Positions 1-64,000 of a stretch of DNA of 64,000 nucleotides are shown one piece after another. The stretch's first letter is position 1; each line of letters starts with the position of its first letter. Source of the DNA: Synechococcus sp. ROS8604 (GTDB lineage: Bacteria; Cyanobacteriota; Cyanobacteriia; PCC-6307; Cyanobiaceae); the NCBI RefSeq assembly GCF_014279655.1, contig NZ_CP047946.1:1922001-1986000 (forward strand). Reading direction: 5' to 3'. The position numbers were made by a program, and so were the translations under genes. The notes beneath the pieces are model-generated. The model made no database searches and had not been told where the DNA came from. It saw nothing but the letters and a program-made list of their open reading frames with translations.

Positions 1-77
1 GAAAATTAAGCGAACAAGACATCATTGATGTAGCCGCCTACGTAGAACTCAAGGCTGAAAAAGGCTGGCAGCGATGA
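1..77 (+). CDS. petJ: Cytochrome c6 (PetJ), C-terminal end only
   Basis: Only the last 24 codons are in the window, ending in TGA at 75-77. The residues (LSEQDIIDVAAYVELKAEKGW) match the C-terminal helix of cyanobacterial cytochrome c6, the lumenal electron carrier between cytochrome b6f and photosystem I or a terminal oxidase. The heme-binding CxxCH lies outside the window, so the family call rests on this helix alone. The stop overlaps the ATG of the Nif11 gene by 4 bp, suggesting translational coupling. Confidence 0.6.
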   Translation, partial: KLSEQDIIDVAAYVELKAEKGWQR

Positions 78-277
78 GCCGAGAGGGTTGGAAAGATTTT
101 TTGCGTGCTGCAGAACGCAGTCCAGCTCTTCAACGGGAACTCAGCGTCTGTAGTGAAACAAAAGACATCGTTGCGCTTGGCAATAGACTAGGTTTCTCAT
201 TGTGCCTAGACGACCTCAACCAAGACCCTCAAGCCGAAGCGATCGGCAAGTGGTTCGAACAAAGCACGATCCGATAA
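74..277 (+). CDS. Nif11 domain small protein
   Basis: This 67-residue protein has the Nif11-like pattern: an N-terminal helix with W6 and F9, then a hydrophobic 'DIVALGNRLGFSLCLDDL' segment near residues 31-48. Nif11 domains occur alone in cyanobacteria and also as leader peptides of ribosomally made natural products. No Gly-Gly cleavage site followed by a Cys/Ser/Thr-rich core is visible, so a modified-peptide precursor is unlikely. The start overlaps the preceding cytochrome c6 stop (ATGA), so the two are probably co-translated. The function is unknown. A second Nif11 gene in this window also borders a cytochrome c gene. Confidence 0.85.
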   Translation: MSREGWKDFLRAAERSPALQRELSVCSETKDIVALGNRLGFSLCLDDLNQDPQAEAIGKWFEQSTIR

Positions 278-366
278 CAGTACAAACCTCCACATCACGG
301 CCTATAAATCTCACCTTTAGCCTGGAGATCCTCGAGTGAGATCAAGAGTTGATCAAAGCGGATGCC

Positions 367-597
367 ATGACCAGCGAACAGTTGGATCGGGTCATTGAGA
401 TGGCATGGGAAGACCGCACACCCTTTGAAGCCATTGAATATCAATTCGGTCTCATGGAGAAAGATGTGATCAGCTTGATGCGTCAGTCGTTAAAACCTGG
501 ATCCTTCCGTAGCTGGCGCAAACGTGTCTCAGGCCGCAAAACCAAGCATGCAGCCACGAGCCATGCCAACCGATTCAAAGCAGCCTGCCACCACTAG
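367..597 (+). CDS. DUF2805 / TIGR03643 family protein
   Basis: This is a 76-residue protein with the conserved N-terminal block MTSEQLDRVIEMAWEDRTPF followed by an 'EAIEYQFGL' helix, the hallmark of the DUF2805/TIGR03643 family. The family is widespread in marine bacteria and has no known function. The C-terminal third is basic (RKRVSGRKTKH), which could fit nucleic-acid binding, but that is inference. ATG at 367 is preferred over the in-frame TTG at 349 because family members begin near this MT-EQ motif. Confidence 0.85.
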   Translation: MTSEQLDRVIEMAWEDRTPFEAIEYQFGLMEKDVISLMRQSLKPGSFRSWRKRVSGRKTKHAATSHANRFKAACHH

Positions 598-611
598 GCA
601 ACATCGAAAAA

Positions 612-827
612 TCAATCATCAGATTGGTTGCTCGAGCGACTCGCAATCTTGGCATCAGCCCAACGTGAGAAAAAATAAACAGCAATAAACATCGGCAAGT
701 AAGCAATCCACATGTTGTCAAGCTGCAGTCCACTGTTGTTAACGAGAACCAAGCCTCCGTAGCCCACAACAAAATAAATACCAGCTCGGCGAAGAGCTCC
801 AGCCTGCTTAGGATTCATTGGGATCAA
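612..827 (-). CDS. Small membrane protein, unknown
   Basis: The 71-residue product has two predicted membrane segments, roughly residues 16-30 and 38-54, and a short polar, Ser-rich tail. A second in-frame ATG at 818 (MNPKQAG) is an equally good start. I do not recognise the family; size and topology resemble the small thylakoid or plasma-membrane proteins common in picocyanobacteria. It converges on the DUF2805 gene with a 14 bp gap. Confidence 0.6.
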   Translation of the reverse strand: MIPMNPKQAGALRRAGIYFVVGYGGLVLVNNSGLQLDNMWIAYLPMFIAVYFFSRWADAKIASRSSNQSDD

Positions 828-1259
828 CCACGGAATCCCAAGCTAATAGATTCTTCCATCAAGGGCATCCATCTCCACCCAACCAAGAAGCAGCATCCAT
901 TGCAGAGCCAAGCTTCGGAGGATTCCTGAGACCGAAGAAACAGGCTCAACAGCACAATCATTGAAGAAAAAGAGGAAGAAAGTATTTTCAGGGGTCAAAA
1001 GACCCATCAAAAGCTACAAATCCCCAACCCAAGAGACAACCACAATAATACAAACAATCAAGAACGAATGAATGCTTCATAGACATGCGCACCAAGAGTC
1101 AAAACAAAGCATATATCTAGCAAGCCATGAATACTTAAATGCCAAATACACCATGCAAATGCACATCAGTAGACATGCAACAGACGAAAGCTCGACGCCA
1201 AAAACTCTTTCTAGACAATTATTGAGTAAGGTTGGCTTAGTGAAACCAGAAGGAAAGAA
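828..1259. other. Gene-poor interval
   Basis: About 430 bases of A-rich sequence. The only open frames are a plus-strand 63-codon frame (1072-1263) and a minus-strand frame, both with atypical composition and no recognisable motif. The right end presumably carries the promoter of the 1260-1559 gene and the left end that of the minus-strand membrane protein gene. I see no tRNA, strong hairpin or repeat. Confidence 0.4.
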
Positions 1260-1559
1260 ATGACTGACATCAAAAACCGCCCAAGTCCAAGCGAGATGAC
1301 CTACGCGCAGGCCTGGGAGGAATATCAAAACAATGGCGAAGCCTGGAGAACCGAGCATGACGAAGCCCTTCAGCAAGTGCGTTTAGACATGCCTGAAGCC
1401 GGCTCCGGCGCACTTGTGGAAGCCGGCCTGATCATGGCAGCTCGCCCCATTGGTCAACGCCAAGAAGCACTCAGCCGATGGCACGAATTCTTCGAAAGTG
1501 ACAAAAAGACGAATGCTTTAAAGGGTTATCCATCCGGACACCCCAAATCAAGGAAGTAA
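1260..1559 (+). CDS. Conserved hypothetical protein, 99 aa
   Basis: This soluble 99-residue protein is rich in Glu, Ala and Arg and mainly helical in appearance, with 'MTYAQAWEEYQNNGEAW' near the start and 'ALVEAGLIMAARPIGQR' in the middle. AAGGA at 1250-1254 sits 5 bases before the ATG, a usable ribosome binding site that supports this start. I do not recognise a domain. Codon use resembles the neighbouring housekeeping genes, unlike the upstream gap. No operon partner is visible. Confidence 0.7.
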   Translation: MTDIKNRPSPSEMTYAQAWEEYQNNGEAWRTEHDEALQQVRLDMPEAGSGALVEAGLIMAARPIGQRQEALSRWHEFFESDKKTNALKGYPSGHPKSRK

Positions 1560-1746
1560 AGCATCGGTGTCTTTCAATCAAAAAGAAGAAAAAATTGACA
1601 TATTTTCTCTTGATTTTATCAATTAAAGATAGCGATTATCAATCCCTCAACAGTCCGCCATACATGGTGACGAAAAGGGCAACGGATGCCGTTTATTGGT
1701 GGAACGCCTTACCTTAAACCCCTTTTCATTCACAACTTAATGAGCC

Positions 1747-1950
1747 TTAATGTCGCTTTCGAACGGCCTCCAACACGGCAAGATACAGATCCTCGTCAAT
1801 CTCGCGAATGTCGTATTCCGTAGGCATGGCGCCATGGTGATGTTCATGCACCACGGTCCAACACTTGCGCTCCACATCACTCAACTCGGCTCCGTACACG
1901 GCATGGACACGCTCCACCAATGCCTTAACCAAAGCTGAATCAGTTGCCAT
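1747..1950 (-). CDS. Conserved hypothetical protein, 67 aa
   Basis: A 67-residue soluble protein with a His-rich centre (VVHEHHHGAM, about residues 33-42) and an acidic C-terminal helix (REIDEDLYLAVLEAVRKR). The family is not recognised. The His cluster could bind metal, but no fixed ligand pattern is evident. It is divergent from clpB, with about 158 bp between the two starts. A 62-codon frame on the opposite strand over the same bases is a shadow. Confidence 0.6.
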   Translation of the reverse strand: MATDSALVKALVERVHAVYGAELSDVERKCWTVVHEHHHGAMPTEYDIREIDEDLYLAVLEAVRKRH

Positions 1951-1980
1951 CCCTATGTCCCATTCAACGTTGTGGATCGG

Positions 1981-2003
1981 CCGACCCTACAAGTGCAGGT
2001 CGG
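1981..2003. repeat. Inverted repeat upstream of clpB
   Basis: CCGACC (1981-1986) and GGTCGG (1998-2003) form a perfect 6 bp inverted repeat with an 11-base loop, about 105 bp before the clpB start. It could be an operator or a 5' UTR hairpin. It is not a CIRCE element (TTAGCACTC-N9-GAGTGCTAA). Confidence 0.35.
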
Positions 2004-2108
2004 GATACCGCATGGTGGCGCAAAGACCGACCGAGCCGGATCGGTTCTCCGCTCTACAAATGCAAAAGATCCACATACGGTTCCAAGCAATAAAACGTAG
2101 AAACCGCC

Positions 2109-4700
2109 ATGCAACCCACTGCTGAACAGTTCACCGAAAAAGCTTGGTCCGCGATCATGTCAGCCCAGCAGCTGGCCCAAAACCGTCGGCATCAACACCT
2201 TGAAAGTGAGCACCTGTTGAGGGCTTTGCTGGACCAGGAAGGTTTGGCAGGCCGGATCCTAGATAAGGCTGGGGTGTCTCCACCCGCTCTGCAAACGGCT
2301 GTAGACACTTATCTCAGTCAGCAACCATCCCTCACCAACGCCCCCGACTCAGTCTTTCTAGGCAAAGGTCTCAATGCCCTGCTCGATCGCGCTGAAACGC
2401 TGAAGCAAAGTTATGGCGATAGCTTTATTTCCATTGAGCATCTGCTGCTGGCCCTCGCCGACGATGGCCGCTGTGGCCGCCAGCTGCTGAGCCAAGCTGG
2501 CACCGACAGCTCTCGTTTAAAAACCGCCATTAATGCCGTGCGTGGCAGTCAAAAAGTGACCGACCAAAACCCAGAGGGAACCTACGAATCTCTCGAAAAA
2601 TACGGTCGCGATCTCACCAGCGCTGCCCGCGACGGCAAGCTCGATCCAGTGATCGGTCGAGATGAAGAAATCAGGCGAACGATTCAAATTCTCAGCCGAC
2701 GCACCAAAAACAACCCTGTCCTGATCGGTGAACCAGGGGTTGGCAAGACAGCGATTGTGGAAGGGCTTGCCCAACGCATCGTCAATGGGGACGTGCCTCA
2801 AGCCTTGCAAAATCGTCAGTTGATCGCCCTCGATATGGGAGCGCTGATCGCTGGGGCCAAATATCGCGGTGAATTTGAGGAACGACTCAAAGCCGTGCTC
2901 AAGGAGGTCACCAACTCCGAGGGACAAATTGTCTTGTTCATCGACGAAATCCACACCGTGGTGGGTGCAGGTGCCACCGGTGGTGCCATGGACGCCAGCA
3001 ACCTGTTGAAGCCCATGCTGGCCCGAGGTGAACTGCGCTGCATCGGAGCCACCACCTTGGACGAGCACAGGCAACACATTGAGAAAGACCCCGCTCTCGA
3101 GCGTCGCTTTCAGCAAGTACGGGTCGATCAACCCACGGTGGAAGACACCATTTCAATTTTGCGAGGACTGAAAGAGCGCTATGAGGTGCACCACGGCGTC
3201 CGCATTGCCGACAGCGCCCTTGTCGCAGCCGCCGTTTTGAGTAGTCGCTACATCGCTGATCGCTTCCTTCCAGACAAAGCGATCGACCTTGTCGATGAAT
3301 CAGCCGCCAGGCTCAAGATGGAGATCACCTCCAAACCAGAAGAGATCGACGAGATCGATCGCAAAATCCTGCAGTTGGAAATGGAGAAACTCTCGCTCGG
3401 ACGGGAGTCGGATGCGGCCAGTCAAGAACGGCTTCAACGATTAGAACGAGAACTTGCTGAATTATCCGAACAGCAGAGCACCCTCAATGCTCAATGGCAG
3501 CAAGAAAAAGGTGCCATTGATGAGCTCTCTGCTCTGAAAGAAGATATCGAACGCGTGCAGCTGCAAGTGGAGCAGGCCAAACGCAGTTATGACCTCAACA
3601 AAGCAGCAGAGCTGGAATACGGAACGCTGGCTGGGCTTCAAAAACAACTGCTAACCCAGGAACAGGCGCTGGCAGCAACCGATGACACGGCAGAAAAATC
3701 ACTACTCAGAGAAGAGGTCAGCGAAGACGACATCGCCGAGGTGATTGCGAAGTGGACAGGAATTCCCGTTGCCAAGCTTGTGCAGTCTGAAATGGAAAAA
3801 CTGCTCAAACTCGAGGACCAACTGCATGAACGCGTTGTGGGGCAAGACCAGGCCGTCACGGCAGTAGCCGATGCCATCCAACGATCCCGAGCAGGGCTTA
3901 GCGATCCAAATCAACCCATCGCTAGTTTTTTATTTTTGGGGCCCACCGGTGTGGGAAAAACAGAACTGTCAAAAGCCTTGGCAGCCCAATTGTTTGATAG
4001 CGAAGACGCCTTGGTGCGCATCGACATGTCGGAATACATGGAGAAACATACGGTGAGCCGGTTAATCGGTGCACCTCCCGGATATGTGGGATATGAGGCT
4101 GGAGGACAGCTCACAGAAGCGATACGGCGCAGGCCATACGCGGTGATCTTGTTTGATGAGGTGGAAAAAGCTCATCCAGACGTCTTCAATGTGATGCTCC
4201 AAATTCTGGATGATGGGCGTGTCACGGACGGGCAAGGCCGCACGGTTGATTTCACCAATGCTGTGTTGATTCTCACCAGCAACATCGGCAGTCAATCCAT
4301 CCTCGATTTAGGAGGTGATGACAACCAACACCAAGAAATGGAAAGCCGGGTTAATGATGCTCTCCGCAGCCACTTCCGCCCAGAATTCCTAAACCGAATC
4401 GACGACACGATCATTTTTCACAGTCTTCGTCGTGATGAATTGCGCCTCATTGTTGCTCTACAAGTGGAGCGGCTACGACAACGCCTCAGCGAGCGCAAGC
4501 TGGGTCTCAACATCAGCGAGGAGGCGACCGACTGGCTGGCCAATGCGGGCTATGACCCGGTTTATGGTGCGAGGCCCCTCAAACGCGCCATTCAGCGCGA
4601 GCTGGAAACACCCATTGCGAAAGCAATCCTCGCCGGTCGCTACGAAGAAGGCGGCAGCGTTCAAATTCAAGTCAAAGAAGAACGACTAAGCCTGCTCTGA
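2109..4700 (+). CDS. clpB: ATP-dependent chaperone ClpB
   Basis: ClpB is a hexameric AAA+ disaggregase that works with DnaK to rescue aggregated proteins in the cytosol. The 863-residue protein has the full layout: an N-terminal Clp_N repeat domain (about 1-145), the first AAA domain with Walker [10 protein letters not shown] near residue 207, the long coiled-coil middle domain (about 410-525), and the second AAA domain with GPTGVGKTE near residue 612. The length matches the family. ClpC-specific features and the ClpP-binding loop are not evident. The ATG at 2109 begins the canonical '[13 protein letters not shown]' segment. It stands alone; heat or light-stress induction is typical of the family, but no known operator is seen. 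Confidence 0.97.
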
Positions 4701-4784
4701 TAGCACTCTTAAGCTTAAGCTGTCAAATATGATCCTAAGAATTTAGAAGAGCAAAGATCAAACTCTAAAATTCTAAATTTTGCA

Positions 4785-4830
4785 CCCCTTTTGATGGATT
4801 TACTACCAATCAATTCTCTGCCAAAAGGGG
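4785..4830. repeat. Inverted repeat between clpB and the QueD-like gene
   Basis: CCCCTTTTG (4785-4793) and CAAAAGGGG (4822-4830) are perfect 9 bp inverted arms separated by 28 bases, in the AT-rich spacer between two convergent genes. The loop is long and no T-run follows, so it is not a classical terminator, though it may mark the end of one or both transcripts. The rest of 4701-4905 shows no gene. Confidence 0.4.
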
Positions 4831-4905
4831 AATCATCCAATTATTATTCCTGAGCAAAACCTACTGCACAAATCTCAATTAATACCATTCAGGCCATGAG
4901 AGACA

Positions 4906-5409
4906 TCAAATCGAAGCAAAAGGCTGCCCCCCCGAATTCGTAGATTCAAACCAGTGAGGTACTGAAAAATAAGTGGCTTCATTGCTGATATTTTCCCTAG
5001 CTTCTACTTTCCAACAGCAGGTTCGACCCTGATCACGTTTTTTCAAGAGTTCATTGGCCCAGTTCCACAACAATTGAGCGGTATGTTCCATCCCTACATT
5101 TTGCATCACCCGAAGATCTAGAGCTCCCTGCTGATGAAGAGATTGCCACTGTTCGAGCAAGGGATCATCTTGGTTGACCAAAAAAGTGTGATCAAACTGA
5201 TCCCTCAACTGTTTCTCTAAGGGACGCAAGCTTGAGAAATCCACCACAAAGCCACACGCATCAAGCTGCTTGGCAGCAAACCAAAACGTGAAGCTTCGGC
5301 TGTAGCCATGAACAAAATGACAATGGCCGGAGTGTTGCCATTGCCTATGACAACAGGGATACCCCTCGAAATGCTTGCTGCAGGTGAAGCCGGCGGGAGG
5401 CAGAAACAT
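4906..5409 (-). CDS. 6-carboxytetrahydropterin synthase-like protein (QueD family)
   Basis: The 167-residue protein matches the 6-pyruvoyltetrahydropterin synthase / QueD fold, which converts dihydroneopterin triphosphate during queuosine or pterin biosynthesis. Visible landmarks are the N-terminal CSKHFEG (metal His), GHCHFVHGYSRSF near residues 28-40, the substrate-handling DFSSL segment and the catalytic-type FDHTFL motif. Where E. coli QueD has HGH, this protein has HGY, so one zinc ligand is substituted, a variant I associate with a separate subfamily. The exact product is therefore uncertain. It is divergent from hisIE, with starts about 40 bp apart. Confidence 0.8.
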   Translation of the reverse strand: MFLPPAGFTCSKHFEGYPCCHRQWQHSGHCHFVHGYSRSFTFWFAAKQLDACGFVVDFSSLRPLEKQLRDQFDHTFLVNQDDPLLEQWQSLHQQGALDLRVMQNVGMEHTAQLLWNWANELLKKRDQGRTCCWKVEARENISNEATYFSVPHWFESTNSGGQPFASI

Positions 5410-5449
5410 CAGCGCGGAAGAGGGAGCACACTGCGAGAGAATTGACCAT

Positions 5450-6145
5450 ATGTATATCTACATGCACCGAGTCCCGATGCCAGCTGCTGATGTCGCCTTC
5501 ATTGACGAACTCCGCTTCAACGACAAGGGGCTAATTCCTGCGATCGCTCAAGACTGGCTCGATGGGGCCATCCTCATGCAGGCCTGGATGAATCGTGCCG
5601 CCCTGGAGCTCACGTTGAGCACCGGTGAAGTGCACTACTGGAGTCGTTCTCGACAAGAGATGTGGCACAAGGGAGCAACCAGTGGTCACACCCAACGTCT
5701 CAAGGGCTTTCGCTACGACTGCGACGCTGATGTGTTGCTTCTCACCATCGAACAAGCCGGCGATGTGGCCTGTCACACAGGGGCACGCAGCTGTTTTTAC
5801 GACGATGGTCCCGTGCCTAGCCAGGGAGGAGACGAGGCCGCAGCCCCTCCAGCCGATGCCTGCACCGAATTGATGCGAGTGATTGAAGATCGCCGCAATT
5901 GCCCAGAAGAAGGCAGTTACACCAATCGATTGCTGGAAGGGGGGGACAATCGGATCCTCAAAAAAATCGGTGAAGAAAGCGCAGAATTTGTGATGGCATG
6001 CAAAGACAACAACGCCAGCGAAATCGCAGGAGAAGCCGCTGATTTGATTTTTCACCTCCAGGTTGCTTTGGCCCACCACAACGTCAGTTGGCGAGACGTC
6101 CAAACCGTTCTGGCCAATCGCCGTGGGGCACCCAGGCGTTCTTAA
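5450..6145 (+). CDS. hisI: Bifunctional phosphoribosyl-AMP cyclohydrolase / phosphoribosyl-ATP pyrophosphatase (HisIE)
   Basis: This enzyme catalyses the second and third steps of histidine biosynthesis in the cytosol. The N-terminal HisI half carries 'AILMQAWMNRAAL', 'HYWSRSRQEMWHKG' and the zinc-site region 'DCDADVLLL...CHTGARSCFY'. The C-terminal HisE half carries 'LLEGGDNRILKKIGEESAEF' and 'GEAADLIFHLQVAL'. ATG at 5450 is chosen; ATG at 5462 is also possible, while the longer reading frame from 5375 runs into the divergent QueD-like gene. The 3' end overlaps the convergent protease gene by 4 bp. hisG is also in this window but far away, so the his genes are dispersed. Confidence 0.95.
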   Translation: MYIYMHRVPMPAADVAFIDELRFNDKGLIPAIAQDWLDGAILMQAWMNRAALELTLSTGEVHYWSRSRQEMWHKGATSGHTQRLKGFRYDCDADVLLLTIEQAGDVACHTGARSCFYDDGPVPSQGGDEAAAPPADACTELMRVIEDRRNCPEEGSYTNRLLEGGDNRILKKIGEESAEFVMACKDNNASEIAGEAADLIFHLQVALAHHNVSWRDVQTVLANRRGAPRRS

Positions 6146-6780
6146 GGCGGCCCTGGCATCGGCACCCCAAAGTCACTCGGCTGCTGTCGCATCCACTCCA
6201 GGGTGAGCTGATCCCGCGGCGACAGCTTCAACACCGGGGAGGCTCCTTGTACAGGGGCCATCGCATCACTGGGAACCTGGCTGTGGGCCCAAAGTCCGAA
6301 GGCGTGACCCAACTCATGAAGCGCGGTGGCCTGTTGAGACTCGGCTCTCAACTCAGGGGAAACCATCACGGTGACGTTCGGCTCAAGACGCCATACCCCC
6401 TGCCGTTGGACCTCCAACACCTGAAGCACACTTCTGCCATTGCTGGCTCGCCATCCATCAGCAAGACGTCGCCGGGGCGGCCTGCGTCGTTCGATCCGGA
6501 CATGAGCCCGCTCAGAGTCTTCAACTCGGATGATCGGCAAAACCGCAGACCACTCATCGAGAGCGCGATCGATCGCGCCGAACCATCGCCGCTCCCAGCG
6601 ATTGGGCTCAGCCCCTTTGGCTGGCTGAACCCAGACGCACCAGCGCGGCAGAACGGGGAATCCAGAATCGCTAATCGCCAATCTGGATCCATACCCTGGG
6701 GCATTCGTCAGATCACTACGTCGCAAAGGATCGGTCCTGATCTGCTGAGCCTGAACTGGAGGACAAGGGTCAACTTGCAT
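6142..6780 (-). CDS. Matrixin-like zinc metalloprotease (peptidase M10 family)
   Basis: The 212-residue protein has the metzincin zinc site HELGHAFGLWAHS (His155, His159, His166, catalytic Glu156) followed by a Met-turn candidate SDAMAP (Met174). These define the M10/matrixin-like group of secreted or surface endopeptidases. No signal peptide or long hydrophobic stretch is visible at the N-terminus, which starts with a Pro/Gln-rich segment, so export is unexplained. It lies 8 bp after the DUF2214 membrane protein gene and is probably co-transcribed with it. Substrates are unknown. Confidence 0.85.
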   Translation of the reverse strand: MQVDPCPPVQAQQIRTDPLRRSDLTNAPGYGSRLAISDSGFPVLPRWCVWVQPAKGAEPNRWERRWFGAIDRALDEWSAVLPIIRVEDSERAHVRIERRRPPRRRLADGWRASNGRSVLQVLEVQRQGVWRLEPNVTVMVSPELRAESQQATALHELGHAFGLWAHSQVPSDAMAPVQGASPVLKLSPRDQLTLEWMRQQPSDFGVPMPGPP

Positions 6781-6788
6781 GCGTCAAA

Positions 6789-7280
6789 TCAGGTCGCCGG
6801 AAGTCCAACTCCACGAGCCATCAGCGTTGCCAACAAGGGCACCAGGGCGAATCCAGCCAGCTCAATGTTGATAATCCAGCCCAGGCGGGTAGCCAGCGCC
6901 TCGGACACCTTGGGCAGTTCGCCCTTACGCAAGGGAATCGCCCAAAGGATGTAGGTCACCGTTGGGTACAAGGACAAGGCACCCACAGATAGGTACAAAC
7001 CGACCTTCCACCAAAACAGGGGGTTCGTCGTATAGAACTCGCTCCCTTGCCCGAAATACAAGACACGAAAAATGCCACTGATCAGCAGTGCCAATGCGGC
7101 GATCCCATAGATGATGTCGGTGATCACCATGGCCGTGGCTGCCCGACGATCCGGATCCGGACGCAAGAGACGCCGCTCCACGACCAGAGCGGCGAAGCAG
7201 AGCATGAAGCTCAGGTAGTGCACATAGGCCACACCAGCGCTTTTAGCAATCTCTGGAGTCAGCAAAGTGGCCAGCGGCAT
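6789..7280 (-). CDS. DUF2214 family membrane protein
   Basis: This 163-residue protein has four predicted membrane helices (about residues 15-35, 47-68, 85-108 and 133-155). The arrangement and motifs such as 'VAYVHYLSFMLCFAALVVER' and 'FWWKVGLY' are typical of DUF2214, a family common in cyanobacteria and proteobacteria. The function is unknown. The His-containing first helix and a Lys in the third resemble small heme or quinone-interacting membrane proteins, but that is speculation. It is the first gene of a likely two-gene unit with the M10-like protease. Confidence 0.85.
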   Translation of the reverse strand: MPLATLLTPEIAKSAGVAYVHYLSFMLCFAALVVERRLLRPDPDRRAATAMVITDIIYGIAALALLISGIFRVLYFGQGSEFYTTNPLFWWKVGLYLSVGALSLYPTVTYILWAIPLRKGELPKVSEALATRLGWIINIELAGFALVPLLATLMARGVGLPAT

Positions 7281-7496
7281 AATGAAGGATTCAGTGGGGC
7301 TGACCGTAGCTGCTGGCTTGCCACACTCGCCAGGGTCAGGCCCTTCTGGCTGACGCGCAACAAAAAGAAATCATGGAGCAATAATGAATAACGAAAAAAA
7401 CATTAATTAGGGTGTAAACATGAATTCCGCAGTCTTTATTACGCAATCTAATTAGAAAGACTTCCGCCCTAAGTTCAAGAAAACCAGGAGTCACGG

Positions 7497-8423
7497 ATGG
7501 TGAGTTCTCTGAGTGCTTTTCTCGGCGAAATCGGTCGGCATCAACTGTTGACGCCTGAGCAGGAATTAACCCTGGGCCGCAAGGTTCAAGCCATGGCAGC
7601 TCTGACTGAGCGCTGCACAATGGCAGGTGGCGAAGGTGATGCATGCGTTTACAGCGACGAGGAGAAGCGCACGATCAAGCGAGGAGAAAAGGCGAAAAAT
7701 CAAATGATTACGGCCAATTTAAGGTTGGTTGTCAATCTTGCGAAGCGTTATCAAGGCAAGGGACTGGACCTTCTTGACCTCATCCAAGAGGGCACACTCG
7801 GGCTCACCAGAGCGGTGGAAAAATACGACCCCACCCGAGGGCATCGTTTTTCTACTTACGCCTACTGGTGGATTCGTCAAGGTTTGAACCGCGCCCTGTC
7901 GACCCAAAGCAGAACCATTCGCATCCCTGTGAATGTCAATGAGAAACTAACGAAATTACGCGCTGCCAAAGCGCGTTTGATGCAGAGCAATGGTCTTGCC
8001 CCATCGGCGGAGCAATTGGCCGAGAGCATGAAATTACCGATCAGCGAAGTTGAAGACTTACTGGGCTGTGAACTTCGCAGCGTCACCGTGAGCCTTCAGG
8101 GTGTGGTGAAGTCGAAATCGGATCCATCTGAATTGGTGGATGTCTTACCAAGTGACGAAATCCCACCCATGGAGCGGGCCGAAATCGCCGAGCGGACGGA
8201 CTCCGCTTGGAAGCTGCTCGACAATTCGAACCTGACTCCCAAGGAGAGAACCATCGTCATGCTGCGGTTTGGGCTTGATGGAAGCCACGAGTGGCGCACC
8301 CTTGCCGAAGTTGCCCGACAGATGAACTGCAGCAGGGAGTATTGCCGCCAGGTGGTGCAAAGAGCTTTACGCAAACTGCGTAAAACCAGCGTTCAACATG
8401 GCTTGGTGGAACCCGCCCACTGA
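7497..8423 (+). CDS. Group 2 RNA polymerase sigma factor (RpoD/SigA family)
   Basis: This alternative sigma-70 factor directs core RNA polymerase to promoters. The 308-residue protein begins with a region 1.2-like helix (LLTPEQELTLGRKVQ). It has region 2 (NLRLVVNLAKRY, DLIQEGTLGLTRAVEKYDP, FSTYAYWWIRQ), region 3 and region 4 with a C-terminal HTH (SREYCRQVVQRALRKLRK). The lack of the long N-terminal extension separates it from the primary SigA. Cyanobacterial group 2 factors respond to light, stress and nutrient state. AGGAG at 7486-7490, 6 bases before ATG, supports the start. The subtype letter cannot be assigned. Confidence 0.93.
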   Translation: MVSSLSAFLGEIGRHQLLTPEQELTLGRKVQAMAALTERCTMAGGEGDACVYSDEEKRTIKRGEKAKNQMITANLRLVVNLAKRYQGKGLDLLDLIQEGTLGLTRAVEKYDPTRGHRFSTYAYWWIRQGLNRALSTQSRTIRIPVNVNEKLTKLRAAKARLMQSNGLAPSAEQLAESMKLPISEVEDLLGCELRSVTVSLQGVVKSKSDPSELVDVLPSDEIPPMERAEIAERTDSAWKLLDNSNLTPKERTIVMLRFGLDGSHEWRTLAEVARQMNCSREYCRQVVQRALRKLRKTSVQHGLVEPAH

Positions 8424-8481
8424 AAATCCAGCGAATTCAGGGATAGTGGACTTTTCATGCCCAACCAACGCTGAATCGTTC

Positions 8482-8856
8482 ATGACTGATGCCTCCTCCT
8501 TCACGGAACCCATCTTTGAAGCAGATGTGATTGACAGCTCCGTCATTGATGAGGGAGTTTTTCAACGTCTACTCAGGCGCGCAGGAAGAACGATTGCGGC
8601 CCCAGCCCTTGAAGCGCTGGAGCTGGTTCTGGATGCGTCCACGCCGGCTCAAGCCAGGCTCACCATGCTGGCAGCGCTGACCTACCTGCTCATACCAACC
8701 GATCTCATCCCCGACTTCCTACCTATCGCGGGATTTAGCGATGACCTCGTTGCCTTGACTGCCGTGATCGGTCTCTGCAGCAAACACATCACCCCCGCCA
8801 TCCGTCTACGGGCACAACGCAGACTGGATCGATGGTTCCCCCTCGGTCGCTCATGA
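8482..8856 (+). CDS. YkvA family protein (DUF1232)
   Basis: The 124-residue protein contains the DUF1232/YkvA signature 'ALTYLLIPTDLIPDFLPIAGFSDDLVALTAVI' pattern (about residues 68-98), usually embedded in or near the membrane. Function is unknown. An in-frame start at 8398 exists but overlaps the sigma factor gene; ATG at 8482 is more plausible. The stop overlaps the next gene's ATG (ATGA at 8853-8856), suggesting co-translation, and the unit follows the sigma factor on the same strand. Confidence 0.85.
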   Translation: MTDASSFTEPIFEADVIDSSVIDEGVFQRLLRRAGRTIAAPALEALELVLDASTPAQARLTMLAALTYLLIPTDLIPDFLPIAGFSDDLVALTAVIGLCSKHITPAIRLRAQRRLDRWFPLGRS

Positions 8857-9182
8857 ATTCCTGGTCTGCCGAGGTCGAAGAAGAACTGGCCATCGTTCTG
8901 AAGGATTGGCTGAAACAGCAGCGTCGAACCCAAGCCGACCTTCGCCGGAGCCTCCGGGCAACCTCAACGCGCATGCCCGCTCTGATGGAAGTGCTTGAGC
9001 GAGAGCACCGCCTCGGAGGACTTCCCCGTCTCGCGGCAAAGCTCTGCAGCATCGAAGCCGATTGGATCAACAATGCCCCGGCCCATGCCAGCGCTTCCGC
9101 AGGAGACTTAACGACGGACACGGATCCATTTGGCCAACTCGACCTTCTTCTGCGCGAAATCCGCGACGATCGCGGCAACTGA
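8853..9182 (+). CDS. Conserved cyanobacterial hypothetical protein
   Basis: The 109-residue soluble protein starts at the ATG overlapping the DUF1232 stop. The first half, 'EELAIVLKDWLKQQRRTQADLRRSL' followed by 'RMPALMEVLEREHRLGGLPRLAAKLCSIEADW', looks like a helical XRE-type helix-turn-helix arrangement, so a DNA-binding role is possible but unproven. The C-terminus is acidic and ends in 'LLLREIRDDRGN'. No family name is recognised. Co-expression with the DUF1232 protein is likely from the ATGA overlap. Confidence 0.75.
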   Translation: MNSWSAEVEEELAIVLKDWLKQQRRTQADLRRSLRATSTRMPALMEVLEREHRLGGLPRLAAKLCSIEADWINNAPAHASASAGDLTTDTDPFGQLDLLLREIRDDRGN

Positions 9183-9222
9183 ACGAGATCGCAGGCAAAG
9201 TGGTACCAGATGCCTTCCTGCC

Positions 9223-9480
9223 TTGCGTTTATCCGCTTCCCTCGTCTTCAGCGTCGGACTCATGGCTGGTGCTGGTCTCTTTGTTGTGGCTCCCCAAATC
9301 GCGCAGGCTCAATCAGAGACATGGCTGCTTGGACCCAACAGCCGCTCAGGGCAAGGCAGCACCGTGGTGCCCACCGATTGCGTGACAGGAGACGATGGAT
9401 CGATCACCTGCAACACCAAGATCGAAAACCCAGCAGGGACCACCCCTGCCAAGCCTTACTACAACCCATTCACCAACTAA
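9223..9480 (+). CDS. Small secreted protein
   Basis: The reading frame encodes a cleavable signal peptide (a positive N-terminus, then 'LVFSVGLMAGAGLFVVAP', with a likely cut after AQA) and a mature segment of about 55 residues beginning QSETWLLGPNSRSG with two Cys that could pair. The start is uncertain. TTG at 9223 gives a compact signal peptide; ATG at 9262 would shorten it, and the open frame extends to 9130. No homologous family is recognised. The export signal places it in the periplasm or lumen. It is followed 6 bp later by the PsiE gene. Confidence 0.65.
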   Translation: MRLSASLVFSVGLMAGAGLFVVAPQIAQAQSETWLLGPNSRSGQGSTVVPTDCVTGDDGSITCNTKIENPAGTTPAKPYYNPFTN

Positions 9481-9486
9481 CCAGCC

Positions 9487-10059
9487 GTGCCTCAGGCCCG
9501 TCGTAAGCGTCGATCCTTCCTGCTGCTCGTCGACTCCGCAGAGCAACAAGTAGCCAAGCTGCTCACGGTTATCACATCCGTGGTGATTGTGGCGGCCCTG
9601 ATCCAACTCACCATTCGGGTCAGTCTTGCGCTGATTTACACCGATCGAAATTCCTATTGGTTGGGTGATGGGCTCATCAAAATTCTTGGAGATCTGCTCA
9701 CCGTCCTGATTGCCCTGGAAGTCCTTCAGAACGTCACGAGCTACCTGAGGAAACATGTCATTCAAATTGAACTCGTTCTGGTAACAGCTCTCACGGCTGT
9801 TGCCAGAAAAGTCATTGTTTTACCAGCAGGATCTGAAAACAAACCACAACTCCTCATTGGGCTGGGGATCGCTTCGATTGCCCTGGCCGGCTCCTACTGG
9901 CTGGTCAAACGCTCAAGCCCTCTCTATCCAGCGGCAAGACTGGAGGATTGGAACCCACAGGCCAATACAGAGCGAGCCATAGAGTCCCAGGACTCGGATC
10001 TGTCCGCTCCAGGCGGTGACGACGATGGGCTGGAATCAAGAGCTGATCACCCACGCTGA
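9487..10059 (+). CDS. PsiE family membrane protein (phosphate-starvation-inducible)
   Basis: The 190-residue protein has about four membrane helices between residues 24 and 145 and the conserved PsiE features 'LGDGLIKILGDLLTVLIALEVLQ' and a following 'RKHVIQIELVLVTALTAVARKVIVL'. PsiE proteins are induced by phosphate starvation in enterobacteria, but their role is unknown. The start is GTG at 9487. The last 155 bases are antisense to the Nif11-cupin gene; the acidic tail encoded there (about residues 140-190) is outside the core domain. Confidence 0.85.
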   Translation: MPQARRKRRSFLLLVDSAEQQVAKLLTVITSVVIVAALIQLTIRVSLALIYTDRNSYWLGDGLIKILGDLLTVLIALEVLQNVTSYLRKHVIQIELVLVTALTAVARKVIVLPAGSENKPQLLIGLGIASIALAGSYWLVKRSSPLYPAARLEDWNPQANTERAIESQDSDLSAPGGDDDGLESRADHPR

Positions 10060-10513
10060 GATCAAGAGATTCATCTGGATCCTTGAATTGCAGCCTGGCA
10101 CTGCCACGCATCAGGGTCAGCCACTCGTTTTCGGCCTGGTCGTACCAGAAGTCTTTGAGGCTAGAAGCCGCACAAGACTCGATCCGCATCAATCGCCAAC
10201 CAGGACCTTGGCAAAGCATCCGCTCTTGCTCCTCTCCAGGCTGTAACTCCTGGCTAAGCAACAAGTTGTTCGCGGGCCGATCCATGGCCGCCTCCTCTCC
10301 ATCGCCCCATCGCCGAGCGATCTCAAAACCCCAGGAACGGGCAAGCTCAACGACTGAGTTGTGATCATCACAAGCGGCGAGCTGCTGACGGCGCTCAGGA
10401 TGCTCATGCAGGGACTCAACCAAGCCATTCAGATGATTCACCTTCTGCAGGAATCGCTGAAGATCCTTTTCGGCCAACTGGAACGTCCGTGATTCTTCTA
10501 ATCCTGCCAACAA
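9905..10513 (-). CDS. Nif11 domain / cupin domain fusion protein
   Basis: The 202-residue protein joins an N-terminal Nif11-like segment (about residues 15-70, including 'DLQRFLQKVNHLNGLVESL' and 'SVVELARSWGFEIA') to a C-terminal cupin barrel (about 95-190). The cupin has 'ENEWLTLMRGSARLQF' and 'LSVGDQLLIPAHRRHRLE', which contains His residues suitable for metal binding. Small cupins act as sensors or simple metal enzymes. It is divergent from a cytochrome c gene with 42 bp between starts, so the two may share regulation. The 3' end overlaps the psiE-like gene tail by 155 bp. Confidence 0.85.
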   Translation of the reverse strand: MLAGLEESRTFQLAEKDLQRFLQKVNHLNGLVESLHEHPERRQQLAACDDHNSVVELARSWGFEIARRWGDGEEAAMDRPANNLLLSQELQPGEEQERMLCQGPGWRLMRIESCAASSLKDFWYDQAENEWLTLMRGSARLQFKDPDESLDLSVGDQLLIPAHRRHRLERTDPSPGTLWLALYWPVGSNPPVLPLDREGLSV

Positions 10514-10555
10514 TCGAGACAGCCATCAGCACGGCAGCAAACAAGGCAGCAAAGT

Positions 10556-10906
10556 ATGGCTGTATGGCTATTTATGAGCATGATTCGACTCCTCTCATCC
10601 ATCCTGCTGGCCGTGCTGCTCTTGTGGCCATCGACTGCACTTGCCGTGGAGTCGGGAGCCTCGTTATTTCAAAATAATTGTGCTAGCTGCCACCCCAATG
10701 GCGAAAACATTATTCGTCGCGGGCGCACACTCAAGATCAAAGCTTTAACCAAGCGTGGAATTGATAGCAGTGAGGCCATCGCGCAAGTCGCCCGAGAAGG
10801 AATCGGACAAATGAGTGGTTACGCCGATGCCCTTGGTGAGGGTGGGGATGTGATTGTGGCCGAATGGGTTTGGCAACAAGCTCAAAATGCCTGGATCCAG
10901 GGATAA
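10556..10906 (+). CDS. Class I c-type cytochrome (cytochrome c6-like)
   Basis: This small exported electron carrier has a signal peptide ending near ALA (residue 30), the heme-attachment motif CASCH (Cys42, Cys45, His46) and a probable axial Met86 in GIGQMSGYA. These are the features of cytochrome c6 and its low-potential relatives (c6B/c6C). It would act in the thylakoid lumen or periplasm. Alternative starts at 10574 or 10580 would leave a shorter but adequate signal peptide. It is divergent from the Nif11-cupin gene, and its 3' end overlaps the convergent yciI-like gene by 25 bp. Confidence 0.88.
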   Translation: MAVWLFMSMIRLLSSILLAVLLLWPSTALAVESGASLFQNNCASCHPNGENIIRRGRTLKIKALTKRGIDSSEAIAQVAREGIGQMSGYADALGEGGDVIVAEWVWQQAQNAWIQG

Positions 10907-11151
10907 ACATCTAGCTGAGTCCAAATTCCTTCGCGCCAATACACGTCTTGTTCAAGCAGGGCACAAACGCTGTTCTTGCTGTCTGATTCAAAAATCGCAA
11001 ACACGTGCGTGCTGCCCTCTGTTGGACCCAGCGTGATTAAGGTTCCCTGCTCTTTAAGCGCTCGCAGTCCAGCAAGATGCTCGTCTCGAAAAGGCTCACG
11101 CTTTTGAAGTGCGCCCTCGCAATAGGTTCCCCAAAGAACGAAGCGTGCCAT
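10882..11151 (-). CDS. YciI family protein
   Basis: The 89-residue protein is a dimeric alpha/beta-barrel member of the YciI family. It shows 'ARFVLWGTYCEGALQKREPFRDEHLAGLRALKEQG' at the start, with the typical Arg and His-containing helix, and 'VFAIFESDSKNSV' later. The biochemical role of the family is poorly defined. ATG at 11151 (MARFVLWG) is preferred to the upstream ATG at 11163 because the fold starts there. The gene converges on the cytochrome c gene and overlaps its last 25 bases. Confidence 0.82.
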   Translation of the reverse strand: MARFVLWGTYCEGALQKREPFRDEHLAGLRALKEQGTLITLGPTEGSTHVFAIFESDSKNSVCALLEQDVYWREGIWTQLDVYPWIQAF

Positions 11152-11338
11152 TAGTCCATCCACCTAATAGTTATTGTTGACAATAGGATGGCATCTTCGA
11201 GGCGCACAAATCACTTGGATTTAACGAATTTAAATTGAATTTACATTGAATTTTTATGGAATCGTTGTTTGCGATTGCGCCAAGTGACTTGCAATTCGAT
11301 TCAGTTGCAATAAAGAATTTCATCAGCTAGCAAAATCA
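11152..11338. other. Intergenic region upstream of the yciI-like gene
   Basis: An AT-rich spacer of 187 bases. It contains repeated TTGAATTT blocks (about 11233-11253) and an inverted pair TCACTTGG (11211-11218) / CCAAGTGA (11280-11287) enclosing them. It should hold the yciI promoter and the trpA 3' end. No gene is visible. Confidence 0.4.
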
Positions 11339-12145
11339 TCAGCCAGCAGCATCCCTGAGTTGCCTGCAAAACTCTCCAGCCTCTAATGCAACTTTCCCGG
11401 GCGCTGCAGCGGCGATTCGTTTAACAAGAGCACTGCCAACAATCGCACCATCAGCTCCCCATTGTTTCACTTGCAAAACTTGTTCAGGACCCGAAATCCC
11501 AAACCCGACAGCCACCGGACCACTGTTGCAGGCCTTTAAATCGCTCACCAAAGAGGCCACACGTTCTTGGAGCTTGACGCGCTCTCCGGTCACACCGGTC
11601 ACACTCACCAAGTAGGTGAATCCACGGCTGGATTCAGCAATCCTCTGCATACGATTTTGTGGTGTTGTTGGTGCGACCAATAACACCAAATCCAATCCAA
11701 ACCTTGCCGCCAAAGGCGACAATCTCTCGGCTTCCTCTAAGGGAAGATCGGGTACCACTAATCCTGCAACGCCAGCAGCAGCAGCTTCCGCAAAAAAACG
11801 CTCTGGCCCCCGATTGAGGAGCGGGTTGGTGTAAGTAAACAGAATCACAGGCATGCTGAGCTGACCTTTCAAGCCAGCCAGCATCTCGATCACTTTCGCT
11901 GGCGTGGTTTTTTGCTCTAAAGCCCGATAGGCAGCAGCCTGAATTACAGGCCCATCAGCCAATGGATCCGTATAGGGGATGCCAAGCTCAACAATGTCAG
12001 CACCATTGGCCTGAAGGCTCAAAAGCACTTCAGCCGTTGTGCTCAAGTCTGGATCTCCTGCCATCAAGAATGGCATCAATGCCATGCGTTGTTCCTGAGC
12101 CGTTCGGGAGAAAACCGCTTCAATCCTCGAAAGTTGATCCGTCAC
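11339..12145 (-). CDS. trpA: Tryptophan synthase alpha subunit
   Basis: TrpA cleaves indole-3-glycerol phosphate to indole, which is channelled to TrpB in the cytosolic alpha2beta2 complex. The 268-residue TIM barrel has the catalytic Glu and Asp in '[20 protein letters not shown]' (about residues 49-68). The phosphate-binding region includes '[13 protein letters not shown]' and '[13 protein letters not shown]'. The length matches the family. It lies 28 bp downstream of the DUF3007 gene and ndhL on the same strand, an arrangement common in cyanobacteria. Confidence 0.97.
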
Positions 12146-12173
12146 AAAAAGCAGAGGGTCTGATTAACGGAGC

Positions 12174-12521
12174 CTACGGTTCTGAGGTCTGTTCCGATTC
12201 AGACTCATCCAAATTGAGAGAGGCCAGCAGGGCTTGCTGCTCATCCGGACTCAAGGCATCAAATCGTGCCTGCAGCTGATCTGTTGTGAGTTGGTCGTAC
12301 TCCTTTCGGTAGCGGCGTCGCTGCTGCATATACGTCATCTGACCAGTCACAACCCTGAAGAGGTAAGAGCCTGTCCAGCCCACAACAATCACCACCAAGA
12401 CGGCCTCAGCAGCGATTCCTGCTGAAAACCCCTCAAACCCTGCAGCCTTAAACAGCCAGAATCCAGCACCTCCCGCGAGTAAGAGCCCCAGACCCAGCTT
12501 GAGAACACCAGCACGCGTCAA
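12174..12521 (-). CDS. DUF3007 family membrane protein
   Basis: The 115-residue protein has two membrane helices (about 6-28 and 34-56), then a basic stretch (QQRRRYRKEYDQL) and a helical acidic tail ('LQARFDALSPDEQQALLASL'). This matches DUF3007, a family of cyanobacteria and plastids with no assigned activity. It sits 4 bp after ndhL and before trpA in what looks like one transcript. A link to NDH-1 or thylakoid membranes is a context inference. Confidence 0.85.
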   Translation of the reverse strand: MTRAGVLKLGLGLLLAGGAGFWLFKAAGFEGFSAGIAAEAVLVVIVVGWTGSYLFRVVTGQMTYMQQRRRYRKEYDQLTTDQLQARFDALSPDEQQALLASLNLDESESEQTSEP

Positions 12522-12525
12522 AGAC

Positions 12526-12777
12526 TTAAACCTCCCCTTGACCGCTGAGGCGGAAATTGAGGAATGGTGCGAACAGAATCATTCCCGGAAAGAAAAAGAA
12601 AACCAGCCCGAAGACGAACAGGCGCTCAATCTTGCCCATCACGTGCCAGCGCCGATTCATCCAAAAAAAGAGTGCCAGTGGCATCACTACTAGGTACATG
12701 CCACCCAAGGCCAGATAGCCACCGATCACAAGCAGCGTGTCTAAGGAGACCGAAGACAGGAGATTCTCGATGGACAC
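12526..12777 (-). CDS. ndhL: NAD(P)H-quinone oxidoreductase subunit L
   Basis: NdhL is a small cyanobacterial and plastid subunit of NDH-1, needed for cyclic electron flow and CO2 uptake. The protein has two membrane helices and the family core '[25 protein letters not shown]' and '[22 protein letters not shown]'. GTG at 12777 gives an 83-residue protein starting SIENLLSSV and fits the usual size; TTG at 12801 would add 8 residues. The next genes on this strand are DUF3007 and trpA. Confidence 0.88.
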
Positions 12778-12834
12778 AGAAGACGACCTGGTTGGAGTCA
12801 ATCTAAGATGTCGAGGCGGGCCTGCAAGGCAAGC

Positions 12835-12920
12835 GGGGGCGTGGCGGAATCGGTAGACGCACGCGACTTAAAATCGTTTGGGATGAAAATCCTGTGGGGG
12901 TTCAAGTCCCCCCGCCCCCA
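12835..12920 (+). tRNA. trnL: tRNA-Leu (UAA)
   Basis: The sequence folds as a class II tRNA. The acceptor stem is GGGGGCG (12835-12841) with CGCCCCC (12913-12919) and discriminator A at 12920. The D-arm includes GCGGAATCGGTAGACGC, and the anticodon loop CTTAAAA has anticodon TAA. A long variable arm (TGGGATGAAAATCCTGT) and the TpsiC arm GGGGGTTCAAGTCCCCC follow. CCA is not encoded. No group I intron is present, unlike the tRNA-Leu(UAA) genes of many other cyanobacteria. Confidence 0.97.
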
Positions 12921-13047
12921 TCCGTTCAGACACGCATGTATTGGAGCCAACATTCCAATGTCCGCAATGGCAACCAGTGAGGCCACCATCGAGGGAGTCA
13001 ATCGTGGATCAAGCAGCTTTTGGGGACGCGAACGTGATCCTGATCCC

Positions 13048-14130
13048 TTAATCCCCACCAGCCAGGTCAACAGACCAAGCCAGAGACTCGCCAGCATGAA
13101 AGAACACAGGGGCTTCTCCAGAGTTAAGTTCTCCTAAAACACCTTGAGGGAGAGTGAGCTGGTTCGGCACGGTCTGCGGCTGACGCACCAATGCAATGGT
13201 GTCGGTGTTGAGGGGCAATCCGTAAAAGCGCGGGCCAAATTCACTCGCAAAGGCCTCTAAGCGATCCAGTGCACCCTCCTGGTCAAACACAGCGGCATAG
13301 CTCTCCATGGCATGCATGGCGTTGAAGATTCCGGCACAACCACAGGCTGACTCCTTCCCCGCTCGGGGATGGGGTGCGGAATCCGTGCCAAGGAAAAAGC
13401 ATGGAAGGCCACTCGTTGCCGCCTTAACCAAGGCACGACGATGACATTCTCTTTTGACGACAGGAAGACAGTAAAAATCACTTTTCAAGCCACCCACGAA
13501 CATCGCATTGCGATTGAGATGGAGGTGATGAGGCGTAATCGTGGCAGCCAAACGCTGGTCGCCGCTAGCGACGTAATCCACGGCCTGCTCTGTGGTGATG
13601 TGCTCTAAAACAATCCGCAATCCAGGGTGACGCTGACGCAAGGGGATGAGATGTCGTTCAATAAAAACCGCCTCCCGGTCAAACACATCCACATCTGGAT
13701 CGGTGACCTCTCCATGAATGAGCAAGGGCATGTCGATCGCCTCCATCCTTTCCAGCAGGGGCGCAATCAAAGCCAGATCGCTCACCCCAGCCGCTGAATT
13801 GGTGGTGGCATTGGCGGGGTAAAGCTTTGCAGCAGCAAACACCCCCTCAGCAAAACCTCGTTCCAGCTCTTCGGGATCAAGGTCATCCGTCAGATACGCA
13901 GTCATCAACGGTGTAAAAGCCAGGCCGTCTGTCAGCGCGTTCTCAATCCTCTGGCGATACTGCTGCGCAGCTTCCACAGTCGTGATCGGTGGGCGCAGAT
14001 TGGGCATGACAACGGCCCTCGCGAACACTCTGGCCGTGGCAAACAGCACCGCTTCCAACATGGGCCCATCGCGGAGATGGACATGCCAGTCATCCGGACG
14101 ACGCAAGACCAGACGATCTGAGCAGGTCAT
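13048..14130 (-). CDS. pyrC: Dihydroorotase
   Basis: PyrC closes carbamoyl-aspartate to dihydroorotate in pyrimidine synthesis. The 360-residue protein is of the E. coli (type II, homodimeric) form. It has the binuclear-zinc HxH in 'DDWHVHLRDG' (about residues 15-20), the carboxylated-lysine region 'AAKLYPANATTNS', metal His residues in 'LLIHGEV' and 'VLEHITT', and 'GTDSAPHPRAGKE' with the catalytic Asp. Its start codon directly abuts the stop of the upstream bicA gene on the same strand, so the two are probably co-transcribed. Confidence 0.96.
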   Translation of the reverse strand: MTCSDRLVLRRPDDWHVHLRDGPMLEAVLFATARVFARAVVMPNLRPPITTVEAAQQYRQRIENALTDGLAFTPLMTAYLTDDLDPEELERGFAEGVFAAAKLYPANATTNSAAGVSDLALIAPLLERMEAIDMPLLIHGEVTDPDVDVFDREAVFIERHLIPLRQRHPGLRIVLEHITTEQAVDYVASGDQRLAATITPHHLHLNRNAMFVGGLKSDFYCLPVVKRECHRRALVKAATSGLPCFFLGTDSAPHPRAGKESACGCAGIFNAMHAMESYAAVFDQEGALDRLEAFASEFGPRFYGLPLNTDTIALVRQPQTVPNQLTLPQGVLGELNSGEAPVFFHAGESLAWSVDLAGGD

Positions 14131-15807
14131 CTAGGAAGGAAGCTCCTGAAGCTGAGGCAATTGATTGACGGCACGCAACAACACCTCATAACGACTGGCG
14201 CTGACGTGATCTTCGGGGAGAAGGTCAAGAAGCTTGAGTTTCTCCAAGCGCTTGCGTGTCGCCCCAGGGTGGACAACGACATATACCAAACGGCCTACTT
14301 CAATGGCTTCTTTGATCGCATTTTCAAGGGCCAGGGAGGCCGTTACACCGAGGTGAGACACTTCACTGAGATCAAACAACACAGCCTCACAAGCCTCAAT
14401 CGCGTTGTGCTCACGATTGATGGTTTTAGCGACACCAAAAATCATCGGCCCGGTTAGCTGAAAGAGCAAAAGTCGTCCAGATGCACGATCGAGCAGCGCT
14501 TGTTCATCAAGCGGAAGCGTCACATCATCATCGGTGGTACTAATGGTTTTCACTCCCTTGGACTGAAGGGCCGTCATCCGTTCAATCGTTAGGACATTGG
14601 CAACAAAAACTCCAATGAACACGGCCCAAATCAAATCGACGAGAACGGTGAGACCAATCACTCCATAGGTAATGCATGCTGCTTTCATCGAAAGATGATG
14701 AGCGCGCATCAAAAAACTCCAATCGATAATGTCAAAACCAACCTTCAGGGCAATCCCGGCCAGCACAGCCAAGGGAATCAGCGAAGCCCAAGGTGCTGCC
14801 ACCAAAATGACGAGCATCAAAATGATCGCTCTCACAATTCCCGACAGGGCAGAACGTCCGCCAGCCTGAATGTTGACAACCGTTCCCATTGTGGCGCCAG
14901 CGCCAGGGAGGCCACCAAATAAACCAGACGCTAAATTACCCAGACCCTGGCCGATGAGTTCCTTATTGGAGTCGTGTTCTGTGCGAGTAAGGCTGTCTGC
15001 CACAACAGAAGTGAGGAGGGCATCAATACAACCAAGCATTCCCAACACGGCCCCATTCACCACCATCAGCCGCAGCAAATCTGGAGTAATTCCAGAGAAT
15101 GTAGGTGGCTGAAAACGAGGAAACTCAGCGGAAAACTCAGGAATTCGGCTTAAACCAGCATCCGAAAAGATGCTGAGAGATAACGCTGTTCCAACAACGA
15201 GGGCGAGAAGCTGGGGAGGACAAAAACGCTTCCAACTTTCAGGGGTAAACCAAAGAATCAGCAGCGTGAAGAGCGCAAGTAAAAACTCCAGCGGTTGTGC
15301 ACCGGAAATCAACTGAGGCAGACTGGATAAAGTGCCAATCACACCGCCCGTTGGACTGGTCTGACCCAAAAATGGGGCCAACTGAAGGATGACAAGGATC
15401 ACCCCAATTCCAGACATAAAGCCTGAAATCACGGTGTAAGGCATCATCGTGATGTATCGGCCTAATCGACAAAGTCCGAACAGGATCTGGAAGAGGCCTG
15501 CGAGCATCACCACCATGAAAGCCAGCGCCAGCGCTGTCGATCGGTCGGGGATTTGGCTGGTGAAATTGAGGATCACCGCTGTGAACACCACCGTCATCGG
15601 ACCAGTGGGCTCAGAGATCAGCGTGGATGTCCCACCAAACAGGGCCGCCACTAGGCCAATAATCACTGCACCCCAAAGACCTGCAGCCGCACCAGCTCCA
15701 GAAGCCACGCCGAAAGCCAGCGCCATTGGAAGTGCCACCACAGCAGCCGTCAGCCCACCAAAGGCATCGCCACGGATGTTGCGAGTGCTGATGTAATTAA
15801 GGAGCAC
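14131..15807 (-). CDS. bicA: SulP family transporter, BicA-type bicarbonate transporter
   Basis: The 558-residue SulP protein has about 12-14 membrane segments followed by a cytoplasmic STAS domain (about residues 435-545). The N-terminal 'RGDAFGGLTAAVVALPMALAFGVASG' block and 'EPTGPMTVVFTAVI' motif match BicA, the Na+-dependent, high-flux, low-affinity bicarbonate importer of marine cyanobacteria. Other SulP members carry sulfate, so the substrate is a family-level inference. It is strengthened by the carbon-concentrating genes elsewhere in the window. It directly precedes pyrC and is divergent from the antiporter gene. Confidence 0.85.
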   Translation of the reverse strand: MLLNYISTRNIRGDAFGGLTAAVVALPMALAFGVASGAGAAAGLWGAVIIGLVAALFGGTSTLISEPTGPMTVVFTAVILNFTSQIPDRSTALALAFMVVMLAGLFQILFGLCRLGRYITMMPYTVISGFMSGIGVILVILQLAPFLGQTSPTGGVIGTLSSLPQLISGAQPLEFLLALFTLLILWFTPESWKRFCPPQLLALVVGTALSLSIFSDAGLSRIPEFSAEFPRFQPPTFSGITPDLLRLMVVNGAVLGMLGCIDALLTSVVADSLTRTEHDSNKELIGQGLGNLASGLFGGLPGAGATMGTVVNIQAGGRSALSGIVRAIILMLVILVAAPWASLIPLAVLAGIALKVGFDIIDWSFLMRAHHLSMKAACITYGVIGLTVLVDLIWAVFIGVFVANVLTIERMTALQSKGVKTISTTDDDVTLPLDEQALLDRASGRLLLFQLTGPMIFGVAKTINREHNAIEACEAVLFDLSEVSHLGVTASLALENAIKEAIEVGRLVYVVVHPGATRKRLEKLKLLDLLPEDHVSASRYEVLLRAVNQLPQLQELPS

Positions 15808-15910
15808 CAGAGTCCCGTCTTTGAAGTTGAATAATACTAAACCTCTTCCCCTTTGCAGCCGTCAAGGCGAACAAGGAAGATAGTTCTGAATCTGAAGAAG
15901 CACGGAGTCG

Positions 15911-17014
15911 ATGCCTGACTTTCTGATCTCTACCCTCGAGCTCTTGGTGGGAATCGGACTTCTGTTCGGCGGGGGCGAGTTATTCGTCCAAGGTGCGGTC
16001 ATTCTTGCCGTCATCCTCGGCGTCCCTCAGCTGGTCATTGGCCTGACGGTGGTTTCGCTTGGGACGAGCGCACCAGAATTTTTTGTCAGCATCAGTTCCG
16101 TGGTGCAAGGAGCTGATGCGCTGGCCGTCAGCAACGTGGTGGGGAGCAACATTTTCAATGTGTTGGTCGTGCTCGGCTGCAGCGCCCTCGTTCTGCCGCT
16201 GAAAGTGGAAAGCCGCTTGGTGAGAAGGGATGTCCCTCTCCTCCTTGCCGTTTCGGCGGCGGCTTGGGGGATGGCATCGGCTGGACGTGTGACCTGGCAA
16301 TCAGGCGTTGCACTCTTGCTGGGTCTGGTAATTAACACCGTCTGGGAAATCCGCACAGCACGGGAGGAACCAGAGGAAATGGAGCCTGCCGAACCAGAGG
16401 TTGACTTGGAAACCGCCCAACAGGGTTTGATCAAAGCCATGGTTCGCCTGTTGGTCGGCATTGTTGTTCTTGGCTTCGGCGCCCATCTGCTGGTGAAAGG
16501 AGCCAGCGCCGTTGCCTTAAGCCTCGGTGTGAGTGAGGCCGTGATCGGACTCACCATTGTTTCGGCTGGCACCTCGATGCCTGAATTAATTACCTCTTTG
16601 GTCGCTGCATTGCGCGGGAGAACCGATCTCGCCATTGGCAATGTGGTTGGCAGCTGTCTGCTGAATCTTCTTCTGGTGCTGGCTGGAGGTGCCTTGGCCG
16701 CAGGAGCAAAGGGTCTCAATGTCTCTCCGGATTTAATCCATGACGACATGCCTGTGATGATTCTGACCAGCCTGGCGTGCCTGCCAATCTTCTGGACAAA
16801 AGGGAGAATTTCCAGGGTTGAAGGTGGAATACTCGTTGCCTTATACGTTCTTTACATCACCGATAACGTTCTCCCTCGCACAGGGCTTTCGTCTTGGTCG
16901 GACGAATTTCGGCTGATCATGCTTTGTGTTGTGCTACCAGCCGTTGTGATTCTGATTGTGGTGCAGGCCGCTCGTTACTGGAGGCAGCTCAAACACAAAG
17001 GTGTTTCAAGCTGA
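15911..17014 (+). CDS. Calcium/sodium antiporter (CaCA family, YrbG-like)
   Basis: The 367-residue membrane protein has two homologous halves of about five helices each. The alpha-repeat signatures are 'SLGTSAPEFFVSI...SNVVGSNIFN' in the first half and 'SAGTSMPELITSL...GNVVGSCLLN' in the second. These line the ion path of K+-dependent or independent Na+/Ca2+ exchangers. A hydrophilic acidic loop (about residues 155-175) separates the halves. It would exchange cations across the plasma membrane. ATG at 15911 begins 'MPDFLISTLELLVGIGLLFGGG', giving the expected first helix. Confidence 0.9.
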   Translation: MPDFLISTLELLVGIGLLFGGGELFVQGAVILAVILGVPQLVIGLTVVSLGTSAPEFFVSISSVVQGADALAVSNVVGSNIFNVLVVLGCSALVLPLKVESRLVRRDVPLLLAVSAAAWGMASAGRVTWQSGVALLLGLVINTVWEIRTAREEPEEMEPAEPEVDLETAQQGLIKAMVRLLVGIVVLGFGAHLLVKGASAVALSLGVSEAVIGLTIVSAGTSMPELITSLVAALRGRTDLAIGNVVGSCLLNLLLVLAGGALAAGAKGLNVSPDLIHDDMPVMILTSLACLPIFWTKGRISRVEGGILVALYVLYITDNVLPRTGLSSWSDEFRLIMLCVVLPAVVILIVVQAARYWRQLKHKGVSS

Positions 17015-17101
17015 ACAAAGACTTCTTCTTGTATTCCGTTATGGAGGGATGACTGCGGAGCAAAAGATGTACATGCTTGAAAGGCGTCAGTCAGCATTTC
17101 G

Positions 17102-17602
17102 ATGATTGGGCTGCTCCCCACGCTTAACGACAAGAATCTCCCCTGGCTGGATGTCATTCATCCAATCGTGGTGCACTTCGTGATTGCGATGGCGCTGATC
17201 ACGGTGGTCTTCGACCTGCTTGGAGTGTTCACAGGGCGTCGCAACCTGTTTGAGGTGAGCTTCTGGAACTTGCTGGTAGCGACCGTGGCCATCTTCGTCG
17301 CCATCATCTTTGGACAGATCGAAGCCGGCCTAGCCACTCCTTATGGAGCTTCAAGAGACATTTTGAATTACCACAGCACCCTTGGCTGGTCGCTTGCTGC
17401 GATTCTCAGCCTCCTGACGGGGTGGCGATATGTCGCAAGACAAAAAGACCCCACAGTGCTGCCACGAGGATTTCTGATCATTGATTCAGTCTTAGCAGTC
17501 CTGGTGTTTTGCCAGGTTTACCTAGGCGACAAACTCGTTTGGATTTATGGCCTCCATACGGTCCCGGTGGTCGAAGCCGTCCGTAGTGGAGCTCTGTCAT
17601 GA
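17102..17602 (+). CDS. DUF2231 membrane protein, first of a pair upstream of ARTO
   Basis: The 166-residue protein has four predicted helices. Conserved His residues lie at helix ends: H20 and H25 in 'HPIVVHF', H91 in 'NYHSTLG' and H152 in 'IYGLHTV'. This is the DUF2231 layout and would suit bis-His heme b ligation. It overlaps the next DUF2231 gene by 4 bp, which overlaps ctaC by 4 bp, so the proteins are very likely made together with the oxidase. A role as electron donor or assembly subunit is inference; no biochemical function is established to my knowledge. Confidence 0.88.
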   Translation: MIGLLPTLNDKNLPWLDVIHPIVVHFVIAMALITVVFDLLGVFTGRRNLFEVSFWNLLVATVAIFVAIIFGQIEAGLATPYGASRDILNYHSTLGWSLAAILSLLTGWRYVARQKDPTVLPRGFLIIDSVLAVLVFCQVYLGDKLVWIYGLHTVPVVEAVRSGALS

Positions 17603-18219
17603 CGGTCATCAGCACCATTCTCTCGCCGGTGAATGAAATCGCCGAAAAACTTGGGGCGAATGATCTCCCCTACGCGATCCCGATTCATCCCAATTTGGTG
17701 CACTTCACCATTGGCTTGTTTGCTATCGGAATCGCCTTTGATTTTGCCGGAGCCTTTTACCCACTTGAGAAACGAGTTTTTCGTTTCTTAGCACTACCAG
17801 CAACACGAAGTGGGTTTCACGATGTTGGCTGGTACAACCTTCTCGCTTGCAGCGTGATCACCTTTTTCACCGTTGCGGCTGGCTTTTACGAAATGCTGCT
17901 TGCCGTTCCACTGCAAGGAGTTCGCAGCATCATTGGCCAAAACGCGATCGACACCATGCTGTGGCATGCGATCGGAGGGGTCGCCCTGCTTCTGATCATT
18001 GTGGTGATGACCATCTGGCGAGGGTTTCAACGATTTTTGTGGCGAAAAGACTTTGGTCGTCAGGTGAGCTGGCTCTATCTGGGATGCGGTGCTGTCGTGC
18101 TCCTCGTCATGGGCGTCCATGGAAGCCTTGGAGCCTGGCTTGCCAGTGAATTTGGTGTTCACATCACGGCCGATCAGCTCCTTGCTGCCGGGGCCGATCT
18201 CAATGAGGTCTTGCCATGA
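17599..18219 (+). CDS. DUF2231-like membrane protein, second of the pair
   Basis: The 206-residue protein repeats the pattern of its upstream neighbour with longer loops. H30 and H35 lie in 'HPNLVHF', H123 in 'MLWHAIGG' and H174 in 'MGVHGSLG', spread over four helices. It therefore looks like a diverged paralogue. The gene overlaps both neighbours by 4 bp (ATGA), the tightest spacing in the operon. The four His positions suit one or two b-type hemes facing each other within the bundle, which would fit electron delivery to the quinol-type oxidase encoded next. That function is a hypothesis. Confidence 0.85.
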   Translation: MTVISTILSPVNEIAEKLGANDLPYAIPIHPNLVHFTIGLFAIGIAFDFAGAFYPLEKRVFRFLALPATRSGFHDVGWYNLLACSVITFFTVAAGFYEMLLAVPLQGVRSIIGQNAIDTMLWHAIGGVALLLIIVVMTIWRGFQRFLWRKDFGRQVSWLYLGCGAVVLLVMGVHGSLGAWLASEFGVHITADQLLAAGADLNEVLP

Positions 18220-19151
18220 CGAGCGCAACTCCCAAGAAGGGACCAAATATTGGCGCCATTGTGATCATCACTGTCGCCGTCGCTATCAATCTGGTTATCT
18301 CGAAATTGATGGCGACCTGGTCTCTGAGTTGGTTCCCACCCCAAGCATCCAGTGCCGCACCTTACGTCGACAATCTGTTCGCACTGGAGACGGGGATCGG
18401 CTCATTCATCTTTTTTGGATGCACCGGCTTTATGGGCTGGGTGTTGTTATTCAACCGGGCTGGAAAGTACGACGAAAGTGATGGGGCACCGATCGAAGGC
18501 AACACCAAATTAGAAATCACCTGGACGATCATTCCCCTGGTGACGGTCTTCCTGATCGCCACTTATTCGATGAACGTCAATATGAAGCTTCAAACCCTCG
18601 GGCCGAAGCACAAATACGCCATCGGAACCGATCCAACCCTGCTGATGGAGGCAGATCCGATTGCTGAGGTGGGACCGATCGATGTCATTGCCCGTCAGTG
18701 GAGTTGGGAATTCGTTTACCCCGACGGAGTTCGCAGCTCTGAGCTGCATCTCCCGATTGATCAGCGTGTGAATTTCCGAATGATTTCGGAAGACGTGCTC
18801 CACAGTTTCTTCGTCCCGGCCTTCCGGCTCAAACAAGACATCATTCCTGGAAGCATTATTTCTTACAGCCTTACTCCAACAAAAGAAGGGCGATTCCGAC
18901 TCCGAGACGCCATGTTCAGCGGTGCCTATTTCTCCCAGAACCAAACGGACGTGATTGTTGAAACCCAACAGGATTTTGCCGAATGGTTAAAGACAACGGC
19001 ACAACAACCGCTCCAACAGGGTCTTGATCCAAGTCGCGCCCTCTATGACCGCCGCATCGCCCGTGGTGACAAGGGCTGGGCCACGGTGCCGCCCGCTCCA
19101 GCACCGATGGTGAACGACCCCGGTGATCCCTCCATTCCACACGACGCCTGA
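18216..19151 (+). CDS. ctaC: Terminal oxidase subunit II of ARTO type, no CuA site
   Basis: Subunit II of a heme-copper oxidase: two N-terminal membrane helices (about 15-38 and 60-82) and a cupredoxin-like periplasmic domain with 'DVIARQWSWEF' and 'VLHSFFVPAFRLKQDIIPG'. The region that normally carries the CuA ligands (CxxxCGxxH) reads RDAMFSGAYFSQNQ around residue 231, with no Cys and no His. This is the mark of the cyanobacterial alternative respiratory terminal oxidase (CtaCII), thought to accept electrons from quinol or an unidentified donor. It overlaps the DUF2231 gene upstream and lies 8 bp before ctaD. Confidence 0.93.
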   Translation: MTSATPKKGPNIGAIVIITVAVAINLVISKLMATWSLSWFPPQASSAAPYVDNLFALETGIGSFIFFGCTGFMGWVLLFNRAGKYDESDGAPIEGNTKLEITWTIIPLVTVFLIATYSMNVNMKLQTLGPKHKYAIGTDPTLLMEADPIAEVGPIDVIARQWSWEFVYPDGVRSSELHLPIDQRVNFRMISEDVLHSFFVPAFRLKQDIIPGSIISYSLTPTKEGRFRLRDAMFSGAYFSQNQTDVIVETQQDFAEWLKTTAQQPLQQGLDPSRALYDRRIARGDKGWATVPPAPAPMVNDPGDPSIPHDA

Positions 19152-19159
19152 GACATGCC

Positions 19160-20848
19160 ATGACGACGAACACCTACGACCTCCGCATTCTCAAGGCACC
19201 GCATCCAGTTCCTGGAGCCCCGGACAACTGGAAGCGCTTCTTCAGTTTCAACACCGACGCAAAGGTGATTGGAATTCAATACATCGCCACGGCCCTTTTC
19301 TTCCTTTTAGTGGGTGGCCTATTGGCCATGATCGTGCGAGGCGAACTAATCACTCCTCCAGCAGATCTTGTTGACCCAACCGTCTACAACGGCCTCTACA
19401 CCATGCACGGAACAGTGATGTTGTTCCTGTTTCTGTTTCCCATTCTCAACGGTTTCAACAATCTGTTGATCCCCACGATGATCGGGGCACCAGACATGGC
19501 ATTTCCGAAGCTGAATGCCGCTGCTTTCTGGCTGGTGCCAGTGTTCTCCATCGTCTTGATGGGAAGCTTTTTCGCCCCAGGCGGACCCGCTTCATCGGGA
19601 TGGTGGTCGTACCCACCGATGAGTTTGCAAAATCCACTCGGCCATTTCATCAATGGAGAGTTTCTCTGGATTCTTGCGGTGGCCCTGTCCGGCATCTCCT
19701 CGATCATGGGCGCCATCAATTTCGTGACAACCATCATCCGGATGAGAGCCCCAGGGATGGGCTTCTTCCGAATGCCGATTTTTGTTTGGACGGCATGGGC
19801 CGCCCAGACCATCCAGTTGATAGGACTGCCGGCTCTCACAGGCGGTGCCGTGATGCTGCTGTTTGACCTCAGCTTCGGTACAAGCTTTTTCAGGCCAGAA
19901 GGTGGCGGTGATCCAGTGTTGTTTCAGCACTTTTTCTGGTTCTATTCCCACCCCGCCGTTTACGTGCTGGTGTTGCCAGTGTTTGGAATTTTCTCTGAGC
20001 TCTTTCCGGTTTATGCACGCAAACCTTTATTTGGCTATCGCTTTGTAGCAATTGCCTCTTTCGGAATCACCTTTCTCAGCCTGATTGTGTGGGCTCACCA
20101 CATGTTTTACACAGGCACACCGAACTGGATGCGTCACATCTTCATGTTCACCACGATGCTTATTGCCATCCCAACTGGAGTGAAAGTATTTGCCTGGCTG
20201 GGAACACTCTGGGCAGGAAATTTACGCTTGAGCACACCAATGCTGTTCTGCATCGGCGGTCTCATTAATTTCATTTTCGCGGGAATTACTGGGGTGATGC
20301 TAGCCACCGTGCCCATTGATATTCATGTAGGCAACACATACTTCGTTGTTGCCCACTTCCACTATGTCATCTTCAACACCATTGTTTTTGGTGTTTTCGC
20401 CGGTATTTACCACTGGTTCCCAAAATTCACAGGAAAGATGTATTACGAAGGCCTTGGGAAAGTCCATTTCGTTCTCACCTTCATCGGAGCCACGCTCAAC
20501 TGGCTTCCACTTCACTGGGCCGGCTTGCTAGGCATGCCCCGTCGTGTGGCCTCCTACGACCCCGAATTCGCCATCTGGAACGTGATTGCAAGCATCGGCG
20601 CCTTCATGCTTGGCGTCGCCTCAATCCCCTTCATCCTGAACATGGTGAGTTCCTGGGCTCGCGGACCCAAGGCTCCTCCCAACCCCTGGCGAGCGATTGG
20701 TCTGGAATGGCTGCTGCCATCCCCGCCTCCGGCCGAAAACTTCGAAGACGACATTCCGACTGTGATTAGTGAGCCCTACGGCTATGGCTTAGGCAAACCC
20801 TTAGTCGAAGACCAAGACTTCTATATCCGTCGCTCCATGGAGGCCTAA
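19160..20848 (+). CDS. ctaD: Heme-copper oxidase subunit I of ARTO, A2-type
   Basis: The catalytic subunit, 562 residues and about 12 helices, reduces O2 to water. Metal ligands are present: the heme His in 'MHGTVMLFL', CuB His in 'YSHPAVY' (about 262-268) and in 'WAHHMFYTG', and heme a3/a His in 'VAHFHYV'. The K-path Lys is in 'GVKVFAW'. Helix VI reads YSHPAV rather than HPEV, so the D-path glutamate is replaced, as in type A2 oxidases. Together with the CuA-less subunit II this identifies ARTO (CtaDII). Confidence 0.96.
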   Translation: MTTNTYDLRILKAPHPVPGAPDNWKRFFSFNTDAKVIGIQYIATALFFLLVGGLLAMIVRGELITPPADLVDPTVYNGLYTMHGTVMLFLFLFPILNGFNNLLIPTMIGAPDMAFPKLNAAAFWLVPVFSIVLMGSFFAPGGPASSGWWSYPPMSLQNPLGHFINGEFLWILAVALSGISSIMGAINFVTTIIRMRAPGMGFFRMPIFVWTAWAAQTIQLIGLPALTGGAVMLLFDLSFGTSFFRPEGGGDPVLFQHFFWFYSHPAVYVLVLPVFGIFSELFPVYARKPLFGYRFVAIASFGITFLSLIVWAHHMFYTGTPNWMRHIFMFTTMLIAIPTGVKVFAWLGTLWAGNLRLSTPMLFCIGGLINFIFAGITGVMLATVPIDIHVGNTYFVVAHFHYVIFNTIVFGVFAGIYHWFPKFTGKMYYEGLGKVHFVLTFIGATLNWLPLHWAGLLGMPRRVASYDPEFAIWNVIASIGAFMLGVASIPFILNMVSSWARGPKAPPNPWRAIGLEWLLPSPPPAENFEDDIPTVISEPYGYGLGKPLVEDQDFYIRRSMEA

Positions 20849-20852
20849 AGCC

Positions 20853-21458
20853 ATGACCACAACCAATCCCGAATTACCCCTTAATCATCAACCCGGCCAC
20901 ATCAAACATGATGGGCACAACCTCACAGGTTTTATCATTTTCCTGTGTTCAGAAAGCATTATTTTCCTAGCCTTTTTCACTGGGTTTGCACTGCTCAAAA
21001 TCACCGCACCAGAGTGGCTTCCCGAAGGCGTTGAAGGGCTGGAAACACGCATGCCTTTGATCAACACAATTGTGCTGGTTAGCTCAAGCTTTGTAGCCTA
21101 TTTTGCCGAACGATATTTACACCAGAAAAACCTTTGGGGCTTTCGAGCTCTATGGCTTCTCACGATGGCGATGGGAACCTACTTCGTTTATGGTCAATAT
21201 GTGGAATGGTCCGAACTTCAGTTCGGACTTAGCAGTGGTGTTTTTGGTGGTACATTTTTTCTACTAACGGGATTCCATGGCCTGCATGTGATTACAGGCA
21301 TTCTATTAATGGGAATCATGCTGCTTCGGTCCTTTAGGCCAAACAATTACGAGAAAGGCGATATGGGTGTCACGTCAGTGAGCTTGTTTTGGCATTTTGT
21401 GGATGTTATTTGGATCATTCTTTTCCTCCTAATTTACGTCTGGCAACGCACCACCTAA
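20853..21458 (+). CDS. ctaE: Heme-copper oxidase subunit III
   Basis: The 201-residue membrane protein has five predicted helices. It carries the subunit III signatures 'FLCSESIIFLAFFTGFALL' (with the conserved Glu in the first helix), 'FLLTGFHGLHVITGILLMGIM' and 'LFWHFVDVIWIILFLLIYVW'. Subunit III stabilises subunit I and its proton uptake. It starts 4 bp after ctaD and completes the ctaC-D-E set. The GMC oxidoreductase gene follows 39 bp later on the same strand. Confidence 0.95.
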   Translation: MTTTNPELPLNHQPGHIKHDGHNLTGFIIFLCSESIIFLAFFTGFALLKITAPEWLPEGVEGLETRMPLINTIVLVSSSFVAYFAERYLHQKNLWGFRALWLLTMAMGTYFVYGQYVEWSELQFGLSSGVFGGTFFLLTGFHGLHVITGILLMGIMLLRSFRPNNYEKGDMGVTSVSLFWHFVDVIWIILFLLIYVWQRTT

Positions 21459-21497
21459 TCCGTCTGAGTTTTTAGATCTGCCTTAATTTTCCCCATC

Positions 21498-23015
21498 ATG
21501 ATCATCGACGACCGCCATTACGACGTCATCATTATCGGCAGTGGTGCCGGTGGTGGAACGCTTGCCGGCACCCTAAGCAGGCAGGGGCATTCCGTGCTCA
21601 TGCTCGAGCGGGGCGAGGCCATGGCACTCGAAGATCAAAACGTGGCCGATGTGGATCTGTTCCGGAAAGATCGTTACCACCCCAAGAGTGAACGCTGGTT
21701 TGGCCCCGACGGTGATCCATTCGCACCACAAACCACCTATTCCCTCGGCGGCAACACCAAAATCTGGGGCGCCGTGCTGGAACGCATGCGCGAACAGGAT
21801 TTTGGGGAAGTCCCGTTGCAAGAGGGGATTTCACCGTCCTGGCCAATCGATTACGACCGGCTCTCCCCTTATTACTCAGCCGCTGAAAAGCTGTACCGGG
21901 TCCACGGTCGCTCTGGCGTTGACCCAACCGAACCAAGCCGCTCTTCCCCTTTTGACCATGAGCCAAAACCCCTGGTTCCCTTTCTTGAGCCCATGCGAGA
22001 AGCGCTCAAACGCCAGGGATGTCAGCCCTATGACCTACCGCTGAGCTGGTCCAAGAGCCAGGAAGATCCGAGTGGAGATTCCCAGCTTTATGGCCTCGAC
22101 AATGCCGATCCTTCTCACCTAGAGATCCGAACGCAAGCCAGGGTCAAGCGTTTGCACGTGAATCCGAGCGGCAGCTCGGTCAAGGGAGTGGAAGCGGATG
22201 TAGCTGGAGAAACATGGCTGTTCAAAGCGGATCTCATCGTGCTTGCCGCAGGTGCCATTAACACTCCGGCCATCCTGCTGCGATCGCAGTCCAGCCATCA
22301 TCCCCGCGGCCTCAGCAACGGGTCCGATCAAGTTGGTCGCAACTTGATGAATCTGCAACTCACCTCCATCCTGCAGCTCGCGACCGAACGCAACGACGGA
22401 CGCTATGCGCGGTCGCTCGGAATCAATGACTACTACTGGGGTGACAAAAACGTCTCCTTCCCCCTCGGCCATATTCAAGCCGCGGGAGGCGTCCTGCAAG
22501 ACGCCCTGTTTGCAGAGTCACCACCGGTGTTGTCCCTTGTCACCAAGATGATTCCCGACTTTGGACTGGAGCGACTGGCGTCCCGCTCGGTGGCTTGGTG
22601 GGCCATGTCAGAGGTCTTGCCCGACACCCACAACAAGGTATGGCTCAATAACGATCAGATCCGCATCAACTACATCCACAACAACCGCGAAGCGCATGAC
22701 CGACTGGTCTATCGCTGGATTGACACTCTCAAAGCCATCGAAGCCGACCCACTCACGCGCGTCGTCAATCCAGCCCCAACCCACCCCCGGGGCGAAGCAC
22801 CCTTAAGCGTGGTGGGCTACGCATGCGGCACCTGTTGCATGGGCAGCGATCCAGCGGCCTCTGTGGTCGATGCCACAGGGAAATGCCATGAACTCGACAA
22901 TCTCTACATCGCCGACACGAGCGTGTTCCCAAGCTGTCCAAGTGTTGGGCCGGGTCTGACGACCATCGCCTTAGCCCTGCGCTTAGCTGACACTCTCAGC
23001 GAGCGCATGAGCTGA
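21498..23015 (+). CDS. GMC family FAD-dependent oxidoreductase
   Basis: The 505-residue flavoprotein has the N-terminal dinucleotide fold 'YDVIIIGSGAGGGTLAGTLSRQGHSVLMLERG' pattern. The GMC block 'TTYSLGGNTKIWGAVLERM', the mid-region 'LIVLAAGAINTPAILLRS' and the C-terminal 'LYIADTSVFPSCPSVGPGLTTIALALRLAD' follow. GMC members oxidise alcohols, sugars or sterols; the substrate here is unknown. No signal peptide is seen. It follows ctaE by 39 bp, so it could be co-expressed with the alternative oxidase and pass electrons to the quinone pool, but this is only context. Confidence 0.88.
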   Translation: MIIDDRHYDVIIIGSGAGGGTLAGTLSRQGHSVLMLERGEAMALEDQNVADVDLFRKDRYHPKSERWFGPDGDPFAPQTTYSLGGNTKIWGAVLERMREQDFGEVPLQEGISPSWPIDYDRLSPYYSAAEKLYRVHGRSGVDPTEPSRSSPFDHEPKPLVPFLEPMREALKRQGCQPYDLPLSWSKSQEDPSGDSQLYGLDNADPSHLEIRTQARVKRLHVNPSGSSVKGVEADVAGETWLFKADLIVLAAGAINTPAILLRSQSSHHPRGLSNGSDQVGRNLMNLQLTSILQLATERNDGRYARSLGINDYYWGDKNVSFPLGHIQAAGGVLQDALFAESPPVLSLVTKMIPDFGLERLASRSVAWWAMSEVLPDTHNKVWLNNDQIRINYIHNNREAHDRLVYRWIDTLKAIEADPLTRVVNPAPTHPRGEAPLSVVGYACGTCCMGSDPAASVVDATGKCHELDNLYIADTSVFPSCPSVGPGLTTIALALRLADTLSERMS

Positions 23016-23037
23016 CCCAACCCAAGGGATTGAGGGA

Positions 23038-24399
23038 TCAGGCCATCGTCACAAACTCCTCTGAAACCGTCGGGTGCAAGGCCATCGTGCGGTCGAAATC
23101 AGCCTTGGTCGCGCCCATCCCGACGGCGATCGCAGCCATCTGGATGATTTCAGCTGCATGCTCTCCAACCATGTGACATCCGAGCACCTTCCCGCTGCTC
23201 GCCTCCAAGACCAGCTTCAACAAACAACGGGGGCCGTGTTTTGGCAAAGCTTGAGCCATGGGGCGAAAACGGGCGCGATGAACCACAATCCGATCCGCAC
23301 CGAGCTTGGCGATCGCCTCCTCTTCCGATAGGCCCACCGTGGCCAGCTCCGGCTGGCTAAAGACAGCACTCGCCACCAAGTCGTAATTCACCTGTCGAGC
23401 CGTGCTTCCAAACACACTGTCTGCAAAGGCACGACCCTCATCCACAGCAACGGGGGTCAAGCAAATGCGATCCGTCACATCTCCCACCGCAAAAATGTGG
23501 GAGAGATTGGTGGCTTGATCTGCATTAACCGGGATACGACGGCCCACCACCACCACGCCAGCAGCCTCGAGCCCTAGGCCTGAAAGGAATGGTTGACGCC
23601 CAGTCGCCAACAGAACCCCGCCACAGGGCAGCCGATCCCCACTCTTGGTGACAACGGTCAAATCGTTCGGTCGGCCCTCAATCGCAGCAAGGCCTTCTCC
23701 AAAGCGCAGATCGATGCCCTTCTCCTGCATGCCCTCCTGCACAACGCCTGAAAGCTCGCTGTCGAAACCTCGTAAAAGCTGTTCACCCCGCACCAGCTGG
23801 GTCACCCCAACGCCGAGGCCTCGCAGGATGCCCGCAAATTCACAAGCAATAAATCCGGCGCCAACCACCACAACCTTGTCCGGGAAACGCTCCTGCAGAA
23901 ACATGTCATCGCTCATCCAAGCGAGCTCCGCCCCTGGAACCTCCGGCCGAATAGGGCGCCCACCCACGGAAATCATCACGCGCTTGGCCTGCAGCACCTG
24001 ATCGATCTCGCCTTCGCACAGCCTCGAAACGCCAATGCGATGGGGATCGAGAAATCGCCCCCAGCCTTTGATCAGCTCCACCCCCGCTTTGGCCAAAAAC
24101 TCGATGTGAAGCGCATTCAGGCGATCCACTTCGTGACGGACATTGCGCAGAAGCTCAGACGTATCAAACGTTGCCCCCTCCACACTCACGCCATAACTGG
24201 ATGCCCCATCGAGTTGTTCGGAGAGAAGAGAGCCGTACACCAAAAGCTTTTTCGGCACACAGCCACGAATGACACAGGTGCCGCCAACGCGATCTCCCTC
24301 CACAATCGCCACCTTGGCTCCATAACGGGCCGCCCGTTTGGCAGCCGCCAGACCTCCAGACCCAGCACCGAGAACCACAAGATCAAAGATTGGTTCCAT
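23038..24399 (-). CDS. gor: Glutathione-disulfide reductase
   Basis: This FAD/NADPH enzyme regenerates glutathione in the cytosol. The protein shows 'LVVLGAGSGGLAAAKRAARYG' (FAD fold, residues 7-27) and the redox-active pair in 'GGTCVIRGCVPKK' (Cys42-Cys47). Further on are 'VVVVGAGFIACEFAGILRGLG' (NADPH fold), 'HIFAVGDVTDR' and the C-terminal catalytic His-Glu in 'ALHPTVSEEF'. ATG at 24399 (MEPIFDL) is preferred over ATG at 24453, which adds a basic unrelated leader. Other flavoprotein disulfide reductases (mercuric, lipoamide) fit less well. Confidence 0.92.
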   Translation of the reverse strand: MEPIFDLVVLGAGSGGLAAAKRAARYGAKVAIVEGDRVGGTCVIRGCVPKKLLVYGSLLSEQLDGASSYGVSVEGATFDTSELLRNVRHEVDRLNALHIEFLAKAGVELIKGWGRFLDPHRIGVSRLCEGEIDQVLQAKRVMISVGGRPIRPEVPGAELAWMSDDMFLQERFPDKVVVVGAGFIACEFAGILRGLGVGVTQLVRGEQLLRGFDSELSGVVQEGMQEKGIDLRFGEGLAAIEGRPNDLTVVTKSGDRLPCGGVLLATGRQPFLSGLGLEAAGVVVVGRRIPVNADQATNLSHIFAVGDVTDRICLTPVAVDEGRAFADSVFGSTARQVNYDLVASAVFSQPELATVGLSEEEAIAKLGADRIVVHRARFRPMAQALPKHGPRCLLKLVLEASSGKVLGCHMVGEHAAEIIQMAAIAVGMGATKADFDRTMALHPTVSEEFVTMA

Positions 24400-24609
24400 G
24401 GAGCGCACTGTTTTCTCACATCTTGCCCGCAGGCTTCGGCGCAGGAACACCACAACAATCGAAGCCCAGTCAGCTCATAGGTGATGAGCGACTCAATTCA
24501 GAACTCAACCTCGGCATAGTGGGATGCATGCAGCGTTGAGATCTGCCCTCTGCATCTTCCTGAATACGCCCCGATACCTGACCACACCAAAGGGTTCAAA
24601 CTCTTTGAG

Positions 24610-25203
24610 GTGGCCGTTGCTGACCTTCAACCCACACAGATGTGTGTGGGGATGGCTGAGGTATGGAATCGGCAACGCGATTTCCGTGAGGAAAGTTCCG
24701 AGGAGCGTCGTCGCTATCTCAATCGCAAGCCAGTCCCTCTGGTACGCAATCAGCTTGGACATCTCTGGATGGTGGATCGTCATCACCGCCTCCGAGCCTT
24801 GCTCGAAATGGTTCCCAGCATCAAGACGTTTGGCTACGTGATCGACGAGCTGCCCCATAAAACCAGGGAGGAAGCACTTCAGGCCCTGCACCAAAAGGGG
24901 TGGCTTTATCTTCACGACGGACGAGGCAATGGCCCTTGGCCGGCGCACGACCTGCCCGTCAGCTTGCTTGGCCTCCAGGATGATCCTTACCGCAGCCTGG
25001 TTTGGAAACTCAAGCAGGAGGGAGTGATCAAGCCTCAGCCCTTGATTCCTTATCACGAATTCCGTTGGGGACTTTGGTTGCGAACACGGCCCATGCCTCC
25101 CTTTAGCTCTCAACATTTGGATCCCGCCCTGCCTGCAGCACGCCGGCTTGCTCGCTCATCGGCTGCCTCCCATTTAGCGGGCTGGAAGGGTGGTGATCCC
25201 TAA
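24610..25203 (+). CDS. ParB-like nuclease domain protein, N-terminus uncertain
   Basis: The protein carries a ParB-like N-terminal segment: '[18 protein letters not shown]', '[27 protein letters not shown]' and 'WLYLHDGRG'. These recall the ParB/Srx substrate-binding fold, though it is not a chromosome-partition ParB. Coding-like sequence continues upstream in the same frame to about 24538 (EICPLHLPEYAPIPDHTKGF) but meets a TAG at 24517 without a standard start. Either GTG at 24610, a rare codon, or a repaired frameshift must be assumed. It lies between gor and dnaA, and its 3' end overlaps dnaA by 4 bp tail to tail. Confidence 0.75.
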
Positions 25204-26597
25204 CGCCTGCGGCGAGAGTCAATTTGCAATAAATCCTTCACCCGTTGAACCTGACTAGCGAGTTGAGGGTCGGTCGCCAGCTTTTTTTCTACTTGTTCAA
25301 TGGCATAAATCACGGTGGTGTGATCCTTGCCTCCGAAGGTGTCGCCAATTCTCGGCAAGCTCAAATCTGTCCCTTGCCGCATCAGGAACATCCCCACCTG
25401 ACGCGCCTGACTCACCGCCCGACGCCGGCTGCTGCTGCGCATGTCATCCGCCGTGACGTCGAACACCTCCGACACCTTTTCGATCACTTGCTGCGGTGTG
25501 ACATCAACGCCCTGCCCGCTGGGATCGAGCATCGGCGCCACCGATTCCACGGTCATCGGGATGCCTGTGATCGAGGAAAACGCAACAGCCCGAGTGAGCG
25601 CTCCCTCAAGCTCGCGAATGTTGGAGGTGAAGCGTCCAGAAATGTATTGGATTAAATCTCTAGGGAGAGCGACGCGCTCTTGCTCTGCTTTTTTCTGAAG
25701 AATCGCCATTCGCGTTTCCAGGTCAGGGGCCTGGATATCAGCGATTAATCCCATCGAGAACCGAGAGATCAATCTCTCCTGCAGCCGGGGGATCTGGCTT
25801 GGTGGCCTATCGCTGGCAATCACAATCTGTCTCCCTGCATCATGCAAAGCATTGAAGGTGTGAAAGAACTCTTCTTGGGTGTATTCCTTCCCCTCAATGA
25901 ATTGAATGTCATCCACCAAGATGAGATCCGCAGCCCGATAACGGTCTCGGAAAGCCTGCATGCCGTCCTTACGAATCGCAGTGATCAAATCATTGGTGAA
26001 CGTTTCGGTCGACACATAAAACACCCGTGCTTCCGGATCAATCTCCAGGCGGTAGTGCCCGATTGCCTGCATGAGATGGGTCTTCCCTAGGCCCACACCA
26101 CCACAGATGAACAGCGGATTGAATTCACGGCCTGGGGCCTCAGCGACGGCCAAAGCAGCGGCATGGGCCATCCGGCTGTTCGGTCCCACCACAAATCGAT
26201 TGAACACATAGCGCATGTTCAAGCCGGGGAGCCGTCGAGGAGGGCGACTGCTCGGCGGCGCAGCCACTGCTGCAGCCGTTGAGGCCGGCGGCTGGCTGGA
26301 CGCCGACGCTTCCGACACAGGAGTGCCCCCAGAGCCCGCGTCGTCATCGTCTCGAGCGAGCACGATCACCTCGATCGGATGACCAGTGATCTCCTGCGCC
26401 ACTTCAGCGATCGTGCTGGCGTAGTTCTTGCGCAGCCAATTGCTGGCGAAACTATTGGGAGCCTGCAGGGTGAGCGTTCGATCCTGAAAGGAACTACAGC
26501 GCGCAGGACGAATCCACGTTTCAAAGGTGGGCTTACTGAGATTGCTCTGAAGGGCGTGCTGCACCTTGTTCCACAGCTCACTGCCCGTCAGAACCAC
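25200..26597 (-). CDS. dnaA: Chromosomal replication initiator DnaA
   Basis: DnaA binds DnaA boxes at oriC and opens the duplex. The 465-residue protein has the N-terminal domain I ([21 protein letters not shown]) and a low-complexity Pro/Ala/Ser linker (about 88-125). The AAA+ core contains '[18 protein letters not shown]' and '[22 protein letters not shown]', and the C-terminal DNA-binding HTH ends in '[21 protein letters not shown]'. The start is GTG at 26597. dnaN is not adjacent, and no cluster of DnaA boxes is apparent in the 86 bp upstream, so I do not place oriC here. Confidence 0.97.
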
Positions 26598-26683
26598 ATC
26601 CCACCTTCTGCGAATGCTGAATCTACGCGCCTCATGCCGAGTGGCCCGTCTTTAATGAGACCAGTTTCAACACGTTTCTGTTC

Positions 26684-27841
26684 ATGGCAGCTGCCGTCTC
26701 CCGCACCCTGGCACGATCCCTGCCCTGGATCGGGATCGGATTGGTCAGCTTGGCCATGGGAGGGTGTAGTTCGTCCTGGCGTCAACGCCTTGGCTTAGAG
26801 CCTGAAGCGAAGGCACCCGCAACCGTGCCCGAAGTCAGTGACGGGCCTCGTTCGGCCCCTCTACAACCAGGCCGTAACGTCATTGTCCAAGCCGTCGAAA
26901 GAGTGGGCCCATCGGTCGTACGCATCGACACGGTGAAACGCGTCTCGAATCCCTTGGGCAGCCTGTTTGGAGCCGGCCCAACCACCCAAAAACAGGCCGG
27001 TCAAGGTTCAGGATTCATCACACGCTCTGACGGTCTGATCTTCACGAATGCGCACGTGGTAGAGGGCGCTGACAAAGTGGCGGTCACCTTGCCTGACGGT
27101 CGCAGCTTCAATGGACGCGTTCTTGGCGGCGACCCCTTAACGGATGTGGCCGTTGTGCGGGTTGTGGCTGAAAAGCTGCCCGTCGCCCCTCTTGGCAACT
27201 CGAACGACCTCAAACCTGGTGAATGGGCGATCGCGATCGGTAATCCCCTCGGGCTCAACAACACGGTCACAGCGGGGATCATCAGTGCTGTGGATCGGAC
27301 CAACGCCGTAGGGGAAGGTCAGCGTGTCCCTTACATCCAAACCGACGCTGCTGTGAATCCAGGGAACAGCGGTGGTCCCCTCATTAATGCCGCAGGGCAA
27401 GTGATCGGCATCAACACAGCCATTCGCCAAGCCCCAGGCGCGGGACTGAGTTTTGCCATCCCAATCAACCTGGCCAAGCGCATTGCCCAACAGATCATCA
27501 GCACCGGTCAGGCCTCTCACCCCTTTATCGGTGTACGACTGCAGAGCCTGACCCCCCAGTTAGCCAAGGAGATCAACGCCACTAGCAACCTGTGCAAAGT
27601 CCCAGAACTCAACGGCGTGCTTGTGATTGAAGTGGTGGAGGACAGCCCTGCAGCCAAGGCTGGAATTAAACCTTGTGATCTCATCCGAGATGTGAATGGC
27701 TCCGCCGTCAACGACCCCTCGGAAGTGCAGCTTGCCGTTGACCGAGGACAGGTGGGTCAGGCCATGCCGCTAATCGTGGAACGAGATGGAGAACAGCAAA
27801 CCCTGGAGGTCATCCCAGAGGAGCTGCCACGACAAGGATGA
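26684..27841 (+). CDS. HtrA/Deg family serine protease, predicted lipoprotein
   Basis: This is a periplasmic quality-control endopeptidase. The N-terminus has a hydrophobic signal with a lipobox-like 'SLAMGGC' (Cys28), so membrane anchoring by lipid is likely. The trypsin-like domain shows the triad in 'FTNAHVVEGAD', 'DPLTDVAVV' and 'NPGNSGGPLIN'. One PDZ domain follows (about 285-380, 'GVLVIEVVEDSPAAKAGIKPC'). Cyanobacteria carry HtrA, HhoA and HhoB; which one this is cannot be told. Its stop overlaps the next gene's ATG by 4 bp. Confidence 0.92.
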   Translation: MAAAVSRTLARSLPWIGIGLVSLAMGGCSSSWRQRLGLEPEAKAPATVPEVSDGPRSAPLQPGRNVIVQAVERVGPSVVRIDTVKRVSNPLGSLFGAGPTTQKQAGQGSGFITRSDGLIFTNAHVVEGADKVAVTLPDGRSFNGRVLGGDPLTDVAVVRVVAEKLPVAPLGNSNDLKPGEWAIAIGNPLGLNNTVTAGIISAVDRTNAVGEGQRVPYIQTDAAVNPGNSGGPLINAAGQVIGINTAIRQAPGAGLSFAIPINLAKRIAQQIISTGQASHPFIGVRLQSLTPQLAKEINATSNLCKVPELNGVLVIEVVEDSPAAKAGIKPCDLIRDVNGSAVNDPSEVQLAVDRGQVGQAMPLIVERDGEQQTLEVIPEELPRQG

Positions 27842-28476
27842 GTCGATCCCCCATCCCAACACTCGTTGTGATGGCGCGCTGGCCAGCCAGCGGTCGCTGC
27901 AAACGCCGCCTGGCCGTCGACATCGGAACAGAGCGGGCGGCCATCATTCAGCAACGCCTCACCGCCCATACCTTTGCCGTAGCTGAAGCACTAACCGAGC
28001 GTGGGGATGTGGATCTACAGGTGGCGATGAGCGGTGTCAGCCTCCGATCAGCCCAACGTTCGCTGCCTTGCCTACCGCCATGCACCCTCGTCGATCAGGG
28101 GCATGGATCGCTAGGGGCTCGCATGCTCCGCCAGATTTATCGTGCGCGCTTCGGGCAGCGCAACAAGGCTGTGATCATGATCGGAACCGATCTTGCCGAT
28201 CTTTGCCAAAACGATCTGATCCAGGCGGTCCAAACACTGCACAGCCAACCGTTGGTGATTGGCCCCTCCGCCGACGGTGGGTATTGGTTGCTGGGGCTGG
28301 GCCCTGGATTAACGCGGCCACAGCTCGATGCACTCTTTGCTGCCGTGCCATGGGGAAGCCACAAGGTGTTCGACATCACCTGCGCGCGCGCGCGCGGGCT
28401 GGGGATCACCCCCCATCAGCTCAGCCTGAAAAACGACATTGATTGTCTTGCTGATCTCGGTTTATGGCAGCGATGA
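27838..28476 (+). CDS. TIGR04282 family arsenosugar-type glycosyltransferase (DUF2064)
   Basis: The 212-residue protein belongs to TIGR04282, a GT-A-like family linked to arsenosugar biosynthesis. It shows 'LVVMARWPASGRCKRRLAVDIG' at the start, 'VIMIGTDLADL' (DxD-like metal site) and 'IGPSADGGYWLLGLGP'. The paired TIGR04283 gene follows immediately, the usual arrangement. The start overlaps the HtrA stop (ATGA). An alternating GC tract of 15 bases at 28382-28396 encodes the ARARAR segment and could slip. Substrate assignment rests on family naming only. Confidence 0.9.
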   Translation: MSRSPIPTLVVMARWPASGRCKRRLAVDIGTERAAIIQQRLTAHTFAVAEALTERGDVDLQVAMSGVSLRSAQRSLPCLPPCTLVDQGHGSLGARMLRQIYRARFGQRNKAVIMIGTDLADLCQNDLIQAVQTLHSQPLVIGPSADGGYWLLGLGPGLTRPQLDALFAAVPWGSHKVFDITCARARGLGITPHQLSLKNDIDCLADLGLWQR

Positions 28477-29227
28477 ACGCTGACACCCCCACGCTCAGCG
28501 TGGTGATTCCTTGCCTCAACGAGGCAAATCGTCTTCCGCTTCTCCTCGCGGACCTGCAACGTTGGCCTCTCTCGATCGCGATCACGCTGGTGGATGGTGG
28601 CAGCACCGACCACTGCCAGCGCATCAGCGCTCTCGCAGGCGGTCACTTCATCACGGAGCATCCAGCTGGGCGGGGCAGGCAACTGGCGGCAGGGGCCGAG
28701 CACGCCCTCCATCAAACCGAAAGTGACTGGCTCCTCTTTCTGCATGCCGACAGCCGCCTACCCAGTCACTGGGGAAGCCGCGTGCTGCGTCGCATTGAGC
28801 ATCCCGATGCCCAACGATTCGCATGGTTTTTTGACTTGCGTATTCACCCCAGCACACCGGCCCGACGCCTGCTGGAAGGGGTGATCGCACTTCGTAGCCG
28901 CTGCGGCCAAAGACCCTATGGAGATCAGGGACTCCTGTTGCACAGGTCTCTCTATGCGCGCAGTGGTGGCTATCAACCCCTGCCGCTCATGGAGGATCTC
29001 GACCTCGTGCAGAGACTCAGCCAACTCACACGCTTGCGTGCCCTTGGGCTGGCGATCACCACCGATGGCCGTCGCTGGCAGCGGGGGGGGTTCTGCGCCG
29101 CGGTCTTGAGAACGCCAGGTTGCGGCAGCGCTGGCGGCGCGGGGAATCCCCAGCACGCTTGGCAGCGGAGTACTACGGGAAGTCCCTTTCAGCCACTCAA
29201 TTGGAGTACCAAAAGCCACAACGATGA
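28473..29227 (+). CDS. TIGR04283 family glycosyltransferase, frameshifted at a G8 tract
   Basis: The family 2 glycosyltransferase domain is intact: 'LSVVIPCLNEANRLPLLLADL', 'TLVDGGSTD', 'LFLHADSRLP' and 'PYGDQGLLLHRSLY...PLMEDLDLVQRL'. After RRWQRGG the frame leaves the expected C-terminus at eight Gs (29083-29090). With one more G, the sequence reads VLRRGLENARLRQRWRRG, then an LAAEYYGKSLSATQLEYQKPQR tail and TGA at 29225-29227, which fits the family. As given, the frame instead runs on to 29489 through antisense of the GNAT gene. Loss of function, phase variation or a sequencing error are all possible. The ATG at 28473 overlaps the upstream stop; ATG at 28464 is an alternative. Confidence 0.85.
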
Positions 29228-29700
29228 CCATTGGGCTCTAAGTCCCAGCCAAGACGGTCGTAAAAAGGCAGCACCCCCGGATCGGCGAAGAGCGTGGCGC
29301 GTTCCGTTCCCATCTCTGTCAGCGCTTCGAGGATGTAATCCATCAATTGACGACCAAGCCCGGCCCCCTGATAGAGGGGATGGACCGCCACATCCCAAAT
29401 CGTGGCTTCAAGCACACCATCTCCAGTGCAGCGAGCGAAACCCACCAAGCGTGGAATGCGTGGGTCATGGCGCCACAGCCCCACCCTGAGCAAGCTGTTA
29501 TCGAGGGCCTTACGCACGCGGCGAACCGGTCTGCGACTCCACCCCACGGCCTCTAAGAGCTGCTCCAGCTCGACCAAATCCATCGGACGAGACTGGCTAA
29601 ACACCAGGCAGAGGTTCGTATTGGGTGTTTCACAGATCCGAGCCTCTTTCCCGTAGGAATGCACCAAAATCTGTTGGGTGAGAGAGGAAGTGCTAGTCAC
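29197..29700 (-). CDS. GNAT family N-acetyltransferase
   Basis: The GNAT core is clear: 'PRLVGFARCTGDGVLEATIWDVAVHPLYQGAGLGRQLMDYIL' covers motifs D and A with the acetyl-CoA pyrophosphate loop (Q/RxxGxG/A as QGAGLG), followed by 'ATLFADPGVLPFYDRLGW'. The acceptor is unknown. The start is uncertain: GTG at 29700 (VTSTSS) is used; the frame stays open to ATG at 29769, which would overlap the divergent hydrolase gene. Its 3' end overlaps the repaired TIGR04283 frame by 31 bp. Confidence 0.85.
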   Translation of the reverse strand: MTSTSSLTQQILVHSYGKEARICETPNTNLCLVFSQSRPMDLVELEQLLEAVGWSRRPVRRVRKALDNSLLRVGLWRHDPRIPRLVGFARCTGDGVLEATIWDVAVHPLYQGAGLGRQLMDYILEALTEMGTERATLFADPGVLPFYDRLGWDLEPNGHRCGFWYSN

Positions 29701-29736
29701 CCTGTCCTGCGACGATGGCTTAATCCTGACGCACCG

Positions 29737-30483
29737 ATGACCTCTGATCTGCTGCTGATCGCCGTACACGGTTGGATGCTGAGCCGAAAGGTCTGGGCAC
29801 CGTTTGAAAAAAGCTGGACGCGCTTAGACACCTCCATTCCTTTGTTGTGTCCTGATTTACCAGGATTTGGACTGGAGTCTCGCCCTCGCCACCTTCGACC
29901 GACCTTGGCGTCCTACGGGCAATGGCTTGCGGAGCACATTCATGCGCAAGCCAAGGGTCGCCATGTGGTGTTGATGGGTCACTCGCTGGGAGGAAGCATT
30001 GCCCTGCATGCGGACACCTATCTGCGGCGAAATTGGGGTAAGCCCCTGTCGGGCCTGGTGATGTTGGCGGCCGGAGGCGGGATCTACCAACCGAGACCGT
30101 TTCGACGTCTCAGGTTTGGAGGGCAATTAATTCTGAAACTTCGTCCCGCAGACCTACCAGGGCCCATCGGCACGCTGGGGCCATTTCAAGCGGAACAGCG
30201 CGCTGCCCTGGGGCTTCTGGTGAACAGCACCACCCGCGGAGCGGTCAAACAGATTCCAAACCTGGTGGCCAATTTGGAGACAGAAAACCTATGGATTAGC
30301 GGTGAACAAGACCGTGTGATGGAACCCGGCTATGTGCAACACCTTGCCGAATACAGCGACAAACATTGCCTGAAAGAACTCAAACAGTGCGGCCATCTGG
30401 CCATGCAGAGCCATCCAGACCTTCTTGCACAAACCATCCAGACCTGGCTCAGCGATCAAAGCCTGGCCAGTCCTCGCTCTTGA
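29737..30483 (+). CDS. Alpha/beta fold hydrolase
   Basis: The 248-residue protein has the standard order: an N-terminal oxyanion region 'IAVHGWMLSRKVW', 'LCPDLPGFGLES', the nucleophile elbow 'VLMGHSLGGSIAL' (Ser83), an acid candidate in 'WISGEQDRVMEPG' and the catalytic His in 'CGHLAMQSHPD'. The substrate is not predictable. ATG at 29737 is preferred over the frame opening at 29659, which overlaps the divergent GNAT gene. The 3' end overlaps the convergent ABC transporter gene by 28 bp. Confidence 0.88.
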   Translation: MTSDLLLIAVHGWMLSRKVWAPFEKSWTRLDTSIPLLCPDLPGFGLESRPRHLRPTLASYGQWLAEHIHAQAKGRHVVLMGHSLGGSIALHADTYLRRNWGKPLSGLVMLAAGGGIYQPRPFRRLRFGGQLILKLRPADLPGPIGTLGPFQAEQRAALGLLVNSTTRGAVKQIPNLVANLETENLWISGEQDRVMEPGYVQHLAEYSDKHCLKELKQCGHLAMQSHPDLLAQTIQTWLSDQSLASPRS

Positions 30484-32273
30484 AGATCAGCAAGTTCGGC
30501 ATACAACCCGCCACTGGCACGCAGCTGCAGATGGGTGCCCTGCTCGATCAGGCTTCCTCGGCGAAGCACCAAAATCCGATCAGCAGCTTCAACCGTGGCA
30601 AGTCGGTGGGCAATGACCACGGCGGTGCGACGGTTGAGGAGACGATCTAAGTCACGCTGCAGGGTGGCTTCCGTCGAAGGGTCCATAAACGCCGTGGCTT
30701 CATCCATCACCAGGACCGTTGGGTTGCGAATCGCCACCCTGGCCACGGCAAGCAGCTGTCTTTCCCCAGAGCTGAGATTCCCGCCCCTCTCTCTCAATTC
30801 GGTTTTCAAGCCTTCGGGCAATCGACCTAACAGGGGGTCTAGGCCGAGGTCACGGCAAACCTCCTGCAATTTCTGATCATCGAGAGGCTGATCCAAACGC
30901 AAGTTGTCAGCCACCGTTCCACTGAAAAGAAAGGTGTCTTGAAGAACCACACCCAGCTGTCGACGCAGCTCTTGCAAAGGCAAGCTGCGGATGTCCTGGC
31001 CATCGAGAAGAATTCGTCCCCGCTGAGGCTCGTACAACCTGCACAGGAGCCGAATCACCGTGGTCTTGCCAGAACCTGTGGGTCCAACCAGTGCAACATG
31101 CTCACCAGGTGCGATCCGGAAACTGAGATTGCGCAGAATCGGTTCGTCTTTTCGGTAAGCAAAGTCCACCTCGTCAAAGATCACCTCACCACGGGCTTGT
31201 GAAGATGAAGCGTTCTGGAGAAGCGCGGAACCAGGTGTGGCGCCATGGTCCACAATCTCAAGAGGTTCCTCCAGGAGCTCTCCGATTCGTTCCACGGCGG
31301 TGAGTCCTCCCTGAATCTGGGTAAACCGCTCAGCCATTTGCCGCAAGGGGTCAAAGAGGCGCTGTGAGTACAGGATGAAGGTGGTCAGCGTGCCCAGTCC
31401 CATCGCCCCTGCTGTCACCATCCATCCACCGAGAGCGAGCACCAGGGCAACCGCGCCTAACGACACCCATTCCAAAAAGGCAGAGATGCTGCTGTCAAAA
31501 AAAATCGTGCCATTCACAGCGCTTCGATAGGCCAAACCGGTTCTCTGAAACCGATCTCCATTCACAGCTTCCCGGCGAAACATCTGCACAACCTCCAGAC
31601 CTTGCAGGTTCTCCTGAAAATCAGCATTGAGTTGCGAAAGCTCCTCCCTCACTCGATAGTTGGCCTTGCGATAGCGCCTCTGGAGCCAAACAATCACGAG
31701 GGTGACAGGCACTTGGGTCACCAACAACAACAATCCCAAACGCCACTCGATCAGCAGCATCGAAACCGCAATCACCAAGAGGCTGACGAGATCGCCGAGC
31801 ACGCCGACAGCACCACTTCCAAACACCTCGGCTAATGCATCCACATCGCTGGTAAGGCGAGTCAGCAACTTGCCCACGGGCATGCGGTCATGAAACCGCA
31901 GGGACAAACTCATCGCATGGGCAAACAAATCCTTGCGGATGCGAGCGGTAAGCCGCTGGCCGACGGCTTGAATATTGAACGACTGAACTCCCTGAAGAGC
32001 CAAGCGAACCAGAACCGATCCCAACAACATCAGGATGATCAGTCGGATCGCAACCGTGCTGTCGAGACCCTGAAAAAGAGGAATCACCGACTCGTTGGCG
32101 GCCCCTCCAACACGGCGCAGCACGGCAATCGCCTGGCCCACCAAGAGCGGCTGAATCGCGCCGGCAAGAGCCACCGGAATGAGAAGCACCAACGTGAGCG
32201 TGAGTCGTCGTCGGTCTTGGCCCAAATAACGGCCGAGCCGCTTCACCCTCTGAAAATCCGAACCAGCCATCAA
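30456..32273 (-). CDS. ABC transporter, fused permease and ATPase (MsbA/multidrug type)
   Basis: A half-transporter of 605 residues. A six-helix exporter membrane domain occupies about 25-315. The ATPase domain contains Walker A '[16 protein letters not shown]', the Q-loop '[18 protein letters not shown]', signature '[14 protein letters not shown]' and Walker B '[11 protein letters not shown]'. It would form a homodimer or heterodimer exporting lipids or drugs-like compounds. The start overlaps the stop of hisG by 4 bp on the same strand, so it is translated after hisG. The link to histidine synthesis is probably only transcriptional. Confidence 0.92.
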
Positions 32274-32923
32274 CTGGCCACCTGGGACGCGGGTGTTGCC
32301 GACCGCATCGCTTCCACGATCTGGCGCAGATCGCCTTGATCAAGGCGCAGGGACAAGGGATGCCCCACCAAACGCGCTGTGGTGTGGAACAGATCTTCGA
32401 TCGCCACTAAACCGTTATCGCGAAGCGTCCTGCCCGTCGCCACCAGATCCACAATCGCTTCAGCGATCCCAGTGATCGGGCCAAGCTCGACCGAACCGGT
32501 GAGGTGGACGAGTTCTACAGGCAAATCGATGGCATCAAAGTGGTCGCGGGCACAGCGGGTGAATTTGCTTGCCACTCGGCAATGGGGAGGCAGATCCGTC
32601 GCCCGTTGATATCCGCTGCTGGCCTTCACAGCCACTGCCATACGGCACCCGCCAAAGCCCAGGTCCACCAACTGCGCTACAGGCATCTGGTGCTCCCGCA
32701 AAACGTCATAACCAACCACCCCAAGCTGCGCCTGCCCATACGCCACATACACAGGAACATCTCCGTTCCTCACAAGCAACGCTCGGGCTCGACCACACGC
32801 TGATGGAACCATCAGTTGCCTGTTATCTGGGTCGAGAACTGCAGAAAAATCGAGCCCAGCCGCTGCAAAGCGGGCCACTGAATCTTTCAAAAGCGCTCCC
32901 TTGGCTAGGGCAACAGTGATCAT
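32270..32923 (-). CDS. hisG: ATP phosphoribosyltransferase, short form
   Basis: HisG starts histidine synthesis by joining ATP and PRPP. The 217-residue length is the short form, which needs HisZ as regulatory partner; HisZ is not in the window. Motifs include '[15 protein letters not shown]' at the start, '[10 protein letters not shown]', '[14 protein letters not shown]' and the PRPP-binding '[24 protein letters not shown]' region. It is first in a two-gene unit with the ABC transporter, and is divergent from gloB. Confidence 0.95.
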
Positions 32924-32952
32924 GGAATCAAGCGTTGAATGAAACTTTAACG

Positions 32953-33738
32953 ATGGTGATGGCCTCCACGATTGATGGCATCCACCCAGTTGCTGTCCTC
33001 AACGACAACATCGTCTGGGTATGGGTGCATGGCGATCAGGCCATCGTCATCGATCCAGCCGTCGCGGACCCCATCGTCGCCTGGCTGGAGACGCGTGGAT
33101 TGCAGCTCATTGCCGTGCTTCAAACCCATCATCATTCCGACCATATCGGCGGCACTCCTGGACTTCTTCAACGCTGGGCAGGCGCTGACGTCGTCGCCGC
33201 CGCGGACGACCAAGAGCGGATCCCATTTCAAACGCTGTCCGTTCGCGATGGAGATGAAATCGAGCTCTTAGGCAGGCCTGTCAGGGTTCTGGATGTCCGT
33301 GCCCATACACGCGCTCATATCGCTTACTGGTTGCCACAGGGAGCGGTCTCAACCTCTCCAACCGGTGTGTTGTTCTGCGGCGACACCCTGTTCAGCGCTG
33401 GATGTGGACGACTGTTTGAGGGAACACCGGCTGACATGCACCGCGCTTTACAAAGGCTGGGAGCACTGCCACCAGAAACCCTGGTCTGCTGCGCTCACGA
33501 ATACACCGAGGCCAATCTGCGCTGGGCCGCGCAGCAGGTCCCTGACGATGCCCTGATCACAAACCGTCTGCAGGAGGTGCAAGCAAAACGACGATCAGGC
33601 TCCCTAAGCCTTCCCAGCAGCATTGGCGAAGAATGGCGCTCCAACTTGTTTTTACGCGCTACCAGCTCCGAACAACTGAGGCGTCTTCGTCAACACAAAG
33701 ACAGCTGGAGAGGCTGGTCAAATCAAGGCAAGACCTGA
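32953..33738 (+). CDS. gloB: Hydroxyacylglutathione hydrolase (glyoxalase II)
   Basis: This binuclear metallo-beta-lactamase-fold enzyme hydrolyses S-lactoylglutathione in methylglyoxal detoxification. The metal motif [10 protein letters not shown] is present (THxHxDH), with further ligands in '[13 protein letters not shown]' and '[18 protein letters not shown]' and the C-terminal '[15 protein letters not shown]'. The start is uncertain among TTG 32935, ATG 32953 and ATG 32959; 32953 is used. The 3' end overlaps the convergent ABC ATPase gene by 16 bp. Confidence 0.93.
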
Positions 33739-34799
33739 AGCGATAAACACTGGGGATGGAGCAAGACCTCACTGTTCTGTTGCAGCGAGAGCCTGCAGCG
33801 CAATCCCCTCTGATGGTCTTCCCCGAGCGGCCTGATCAGACGCAACTGCTGATCTCCGATCTGAATGCGATAGAGCCAGGAGCGACCCAAAAACTCCCGC
33901 CCCATCACACAGGCATCTCCTTCAGCATCCGGTTCCAAATCAATCAACCCCGGATCAATTAACACCGTGGCATCGTCTGGAAGCTTCATGGAGCGCTGCC
34001 GCTCTGGAATCTCCAGATCACCCAGCAAACAACGCAACAACGACGTCGCTCCATCCCGCCAAACAGGCAGCACATTGCGTTGCAGAACGAACCGACCGAC
34101 AAAGGGCGTTGCCGGGACCTCAACCAATTCACGGGGAGTCGCGCATTGATGAAGTTGACCGTCGCGAAGAATGGCAACCCGCCCGCAGATCGCAAGGGCC
34201 TCTTCCGGGTCATGGGTCACCAGCAACCCACTGGCCCCGCAGGCACTGAGCACACCAGGCAGCTCGCTGCGCAAACGCAAACGCACTTCAACATCCAGAT
34301 TGGAAAAGGGTTCGTCCAGCAACACAACGGAGGGGGCTGGAGCGAGAGCCCTTGCGAGAGCCAAACGCTGACGTTGCCCCCCAGACAATTCGTGCGGGTA
34401 ACGACCTCTGAGAGCCGTCAGCCCCAAAAGTTCAAGCAACCATGACGCCCGGCTGGTGTCCTGACCGCGACGCAGTCCAAAACAAGCGTTCTCCCAAGCA
34501 TTGAGGTGGGGAAAGAGGGCGTAGTCCTGGAAGACCATGCCCACACCACGGCGTTCCGGAGCAAGACGCACGCGGGATGAGGCGACGTCGTTCCCATGCA
34601 GGCGAACCACGCCCTGACTGGGATGTTCAAAGCCAGCGATTAAACGCAACAGCGTGGTTTTTCCGCAACCGGATGGCCCCAGCAACCCCACAAGCTCACC
34701 CGCCTTGAGTTGAAGATTGATGTCTTTCAAAGTCCAAGCTTCATTGGCGCCGCCGTAGCGGTGCCAAAGACCATCAAGCTCAACCGGGCACGACTCCAT
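33723..34799 (-). CDS. ABC transporter ATP-binding protein (iron/polyamine importer type)
   Basis: The ATPase domain shows Walker A '[19 protein letters not shown]', Q-loop '[23 protein letters not shown]', signature '[16 protein letters not shown]' and Walker B '[13 protein letters not shown]'. It is followed by a C-terminal TOBE-like domain (about 240-350). This matches the FbpC/FutC/PotA group that powers Fe3+ or polyamine import. No permease or binding-protein gene is adjacent, so the substrate is open. ATG at 34799 (MESCPVEL) is chosen; ATG at 34844 is possible and would overlap the ridA start. Confidence 0.9.
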
Positions 34800-34842
34800 C
34801 AACACGGAACGCGAAAATGAAGTTTCATTCTGAGCCGTAACC

Positions 34843-35241
34843 ATGTCATCCACCCCACTCCAGGCTGTCATCACCCAAGAGGCACCAGCACCAGTGGGGC
34901 CTTACAACCAGGCTGTGATCGCCGGTGGTTGGCTGTATTGCTCCGGTCAAATTCCGCTGGATCCTGCCACTGGAGCGATGGTGGGGGATGGAGATGTAGA
35001 GGCTGAGACCCGCCAAGTGTTGCGCAACTTGAAAGCGGTGCTTCAGGAGGCCGGCACCGACCCCTCAAGAGTCGTGCGCACCACCGTATTTCTCGTGGAT
35101 CTCGGTGACTTTCAAACCGTGAATGCCATTTATGCCGAAATGTTTGGTGATGGAGTCAGTCCTGCCAGGGCTTGCGTCCAGGTTGCTGCGTTGCCAAAGG
35201 GCTCAAAGGTAGAAATCGATTGCATTGCCTGGCTCAACTGA
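34843..35241 (+). CDS. ridA: RidA family reactive intermediate deaminase
   Basis: RidA hydrolyses reactive enamine/imine intermediates released by PLP enzymes. The 132-residue protein matches the family in full: 'APAPVGPYNQAVIAGGWLYCSGQIPLDPATG', 'NLKAVLQEAGTDPSRVVRTTVFL' and the C-terminal 'ARACVQVAALPKGSKVEIDCIA' with the substrate-carboxylate Arg. It forms trimers. It is divergent from the ABC ATPase gene with little space between the starts. Confidence 0.95.
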   Translation: MSSTPLQAVITQEAPAPVGPYNQAVIAGGWLYCSGQIPLDPATGAMVGDGDVEAETRQVLRNLKAVLQEAGTDPSRVVRTTVFLVDLGDFQTVNAIYAEMFGDGVSPARACVQVAALPKGSKVEIDCIAWLN

Positions 35242-35251
35242 CACTGCGATG

Positions 35252-35273
35252 GGTCCTCCTCAAGAGGGGGGCC
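35252..35273 (+). terminator. Hairpin after ridA, possible terminator
   Basis: GGTCCTCCTC (35252-35261) pairs with GAGGGGGGCC (35264-35273), allowing two G-T wobbles. The stem is very stable but is followed only by CCGCGGTTTCTT, so the T-run is weak. It lies 11 bp after the ridA stop. Confidence 0.5.
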
Positions 35274-35311
35274 CCGCGGTTTCTTAGGTTGAGACGAAGC
35301 TGAGAGATCCT

Positions 35312-35536
35312 ATGGCCCAAGCCAAGCTGACCATTGGCGAACTCGAAGCGGGCTACCCCCTGTACTGCAAAGCCTTACGCAGACTTCTGAAAGAAGGTCG
35401 AAGTATCAAGGACATTGAACGAACGGTGTGCTGGGGACACCTGGAAACACTTAATCGTTGCCTGCCAGGGCGTTACAAAGCACCGTCCTACTTGCTGGCA
35501 CTGATTCGGAGAGATCTGAATCAGCCCAAGCACTAA
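35312..35536 (+). CDS. Conserved hypothetical protein, 74 aa
   Basis: The 74-residue basic, helical protein begins 'MAQAKLTIGELEAGYPLYCKALRRLLKEG'. It has a possible HTH-like middle (SIKDIERTVCWGHLETLNRCL) and ends 'RYKAPSYLLALIRRDL'. I do not recognise the family. Codon use matches neighbours. It converges on cbbX with 7 bp between the stops. Confidence 0.7.
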   Translation: MAQAKLTIGELEAGYPLYCKALRRLLKEGRSIKDIERTVCWGHLETLNRCLPGRYKAPSYLLALIRRDLNQPKH

Positions 35537-35543
35537 CAACCGC

Positions 35544-36467
35544 TCAAGGAGAATCCAGAATCGTTGTTAAAGGCTGAGAAGGATCTCGACCCTCGATCTC
35601 ACCCTGAAAGACACGACTCGCCAAGACATCCTCAGCTTCGATGGTGGTCAGATCATCGCGACTAAGAGGTTGCTCCAGACGAGAAAACAAGCGATTGGCT
35701 TGACGAAGCCTCAGGCGATCAAGAGCATTTCGAATCGAACGAGCATTCGCAAAAAACGGCAACTGTCGTCGCCTTTGGATATAACGACTAAAGGCATCAT
35801 GCGCTGATTCGCTGAAGTGATAATCCTGCTGACGAAGAAGAAGAAGGGCAATCTCCATGAGCTCCTCCTCGCTGTAATCAGGGAAATCAATATGGTGGGC
35901 GACCCGTGAGGAAAGGCCAGGATTTGATTGATAAAACTCCGCCATTCGATCCTTATAACCAGCAAAAATCACAACAAAATCTGATCGTTGCCGCTCCATA
36001 TCTTGCAAGAGAATTTCAATCGCTTCTGCTCCGTAATCACGCTCATTATCAGATTTGTAGAGATAATAGGCTTCATCAATAAACAGAACGCCACCCAAGG
36101 CACGCTTGACCATCTCACGAGTCTTCGGCGCCGTGTGCCCGACATATTGCCCCACAAGATCATCACGCGTCACGGTGACAACATGTCCCTTACGCAGATA
36201 GCCAAGCCGATGAAGAATTTGCGATATTCGCTTTGCAACCGTGGTCTTCCCCGTCCCCGTTCTGCCAGTAAAAGACATATGCAAACCAGGGGCTGTGCTT
36301 TGCAAATCCAACTGCTGGCGAGCTCGATCCACCAGAAGCAACGCCGCTATTTCACGAATGCGCGTCTTCACTGGCCGCAAACCAATTAACTCCTGGTCAA
36401 GCTGCTGAAGGACCTCCGCAACACCTGAATCGGCATACGCTGCCGCCAGGTCAACTGAAGAGGGCAT
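35544..36467 (-). CDS. cbbX: Rubisco activase CbbX
   Basis: CbbX is the AAA+ ATPase that removes inhibitory sugar phosphates from red-type and some form IA Rubiscos. The 307-residue protein has Walker A '[16 protein letters not shown]', Walker B '[13 protein letters not shown]', the pore-type segment '[18 protein letters not shown]' and sensor regions '[12 protein letters not shown]' and '[13 protein letters not shown]'. ATG at 36467 ([11 protein letters not shown]) is preferred over ATG at 36500. It overlaps the 3' end of acRAF by 17 bp, so the two Rubisco-care proteins are co-expressed. Confidence 0.95.
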
Positions 36468-36702
36468 CAATTTCTGAAGCAAAGCAACGATCAACATCAC
36501 TCAGCTGACTGTCATTGCCTTCAGCATCTGGGCGAAGAGTGATATTCACATAGGTTCGACCAAAACTAATATCAGGAAATCTCTGCTTAGCTTCGCTGAA
36601 GTCGCCAAGCCGATCAAGAAAATCACGGGTGGCGCTGTAGCTATCAAACTCAAAGCGGCGCTCCAGGCAAACTGGCCTTTTGCGTTCATGCCATTGGTCC
36701 AT
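36451..36702 (-). CDS. Alpha-carboxysome Rubisco assembly factor (acRAF, PCD-like)
   Basis: The 83-residue protein has the pterin-4a-carbinolamine dehydratase fold pattern ('[19 protein letters not shown]', '[10 protein letters not shown]'). The catalytic His-His-Pro region of true dehydratases is replaced by KQRFPDISF, so it should lack that activity. This matches acRAF, the PCD-like chaperone that helps form IA Rubisco assemble. It precedes cbbX with a 17 bp overlap. In related genomes it follows chpX; here a 4.6 kb block separates them. Confidence 0.88.
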
Positions 36703-36784
36703 AAAAGCACCTTGCCATCAAGGACAAACCTAGTAGAGAACGCGCCATAAACCAAATCAATCATCAAAGCCAAGAGACAGAGCA

Positions 36785-36976
36785 ATGAAAGATAGAAAAC
36801 AAGTTCATGGAAAGAAGAGCAAAAGATCAACTCCAATTACAAAGCAAAGCCAGGGATCATATACATCAAAAAGACGTAGGAAAAAGATTACCCCTTACGC
36901 CAAAGAAGACATACAAAATGACGACCCAGCCAGCCAGCTAAAAGAGATACATAGTAACGATAATTATGATACATAG
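36785..36976 (+). CDS. Small basic hypothetical protein, weak
   Basis: This 63-codon frame encodes a Lys/Arg/Ser-rich peptide (KKSKRSTPITKQ, KRRRKKITPY) with an acidic tail. No homologous family is recognised, and A-rich DNA can produce such frames by chance. It is divergent from acRAF and followed by two further small frames on the same strand. Confidence 0.35.
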   Translation: MKDRKQVHGKKSKRSTPITKQSQGSYTSKRRRKKITPYAKEDIQNDDPASQLKEIHSNDNYDT

Positions 36977-37039
36977 CACAAGCGCAAGAGAACAGAAAAG
37001 AAGAGATCGACCAGTAGGGTTGAAAAAAAGAAATTTTAA

Positions 37040-37330
37040 ATGGAAAATTTAGAAGCATTTCGACGGACACTAGAAAGTATCCATAGAAAAGATGATGCAA
37101 GCCAGACACTCAATTCAGTAACCGTCAGCCTTGCAAAAGCAAAATCAGAATTAAGCAATGCCACCAAGGCGCTAGCTGACCTCATGGATATAGCAGACGA
37201 AGGGAATTGCAAGGCATGCCTTGTTTTTCTTACAGAGGTAAGAGCAACAGCAATTGCTGCCTACAACACGATTAGGTCAGCTGAAAATGAGATTGAGATC
37301 AGAAGTGGCTGTCAAAGCAGCGCAAATTAA
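37040..37330 (+). CDS. Hypothetical helical protein, 96 aa
   Basis: The 96-residue product is almost wholly alpha-helical by inspection ('AFRRTLESIHRKDD', 'LNSVTVSLAKAKSELSNATKALADLM', 'VFLTEVRATAIAAYNTIRSAENEIE') with three Cys. Heptad-like spacing suggests a coiled coil or small bundle. No family is recognised. The DNA is A-rich compared with the flanking carboxysome genes. A 58-codon frame follows 17 bp downstream on the same strand, forming a possible two-gene unit. Confidence 0.55.
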   Translation: MENLEAFRRTLESIHRKDDASQTLNSVTVSLAKAKSELSNATKALADLMDIADEGNCKACLVFLTEVRATAIAAYNTIRSAENEIEIRSGCQSSAN

Positions 37331-37347
37331 TTAGTTCCCCAAAAACC

Positions 37348-37524
37348 ATGAAAGAAACAAACAGCGGCCTACTTGAATCATTCATTGAAACAATCGAATC
37401 AAACAAAAAAGACAGAGAGAGGTGGCTCAAGAAGGTTGGACAGTGCGGACTTGAGCAGGCTCTAGGGGAGTACAACAAGATAAAAGAGATAGAGCAATAT
37501 AGAGGATCAAATGATCAGCCTTAA
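37348..37524 (+). CDS. Hypothetical protein, 58 aa
   Basis: ATG at 37348 to TAA at 37522-37524 encodes 58 residues beginning MKETNSGLLESFIETIESNKK and continuing with 'WLKKVGQCGLEQALGEYNKIKEIEQY'. It is charged and helical, with no recognised domain. Its position 17 bp after the 96-residue frame and the similar helical, Lys/Glu-rich make-up suggest a shared origin or role. Whether it is translated is unproven. Confidence 0.45.
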   Translation: MKETNSGLLESFIETIESNKKDRERWLKKVGQCGLEQALGEYNKIKEIEQYRGSNDQP

Positions 37525-37631
37525 AGGATTGAATGAGACACTCGAATCACAAGAATAAACAAGGACAAGTAGTTGGATAGACAGCGAGTGTAGGCAGGAG
37601 GATCGAAAATAGATTGGTCAACGATCAAGTC

Positions 37632-38141
37632 ATGGCCTACACAATCTTTTTCGCAACCTCCACAGGAAAGACAGAAGATGTTGCTGACAAGCTCAAAGAG
37701 CTGTTACCAGGCACAGAGGCTAAAGATGTAGACAACATCGGCTCAGCTGCAGATCTGGCATCCGCTGAGGCACTCATTTGCTGTGTTCCCACTTGGAATA
37801 CTGGTGCCGATGAAGGCCGATCGGGGACAGCATGGGATACGTACGCTGAAGAAATTCCAAGTATGGATTTCAGTGGAAAATCTGTGGCAATCGTAGGGCT
37901 AGGAGATTCATCATCCTATTCAGACTATTTCTGTGATGCGATGGAAGAATTGTATACGGCCTTCCTTCAAGCAGGCGCAAAAATCATTGGGAAAGTACCC
38001 ACAGATGGATACACATTCGCAGAATCAAAAAGTGTTATTGACGGCAAGTTCTGTGGATTAGCAATTGACGAAGACAATGAGTCTGACTTAACAGATCAAC
38101 GACTAGCCGATTGGGTCAAACAAATAAATTCAGAGGCATAA
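37632..38141 (+). CDS. isiB: Flavodoxin (long-chain)
   Basis: Flavodoxin is the FMN electron carrier that replaces ferredoxin under iron limitation. The 169-residue protein has the phosphate loop TSTGKTED, the FMN-stacking Trp loop 'CVPTWNTGADEG', and 'GLGDSSSYSDYFCDAMEELY' with the long-chain insertion after it. ATG at 37632 (MAYTIFF) fits the family. TTG at 37614 is preceded by AGGAGG (37596-37601) and would add six residues. It stands next to a ferredoxin and a flavoprotein reductase in the accessory block. Confidence 0.93.
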   Translation: MAYTIFFATSTGKTEDVADKLKELLPGTEAKDVDNIGSAADLASAEALICCVPTWNTGADEGRSGTAWDTYAEEIPSMDFSGKSVAIVGLGDSSSYSDYFCDAMEELYTAFLQAGAKIIGKVPTDGYTFAESKSVIDGKFCGLAIDEDNESDLTDQRLADWVKQINSEA

Positions 38142-38157
38142 AACTCAAACACAATGA

Positions 38158-38180
38158 AGCGCCCTACCCGGGCGCTTTTT
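38158..38180 (+). terminator. Rho-independent terminator of isiB
   Basis: AGCGCCC (38158-38164) and GGGCGCT (38170-38176) form a perfect 7 bp stem with a TACCC loop, followed by TTTTT to 38180. It sits 17 bp after the flavodoxin stop. The opposite strand has no T-run, so it acts on the plus strand. Confidence 0.88.
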
Positions 38181-38188
38181 CATATCTA

Positions 38189-39148
38189 CTATTTGTGTAC
38201 CCAATCAACACGAAACTCAGTCCTAGAATTGAGATATTTGTCGATTGACATCGCTGCAATACAGCCATCAGAGCAGGCAACAACAGCTTGTTTAAAAGGG
38301 GTATTCCGAATATCTCCAATAGCCCAAACACCCGGAATAGATGTCATCATATTGTCATCTACATCAACACCACCATCAGCACGAAGCGGGATTGATCCAT
38401 GCAGAAAATCAGTTATTGGAAGGGTACCTGTAGAGTACAGAAATGCACCAGAAACATCTAATGAATAAGCTTTATTATCCTTAATTGACTTAAGGTTTAC
38501 ATATTTTAGTCCATCATCAGCTCCATGAATAGACAAGAGCTTAGTTCGCTCTGATTGCTTAACATTGGGGAGATCCAAAAGCAAATCAACACGATTTGTA
38601 GAGCGACTTGGCTTTCCACTTGTCACCCAATGTACTGTTTTTGCAAATTTAACGAGAACGAGTGCTTCATCAACAGCCTCTTGATTAGATCCGTAAACAA
38701 GAACTTCTTCATTACGGTAAAAAGCAGCATCACAAGTAGCGCAATAGCTAACTCCACGACCTAAAAATTCTTTCTCACCTTCAAGAGTCGAAGTCCGCCC
38801 CATAGCACCCGTTGCTAAAACGATTGTTCGAGAGCGAAAAACACCCTCTGGAGTATAAACAAGTTTATGCTCGCCAGACAAATCAAGGCTAAATACATGA
38901 GCACGCAAATAAGTGGTGCCATAGGAGATGGCTTGATTTCGCATCATCTCGAGCAAATCAGATCCAGATACCTCATTAGATACACCAGGATAATTAGCAA
39001 TTTTATGGGTAATTGCTAAAGCGCCTACAGATGGGTTCTTATCCAGAACATAGGTCTTCAATGATGACCTTGAAGTATAAAGAGCACAAGAACAGCCTGC
39101 TGGCCCGCCTCCAATGATGAGAACATCGGCATCAATATACTCTGTCAT
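38189..39148 (-). CDS. Thioredoxin-reductase-like flavoprotein (DDOR/FFTR-like)
   Basis: The 319-residue protein has the FAD fold 'DVLIIGGGPAGCSCALYTSRS', the redox pair CATC (residues 136-139) and the second FAD motif 'GVWAIGDIRN'. The NADPH half is altered. The usual GGGDSA loop reads YGSNQEAVDEA, and the HRRxxFR motif that binds the NADPH 2'-phosphate reads HWVTSGKPS. Such changes mark members that do not use NADPH, for example cyanobacterial DDOR or ferredoxin-dependent FFTR. The nearby ferredoxin and flavodoxin genes make electron-carrier input plausible. It overlaps the upstream alpha/beta protein gene by 4 bp. Confidence 0.85.
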   Translation of the reverse strand: MTEYIDADVLIIGGGPAGCSCALYTSRSSLKTYVLDKNPSVGALAITHKIANYPGVSNEVSGSDLLEMMRNQAISYGTTYLRAHVFSLDLSGEHKLVYTPEGVFRSRTIVLATGAMGRTSTLEGEKEFLGRGVSYCATCDAAFYRNEEVLVYGSNQEAVDEALVLVKFAKTVHWVTSGKPSRSTNRVDLLLDLPNVKQSERTKLLSIHGADDGLKYVNLKSIKDNKAYSLDVSGAFLYSTGTLPITDFLHGSIPLRADGGVDVDDNMMTSIPGVWAIGDIRNTPFKQAVVACSDGCIAAMSIDKYLNSRTEFRVDWVHK

Positions 39149-39906
39149 AATGAAATTTTTCTCGAAAGTGAGGAATGAAATTGATCAGGAAAAGCAGGTG
39201 AAAATGACTCTGGAATCATCTCGAGAAAAGAGTTAATCAATTCTCCATACAATTTTGGCTGTGAAAAATGAGAAAAGTGATGACCTCCTGGTAAAGAATA
39301 GAAGCGGTCGCCATTGTTTAAATGAGGCTTCCAACGCAGAGCGGAGTTCTGATCAATAACAAAATCATGAGAACCATTGATGATCGACAAGGGAATGTCA
39401 ATCGAAGAAAGATTGGGAAGAAGCGAATGTGAAGCAATAGAGCCAGAAATATAGTCACAATCAAGACATTTTTCAAAGAAGCCAGAAAGAACTAAATTGC
39501 TTTCACTAAAATTTTTATCAAATAAAAGAGGAACAATATGGGACAAGATAGAAGATCTTGAGCAGGGCAATCTTCGCCTCATTTCCAAATAATGACTAGT
39601 CCATTGATTGCTTGAGACTGGATCAACTGAAATCAATGTAAGGGAGCGAAATGCCTTTGGGAATTGACGTGCAAATAAACATGCGAAAGTACCACTAAGA
39701 CCATGCGCAACAACATGTGGCGGAGAATCTAATTGATCAACTGTTTCCCTTAAAAAATCAAAAATAGTGGTTAATGAACATATCTCATCAAGGTCATGCT
39801 GAAAAGACCAACGGCGCACATGCCTAGATTGACTTAAAATACAAGCAAGTTTCTTATTAAAGCAAAAAACAGAAGGCTGCAAATCAAGCCAAAGAATTGA
39901 TGACAT
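39145..39906 (-). CDS. Alpha/beta hydrolase-fold protein with altered nucleophile elbow
   Basis: The 253-residue protein follows the alpha/beta hydrolase layout: 'PPHVVAHGLSGTFACLFARQF' (elbow), 'FRSLTLISVDPV', 'IPLSIINGSHDFVIDQ' (acid region) and 'YSLPGGHHFSHFSQP' (catalytic-His region). The elbow reads H68-G-L-S-G where active members have HS-x-GG, so the usual nucleophile position is Gly69, with Ser71 two residues on. It may be inactive or use a shifted Ser. It is translationally coupled to the flavoprotein gene downstream. A small hypothetical gene and a ferredoxin gene lie upstream on the same strand. Confidence 0.75.
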   Translation of the reverse strand: MSSILWLDLQPSVFCFNKKLACILSQSRHVRRWSFQHDLDEICSLTTIFDFLRETVDQLDSPPHVVAHGLSGTFACLFARQFPKAFRSLTLISVDPVSSNQWTSHYLEMRRRLPCSRSSILSHIVPLLFDKNFSESNLVLSGFFEKCLDCDYISGSIASHSLLPNLSSIDIPLSIINGSHDFVIDQNSALRWKPHLNNGDRFYSLPGGHHFSHFSQPKLYGELINSFLEMIPESFSPAFPDQFHSSLSRKISL

Positions 39907-39978
39907 GCTTAAATTATGCTCTTATAATAGTGATTCACAAGGGGCACGCCCCCCGAACAAAGAAGCACAGATTCGAGG

Positions 39979-40197
39979 TCAATATGTTACAAATGATCTG
40001 GACGAATGATCTCCAGTCATCCCAGGAATGACTTGAATAATTCCTTGCTTCACCTTTAATTCCAAAGCAGAAATCAATCGAGATTCAGCACTATCGGCAT
40101 TACTCTTTAAAAATGAAAGAGTATTTAATGCGGAGAATGGAATTACCATGGACGTAACTGCATCCAGATAGATTGAGACAATAGATGACGTTTTCAT
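39979..40197 (-). CDS. Hypothetical protein, 72 aa
   Basis: The 72-residue product begins 'MKTSSIVSIYLDAVTSMVIPFSALNTLSFL' and has a helical 'ESRLISALELKVKQGIIQVIPGM' segment. No signal peptide, metal site or known family is evident. It lies between the ferredoxin gene (89 bp upstream) and the alpha/beta protein gene (72 bp downstream), all on the minus strand, so it may belong to the same transcript. Confidence 0.5.
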   Translation of the reverse strand: MKTSSIVSIYLDAVTSMVIPFSALNTLSFLKSNADSAESRLISALELKVKQGIIQVIPGMTGDHSSRSFVTY

Positions 40198-40286
40198 GAG
40201 TCAAATCCAGTAGACCAGGAGCGATTAGTAATCAATGAAATGCAATGATCCATCAATCAGTGCGTGACAATTTAATGGTGCCGTCA

Positions 40287-40577
40287 CTAAAGGTCTTCTT
40301 CACAATCGGTCTTGACGATGAGATCGGACGTGGCATATGCTACACATAAAAGTGCATATTTATCTTTAATTTGTGCCTCATCTAAGAAGCTTTGATCACT
40401 CTGATCTAAAGTCCCTTGAATAAGTCGACCTACGCATGAACTACATGCACCTGCACGGCAGGAGTACGACATATCAATACCAGCCTGCTCTGCAGCATCT
40501 AAAATATATTCATCGTCAGGACAGTGAAACGACACATCTCCTTGGGGTGTCATCAGCTGAACATTAAAAAATGTCAT
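40287..40577 (-). CDS. [2Fe-2S] plant-type ferredoxin
   Basis: The 96-residue protein has the four cluster ligands of plant-type ferredoxins: Cys40, Cys45 and Cys48 in '[11 protein letters not shown]' and Cys78 in 'YALLCVA'. It has the acidic C-terminus (DCEEDL) used for partner docking. It carries electrons from photosystem I or to specialised reductases. Its divergence from textbook PetF and its place among accessory genes suggest a secondary ferredoxin. Candidate partners are the flavoprotein encoded downstream on the same strand. Confidence 0.9.
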
Positions 40578-40801
40578 CGCGAGAATAGTCCAGTGACTAT
40601 TTTATGCCACTCACCAAGCGATTCGAAACATTCATTGATTAGCAATGTATCATTTAGCACTCTTGGCTTAACAACCGCAACAATCAGGTCGGCAATTAGA
40701 TTTGCATCTATCCCTAAAGATTCATGGATGTCGACCCATCTGATAGGGGAGAGAATATCATTCTATCAATCAGCTATGAATGGCATTGATAGGGTTTAAG
40801 A

Positions 40802-41032
40802 GTGAATTTAATCAACATGCAAAAAGAAAGATTTTCTCGTTTTCTTGGATCCGCCAACGGATGGAGGTCCAAACGCCTAAGGCTTGCAATTGCTTTAAGG
40901 AAGCAAGGATGGTCGTATCAGCAAATAGGCGAGCATTTAAGCACAACCCCACGTTCAATAGGGAGAGATATTAAATGTTTTGTGATTAAATCGAAAGAGA
41001 AAATGGCATTGCAAATCCCGGCCACATCATAG
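40802..41032 (+). CDS. Small helix-turn-helix protein
   Basis: The 76-residue basic protein contains one clear HTH, 'RLAIALRKQGWSYQQIGEHLSTTPRSIGRDIKCF' (residues about 28-61), resembling sigma region 4 or transposase-type HTH domains. There is nothing else, so it is either a minimal transcription factor or a fragment. GTG at 40802 or ATG at 40817 can start it. It is divergent from the ferredoxin gene across 224 bp, a normal place for a regulator of that gene set. Confidence 0.6.
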   Translation: MNLINMQKERFSRFLGSANGWRSKRLRLAIALRKQGWSYQQIGEHLSTTPRSIGRDIKCFVIKSKEKMALQIPATS

Positions 41033-41337
41033 TTTAAAAGAATGGCTCATATGGATTAAGAAGAAGAATTTCCTCTTATCACCATCACTCAGGAAGAGCG
41101 CAGATTCACGCGTTGAGATCGTTAACGACACCAGAGCAATCTTCATGTGTCTGGTCAGGTTCTTTACGTCTTAGCGAGAGTCCAAAATCATTTGGGCTGT
41201 TCAGTGACAAGTGATCAGTCAATTGCCAATTTTTCAATTAAGGAATGATTATTTTGTACATCAAAAGCTTCACGAAAGCTGCATCTCTTGATTATTAAGA
41301 GTCTGAAAAAGCAACACCTAATGCAAATGGATAACGA
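41033..41337. other. Gene-free interval at the 3' side of chpX
   Basis: About 305 bases of AT-rich DNA between the HTH gene and the chpX stop. A small inverted repeat, CTCTT-N7-AAGAG (about 41286-41302), is the only structure seen; it has no T-run on the minus strand and is a weak terminator candidate for chpX. No open frame or RNA gene is apparent. The junction between the carboxysome/NDH operon and the accessory block falls here. Confidence 0.4.
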
Positions 41338-42480
41338 TTAGAGAAGCGCACCTCTCTGGCAGCCCATCAACCGCTCAGACCATGATTCAGAGTAAGCACG
41401 ATTCGCTTGTTGCTGTTCTGAATCTGTCGTGTCAAGGGGATATGGCATCGTGCCAGAGATTGCACCATTGGTGACACAAAACATCGATTTTTGGAAGCTG
41501 ATGCAGATCTGCACATGAACATCATGCATTCCGCGCCCATGTGACAGGTACCAGTCACTGAGCTCCTCTGGAAGATTCCGGTACATGTCTTGCATACACA
41601 AACTCGGGGGGATACCCGCTCCCATGCTGGGAATTGGATCTGCATACAGAGCTCCATACTTGAAATCGCTGATGTCAGCTGAAATCTGTCGAGCTTGAGC
41701 GTTGTAAGACACTGTTCCCAGGAAGGGCATTCCCCTAAAAAAGACAGCCTCTACATAGGGGACCGCCACATCCACCAGAAAGGTCAGTCCAGCCTCTGGT
41801 GGAAGAACCCATACATCTTCGTTCCCAACCGTGACTTTGTAAGTCATCGGATCTCCAGCTGCAGCGACTAAACCATCTCTGATGTGATGAACAGCATCGA
41901 TAACAGAACAAATTTCACCGTTGCGGTATCTCCGAGACAGGTCAAGGAACAGGTCACTCATGACCCGCCAAAAGAGACCCAGGGCATAAATGGTGGCCAT
42001 CGATCGGATTGCTTCAGGAGCAAAACCTGGATAGAGCCGATGCACCAATGCCAACAATGGATCCCGGCGACTACGCAATGCAATGATCTTCTGACAAGCC
42101 TCGAGAAAAGGCTCTGAATCGAAATACGCATCCATTCCGCCTGTTCCGTGCCAAAACATTGCTTTTTGGCAATATTCGGCATATTCAAAGTTGATACGAT
42201 CGCCGCGAAGGTGCTGCCATAAGCGCTCCACGCTGAAACCTTCGTGAAAGAATCGCATCACGGGGAATGGATTCAGTAACTGGGTTTCACCCTGATTCAC
42301 CAGGTTCTTGCTGTAGGCATCAAGAACGATCCCGTAGCTGTCGAGAACATTGACAATCTGTAGGAGATGGTCGGGTGTATCGGCCAATAACGGTTGGTCA
42401 GAGAGCAAACGACGAACCAGCTCTTCACAATCAGGGAGGGTTGGAAGCATTGGGACATCAGTGATCTTAGTAGCAGTCAT
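41338..42480 (-). CDS. chpX: CO2 hydration protein ChpX (CupB-type)
   Basis: ChpX/CupB binds the NDH-1(4) membrane arm and hydrates CO2 to bicarbonate at the thylakoid, driven by electron flow. The 380-residue protein shows family blocks such as 'NPFPVMRFFHEGFSVERLWQHLRGDRINFEYAEYC', 'MFWHGTGGMDAYFDS' and 'HGRGMHDVHVQICISFQKSMFCVTNGAI'. Its His and Cys residues are candidates for the zinc site. It overlaps ndhD4 by 4 bp, and the three genes ndhF4-ndhD4-chpX form the constitutive, low-affinity uptake module. Confidence 0.93.
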   Translation of the reverse strand: MTATKITDVPMLPTLPDCEELVRRLLSDQPLLADTPDHLLQIVNVLDSYGIVLDAYSKNLVNQGETQLLNPFPVMRFFHEGFSVERLWQHLRGDRINFEYAEYCQKAMFWHGTGGMDAYFDSEPFLEACQKIIALRSRRDPLLALVHRLYPGFAPEAIRSMATIYALGLFWRVMSDLFLDLSRRYRNGEICSVIDAVHHIRDGLVAAAGDPMTYKVTVGNEDVWVLPPEAGLTFLVDVAVPYVEAVFFRGMPFLGTVSYNAQARQISADISDFKYGALYADPIPSMGAGIPPSLCMQDMYRNLPEELSDWYLSHGRGMHDVHVQICISFQKSMFCVTNGAISGTMPYPLDTTDSEQQQANRAYSESWSERLMGCQRGALL

Positions 42481-43985
42481 GAAAGTCCTCCTGTGATGGG
42501 TAAGAGCGCTAATTCGCTGAGACCGGTTGTGGCCGCCTGACTCATCCCCACCAAGAGATCAGGCGCTAGACCAAGGAGCAGAACCAACAAAGACAGCGCG
42601 ATCGCCGGAAGCTGCTCATGGAGCGGCACGATCGAAAGAATGGTGGGATTGGAGACGCTGCCTGCAGCAATGGCCAAGCGTCCAAAGAAGGCTCTGTTAA
42701 CAAGCAACAGGAAATACACAGCGGTCAAACCTGAACCCACCATGCACAGCAAGGTGGCAATGGGGAATGGCTGAAGACTTCCCCTGAAAACGAGAAATTC
42801 AGAAATAAAGCCCGCCATCCCTGGGATTCCAGCACTGGCCATCACACCCACGATCATCAGTGTTCCTGTTAGGGGTAAGCCCCGCTGGGGGTTAAGAAGT
42901 CCGCGAAGAACGTTCAGATCTCTTGTACCCGTTCGTTCATAAACAACACCCACGGCAAGGAAAAGAATCGCTGAAATCAAGCCGTGGCTCACCATTTGGA
43001 AGAGCGCACCGATCAACCCCAATGGTGTTGCCGCGGCAGCCGCGAGCAAGACGTACCCCATATGTCCAACAGAGCTGTAGGCCACCATCCGCTTCATGTC
43101 TGATTGCGCGATCGCAGCTAATGAGCCGTACAACACAGAAATGGCTGCCCAAAGGGCCAGCCAGGGGGCCGCAACCTCCCAGGCTTCAGGGAAGAGACCC
43201 AAACAAAATCGCAACAACCCATAGGTCCCAAGCTTGAGGAGAACGCCAGCGAGGAGAACCGACACGGGAGTGGAGGCTTCGGTGTGAGCATCGGGAAGCC
43301 AGGTGTGAAATGGAAAGAGAGGGATCTTGATCCCAAAACCAATCAACAAGGCCCCCATTAGAAGAAGCTGTGACGTCAGCCCCATCTCTCCAGACAAAAT
43401 GGGGCGAATGCCAAAGTCAACCCTTCCAGTGACGAGAGCAATCCCAAGGAATGCTCCCAAAATCAAAACCCCAGAAACTGCAGTAACAATCAGAAACTTC
43501 GTGGACGCATAGGCTCGATTAGCACCACCCCAAATAGCAATTAACAGCCACAGTGGAATGAGCTCAAGCTCATAAAAAATAAAAAATAATAAAAGATTCT
43601 GAGCCAAAAAGGCCCCATTCACAGCTCCACTAATAATCAACAAAAGAGCAAAATAAATTCTTGGTCGGTTCTCGATCTTTCGCGATGCCAATGCTGCCAC
43701 AAGACAGAGAATCGCATTCATCAAAACAAGCGGAAGGGAGATTCCATCGACTGCAAGGGAATAATCAAGGCCAACGCTAGGAAGCCATGAAAAGCGTTCC
43801 TGAAGCTGCAAGCCAGGGTTGCTCGGATCAAACCAGAAAAGGACTGCGAAGCTTGCAAGGCATTGAACGGAAAGAATCACCAGGGTGAGACGTCTTAAAT
43901 GAGCTGAAGTGGATCCCTCAGGCCAAAGGGACAACAAGAGGGCCCCCAAGAAAGGAATGATCAGTAGCAGAGAGAGAATCATCAT
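42477..43985 (-). CDS. ndhD4: NDH-1 subunit D4
   Basis: NdhD is an antiporter-like membrane subunit of NDH-1. The 502-residue protein has about 14 helices, with the conserved Glu and Lys of the proton path around 'FFIFYELELIPLWLLIAIWGG' and 'KIPLFPFHTWLPDAHTEASTPVSVLLAGVLLKLGTYGLLR', and 'IAQSDMKRMVAYSSVGHMGYV' further on. The D4 type is assigned from its place between ndhF4 and chpX. It overlaps chpX by 4 bp. Confidence 0.94.
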   Translation of the reverse strand: MMILSLLLIIPFLGALLLSLWPEGSTSAHLRRLTLVILSVQCLASFAVLFWFDPSNPGLQLQERFSWLPSVGLDYSLAVDGISLPLVLMNAILCLVAALASRKIENRPRIYFALLLIISGAVNGAFLAQNLLLFFIFYELELIPLWLLIAIWGGANRAYASTKFLIVTAVSGVLILGAFLGIALVTGRVDFGIRPILSGEMGLTSQLLLMGALLIGFGIKIPLFPFHTWLPDAHTEASTPVSVLLAGVLLKLGTYGLLRFCLGLFPEAWEVAAPWLALWAAISVLYGSLAAIAQSDMKRMVAYSSVGHMGYVLLAAAAATPLGLIGALFQMVSHGLISAILFLAVGVVYERTGTRDLNVLRGLLNPQRGLPLTGTLMIVGVMASAGIPGMAGFISEFLVFRGSLQPFPIATLLCMVGSGLTAVYFLLLVNRAFFGRLAIAAGSVSNPTILSIVPLHEQLPAIALSLLVLLLGLAPDLLVGMSQAATTGLSELALLPITGGLS

Positions 43986-43989
43986 TAAT

Positions 43990-45834
43990 TCAGTTCAACC
44001 ACCAGCTCAGGGATGACAAGAGCAAGACAATGGCCGCGATGACGGTTAATAGATAGCTTTGACTTCGACCGCTAATACTCAACTTCAGGCCTTCAGCACT
44101 CTGAAGTGAAAATCGAGCGAGACCATGGAGGACTCCGTCCACAACATTGCGATCAAAGCTGTAAGCAAGCTTTGAGAACAAGGCCACGACATTCACAATC
44201 GTCACCCGATAGAACCTCTCTGTATAAAAATCATTTTCAAGCAGGTCCTGGAACCAACGCAGCACTGGATTGAGGGAGCGTGACCAGGCTTTGTTGAGGG
44301 GAATGAACGCTCCCACCAACAGACCGATCAGTCCGCTGCCAACGACGACTTCTCCTGCCCATAGGGGGAAAGCAAGCAAACCATCCAGAGACTCCAGACG
44401 AATCAATAGGAGCGGGGTTAAAACAACGATCACGGCAAGGGCCACCATCGGGAAGGCCATCTGCCAATTCACCTCCGCAGCTCGACGGGTCTTGGTTAAA
44501 GAGCGTCCAAGAAACACCTGGCGATAAATCCTGGTGAGATTGAGAGCTGTTAGCGCATTGGTGAGCAGAAACACCGGTACAAAAATCACTGAACGAGCTC
44601 CCACAAGCTCAACGGCCTGCGCTAGGCAAAGAAATCCTCCGAGGGGAAGAAGACCCACCAGCCCAGCACTCCCCACCAAGTAGGAACCCGTGGTTGCAGG
44701 CATCCTTCCGCCAAGGCCACCCAGCTCAGTGATGTCCTGACAATTCGTGGACGCGATCACTCCACCCACACTCATCGAAAGCAACGCCTTGGAAACGGCG
44801 TGGGCGAACAGGAGCAGCAGGGCCAGCACGGGCACCTGCAAGGAAATAGCAATAAAGACCAGCCCTAAGTAGGCAGTCGTGGAATACGACAGCGTACGTT
44901 TGATATCCACTTGAGCGATCGAGACCAGAGATCCTCCAATCGCACTGATGGTTCCAATCACTTGCAGCACAACGAGCGTGACGGGCGCGTTCTGAAGCAG
45001 AGGCATCACCTTGAGCAAAACAATGGCGCCACAGGTCACCACCACTGAATTGCGAAGAATCGAGGCTGGGTTAGGACCTTCCATGGCTTCATCAAGCCAG
45101 AGATGCATGGGGGATTGGGCGCATTTGCCCGTCGGGCCAGCAATCAGACCCAGGCCAAGCAACGTCGCCGCCAACGGGCTAAGGGTTTCTGCAGCAGACC
45201 AGGCATAGAGGTCGTCAAAGCTGGTCACACCCGACCAAGTGGCTAAAGCGACCATTCCCATCAAGAGCATCACATCACCAACGCGCTTGGTGAGGAAGGC
45301 ATCCCTTGCGGCCGTCACAACCAGGGGTTGGGCGTACCAAAAACCAACCAAGAGGTAAGTAGAAAGCGTGAGCATTTCCAGCAAGAAATAGCTCTGGAAC
45401 AAGGAATCGCTCAAGACCACCCCTGACATCGCCCCTTCGAAGAAGCCAAGCAAGGCAAAGAATCTGGCTAAGGCCCACTCCTTATCGAGGTAGCCAAGGG
45501 AATACAACTGAGAGAAAAAACTCAAACCCGTAATCAGCTCAAGGGCAGACACATTGGTGAGAGAGAGGCTGAAGCTGATCTCAAGATTGAGATCAGCCAC
45601 ACTGAGCCATGGGAACGTCAGAAGGGTGGGTCCACCTGCCATGACATCGCGCAACACGAGGCTTCCATGGATGAAAGCGAGCAGTGTGAGCAGGATGTTG
45701 AGGTAAGCCGCCGGTCGATGGGAATCGCGCCTAAATAACCCCAATGCCCAAGGCAATGAGATCAACATCCCGGCAAACCCGTAGAGAGGGATCAACCAGG
45801 CGGTTTGCAGAGGCAGCGTTGCAGCTGAAATCAA
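43990..45834 (-). CDS. ndhF4: NDH-1 subunit F4
   Basis: NdhF is the distal antiporter-like subunit of NDH-1. The 614-residue protein shows 'SPMHLWLDEAMEGPNPASILRNSVVVTCGAIVLLK', 'VDIKRTLSYSTTAYLGLVFIA' and a long C-terminal membrane-anchored helix region. In place of the usual 'LPDAMEGPTPVSALIH' the loop reads LWLDEAMEGPNPASIL, typical of the NDH-1(3)/(4) CO2-uptake forms. It is 4 bp upstream of ndhD4 and follows csoS1E by 79 bp, tying CO2 uptake to the carboxysome genes. Confidence 0.93.
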   Translation of the reverse strand: MISAATLPLQTAWLIPLYGFAGMLISLPWALGLFRRDSHRPAAYLNILLTLLAFIHGSLVLRDVMAGGPTLLTFPWLSVADLNLEISFSLSLTNVSALELITGLSFFSQLYSLGYLDKEWALARFFALLGFFEGAMSGVVLSDSLFQSYFLLEMLTLSTYLLVGFWYAQPLVVTAARDAFLTKRVGDVMLLMGMVALATWSGVTSFDDLYAWSAAETLSPLAATLLGLGLIAGPTGKCAQSPMHLWLDEAMEGPNPASILRNSVVVTCGAIVLLKVMPLLQNAPVTLVVLQVIGTISAIGGSLVSIAQVDIKRTLSYSTTAYLGLVFIAISLQVPVLALLLLFAHAVSKALLSMSVGGVIASTNCQDITELGGLGGRMPATTGSYLVGSAGLVGLLPLGGFLCLAQAVELVGARSVIFVPVFLLTNALTALNLTRIYRQVFLGRSLTKTRRAAEVNWQMAFPMVALAVIVVLTPLLLIRLESLDGLLAFPLWAGEVVVGSGLIGLLVGAFIPLNKAWSRSLNPVLRWFQDLLENDFYTERFYRVTIVNVVALFSKLAYSFDRNVVDGVLHGLARFSLQSAEGLKLSISGRSQSYLLTVIAAIVLLLSSLSWWLN

Positions 45835-45838
45835 AGGA

Positions 45839-45858
45839 AACGGGGCGTTTGCGCCGTT
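45839..45858 (-). other. Hairpin between csoS1E and ndhF4
   Basis: AACGG (45839-45843) pairs with CCGTT (45854-45858), with a further GC/GC pair inside, in the 79 bp spacer between csoS1E and ndhF4. No T-run follows on the minus strand. It may mark an RNA processing point between the shell and NDH parts of the operon. Confidence 0.3.
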
Positions 45859-45913
45859 GAGAGGAATGTTGGCTGGGGAATCTAAACGGAGTTAGAGAGA
45901 GGTGACGTAGGAC

Positions 45914-46453
45914 TCACATCCGCCGAGTCACATTCGTACAGGAGAGAGCTGGCTCCACTTCATCTTGGGGGCGGGCAATGATGTGAGCAGCCACAAGACC
46001 GTCACCAACCCGTTCACAAGCATCGGCTCCTGCGCGCACGGCAGCGTTCACCGCACCGGTCTCACCACGCACCATCACCGTGACGTATCCACCTCCTACA
46101 TATTCACGACTAATGAGCTGCACTTCGGCAGCTTTCGTCATGGCATCAGCGGCTTCAATGGCAGGCACCATGCCACGGGTTTCAATCATCCCAAGGGCAA
46201 TCCCAAAAGCACGTTTCGGGGAAGAACTCTTGGATGCCTGAAGGCTGGAGCCTTTTCCACCGCCTCCACTCGGAGGGGTCGCTCGCGAGGAGCTGCGAGC
46301 GGGAGAGCTGGCTGCAGGAGCGGAAGCACTCTCGACAGGCTTCACGTCAACGGTTGCTTTTGCTGCTGCTGAGGAGGGGGTAGCGGCTTTGTTCGCTGGG
46401 GTTGATGCTGCGGAATCTGAGCTGGAACGACGACGGGGTGTAGGAGTGGCCAT
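45914..46453 (-). CDS. csoS1E: Carboxysome shell protein CsoS1E
   Basis: CsoS1E is a BMC-H shell protein with an N-terminal extension. The first 80 residues are low-complexity Ser/Ala/Pro/Thr/Lys and likely disordered. The BMC domain begins 'RAFGIALGMIETRGMVPAIEAADAM' at residue 81 and contains 'GGGYVTVMVRGETGAVNAAVRAGADA' and 'LVAAHIIARP', nearly the same as CsoS1A encoded at 53288-53599. It is known from alpha-cyanobacteria and absent from the Halothiobacillus operon. It follows csoS4B by 46 bp. Confidence 0.92.
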   Translation of the reverse strand: MATPTPRRRSSSDSAASTPANKAATPSSAAAKATVDVKPVESASAPAASSPARSSSRATPPSGGGGKGSSLQASKSSSPKRAFGIALGMIETRGMVPAIEAADAMTKAAEVQLISREYVGGGYVTVMVRGETGAVNAAVRAGADACERVGDGLVAAHIIARPQDEVEPALSCTNVTRRM

Positions 46454-46499
46454 TGGCTGGATTGGGTTGAGAGGGGACGGAGAGCAGGAGGCGAATTAG

Positions 46500-46751
46500 T
46501 TATCCATCTGGCATCCAGTAGTCGATGATTCCACCGATGGTGAGATCCGTAAGAACGGTGTTGTCGGGACAGGCATGCCGTGCGGCAGAACCGCTGGCGG
46601 TAAAGACCCAGTTGCCTTCGCGGGCACCCACAGGATCCACTGCAACGAGTTTTTTACCCTTGTTGTTTTTAAGGATTCGCAGGTGCATGTGATCCAGACC
46701 TCCGACGCGGAAGGTACAGACCAGAGTTCCCATCACCTGCATGATTTCCAT
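46500..46751 (-). CDS. csoS4B: Carboxysome vertex protein CsoS4B
   Basis: CsoS4B is a BMC-P pentamer (CcmL/EutN fold) that caps the shell vertices. The 83-residue protein has 'MQVMGTLVCTFRVGGLDHMHLRIL', 'VAVDPVGAREGNWVFTASGSAAR' and 'DLTIGGIIDYW'. ATG at 46751 overlaps the csoS4A stop by one base, giving termination-reinitiation coupling. An in-frame ATG at 46805 would lie within csoS4A and is rejected. Confidence 0.94.
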   Translation of the reverse strand: MEIMQVMGTLVCTFRVGGLDHMHLRILKNNKGKKLVAVDPVGAREGNWVFTASGSAARHACPDNTVLTDLTIGGIIDYWMPDG

Positions 46752-47035
46752 TAGCTCTTTGCCTCCTTCGCTGAAGACGATGGCTTTGGTGCATCCGGAT
46801 CCCAATGATCAATGATCCCAACAATGGTGAGGTCGCTGGGATAGGACTTACTACCGGCAGCTTCCCTAGCAGCAGAACTGCTAACACAAATCACCCAATC
46901 ACCTGGCTTTGCACCAACAGCATCGACGGCAACCTTTTGCGTGCTCCCGTCTAAAACAACTTGAAGGTGCTTGTGTTCGAAATCTGGGATGCGGTTGGTA
47001 GAAACCAGTGGCTTGATGACCTTGACGATAAGCAT
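46751..47035 (-). CDS. csoS4A: Carboxysome vertex protein CsoS4A
   Basis: CsoS4A is the paralogous BMC-P pentamer. The 94-residue protein has 'MLIVKVIKPLVSTNRIPDFEHKHLQVVL', 'VAVDAVGAKPGDWVICVSSSAARE' and 'DLTIVGIIDHWDPD', with a short charged tail (KPSSSAKEAKS) not found in CsoS4B. It lies 2 bp after csoSCA and overlaps csoS4B by one base. Confidence 0.94.
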   Translation of the reverse strand: MLIVKVIKPLVSTNRIPDFEHKHLQVVLDGSTQKVAVDAVGAKPGDWVICVSSSAAREAAGSKSYPSDLTIVGIIDHWDPDAPKPSSSAKEAKS

Positions 47036-47037
47036 GA

Positions 47038-48867
47038 TCAGTGAGCCTCCTGAACGTCAGGATCGAGAGTGGACCCTACAACTTCTGCAGGAGCAGTTTG
47101 ACTGCGATCTCGGATCGTTAAACAGGTATGGAGTAAACCATCACGAACGAGGTCTGAGTATCGATTTGAAATAGCCGAATCAACTCTCTGACAATCCGAA
47201 ATGGCTCGTTCGCGCGCACCAGGGACGGAACTGGAGTAATCAAAACGAATCACAACAGGGATCGGCAAATCTCGCGAAACGTTTAAACCCTTGAAGATTT
47301 TTACACCAACATCCAAATCCGGTGCCCCCTCTTCGACAGTATCTAAATGCGCAAAGTAAGTGAGATTGCGCAAATGGACTTCTTTAAAACCGATGCCTAC
47401 ACCAATAAAACGTTCGGCATGACCCGCATCGGGATAAGGACCAGCATGAAGCTCGGTGACGTAATCAATCTGAGAGATGTTATTCGCAATTAAACGCGTA
47501 ATCAAGGACACCATTCCCGAGTCCATCGCCCCGGGTGCACCAGATTCAACGGCTTCAGCGATTTGAATCAACGCCTGATCAGGAGACATCGTGGATGTTG
47601 TCTCGTAGAGATCTTGAGCTGACACCCATCGATCTAATTGTGTTGAACTATCGCTTGAAGGGGGATGAACCCTGATCGCATCGGTATCGGTATCAAGTCC
47701 AATCAACAACAAGTCAACGGAAGCGCCACAGCAGAAACTATTTTCGACAGCCTGTCGAAAATCAAGAAGACGCTGATATCCAGCAGAGGCCGCTAATTTG
47801 TCATCACTTCCATGGGCAGCACAGCCTTGATGACTTGGATCCAAGGAACTGAAGTGGTAGGTCACGACCTTGAGGTAGCGGGTGTCCTGGCTGCCGGCAT
47901 TAGGGATCGCCTCGCGATAACGCCGATGCTCAGTCTTGACCCATCGATTAACCGTATTTTCGACGTCAAACATCGCTCCGGCATGGGAACGTCGACGCAC
48001 GGAACTGAATGGAATCCGTAAGGCGTAAGCAATCGAATGAGCCAAACGACCATCCGCACAAGGCGTCACATCAAGGAGATGAAAACCACAATCGAGAAGG
48101 AAGGACTCAAACGTCTTGGCTGCTTCACTCCCTGAAGAAGCAGCGAGGGGATCTTTCTGAAAAAAGCAATCACTAAAAACACGGTGCGATTCAAAAACAC
48201 ACCACGCATAGAGCGCTCTCATATCCAAAGGACGAACCCAGGCACGCTCAAGAATGTGCTTGGGAAGGTCAAATCCCAGCTCGCGACAGGCTAAAAGCTG
48301 AGCCTGATCAATAAAATCAGCATGATGTTGAAGCGCTGAAATCTTTTGAAGAACAGGAACAATCCTTTCAAACCGCCCTTTGACTTCTAGTTCGTAGGAA
48401 CGTAAATGGTCATTAGCAACCCGATCCGTTAAAGGATGTAGGCGATGAGCGACTGGGCGACTGGATGTTTGGCGACTGGATATTGAGCGCTTAGACGTTG
48501 GGCGCGTTGTGGTCGATTGCGTCGAGCGATTTGAACGACTCAGGGATGCATTTGAAGACTTTTGATCGCGACGAACCCAGGCGGGTTGTTGAGGGACTGA
48601 ACGCCTGCTGTCTTGGCTTGTCCTGACCCGACCAGCACCAAGCGTGCCTTGAGCCAAGACGGCGGCCTTACCGGATGTGGTGAGTGCTCGCCTTCTTTCA
48701 AGCGAGGCCGCACGCGCCGAGAGGGGAATGGGATCAGCTTGCTTGGGATCAGCTTGCTTGGAATCAGAGGAAGCCGAAGACTCGGCTCTCCCTTGTTGCA
48801 ACTGACGTCGCGTCGGAGCGGAGGGGGACAGAGGTCGCCCGCCACGGGAAGGCATAGAGCGGACCAT
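47038..48867 (-). CDS. csoSCA: Carboxysomal carbonic anhydrase CsoSCA (CsoS3)
   Basis: CsoSCA converts bicarbonate to CO2 inside the carboxysome. The 609-residue protein has a disordered, basic N-terminus (about 1-140), then the helical, catalytic and pseudo-catalytic domains. Zinc and catalytic residues are visible in 'TPCADGRLAHS' (CxDxR) and in the 'YHFSSLDPSHQGCAAHGSDD' region (His and Cys). Residues 56-68 (LERRRALTTSGKA) closely resemble the first CsoS2 N-repeat. A second start, ATG at 48855 (MPSRGG), is possible. It lies 7 bp after csoS2. Confidence 0.94.
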   Translation of the reverse strand: MVRSMPSRGGRPLSPSAPTRRQLQQGRAESSASSDSKQADPKQADPIPLSARAASLERRRALTTSGKAAVLAQGTLGAGRVRTSQDSRRSVPQQPAWVRRDQKSSNASLSRSNRSTQSTTTRPTSKRSISSRQTSSRPVAHRLHPLTDRVANDHLRSYELEVKGRFERIVPVLQKISALQHHADFIDQAQLLACRELGFDLPKHILERAWVRPLDMRALYAWCVFESHRVFSDCFFQKDPLAASSGSEAAKTFESFLLDCGFHLLDVTPCADGRLAHSIAYALRIPFSSVRRRSHAGAMFDVENTVNRWVKTEHRRYREAIPNAGSQDTRYLKVVTYHFSSLDPSHQGCAAHGSDDKLAASAGYQRLLDFRQAVENSFCCGASVDLLLIGLDTDTDAIRVHPPSSDSSTQLDRWVSAQDLYETTSTMSPDQALIQIAEAVESGAPGAMDSGMVSLITRLIANNISQIDYVTELHAGPYPDAGHAERFIGVGIGFKEVHLRNLTYFAHLDTVEEGAPDLDVGVKIFKGLNVSRDLPIPVVIRFDYSSSVPGARERAISDCQRVDSAISNRYSDLVRDGLLHTCLTIRDRSQTAPAEVVGSTLDPDVQEAH

Positions 48868-48874
48868 TCGTTGA

Positions 48875-51265
48875 TCAGCCCCGTGCTCCGCCAGAGACGG
48901 TAATCAGTGAACCCTTTGAAGTGCTGCCGCTGGAACCCGTTACACGACTTTCAGGCCACTCAGACTGCTCGTTGCGCTTTCGTTCGAAGGGGGGCATGGC
49001 TCCCATCGCGCCAGAACGGCTTGGATTACGACGACGAGCAGACACACCTTCAGTGCCCGTCACGTGTTCACCACGATCCCAGTCATCACCCGTCACTTTG
49101 GTGGACGAGCCCTCTCCGGTGACCCGGGAAGCAGGTTCTTGCGTGGCGACTTCAACCTCAGGGGTGGTGGGTTGAAACTGACGTTGGGGCTGAAGTTGGT
49201 TGTGACGCTCTTGAAATTCACGATTATCAAATCGGAATTGCTCTGTGCCGGTGATTTTGCCACCGGCCAAATCAAAAGGGCCCGTAATACGGCTGCTGTC
49301 TTCATAAGCGGTGCCGGTGACACCTTTGCTGGTCTCACGCTGCTGTTGCGCAGCTCGGGCAGGCGACACCACACTGAATCGCGTCCAACTCGACCCCTCT
49401 GGTGATTGGCCATGGGTCTCTGTACCGAGCGGTGCCTCAGCACCACACGCTGCTGACAACTGATCAGCACCGATATAAGGAGTTCCTGTCACCGCTTCGC
49501 AGGCGCCGCGTTCGCCACCAGTCATCACTCCTCCAATCCCTGGCTGAAGGCCTGTCATCGGAGAGGAGGGCGTACCGGGACGAACGGGAGTCCGTTCGCG
49601 GATCGCTTGAACAGCAGAGTTACCGCAGTATTGGCCTGCTTGCTCGAGACCTGCATAGGGAGTTCCCGTGACTGCTTTGCAACTTCCTGGCTCGTCACCT
49701 GTGACCTTTTCGGAACGGCCGGTGCGAGTTCCGCTCACAACTTGATTCCGATTGGTGACGCTGAATCCAACCTTGGCGGCTTCTGGATCCGGCTTCGCAC
49801 CACAGAACGAATTGACTTGTTCGGAACTGATGTATTGATCACCAGTCACCCGATGACAAGATCCGAATTCATTTCCAGTGACACTGGAAGAACGGCCCAC
49901 CATCGTGCCGGTCACACCCGTACCTGAAAGGGTTTCAGACAGACCAACCTTGGCAGCCGGACGCCCTTCAGGAAGGGGATCAGACCCTAAATATTGATCA
50001 CCAGTCAACGAGCGATTCGCACCAGCTTCATCGCCAGTCACGCTGGAAGATCGTCCCACCATCACCCCACTCACTGGGCGACCTTGCTGGGTCAGGCTAT
50101 GGCCAACCTTGCGCGGAGAGGGGTTGCTTCCACCGCAATAGGCGGCGCTTTGATTCGCAGAAATATATTCGGTGCCTGTCACGCTTTTGCAGGTGCCAGG
50201 CTCATCCCCAGTCACTTTCTCCGAGCGCCCAACTTCGTTTCCTGTGACCCGATTGCCATGGCTGGTGGCAGACACACGAACCTTGGCGGGTGTGGTTGGC
50301 GTTGGAGCGCTCTGACAGAAGGTCTGAAAGACCTCCGCACCGAGATATTCAGTACCAGTAATGGAACGACAAGTGCTGGCTTCATTACCCGTCGTCTTGA
50401 TGGAGCGATTGGCCTGAGTGCCTGTCACAGTCTGACCTCCAGTGGTCTCAGACTCACCCACTTTCCAGTGAGCATCAGCGGCGGCGGATTGCTTGGCTCC
50501 GTTTCGATTTGGACCAGTTGGACGCGTTACGCCAGCGCTTTGCTTGCTACGGGCTCCGGACTTCGCGCGAAGCTCACGCACCTGTTGAGCCAGCTCTCGG
50601 CTGGTGAGATCAGGATTGGCCTGACGGGCCACTGCGGCAGCACTTGTGGGTTGTTTCCCTGCTGTTTTTCCATGTTTAGACATCGCTTCACGACGAGCCA
50701 ACACAAGGGAACGGCTTGGGTTGTCGATGGCACGTCGCTTTGGAGCTTTGCTCCGGCGAGAAGAATTGTTGGTTGAAAGATCAACAGTTGCCGCTTGTCG
50801 ACTTAGACGCGTTGGTGTTTCAGCGGCGCTAGCGCCGCCACAACCACAGTCTTTTTTAGCGGCCGAGGGAGCTGATGTGGCTGCCGTGGTCGCTGATTTA
50901 CGTGCGACCTCAGCCCGATTTCTGTCTTTGGTTGTATCTGCTGATTTCCCACGACGTGACAAGGCTTCACGGCGAGCCAGCACGAGCTCTCGACTGGGTT
51001 GACTCACAGGTTTCACCCGAGAACGATGGGCACCAGATGATGCAGATGTCAGTGATTGATTTCTTGGTCGCTCTACGGCGACGGGGGTTGCGGCCTTTGT
51101 AGGGGCTGCCGCAATTGGATCTGCATTGGTGCGCGTCTTGCGGGCATCGCCGGCCGACCGAACGCGATTCGCACCTGCCGATACAGCAACGGATGCCTTT
51201 TTGCCAGCAGTGGTGAGAGCCTTACGGCGCTCGAGTGCTAGTTCGCGACTAGAAAGTCTTGCCAT
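48875..51265 (-). CDS. csoS2: Carboxysome scaffold protein CsoS2
   Basis: CsoS2 is the disordered scaffold that gathers Rubisco and links it to the shell. The 796-residue protein has three layers. Four N-terminal helical repeats follow the SRELxLxRRxAxSxxGK type (near residues 6, 94, 180 and 220), which bind Rubisco. The middle holds about six repeats with VTG motifs and paired Cys (e.g. VGRSxxVTGDExG). The C-terminal region, with further VTG motifs, ends SLITVSGGARG and anchors to the shell. No obvious slippery frameshift site was found by eye, so a short CsoS2A form is not claimed. Confidence 0.95.
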   Translation of the reverse strand: MARLSSRELALERRKALTTAGKKASVAVSAGANRVRSAGDARKTRTNADPIAAAPTKAATPVAVERPRNQSLTSASSGAHRSRVKPVSQPSRELVLARREALSRRGKSADTTKDRNRAEVARKSATTAATSAPSAAKKDCGCGGASAAETPTRLSRQAATVDLSTNNSSRRSKAPKRRAIDNPSRSLVLARREAMSKHGKTAGKQPTSAAAVARQANPDLTSRELAQQVRELRAKSGARSKQSAGVTRPTGPNRNGAKQSAAADAHWKVGESETTGGQTVTGTQANRSIKTTGNEASTCRSITGTEYLGAEVFQTFCQSAPTPTTPAKVRVSATSHGNRVTGNEVGRSEKVTGDEPGTCKSVTGTEYISANQSAAYCGGSNPSPRKVGHSLTQQGRPVSGVMVGRSSSVTGDEAGANRSLTGDQYLGSDPLPEGRPAAKVGLSETLSGTGVTGTMVGRSSSVTGNEFGSCHRVTGDQYISSEQVNSFCGAKPDPEAAKVGFSVTNRNQVVSGTRTGRSEKVTGDEPGSCKAVTGTPYAGLEQAGQYCGNSAVQAIRERTPVRPGTPSSPMTGLQPGIGGVMTGGERGACEAVTGTPYIGADQLSAACGAEAPLGTETHGQSPEGSSWTRFSVVSPARAAQQQRETSKGVTGTAYEDSSRITGPFDLAGGKITGTEQFRFDNREFQERHNQLQPQRQFQPTTPEVEVATQEPASRVTGEGSSTKVTGDDWDRGEHVTGTEGVSARRRNPSRSGAMGAMPPFERKRNEQSEWPESRVTGSSGSTSKGSLITVSGGARG

Positions 51266-51321
51266 GTCCGCCCGAGAGTGTCGTCGTGAGTTGAAGGGAA
51301 CGAGTCCCTACAGAAAAAGTT

Positions 51322-51344
51322 GAGCCCTGATTCATTCAGGGCTC
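51322..51344 (-). terminator. Strong hairpin between cbbS and csoS2 (attenuator-like)
   Basis: GAGCCCTGA (51322-51330) and TCAGGGCTC (51336-51344) make a perfect 9 bp stem with a TTCAT loop. In the minus-strand transcript it is followed by AACTTTTTC, which resembles an intrinsic terminator. Being inside the operon, it could lower transcription past cbbS or protect the cbbLS mRNA 3' end. Confidence 0.65.
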
Positions 51345-51364
51345 GAAATCGTGAGACCGAAAGA

Positions 51365-51706
51365 TCAGCGACCTTCGAAAACCACGAAGCAGGAGCCTTG
51401 GCCCTGGGTGTAGGCGTCGTAACCAACGATGCGAACGTGATGGTCGGGGTATGCGCGATGGCAAGCCTCGAGTTCACTCACAACAACGTTGAGATCCTTC
51501 TCACCGAAGAAAGGGAGCTTCCAATAAGACCAGTAAGTGGCCATGGAATTGGAAGGATGGACGTGCTCAACGAGCGGGCTCCAACCTTGGGCAATGATGT
51601 AAGCGATCTGGTCATAGATCTCGTCCTGGGTCATCGGCGGAAGGAAGCCGAATGTCTCCAGGGTGGCGACTGTTTGGTAGTCACCCACGGTGCTCTGAAA
51701 AGGCAT
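51365..51706 (-). CDS. cbbS: Ribulose bisphosphate carboxylase small subunit (form IA)
   Basis: The small subunit completes the L8S8 enzyme. The 113-residue protein contains 'TVATLETFGFLPPMTQDEIYDQIAYIIAQGWSPLVEH', 'YWSYWKLPFFGEKD' and 'HVRIVGYDAYTQGQGSCFVVF', as in form IA small subunits of alpha-carboxysome organisms. ATG at 51706 (MPFQSTVGDY) is preferred over ATG at 51715. It lies about 100 bp after cbbL and about 100 bp before csoS2, with hairpins in both gaps. Confidence 0.96.
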   Translation of the reverse strand: MPFQSTVGDYQTVATLETFGFLPPMTQDEIYDQIAYIIAQGWSPLVEHVHPSNSMATYWSYWKLPFFGEKDLNVVVSELEACHRAYPDHHVRIVGYDAYTQGQGSCFVVFEGR

Positions 51707-51731
51707 GGGGATCACGCTATAAAAATGTTTT

Positions 51732-51754
51732 GGCCGGATCTAATGCTTCCGGCC
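51732..51754 (-). other. Hairpin in the cbbL-cbbS spacer, proximal to cbbS
   Basis: GGCCGGA (51732-51738) and TCCGGCC (51748-51754) form a perfect 7 bp stem with a 9-base loop, 25 bp before the cbbS start. It is likely an mRNA stability or processing element. Confidence 0.55.
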
Positions 51755-51777
51755 GGAGTCATCTAGAGGCTCGGGTA

Positions 51778-51799
51778 AAGGGTGAAAAAATCACCCCTT
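51778..51799 (-). other. Hairpin just after cbbL
   Basis: AAGGGTGA (51778-51785) pairs with TCACCCCTT (51791-51799), with one bulged C and an A5 loop. It starts 7 bp past the cbbL stop and could protect the cbbL 3' end. Confidence 0.55.
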
Positions 51800-51806
51800 G
51801 CACCGA

Positions 51807-53219
51807 TCACTGAACGTCGAGCTTGTCGACGGTGTCGAACTCAAACTTGATCTCCTTCCAGGTCTCGAGAGCGATGGCCAGCTCGGGGCTGTGCTTGCCG
51901 GCTTCCATGAGGATGTCGCGGCTTTCTTTCTCGATCTCGCGACCGGCGTTGCGTGCCTTGACGCAGGCCTCGAGGGCCACACGGTTGGCAGCAGCACCAG
52001 CTGCGGAGCCCCAGGGGTGACCGTGGGTACCACCACCGAACTGGAGAACGGAGTCGTCACCGAAGATGGCAACCAGTGCGGGCATGTGCCACACGTGGAT
52101 ACCTCCGGAAGCAACGGCGAACACACCAGGCATGGAACCCCAGTCCTGATCGAAGAAGTTGCCGCGGCTGCGATCTTCAGGAACGAAGGATTCGCGGAGC
52201 TGGTCGATATAGCCGAGGGTGGTCTGACGATCACCTTCCAGCTTTCCGACCACGGTGCCGGTGTGAAGCTGGTCACCACCTGACAAACGCAGACACTTGG
52301 CGAGAACGCGGAAGTGAATGCCGTGCTTGGGGTGACGGTCAATCACAGCGTGCATCGCACGGTGAATGTGCAAGAGCATGCCGTTCTTACGGCACCACTT
52401 CGACAAACCGGTGTTGGCGGTGAAGCCACCGGTGATGAAGTCATGCATGATGATCGGCATGTTGAGTTCTTTGGCGAACTCAGCGCGCTCATACATCTCT
52501 TCGGGAGTGTTCGCGGTCACGTTGAGGTAATGACCCTTGCGCTCACCGGTCTCCTGCTCGGACAGCTTGATGGCTTCCGCAACGAATTCGAAGCGGTTCT
52601 GCCAACGCTGGAAGGGCTGGGAGTTGATGTTCTCGTCGTCTTTGGTGAAGTCCAGACCGCCACGAAGGCACTCATAAACCACACGACCGTAGTTTTTGCC
52701 ACTCAAGCCAAGTTTTGGCTTGATGGTGCAACCCAGAAGAGGGCGGCCGTACTTGTTCATGCGGTCGCGCTCAACGGCGATGCCGTTTGGCGGGCCGTAG
52801 CAGCTCTTGATGAAAGCAATCGGGAAGCGAATATCTTCCAGACGCAGGTGGCGCAGAGCTTTGAAGCCGAAGACGTTACCGACCAAGGAGGTCAGAACGT
52901 TGGTGATGGAACCCTCTTCGAACAGGTCGAGGGGGTAAGCGATGAAGGCATAGAAAGCCTCCTTGTCACCAGGAACGTCTTCGATGCGATAACAACGTCC
53001 TTTGTAGAAGTCGAGGTCGGTGAGGAGCTCGGACCACACAGTGGACCATGTACCAGTTGAAGATTCAGCAGCAACAGCAGCTGCCACCTCTTCTTTGGGG
53101 ACACCTTCTTGGCCGGTGCACTTGAAGCAGGCCAGCAGGTCGGTGTCTAGGGGAACGTAATCGGGAGTCCAGTAAGTGTCTCTGTACTCCTTGACCCCAG
53201 CGTCGTACTTCTTGCTCAT
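51807..53219 (-). CDS. cbbL: Ribulose bisphosphate carboxylase large subunit (form IA)
   Basis: The catalytic subunit fixes CO2 onto RuBP in the carboxysome lumen. The 470-residue protein has the active-site Lys in '[17 protein letters not shown]', the carbamylated Lys in '[17 protein letters not shown]', the loop with '[13 protein letters not shown]' and 'GGTHGHPWG'. Form IA is inferred from the N-terminus ([17 protein letters not shown]) and the carboxysome context. It lies 68 bp after csoS1A and is followed by cbbS. Confidence 0.98.
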
Positions 53220-53259
53220 GGATTAATTCCGTTAAGTCGGTAAGGGAAATGAGAGGCGC

Positions 53260-53276
53260 AACCCCATCAGGGGGTT
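53260..53276 (-). other. Hairpin between csoS1A and cbbL
   Basis: AACCCC (53260-53265) and GGGGTT (53271-53276) form a 6 bp stem with an ATCAG loop in the 68 bp spacer. The reverse complement keeps the same pairing in the operon transcript. It lacks a T-run, so processing or stability is more likely than termination. Confidence 0.5.
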
Positions 53277-53287
53277 AACGGCTGATC

Positions 53288-53599
53288 TCAGTCCTTTTGT
53301 CCGAGGAAGTTGCCGTTGCCGAGCGCTGGCTCAACTTCGCGATGAGGGCGAGCAATGATGTGAGCCGCTACGAGGCCGTCGCCGACACGTTCGCAAGCAT
53401 CTGCACCTGCACGCACAGCTGCGTTGACGGCACCAGTTTCGCCACGCACCAAAACTGTGACGTAGCCACCGCCGACGAATTCACGTCCAATCAGGCGCAC
53501 TTCAGCAGCCTTGGTCATTGCATCAGCTGCTTCGATCGCTGGGACCAGGCCGCGTGTCTCGATCATGCCGAGAGCGATACCCATGGTTTCGTTAGCCAT
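53288..53599 (-). CDS. csoS1A: Carboxysome shell protein CsoS1A
   Basis: CsoS1A is the main hexameric BMC-H facet protein. The 103-residue protein reads 'IALGMIETRGLVPAIEAADAM', 'GGGYVTVLVRGETGAVNAAVRAGADA' and 'GDGLVAAHIIARPH', with the usual KxxxV-type pore neighbourhood. It is the first gene of the carboxysome operon in the direction of transcription. Only one such gene precedes cbbL, as in alpha-cyanobacteria, rather than the three tandem copies of Halothiobacillus. Confidence 0.96.
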   Translation of the reverse strand: MANETMGIALGMIETRGLVPAIEAADAMTKAAEVRLIGREFVGGGYVTVLVRGETGAVNAAVRAGADACERVGDGLVAAHIIARPHREVEPALGNGNFLGQKD

Positions 53600-53918
53600 T
53601 GCCTACCGAGTAAGGGGGGTGGAATGTTCGCCGATGACATTGGTCTGCCGGAGGCCAACTCGTCAAGCTGTTTGGGGCCTTTGCAAGATCATTGTCCATA
53701 CTGAACTTCATAAGCACTGCTGATCACCCTTGCCCGAACTGATCCGAAGCCCTGTGCTGGTTCGGGTGAGCACACCAACACAAGCTCTAGGCAATGGCCG
53801 CCAAACCCCATATCTTTCGCCACGAAGCAAAGTTTTCCGCGTAAGCGCAGTGGAATGTTCAAGCGCAACTGAGCTTCGTTTTCGAATCTGAGCGATATTT
53901 TTACCCTTACCCCACACA
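53600..53918. promoter_or_regulatory. Divergent control region between the carboxysome operon and rdgB
   Basis: This 319 bp gap has no credible gene and separates the starts of csoS1A (minus) and rdgB (plus), so it should hold the main carboxysome promoter. An inverted repeat, CCCGAAC (53733-53739) with GTTCGGG (53760-53766), lies about 135-165 bp upstream of csoS1A and could be a regulator site or a leader hairpin. Minus-strand frames of 90-116 codons here run into rdgB and have no recognisable content. Confidence 0.55.
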
Positions 53919-54521
53919 ATGGGACTCTCTCGATCCCCTTCAGTGCGCACTCTGACCATTGCGAGTGGCAATCCACGCAAAGTTGCTGAAATTGAGGCAA
54001 TGCTTGGGCCTCTCCCTCTGAAGGTGGTGCTTCAACCACCCGAGCTGGAGGTTGAAGAGATGGGAGCGTCCTATTTCGAAAACGCGCTCCTTAAAGCCTC
54101 TGCCGCCGCCCAGCTGACGGGAACCTGGTCTCTGGCTGACGACTCAGGGCTTGAGGTTGATGCCCTCGACGGGGCTCCTGGCCTCTATACAGCCCGTCTC
54201 GCTCCTACCGACGACGAGAAGATTGCAAAACTGCTGCAATCGATGGCGGACCAGCCCTACCGCAGTGCCCGTTTCTGCAGCACCATGGTTCTCTGCTCTC
54301 CAGATGGAGCGTCGATTGAAAGCTCGGAAGGTATTTGCTGGGGTGAAATCCTCAAATCTGTTGCCTATCCAGGTGGTGGATTGGAGTCGCTCTTCTGGAT
54401 TCGCGAAACGCGATGCAGTTATGGAGAGATGACAGCAGCCCAACTCAGCCGCCTTGGGAGCCGCGGAAAAGCCGCAAGGGAGATGGCACCTCGCTTACGT
54501 GCGCAGTTAGGAATTCGCTGA
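53919..54521 (+). CDS. rdgB: XTP/dITP diphosphatase (RdgB/Ham1)
   Basis: RdgB removes deaminated purine nucleotides from the pool. The 200-residue protein has 'LTIASGNPRKVAEIEAML', 'YFENALLKASAAAQLTG', the active-site 'LADDSGLEVDALDGAPG' and 'GICWGEIL'. The C-terminal substrate loop reads SRLGSRGKAAREM. It is divergent from csoS1A and convergent with csoS1D. This gene sits in the same place in other alpha-cyanobacteria as far as I recall; a carboxysome role is not implied. Confidence 0.93.
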   Translation: MGLSRSPSVRTLTIASGNPRKVAEIEAMLGPLPLKVVLQPPELEVEEMGASYFENALLKASAAAQLTGTWSLADDSGLEVDALDGAPGLYTARLAPTDDEKIAKLLQSMADQPYRSARFCSTMVLCSPDGASIESSEGICWGEILKSVAYPGGGLESLFWIRETRCSYGEMTAAQLSRLGSRGKAAREMAPRLRAQLGIR

Positions 54522-54566
54522 CGCATCCACTTTCATCAGAAAAAGTGAGTAAGTCAGCAAAAGACA

Positions 54567-55352
54567 TCACCTCGACGAACAATTGCGATTGATCGATTCA
54601 ATCGCGCGCATCGCCGCTGCGGCAGCCTCTTCAACATCTCCTTCTCTCCCAGCGAGCGTGAGGCGTCCAAACGCACCAACCGCTTTGACATCCACCAAGG
54701 TGATGTTTGAAGACTTTTCAGCCTCATTGGCAGCGATCAGAACGTAGCCAGCAGGCTCCGTCTCGAGAATGAACATGCTCATCCCTGCCTCGATCATCGA
54801 TCCTCTGCGGTTCAGACGATTGATGAGAACGGCATGGTCAGGAGTGATGGCCCGAATCACTTCCGTCCAACTGACATCGGCGGGGGTTCGTCGATCGACG
54901 GAACTGCCAATCGCCTCTAAAACCACATCACCGGAATGAATCACCGTGCTCTGGTCTCGGTGATAAAGAGCCATGGAGCCGAAGGCGCGCTCAACAACCA
55001 TCTGCCCAAGACGAACATTGCTGGCCTTGAGAGCAATATCGGTGACGCGATGGACGGCCATCCCAGGTGAGACCTCCATCCATAGACAAGCGTCACCTGG
55101 AATCGGCAAAAAGCCTTGACTCACCGTGCCCATGTAGGCAGCGAGCTGGGGTTGCAGAGAATCGAGAAAGACATAGGTGCGCAGTTCAATGGACTGCACA
55201 TGACTGTTTTGCCTCAACAGTCGTGGGGATTCACTGTCGGTCGTGACGACACAGCTGGCTCCACTCGCTGAGGTGTGAACCTCAGTTCCGGTGACGAGAG
55301 CGCTTCCGCCAACTCGCCGCTCCCGGGCATCGAAGCTGGCGAAGCGATTCAT
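54567..55352 (-). CDS. csoS1D: Tandem-BMC carboxysome shell protein CsoS1D
   Basis: CsoS1D forms trimers that stack in pairs and carry a large gated pore for metabolites such as RuBP. The 261-residue protein has an N-terminal extension (about 1-50) and two BMC domains, the first with '[21 protein letters not shown]' and the second with '[44 protein letters not shown]'. It converges on rdgB (45 bp gap) and is divergent from an HTH-like gene, outside the main operon. Confidence 0.93.
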
Positions 55353-55448
55353 GGCGGAGATGTTACCGGAAGGTTGCTCACAAAATTCGTCTCGCGACTT
55401 GCATCAGCCAAAGGAACCGATACCGTCCGCGCAAATCGGGAGTGCAGC

Positions 55449-55853
55449 ATGGCAGCCAATCAGACCCATAACCCAGTAACGACCGCGTTGAGTTCCGATC
55501 TCAGCGCCGAACAAGCGCTGGGGATGATCGGAATGGGCTTAATGCAAAAGCTCAACCAGGAAGGTCCCGGTCGTTGGATCTGGAGCGATGCTGAAGATGG
55601 TGGAGCTGCGAATCTTGTAGAGCTGCGCCAGAGACTCGAGCTCACCGACCTAGCTCTCAAAACGGGAGCGCCATTGAGTACGGCGGAAGTCACTCAATTG
55701 CTAGGAATTCGCCCAGGATCAGAGCGAGTTGAAAGAGGAGGCCTACGGGCGAGCCGTTTGAGCAGAAATGTTTGGCGTCTGACCCAGATCGATATGGATT
55801 CATCTCAATCAACAGGGGGATTCGGCGACGATCGTTTTCGTCGCCGCCTTTGA
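55449..55853 (+). CDS. HTH-like conserved hypothetical protein
   Basis: The 134-residue protein starts MAANQTHNPVTTALSSDLSA. Its C-terminal half, 'GAPLSTAEVTQLLGIRPGSERVERGGLRASRLSRNVWRL' (residues 73-111), resembles an excisionase/MerR-like helix-turn-helix with a wing. The tail is basic (RFRRRL). This suggests DNA binding, but no named family is recognised. ATG at 55449 is chosen because the frame upstream (from 55275) overlaps the divergent csoS1D start. Its 96 bp divergence from csoS1D makes it a candidate regulator of that gene. Confidence 0.75.
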   Translation: MAANQTHNPVTTALSSDLSAEQALGMIGMGLMQKLNQEGPGRWIWSDAEDGGAANLVELRQRLELTDLALKTGAPLSTAEVTQLLGIRPGSERVERGGLRASRLSRNVWRLTQIDMDSSQSTGGFGDDRFRRRL

Positions 55854-55885
55854 TCAACGCCATTGATCATCTCAATTGATTGAAA

Positions 55886-56410
55886 TTATTCGGAATCAGC
55901 ATTGTCGGGTCCTTCGTCCTTCGACTTATCCCGCGAGGCTTCATCCTCTGAATTAGTCAAATTTTCAACTTCGATACAAGCCGTGGTTTCGGCCAGTTGC
56001 TCTTGAGCTGCAAGCACGGGAGCAGCCTTGGCTTTGAGTTGCTGAGCGGCATCCTCGAGCGTCATCGATTTGTTCTGTCGAACCTGACCCACAAATTTTT
56101 CGTAGATCGCCACTTGGTCGCGATACTCCTTCCACTGAGAGGTTTGAAGTTCAGCTTCAGCCTGATCAAGTTTGGCGAGGGCTTTTTTGAGCGACGCACC
56201 CGCTGCTTCAGCATCAGCCACCGTTGAAGCAGGTGTTAGGCCATCAACTTGCTCCAGGGCTTTTTCCACTTCAGCCGTTGCACTGCAGACAAGGGCAGAG
56301 TCGGAGAGCACCTTGGCTTGGTCTTTTTCTGCCTTTTTCTCGACTGACTGACAGGCCACCAAGGTCAAACCCAGAGCAAGAACGGCAGGGAAAGCTCGTA
56401 AGGACAACAT
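55886..56410 (-). CDS. Predicted lipoprotein, helical
   Basis: The 174-residue protein has a lipoprotein signal (MLSLRAFPAVLALGLTLVAC, lipobox Cys20). A helical body rich in Ala, Glu and Lys follows (about 25-155), with two further Cys that may pair, then an acidic Ser/Asp/Glu tail. Coiled-coil formation is likely ('AAGASLKKALAKLDQAEAEL'). The family and function are unknown. It is divergent from chlN and convergent with the HTH-like gene. Confidence 0.75.
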   Translation of the reverse strand: MLSLRAFPAVLALGLTLVACQSVEKKAEKDQAKVLSDSALVCSATAEVEKALEQVDGLTPASTVADAEAAGASLKKALAKLDQAEAELQTSQWKEYRDQVAIYEKFVGQVRQNKSMTLEDAAQQLKAKAAPVLAAQEQLAETTACIEVENLTNSEDEASRDKSKDEGPDNADSE

Positions 56411-56537
56411 CTGATCTAAGGCCTCATTTGCGCTGAAATGTAGTCATCTCCGGCAAATCTGGCCCAACTGGAAATCAACACCGATCCCGAAGAATTTTGT
56501 TAGGTCTGAGCACTACGTGAATCTGGCGTCATCGTGA

Positions 56538-57848
<1,311 letters not shown>

Positions 57849-57852
57849 AACC

Positions 57853-59421
57853 ATGCAACTCACCCTCTGGACATACGAAGGACCACCTCATGTCGGCGCC
57901 ATGCGCATTGCGGCCTCCATGGAAGGTGTGCATTACGTGCTGCACGCACCGCAGGGGGATACCTATGCCGATCTCTTGTTCACGATGATCGAGCGTCGAG
58001 ATCAACGCCCCCCCGTCACCTACACCACCTTTCAAGCCAGAGATCTCGGCGGTGACACCGCGGAACTGGTGAAGCGCCACGTGCGCGAAGCCGTTGATCG
58101 CTTCCAACCCGATGCCCTTCTCGTTGGCGAAAGCTGCACGGCGGAATTGATTCAGGACCAGCCTGGTTCTTTAGCCGCTGGCATGGGCTTGACCATGCCA
58201 ATCGTGAATTTAGAGCTGCCGGCTTACAGCAAAAAAGAGAATTGGGGTGCCGCAGAAACGTTCTATCAACTGGTTCGGACTCTGTTGAAAGATCAAGCTC
58301 CTGCTGAGCTGACCCATGACCCCAAGGCATGGCAAAGCCAAGGACGACGTCCCCGCGTGAATCTGCTTGGACCATCGTTGCTCGGCTTTCGCTGTCGAGA
58401 CGATGTCCTCGAAATTCAACGGCTGTTAAGCATGCATGGCATCGACGTGGGGGTCGTCGCTCCGTTGGGAGCCACGGTGGCAGATGTGCATCGACTCCCA
58501 GAAGCCGACCTCAATGTGTGCCTCTACCCAGAGATCGCAGAATCAAGCTGCGCTTGGCTCGAGCGCAGCTTTGGAATCCCCTTCACCAGCACCGTCCCGA
58601 TTGGAATCGGCGCAACCCAAGACTTCCTTGTTGAAGTTCACACGCTGCTGGGGATGACACCACCTTCCCCCCAAGAGGGAATTCGTCAGTCCAGACTGCC
58701 CTGGTACTCAGAATCCGTCGACTCCACCTACCTAACGGGGAAAAGGGTGTTCATCTTTGGAGATGGAACCCATGCCTTGGCAGCAGCACGAATCTGCAAA
58801 CAGGAGCTTGGCTTTGAAGTGGTTGGCCTAGGCACCTACAGCCGAGAAATGGCTCGACCCGTACGAGCGGCAGCAAAAGCGATGGGGCTTGAGGCTCTCA
58901 TCAGTGATGACTACCTCGCCGTCGAGGCCGCAATGGCCGCCACTTCTCCGGAGCTGGTGCTCGGCACCCAAATGGAGCGCCATAGCGCCAAACGACTCGG
59001 CCTCCCCTGTGCCGTGATCAGTACGCCGATGCATGTCCAAGACGTGCCGGCCCGAAACAGTCCTCAAATGGGCTGGGAAGGCGCAAACGTGATCTTCGAC
59101 AGCTGGGTGCACCCGCTGATGATGGGTCTAGAGGAACACCTCATCGGCATGTTCCGACACGATTTTGAGTTCGTGGATGGCCATCAAAGCCACCTTGGCC
59201 ATGCGGGAGGTTCTGGAGCTGCTGCAGAAACGGAGGTCGCTGTCGGCACCCTCGAAAATGAGCTGGTGTGGACGGCTGATGGGGAAGCAGAGCTGAAAAA
59301 AATCCCCTTCTTCGTTCGGGGAAAAGTACGCCGAAACACCGAAACATTTGCCAAATCCACTGGGCGTCACCAAATCGACAGCGAAACCCTGTACGACGCG
59401 AAAGCCCACTTCAGCGCCTAA
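57853..59421 (+). CDS. chlB: Light-independent protochlorophyllide reductase subunit B
   Basis: ChlB binds protochlorophyllide and shares the NB [4Fe-4S] cluster, giving the unusual Asp ligand, here Asp36 in '[11 protein letters not shown]'. The 522-residue protein also has '[18 protein letters not shown]', '[29 protein letters not shown]' and the C-terminal domain '[21 protein letters not shown]', which closes over the substrate. It follows chlN by 4 bp, and chlL lies 221 bp downstream. Confidence 0.97.
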
Positions 59422-61496
<2,075 letters not shown>

Positions 61497-61570
61497 TTAT
61501 CTGATCCCAGTTTGACCTTTCAAGCGTCGTTGGCGACGAATCTCAAAGAGTCACTCAAAGAGCCACGGCT

Positions 61571-61957
61571 TCAGCGCCAGATAATGCGCAGACGGTTTGG
61601 AGCAATCCATTGATCCTGTTCATCCATCAGGCGGTCTCTGCCGCCGAGGGTGAACAAACGGTCAAACTGTTGCTGTAGGCCACGCAGCTTGTTGGTCTCC
61701 ACATCCACGACAGCAGCCAGCTCTCCATGGCGATCTAAGCGCTCCTGATAAGCCATCGAAAGCCTGACAAGACTGACGCCACCAAGGCTGATCAGACCAA
61801 TTTTCACAGCTAATGCCAGGCCACTGCACAGCATGTCTCTGAGATCGCCCTGACTTTGAATCAGGGCGGCACGGGTCACAGCATCGACCGGTTCCTTAGC
61901 GAAGAGATCAGATGACTTGGATCGTTGTCGTGTTGGCGATGAAGCTGCCTTAGTCAT
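61571..61957 (-). CDS. Conserved hypothetical protein, one membrane segment
   Basis: The 128-residue protein has a basic, Ser-rich N-terminus and one hydrophobic segment (about residues 45-62, 'LALAVKIGLISLGGVSLV'). A helical region follows ('VVDVETNKLRGLQQQFDRLF') and the end is 'QWIAPNRLRIIWR'. This resembles the cyanobacterial membrane proteins with a septum-type coiled coil, but no family is recognised. ATG at 61957 (MTKAASSP) is preferred over ATG at 62005, which would run close to psaM. psaM lies just upstream on the same strand. Confidence 0.75.
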   Translation of the reverse strand: MTKAASSPTRQRSKSSDLFAKEPVDAVTRAALIQSQGDLRDMLCSGLALAVKIGLISLGGVSLVRLSMAYQERLDRHGELAAVVDVETNKLRGLQQQFDRLFTLGGRDRLMDEQDQWIAPNRLRIIWR

Positions 61958-62018
61958 ATGCACTTTTAACGCAGCGGAGAAAGACTGCAAGAGCCCATCG
62001 CTCAACCCATACGTCCGT

Positions 62019-62123
62019 TCACGCCCGATACAGGCTCACACAAAGGCGAACAGCCAACACGCCGGCATGAGCAGCCACCACTAAAGCGATGAAAATCTCA
62101 GTTTGAGTAATAGAACTGACCAT
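62019..62123 (-). CDS. psaM: Photosystem I reaction center subunit XII
   Basis: A 34-residue protein, ATG at 62123-62121 and TGA at 62019-62021. It reads MVSSITQTEIFIALVVAAHA followed by GVLAVRLCVSLYRA, the single membrane helix and C-terminus of PsaM. PsaM helps form trimeric photosystem I in cyanobacteria. The gene is short enough to be missed by automated callers. It is upstream of the membrane protein gene at 61571-61957 and divergent from the CRR6-type gene. Confidence 0.92.
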   Translation of the reverse strand: MVSSITQTEIFIALVVAAHAGVLAVRLCVSLYRA

Positions 62124-62202
62124 GACGGATGCGTAACGCTCCTCCATTCTTTCTCCTCACCCCCTCGACAAGCCATCATTCGCAAAGGCCTGTCACACCC
62201 CC

Positions 62203-62694
62203 ATGGATGCCCAAAGCCGAACGCAACCCGTTGTTGTCGATGCCGTTGCCATTCAGACGCTTGATCTCAGGGCGCTGAACCCATGGATGGAACGGCCGCT
62301 CACAGATCTTCTCATCGATAGTGCGGGGTTAGAGCTGCAGTACAACTGGCCGCGGGATGCCGACGATCCCAGAGAGCTGAGTGAATGCCCGGAGCCCCGA
62401 CTTTGGGCCCTCAGGGCCGATGCCGTGCACCCCTGGCTCCCTCTCGTGCTGGAGCGATCTGGCGGAAGCCTGATCCAACACGTGGCGATGGTGGTCCCCC
62501 ACGACTTCAGTCCCAGTGAAGGGATTCGCTTCGACCCTCAAGCCCTGGAGATCTGGATCACCCACCGGTTCATGCTTCTCGATCACCTGGGGAAACACCT
62601 TCCCCAATCTCAGCGGGGCAACTTGCTCCAGATGGCCGCCACCATTGGCTACGAAGTGGATGCCGCGTTCTGGACTCTCCTTGATCAACGCTGA
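62203..62694 (+). CDS. CRR6 family protein, NdhI maturation factor
   Basis: The 163-residue soluble protein matches CRR6 (DUF1817), needed to assemble the NdhI subunit of NDH-1 in plants and cyanobacteria. Blocks visible are 'LDLRALNPWMERPLTDLLID', 'GLELQYNWPRDADDPRELSE' and 'RFMLLDHLGKHLPQSQRGNLLQMAATIGYEVDAAFW'. With ndhL and the NDH-1(4) genes it is the third NDH-1-related locus in the window. ATG at 62203 gives the full N-terminus. Confidence 0.88.
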   Translation: MDAQSRTQPVVVDAVAIQTLDLRALNPWMERPLTDLLIDSAGLELQYNWPRDADDPRELSECPEPRLWALRADAVHPWLPLVLERSGGSLIQHVAMVVPHDFSPSEGIRFDPQALEIWITHRFMLLDHLGKHLPQSQRGNLLQMAATIGYEVDAAFWTLLDQR

Positions 62695-62815
62695 GGAAGA
62701 TCGCGCGTGGATGGTGATCGGCTTCCTGCTGGCCGCCTGTACCAGTGCTTGCCCTCACGGCCTGGAGTTCAACATCTGAGTCAAACCATCTGGGAAGCGG
62801 GCGTTGGCCCCAGAA

Positions 62816-63592
62816 TCACCCAAGGAGCGCTAGCTGGAATGCTCTGCGAGCACTATCAAACGCCAACAGAATGGCCAGGCCGCGCAGCATCCAGGCCAGC
62901 CGATCAGCCCTCACATCGTCCAAGCGCGAGGCACTCCACTGCGCCCCCACTGCAGCCACTCCACCCAGAATCAGGCCCAGCGTGGGTTGCCCTCTCCCTT
63001 CAGAAAGAAACTGAAGAGACGCCGCTGCGGTGGAACAGGCCACTGCCACCGTGCTGAATCGGATCGCGAGTCGAATCGGGACGGCCAACCCCCGCACCAT
63101 CACGGGCACCATCACGAGGCCGCCGCCCAAGCCCAACATTCCACCGGCAAATCCTGCCAAGCCACCCACGGCGGTCAGTCCTTGCAACGAAAACGTCTGA
63201 TCCGTATCTGACCCCGAATCATTGGAGCGTGACTGAATCGTGCAAGCCAAAAACAAATAAAGAAGTGATTGCAGCGCTAACAAGTGCCATCCATCGACCA
63301 AGCGCCCCAAGCGACTGAAGACCAGGGCCGTTACAAAAGCGGCGATGCCAATGGCCCATCCAGCCGGAGCAGGCACCGTTCGCGCGCGCAGATGGGTAGC
63401 CGTGCCGCTGATCGCCGTCGGCACAATGGCGAAGGTGCTTGTCGCCAGAGCCTGATGGGGTGTTAATCCCATCCAGAGCAACAGAGGAGCGAAAATCAAC
63501 CCACCGCCAATCCCCAGCAGACCAGCCAAGCCCCCGGCAAGCAGTCCCAGAGGCACCACCAGGAGCCAATCCACAATCTCCATTCCGGCCAT
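62816..63592 (-). CDS. TauE/SafE family sulfite exporter / permease
   Basis: The 258-residue membrane protein has about eight helices in two repeats, each opening with a Gly-rich motif: 'LLGIGGGLIFAPLLLWMGLTPHQALATS' near residue 25 and 'MLGLGGGLVMVPVMVRGLAVPIRLAIRFS' near residue 160. These mark TauE/SafE transporters of sulfite, sulfoacetate or related anions. ATG at 63592 or 63583 can start it. The longer frame to 63721 lies over the divergent lipoate ligase-like gene and is rejected. Confidence 0.88.
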   Translation of the reverse strand: MAGMEIVDWLLVVPLGLLAGGLAGLLGIGGGLIFAPLLLWMGLTPHQALATSTFAIVPTAISGTATHLRARTVPAPAGWAIGIAAFVTALVFSRLGRLVDGWHLLALQSLLYLFLACTIQSRSNDSGSDTDQTFSLQGLTAVGGLAGFAGGMLGLGGGLVMVPVMVRGLAVPIRLAIRFSTVAVACSTAAASLQFLSEGRGQPTLGLILGGVAAVGAQWSASRLDDVRADRLAWMLRGLAILLAFDSARRAFQLALLG

Positions 63593-64000
63593 GTCGATTC
63601 CTGCATCCTGCCGGTCTGAGTTCGAAACCCACGGCCGACTGATCCCAGCTGTCGCCGGCCAAGGTCCAGACCATATGGCCTTTGACGCCCTGTTGCTGGA
63701 ACAGTGCCAAACCACAAACAACCCTGGCCCCGTGCTCCGCTTCTATCTCTGGGAAGGGTCCTGGCTGTCACTGGGGCGCCATCAAACACTACGGTCGAAT
63801 CATTGGTTCGATCTGGTGAAAAGCGGACGCTTAGCCATGGTCCGTCGCCCCAGCGGTGGAGGCGCTGTCCTGCATGGTGGTGGACTCACCTACGCCTTGA
63901 TCTGGCCGCATCCACCCCGACAACGCCGCGAAGCCTATGGCCGGGTGAACCGCTGGATCGCATCTGGATTAGCCCGACTCGGCCTAGAGCTTCACCCAGG
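63591..64000 (+). CDS. Lipoate/biotin protein ligase family protein, N-terminal part
   Basis: The frame is open from ATG 63591 to the window edge (136 codons). It contains 'GQGPDHMAFDALLLEQC', 'RFYLWEGSWLSLGRHQ' and the family signature 'VRRPSGGGAVLHGGGLTYA' with the RRxxGGGAVxH lipoyl-AMP loop. Members attach lipoate or octanoate to carrier domains, or are uncharacterised relatives in cyanobacteria. The gene is truncated by the end of the window. Its ATG overlaps the divergent TauE start by two bases, so one of the two starts may be further in. Confidence 0.88.
   Translation, partial: MSIPASCRSEFETHGRLIPAVAGQGPDHMAFDALLLEQCQTTNNPGPVLRFYLWEGSWLSLGRHQTLRSNHWFDLVKSGRLAMVRRPSGGGAVLHGGGLTYALIWPHPPRQRREAYGRVNRWIASGLARLGLELHP

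Follow-up and report, generated by a model that had tools for sequence, protein, structure and literature searches.

The closest described system to the genes considered here is the alternative respiratory terminal oxidase (ARTO; ctaCII-DII-EII, Cox3 or Qox) of Anabaena sp. PCC 7120, whose operon alr2729-alr2730-coxB3-coxA3-coxC3 is already in print (PMC6616624). In its account of this operon that review does not settle whether further subunits belong to the enzyme, names plastoquinol as its electron donor and gives no function for the two leading genes, which also stand as hypothetical genes among those lowered in the sigma-factor mutant tables of PMC4390870. In the parts of other papers that concern ARTO, ctaC2-D2-E2 is treated as the unit (PMC10119275), the enzyme is termed quinone-oxidising and bo3-type (PMC9313322), and NdbC and ARTO are lower under mixotrophy (PMC9175036). 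The electron route into ARTO has so far been assumed by analogy with bo3 oxidase. Escherichia coli bo3 (CyoABCD) and ARTO are both haem-copper oxidases that lack CuA, but the E. coli cyo stretch that was viewed has no DUF2231 gene, unlike the ARTO operon. Two other quinol-oxidising systems invite comparison: cytochrome bd, whose CydA is a single chain that itself reduces O2, and alternative complex III (ActC/ActF, NrfD family), which has iron-sulphur and c-haem subunits.

Here we describe the ARTO locus of the marine-type cyanobacterium Synechococcus sp. ROS8604, in which the two genes preceding ctaC encode DUF2231 membrane proteins, called A and B below. We put at about even the chances that A and B are constant electron-entry subunits of ARTO that oxidise plastoquinol as a heterodimer, probably with b-type haem. 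From its operon position the Anabaena pair alr2729/alr2730 would be A and B, and A0728 of PCC 7002, which is numbered next to A0727 (ctaCII) and is paired with sll1486 in the relevant part of PMC7880944, would be B. Synechocystis sll0814/sll0815, considered as A and B, was dropped on the basis of a literature listing. Our searches covered the open-licence PMC literature (subscription papers lay outside their scope); there, DUF2231 together with cyanobacteria gave no paper, DUF2231 alone gave a cysteine database whose abstract has another subject, and the combination of a GMC oxidoreductase, a terminal oxidase and Synechococcus gave nothing.

The ROS8604 gene cluster

The window analysed is a 64,000-nucleotide stretch of the ROS8604 genome (2.88 Mb, one contig). 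The cluster begins with A (17102..17602, + strand; 166 aa, four predicted helices) and B (17599..18219, +; 206 aa), both of which match PF09990 (129 and 135.9 bits, respectively; curated cut-off 26.4); the rest of the genome gave no DUF2231 match. They are followed on the same strand by ctaC (18216..19151), ctaD (19160..20848) and ctaE (20853..21458), which encode oxidase subunits II, I and III. The preliminary description closed the row at ctaE and thereby omitted a gene for a 505-aa GMC-family flavin dehydrogenase (21498..23015, +) that begins 39 bp downstream and follows ctaE in most marine-type loci. It was correct that A is joined to B, and B to ctaC, by 4-bp overlaps, as each junction reads as a single ATGA. 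The A/B overlap is widespread: with the first start codon taken, 31 of the 60 survey loci have a start-stop gap of -4 or -1; the 4-bp B/ctaC overlap is uncommon (3/55 loci). Named close sequence relatives of the locus are mostly marine Synechococcus. Upstream of the cluster (14131-17014) lie a SulP-type transporter gene on the - strand and a gene of the sodium/calcium exchanger family on the + strand.

The Anabaena operon and this locus share a CuA-poor subunit II, a haem-copper subunit I and two genes before coxB3/ctaC. They differ in that the Anabaena pair is printed without a stated function, whereas in ROS8604 the two genes are DUF2231 genes with invariant histidines and with linkage to dehydrogenase and, elsewhere, cbb3 genes (below). 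The earlier view of A and B as an undescribed partner of ARTO must thus be narrowed: an operon with two genes at this place is published, and what the account in PMC6616624 does not give is their function. That description had also called the donor of ARTO unsettled, which departs from published consensus in that the same account takes it to be plastoquinol.

Subunits II and I of the oxidase

Two features mark an ARTO, namely a subunit II without a CuA centre and a subunit I that retains its haem and CuB ligands, and both were found here. At the six positions that we take to be the CuA ligands (a list also given in PMC6616624), comparison with the CuA-type CtaC of ROS8604 shows five changes, the cysteines being replaced by D231 and S235, the glutamate by M233, the histidine by F239 and the methionine by N242. 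The first CuA histidine, H196, is kept and is invariant in 18 aligned ARTO CtaC proteins, so that the claim that all ligands are missing holds for five of six. The haem and CuB histidines of subunit I are kept in 87 or 88 of 88 ARTO CtaD proteins. The motif YSHPAV, earlier held to help define ARTO, is indeed present in 88/88, but it is not diagnostic, since CuA-linked CtaD proteins share it: that of ROS8604 itself (L200), one from a second cyanobacterium (L204) and one from the Myxococcales (L071).

Does CtaD have the quinol site of bo3 oxidase? None of R71, D75, H98 and Q101, which we take to be the quinol-site residues of CyoB, is present in any of the 88 ARTO CtaD proteins, and CtaC scores under the CyoA and QoxA cut-offs. 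Quinol oxidases without the CyoB-type residues exist, so CtaD might itself oxidise quinol at another kind of site.

Association of A and B with ARTO

In a sample of 194 genomes drawn evenly from the phylum, an ARTO ctaC profile found 59 genes (367.6-502.7 bits; next match 258.6 bits) in 49 genomes. All 49 carry the A/B pair (Fisher p 5e-44 for 194 genomes, with shared descent ignored). Among the matches listed by two combined profile searches, the pair occurs in 51 of the 194 genomes overall, and it spans 14 families. Pairs scattered independently of ARTO, which would have spoken against the association, are thus not what the survey contains. Fifty-five of the 59 ctaC genes adjoin A/B, 54 of them in fetched loci and one in the window. 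The four exceptions (G054 contig C23, G070, G074 and G087), which we count against the reading of A and B as entry subunits, are in genomes that carry the pair elsewhere. Each of eight genomes (G068, G072, G095, G099, G119, G161, G168 and G183) contains two or three ARTO clusters, and every one of these clusters has a separate pair. A separate scan of named genomes with ROS8604 ctaC as query gave 39 loci, and in all 38 cyanobacterial ones A and B precede ctaC in the ROS8604 order, although in L054 the two are ~1.4 kb apart and in L058 A is split across two frames; the 39th, Myxococcales L071, has no A/B. Adjacency by chance or in a single lineage was rejected in view of the 14 families, the paralogous clusters within one genome and the occurrence with two oxidase classes (below).

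The main rival to electron entry is that A and B are oxidase assembly factors that load, for example, CuB with copper or subunit I with haem, with their predicted P-side histidines holding the metal in transit, a role that we consider unlikely. A factor for haem-copper oxidases would fit the constant linkage of the pair to ARTO and, in two genomes, to cbb3. The pair is nevertheless restricted to particular oxidases, and ROS8604 and others have a CuA oxidase without any further pair. Across 91 loci the mean distances of A and B (0.34 and 0.36) are below that of ctaC (0.48), as expected of subunits rather than assembly factors (ctaD, 0.27); A and B distances track those of ctaC and ctaD with r 0.84-0.92, which largely reflects common descent. 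In L149 and L151 ctaD is broken or split.

Some further features of these loci were seen. Besides an unlinked ARTO on a separate contig, G054 contains a second A/B pair, which is accompanied by a ctaC of only 105 aa and a shortened ctaD (L168 to L161 region, L106). Eight loci (L072, L073, L074, L078, L079, L083, L149 and L152) have a nitroreductase-family gene upstream of A, and in several of them, as read by eye, a thioredoxin-like gene precedes it.

Histidines and predicted structure of A and B

The two proteins share a set of four histidines, H20, H25, H91 and H152 in A corresponding to H30, H35, H123 and H188 in B. With near-identical sequences kept in, the four of A are histidine in 94 of 95 sequences (the 95th row is gapped there) and the four of B in all 97; all four columns are invariant in a joint alignment of 55 rows (alignment A4, in which the B rows fall on the A half and which served solely for this purpose). 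The common pattern proposed earlier, and its conservation among homologues, is borne out for these four, but its pairing of H152 with H174 was wrong: A H152 aligns with B H188, and B H174 (His in 92/97 sequences and Gln in 5, near-identical ones again kept in) aligns with A Q138, each 14 residues earlier. No natural A-B fusion was found among the best 120 of 729 matches listed.

Each protein is predicted to be a four-helix bundle with its invariant histidines on the outer (P) face. A model of an artificial A-B concatenation, in which 73 residues are under pLDDT 50, resembles the quinol subunits CydA and ActC, with the CydA matches ranking higher, and suggests a similar arrangement of two four-helix bundles. 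Foldseek gave no match at E 0.001 or better (best E 0.54 with A alone), the VIA rows for A were generic four-helix bundles and COX3, and a PDB sequence search with profile A2 had no match. Homology to CydA by sequence is weakly supported and was set aside, with a match for A and none for B or for the DUF2231 subfamily C described below (1.1 % each; the score of B was reached by 2/30 shuffles). The A match places its helices 3-4 on CydA helices 5-6, which is not the register expected from the model, and with smaller profiles of CydA and of A/B/C the figures were 4.1, 29 and 0.4 %. Cytochrome b561 (PF01292) matched 48 of 106 members weakly (best E 0.0012; hhalign 0.5 %) in a search that also returned unrelated families (DUF5090, 31; TctB, 13, best E 0.0003).

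A related possibility is that A and B are structural or haem-free quinone-holding subunits like NrfD/PsrC, which shape a quinol site of CtaD and carry no electrons. Such a role would not need as many as four invariant histidines on the same face of each subunit, and the CydA matches outrank the NrfD-type ones; we regard it as improbable. Histidines on the P side would also fit a transmembrane redox protein that passes electrons to Fe(III) outside the cell and thus accounts for the reported ARTO-dependent iron reduction. The part of PMC10119275 on this subject describes a Synechocystis ctaD2/ctaE2 mutant impaired in iron reduction and ARTO as a mark of Prochlorococcus from iron-poor water. Against it, no recurrent iron-transport neighbour was seen among the neighbours (which were clustered, only some being named), and it leaves the cbb3 and NDH-2 linkages unexplained, so that we think it very unlikely.

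A and B outside ARTO

Two genomes, G036 and G105, have A/B without ARTO, in the order ccoN-ccoO-A-B-NDH-2. CcoP (FixP_N) was not found in a search of either whole genome, and each has one further haem-copper oxidase. A FixO match is present in three genomes of the class of ROS8604, these two and G038, the last of which has no A match. Synechococcus elongatus, used as a control, matches the models of DUF2231 and of FixO. The cbb3-linked B proteins of L131 (5009-5923) and L153 (3748-4671) carry a C-terminal extension of ~100 residues, which in L131 has no Pfam match.

A few pairs have no oxidase gene beside them. L110 and L111 read NDH-2-A-B with none in the stretch (that of L111 ends 0.6 kb past B), L124 reads MurC-MurB-A-B, and a Gloeothece verrucosa plasmid (L207) has SDR-VOC-A-B, with a gene for a four-helix copper-binding protein near the pair. 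These four loci count against the reading of A and B as entry subunits; the NDH-2-A-B units without oxidase, like the dehydrogenase linkage in general, are also left unexplained by an assembly role.

Linked flavin dehydrogenases

In 36 of the 38 scan loci the gene after ctaE is a GMC gene of the ROS8604 kind, and the stretches of the other two (L034 and L038) end earlier. GMC matches of at least 509 bits occur in 19 of the 194 survey genomes, all of them ARTO genomes, and in 18 the gene is beside the ARTO cluster; in the 19th, G187, the ARTO contig ends first. This genome count leaves out weaker matches that lie away from ARTO clusters. In the counts by locus, the locus end truncates L058, L115 and L128, and the stretch next to L128 is L160. 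Trichormus plasmid A has a GMC gene at 44 % identity after ctaE. The best solved relatives of the GMC protein are FAD glucose dehydrogenase and the large subunit of fructose dehydrogenase, enzymes that feed respiratory chains.

An NDH-2 gene, whose product is nearest among solved structures to NADH dehydrogenase-like proteins and type II NADH dehydrogenases, is in or beside 13 of 60 survey loci (on the opposite strand in one), and a Fischerella plasmid is annotated as heme farnesyltransferase-ndbC-A-B-ctaC-ctaD-ctaE. Seventeen of the 60 loci have GMC, 13 have NDH-2 and none has both, a non-overlap with a chance of 0.007 if descent is ignored. The remaining 30, with neither dehydrogenase, we count against electron entry through A and B. 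Away from ARTO clusters, NDH-2 and a more distant GMC gene are within ~3 kb of each other in G183 (C1, 575-579 kb), G095 (C69, 80-84 kb) and G024 (C107, 76-80 kb).

Other DUF2231 proteins

Subfamily C consists of single-gene DUF2231 proteins, which belong to the same Pfam family as A/B and keep the equivalents of H20 and H91. Its genes were picked by coordinates because the A/B profile barely or never detects them. In contrast to A and B, those of the 28 loci fetched from the survey (L154 gave no frame) are unpaired except for one tandem (L127), and no ctaC, ctaD or ctaE is present in these stretches; LmeA-like and hemerythrin-like genes recur as neighbours. A link of DUF2231 as a whole to ARTO was rejected, since subfamily C is independent of ARTO.

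Three of 121 plasmid records with C-type DUF2231 genes were opened. In Bradyrhizobium the gene overlaps a sorbosone dehydrogenase gene, and in Sinorhizobium it has no redox neighbour. In Paracoccus it lies, partly on the other strand, by genes for a CuA oxidase, CtaG, CopD and a PQQ dehydrogenase; this position beside a CuA oxidase counts against an entry role. It favours assembly instead, its neighbours being coxB and genes for an oxidase subunit I, a CtaG-type assembly protein and CopD. The invariant histidines of A and B could bind copper.

A possible route of electrons into ARTO

The linkage of A/B to ARTO is strong, and it is their chemistry that we infer. We favour a quinol-oxidising entry module because the pair is in constant company with oxidases lacking the usual entry part, because of the linked dehydrogenases, and because the P-side histidines and the two-bundle model are predicted. 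A and B would form a membrane heterodimer within the ARTO module. Plastoquinol, supplied by the flavin dehydrogenase encoded nearby (GMC or NDH-2) or drawn from the general pool, may be oxidised where A/B faces outward, on the P side. The invariant histidines would probably hold a b-type haem, and electrons could then pass to the low-spin haem of CtaD. The preliminary description likewise had A and B feeding electrons to ARTO; the cbb3 operons without CcoP, the NDH-2 and GMC linkage, the absent bo3 site and the predicted CydA/NrfD-like arrangement speak for this, though its histidine register was partly wrong.

A bolder form, which we offer tentatively and think doubtful, is that A/B is a so far unrecognised quinol dehydrogenase of minimal size. 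It would be a CydA/NrfD-type double bundle divided between two chains, with haem b on the P side, and would plug into two oxidase classes, ARTO and CcoP-less cbb3, where it stands in for both b6f and a c-type site of entry. Joined by a GMC or NDH-2 enzyme of its own, it would make a full short respiratory chain in six genes.

The cbb3 operons provide a second, independent system in which the role of A/B can be tested. ARTO is widespread in cyanobacteria and is tied to iron-poor oceans in the relevant part of PMC10119275. If A and B are its entry subunits, ARTO would have at least five subunits and often its own dehydrogenase, and the DUF2231 family would gain a role.
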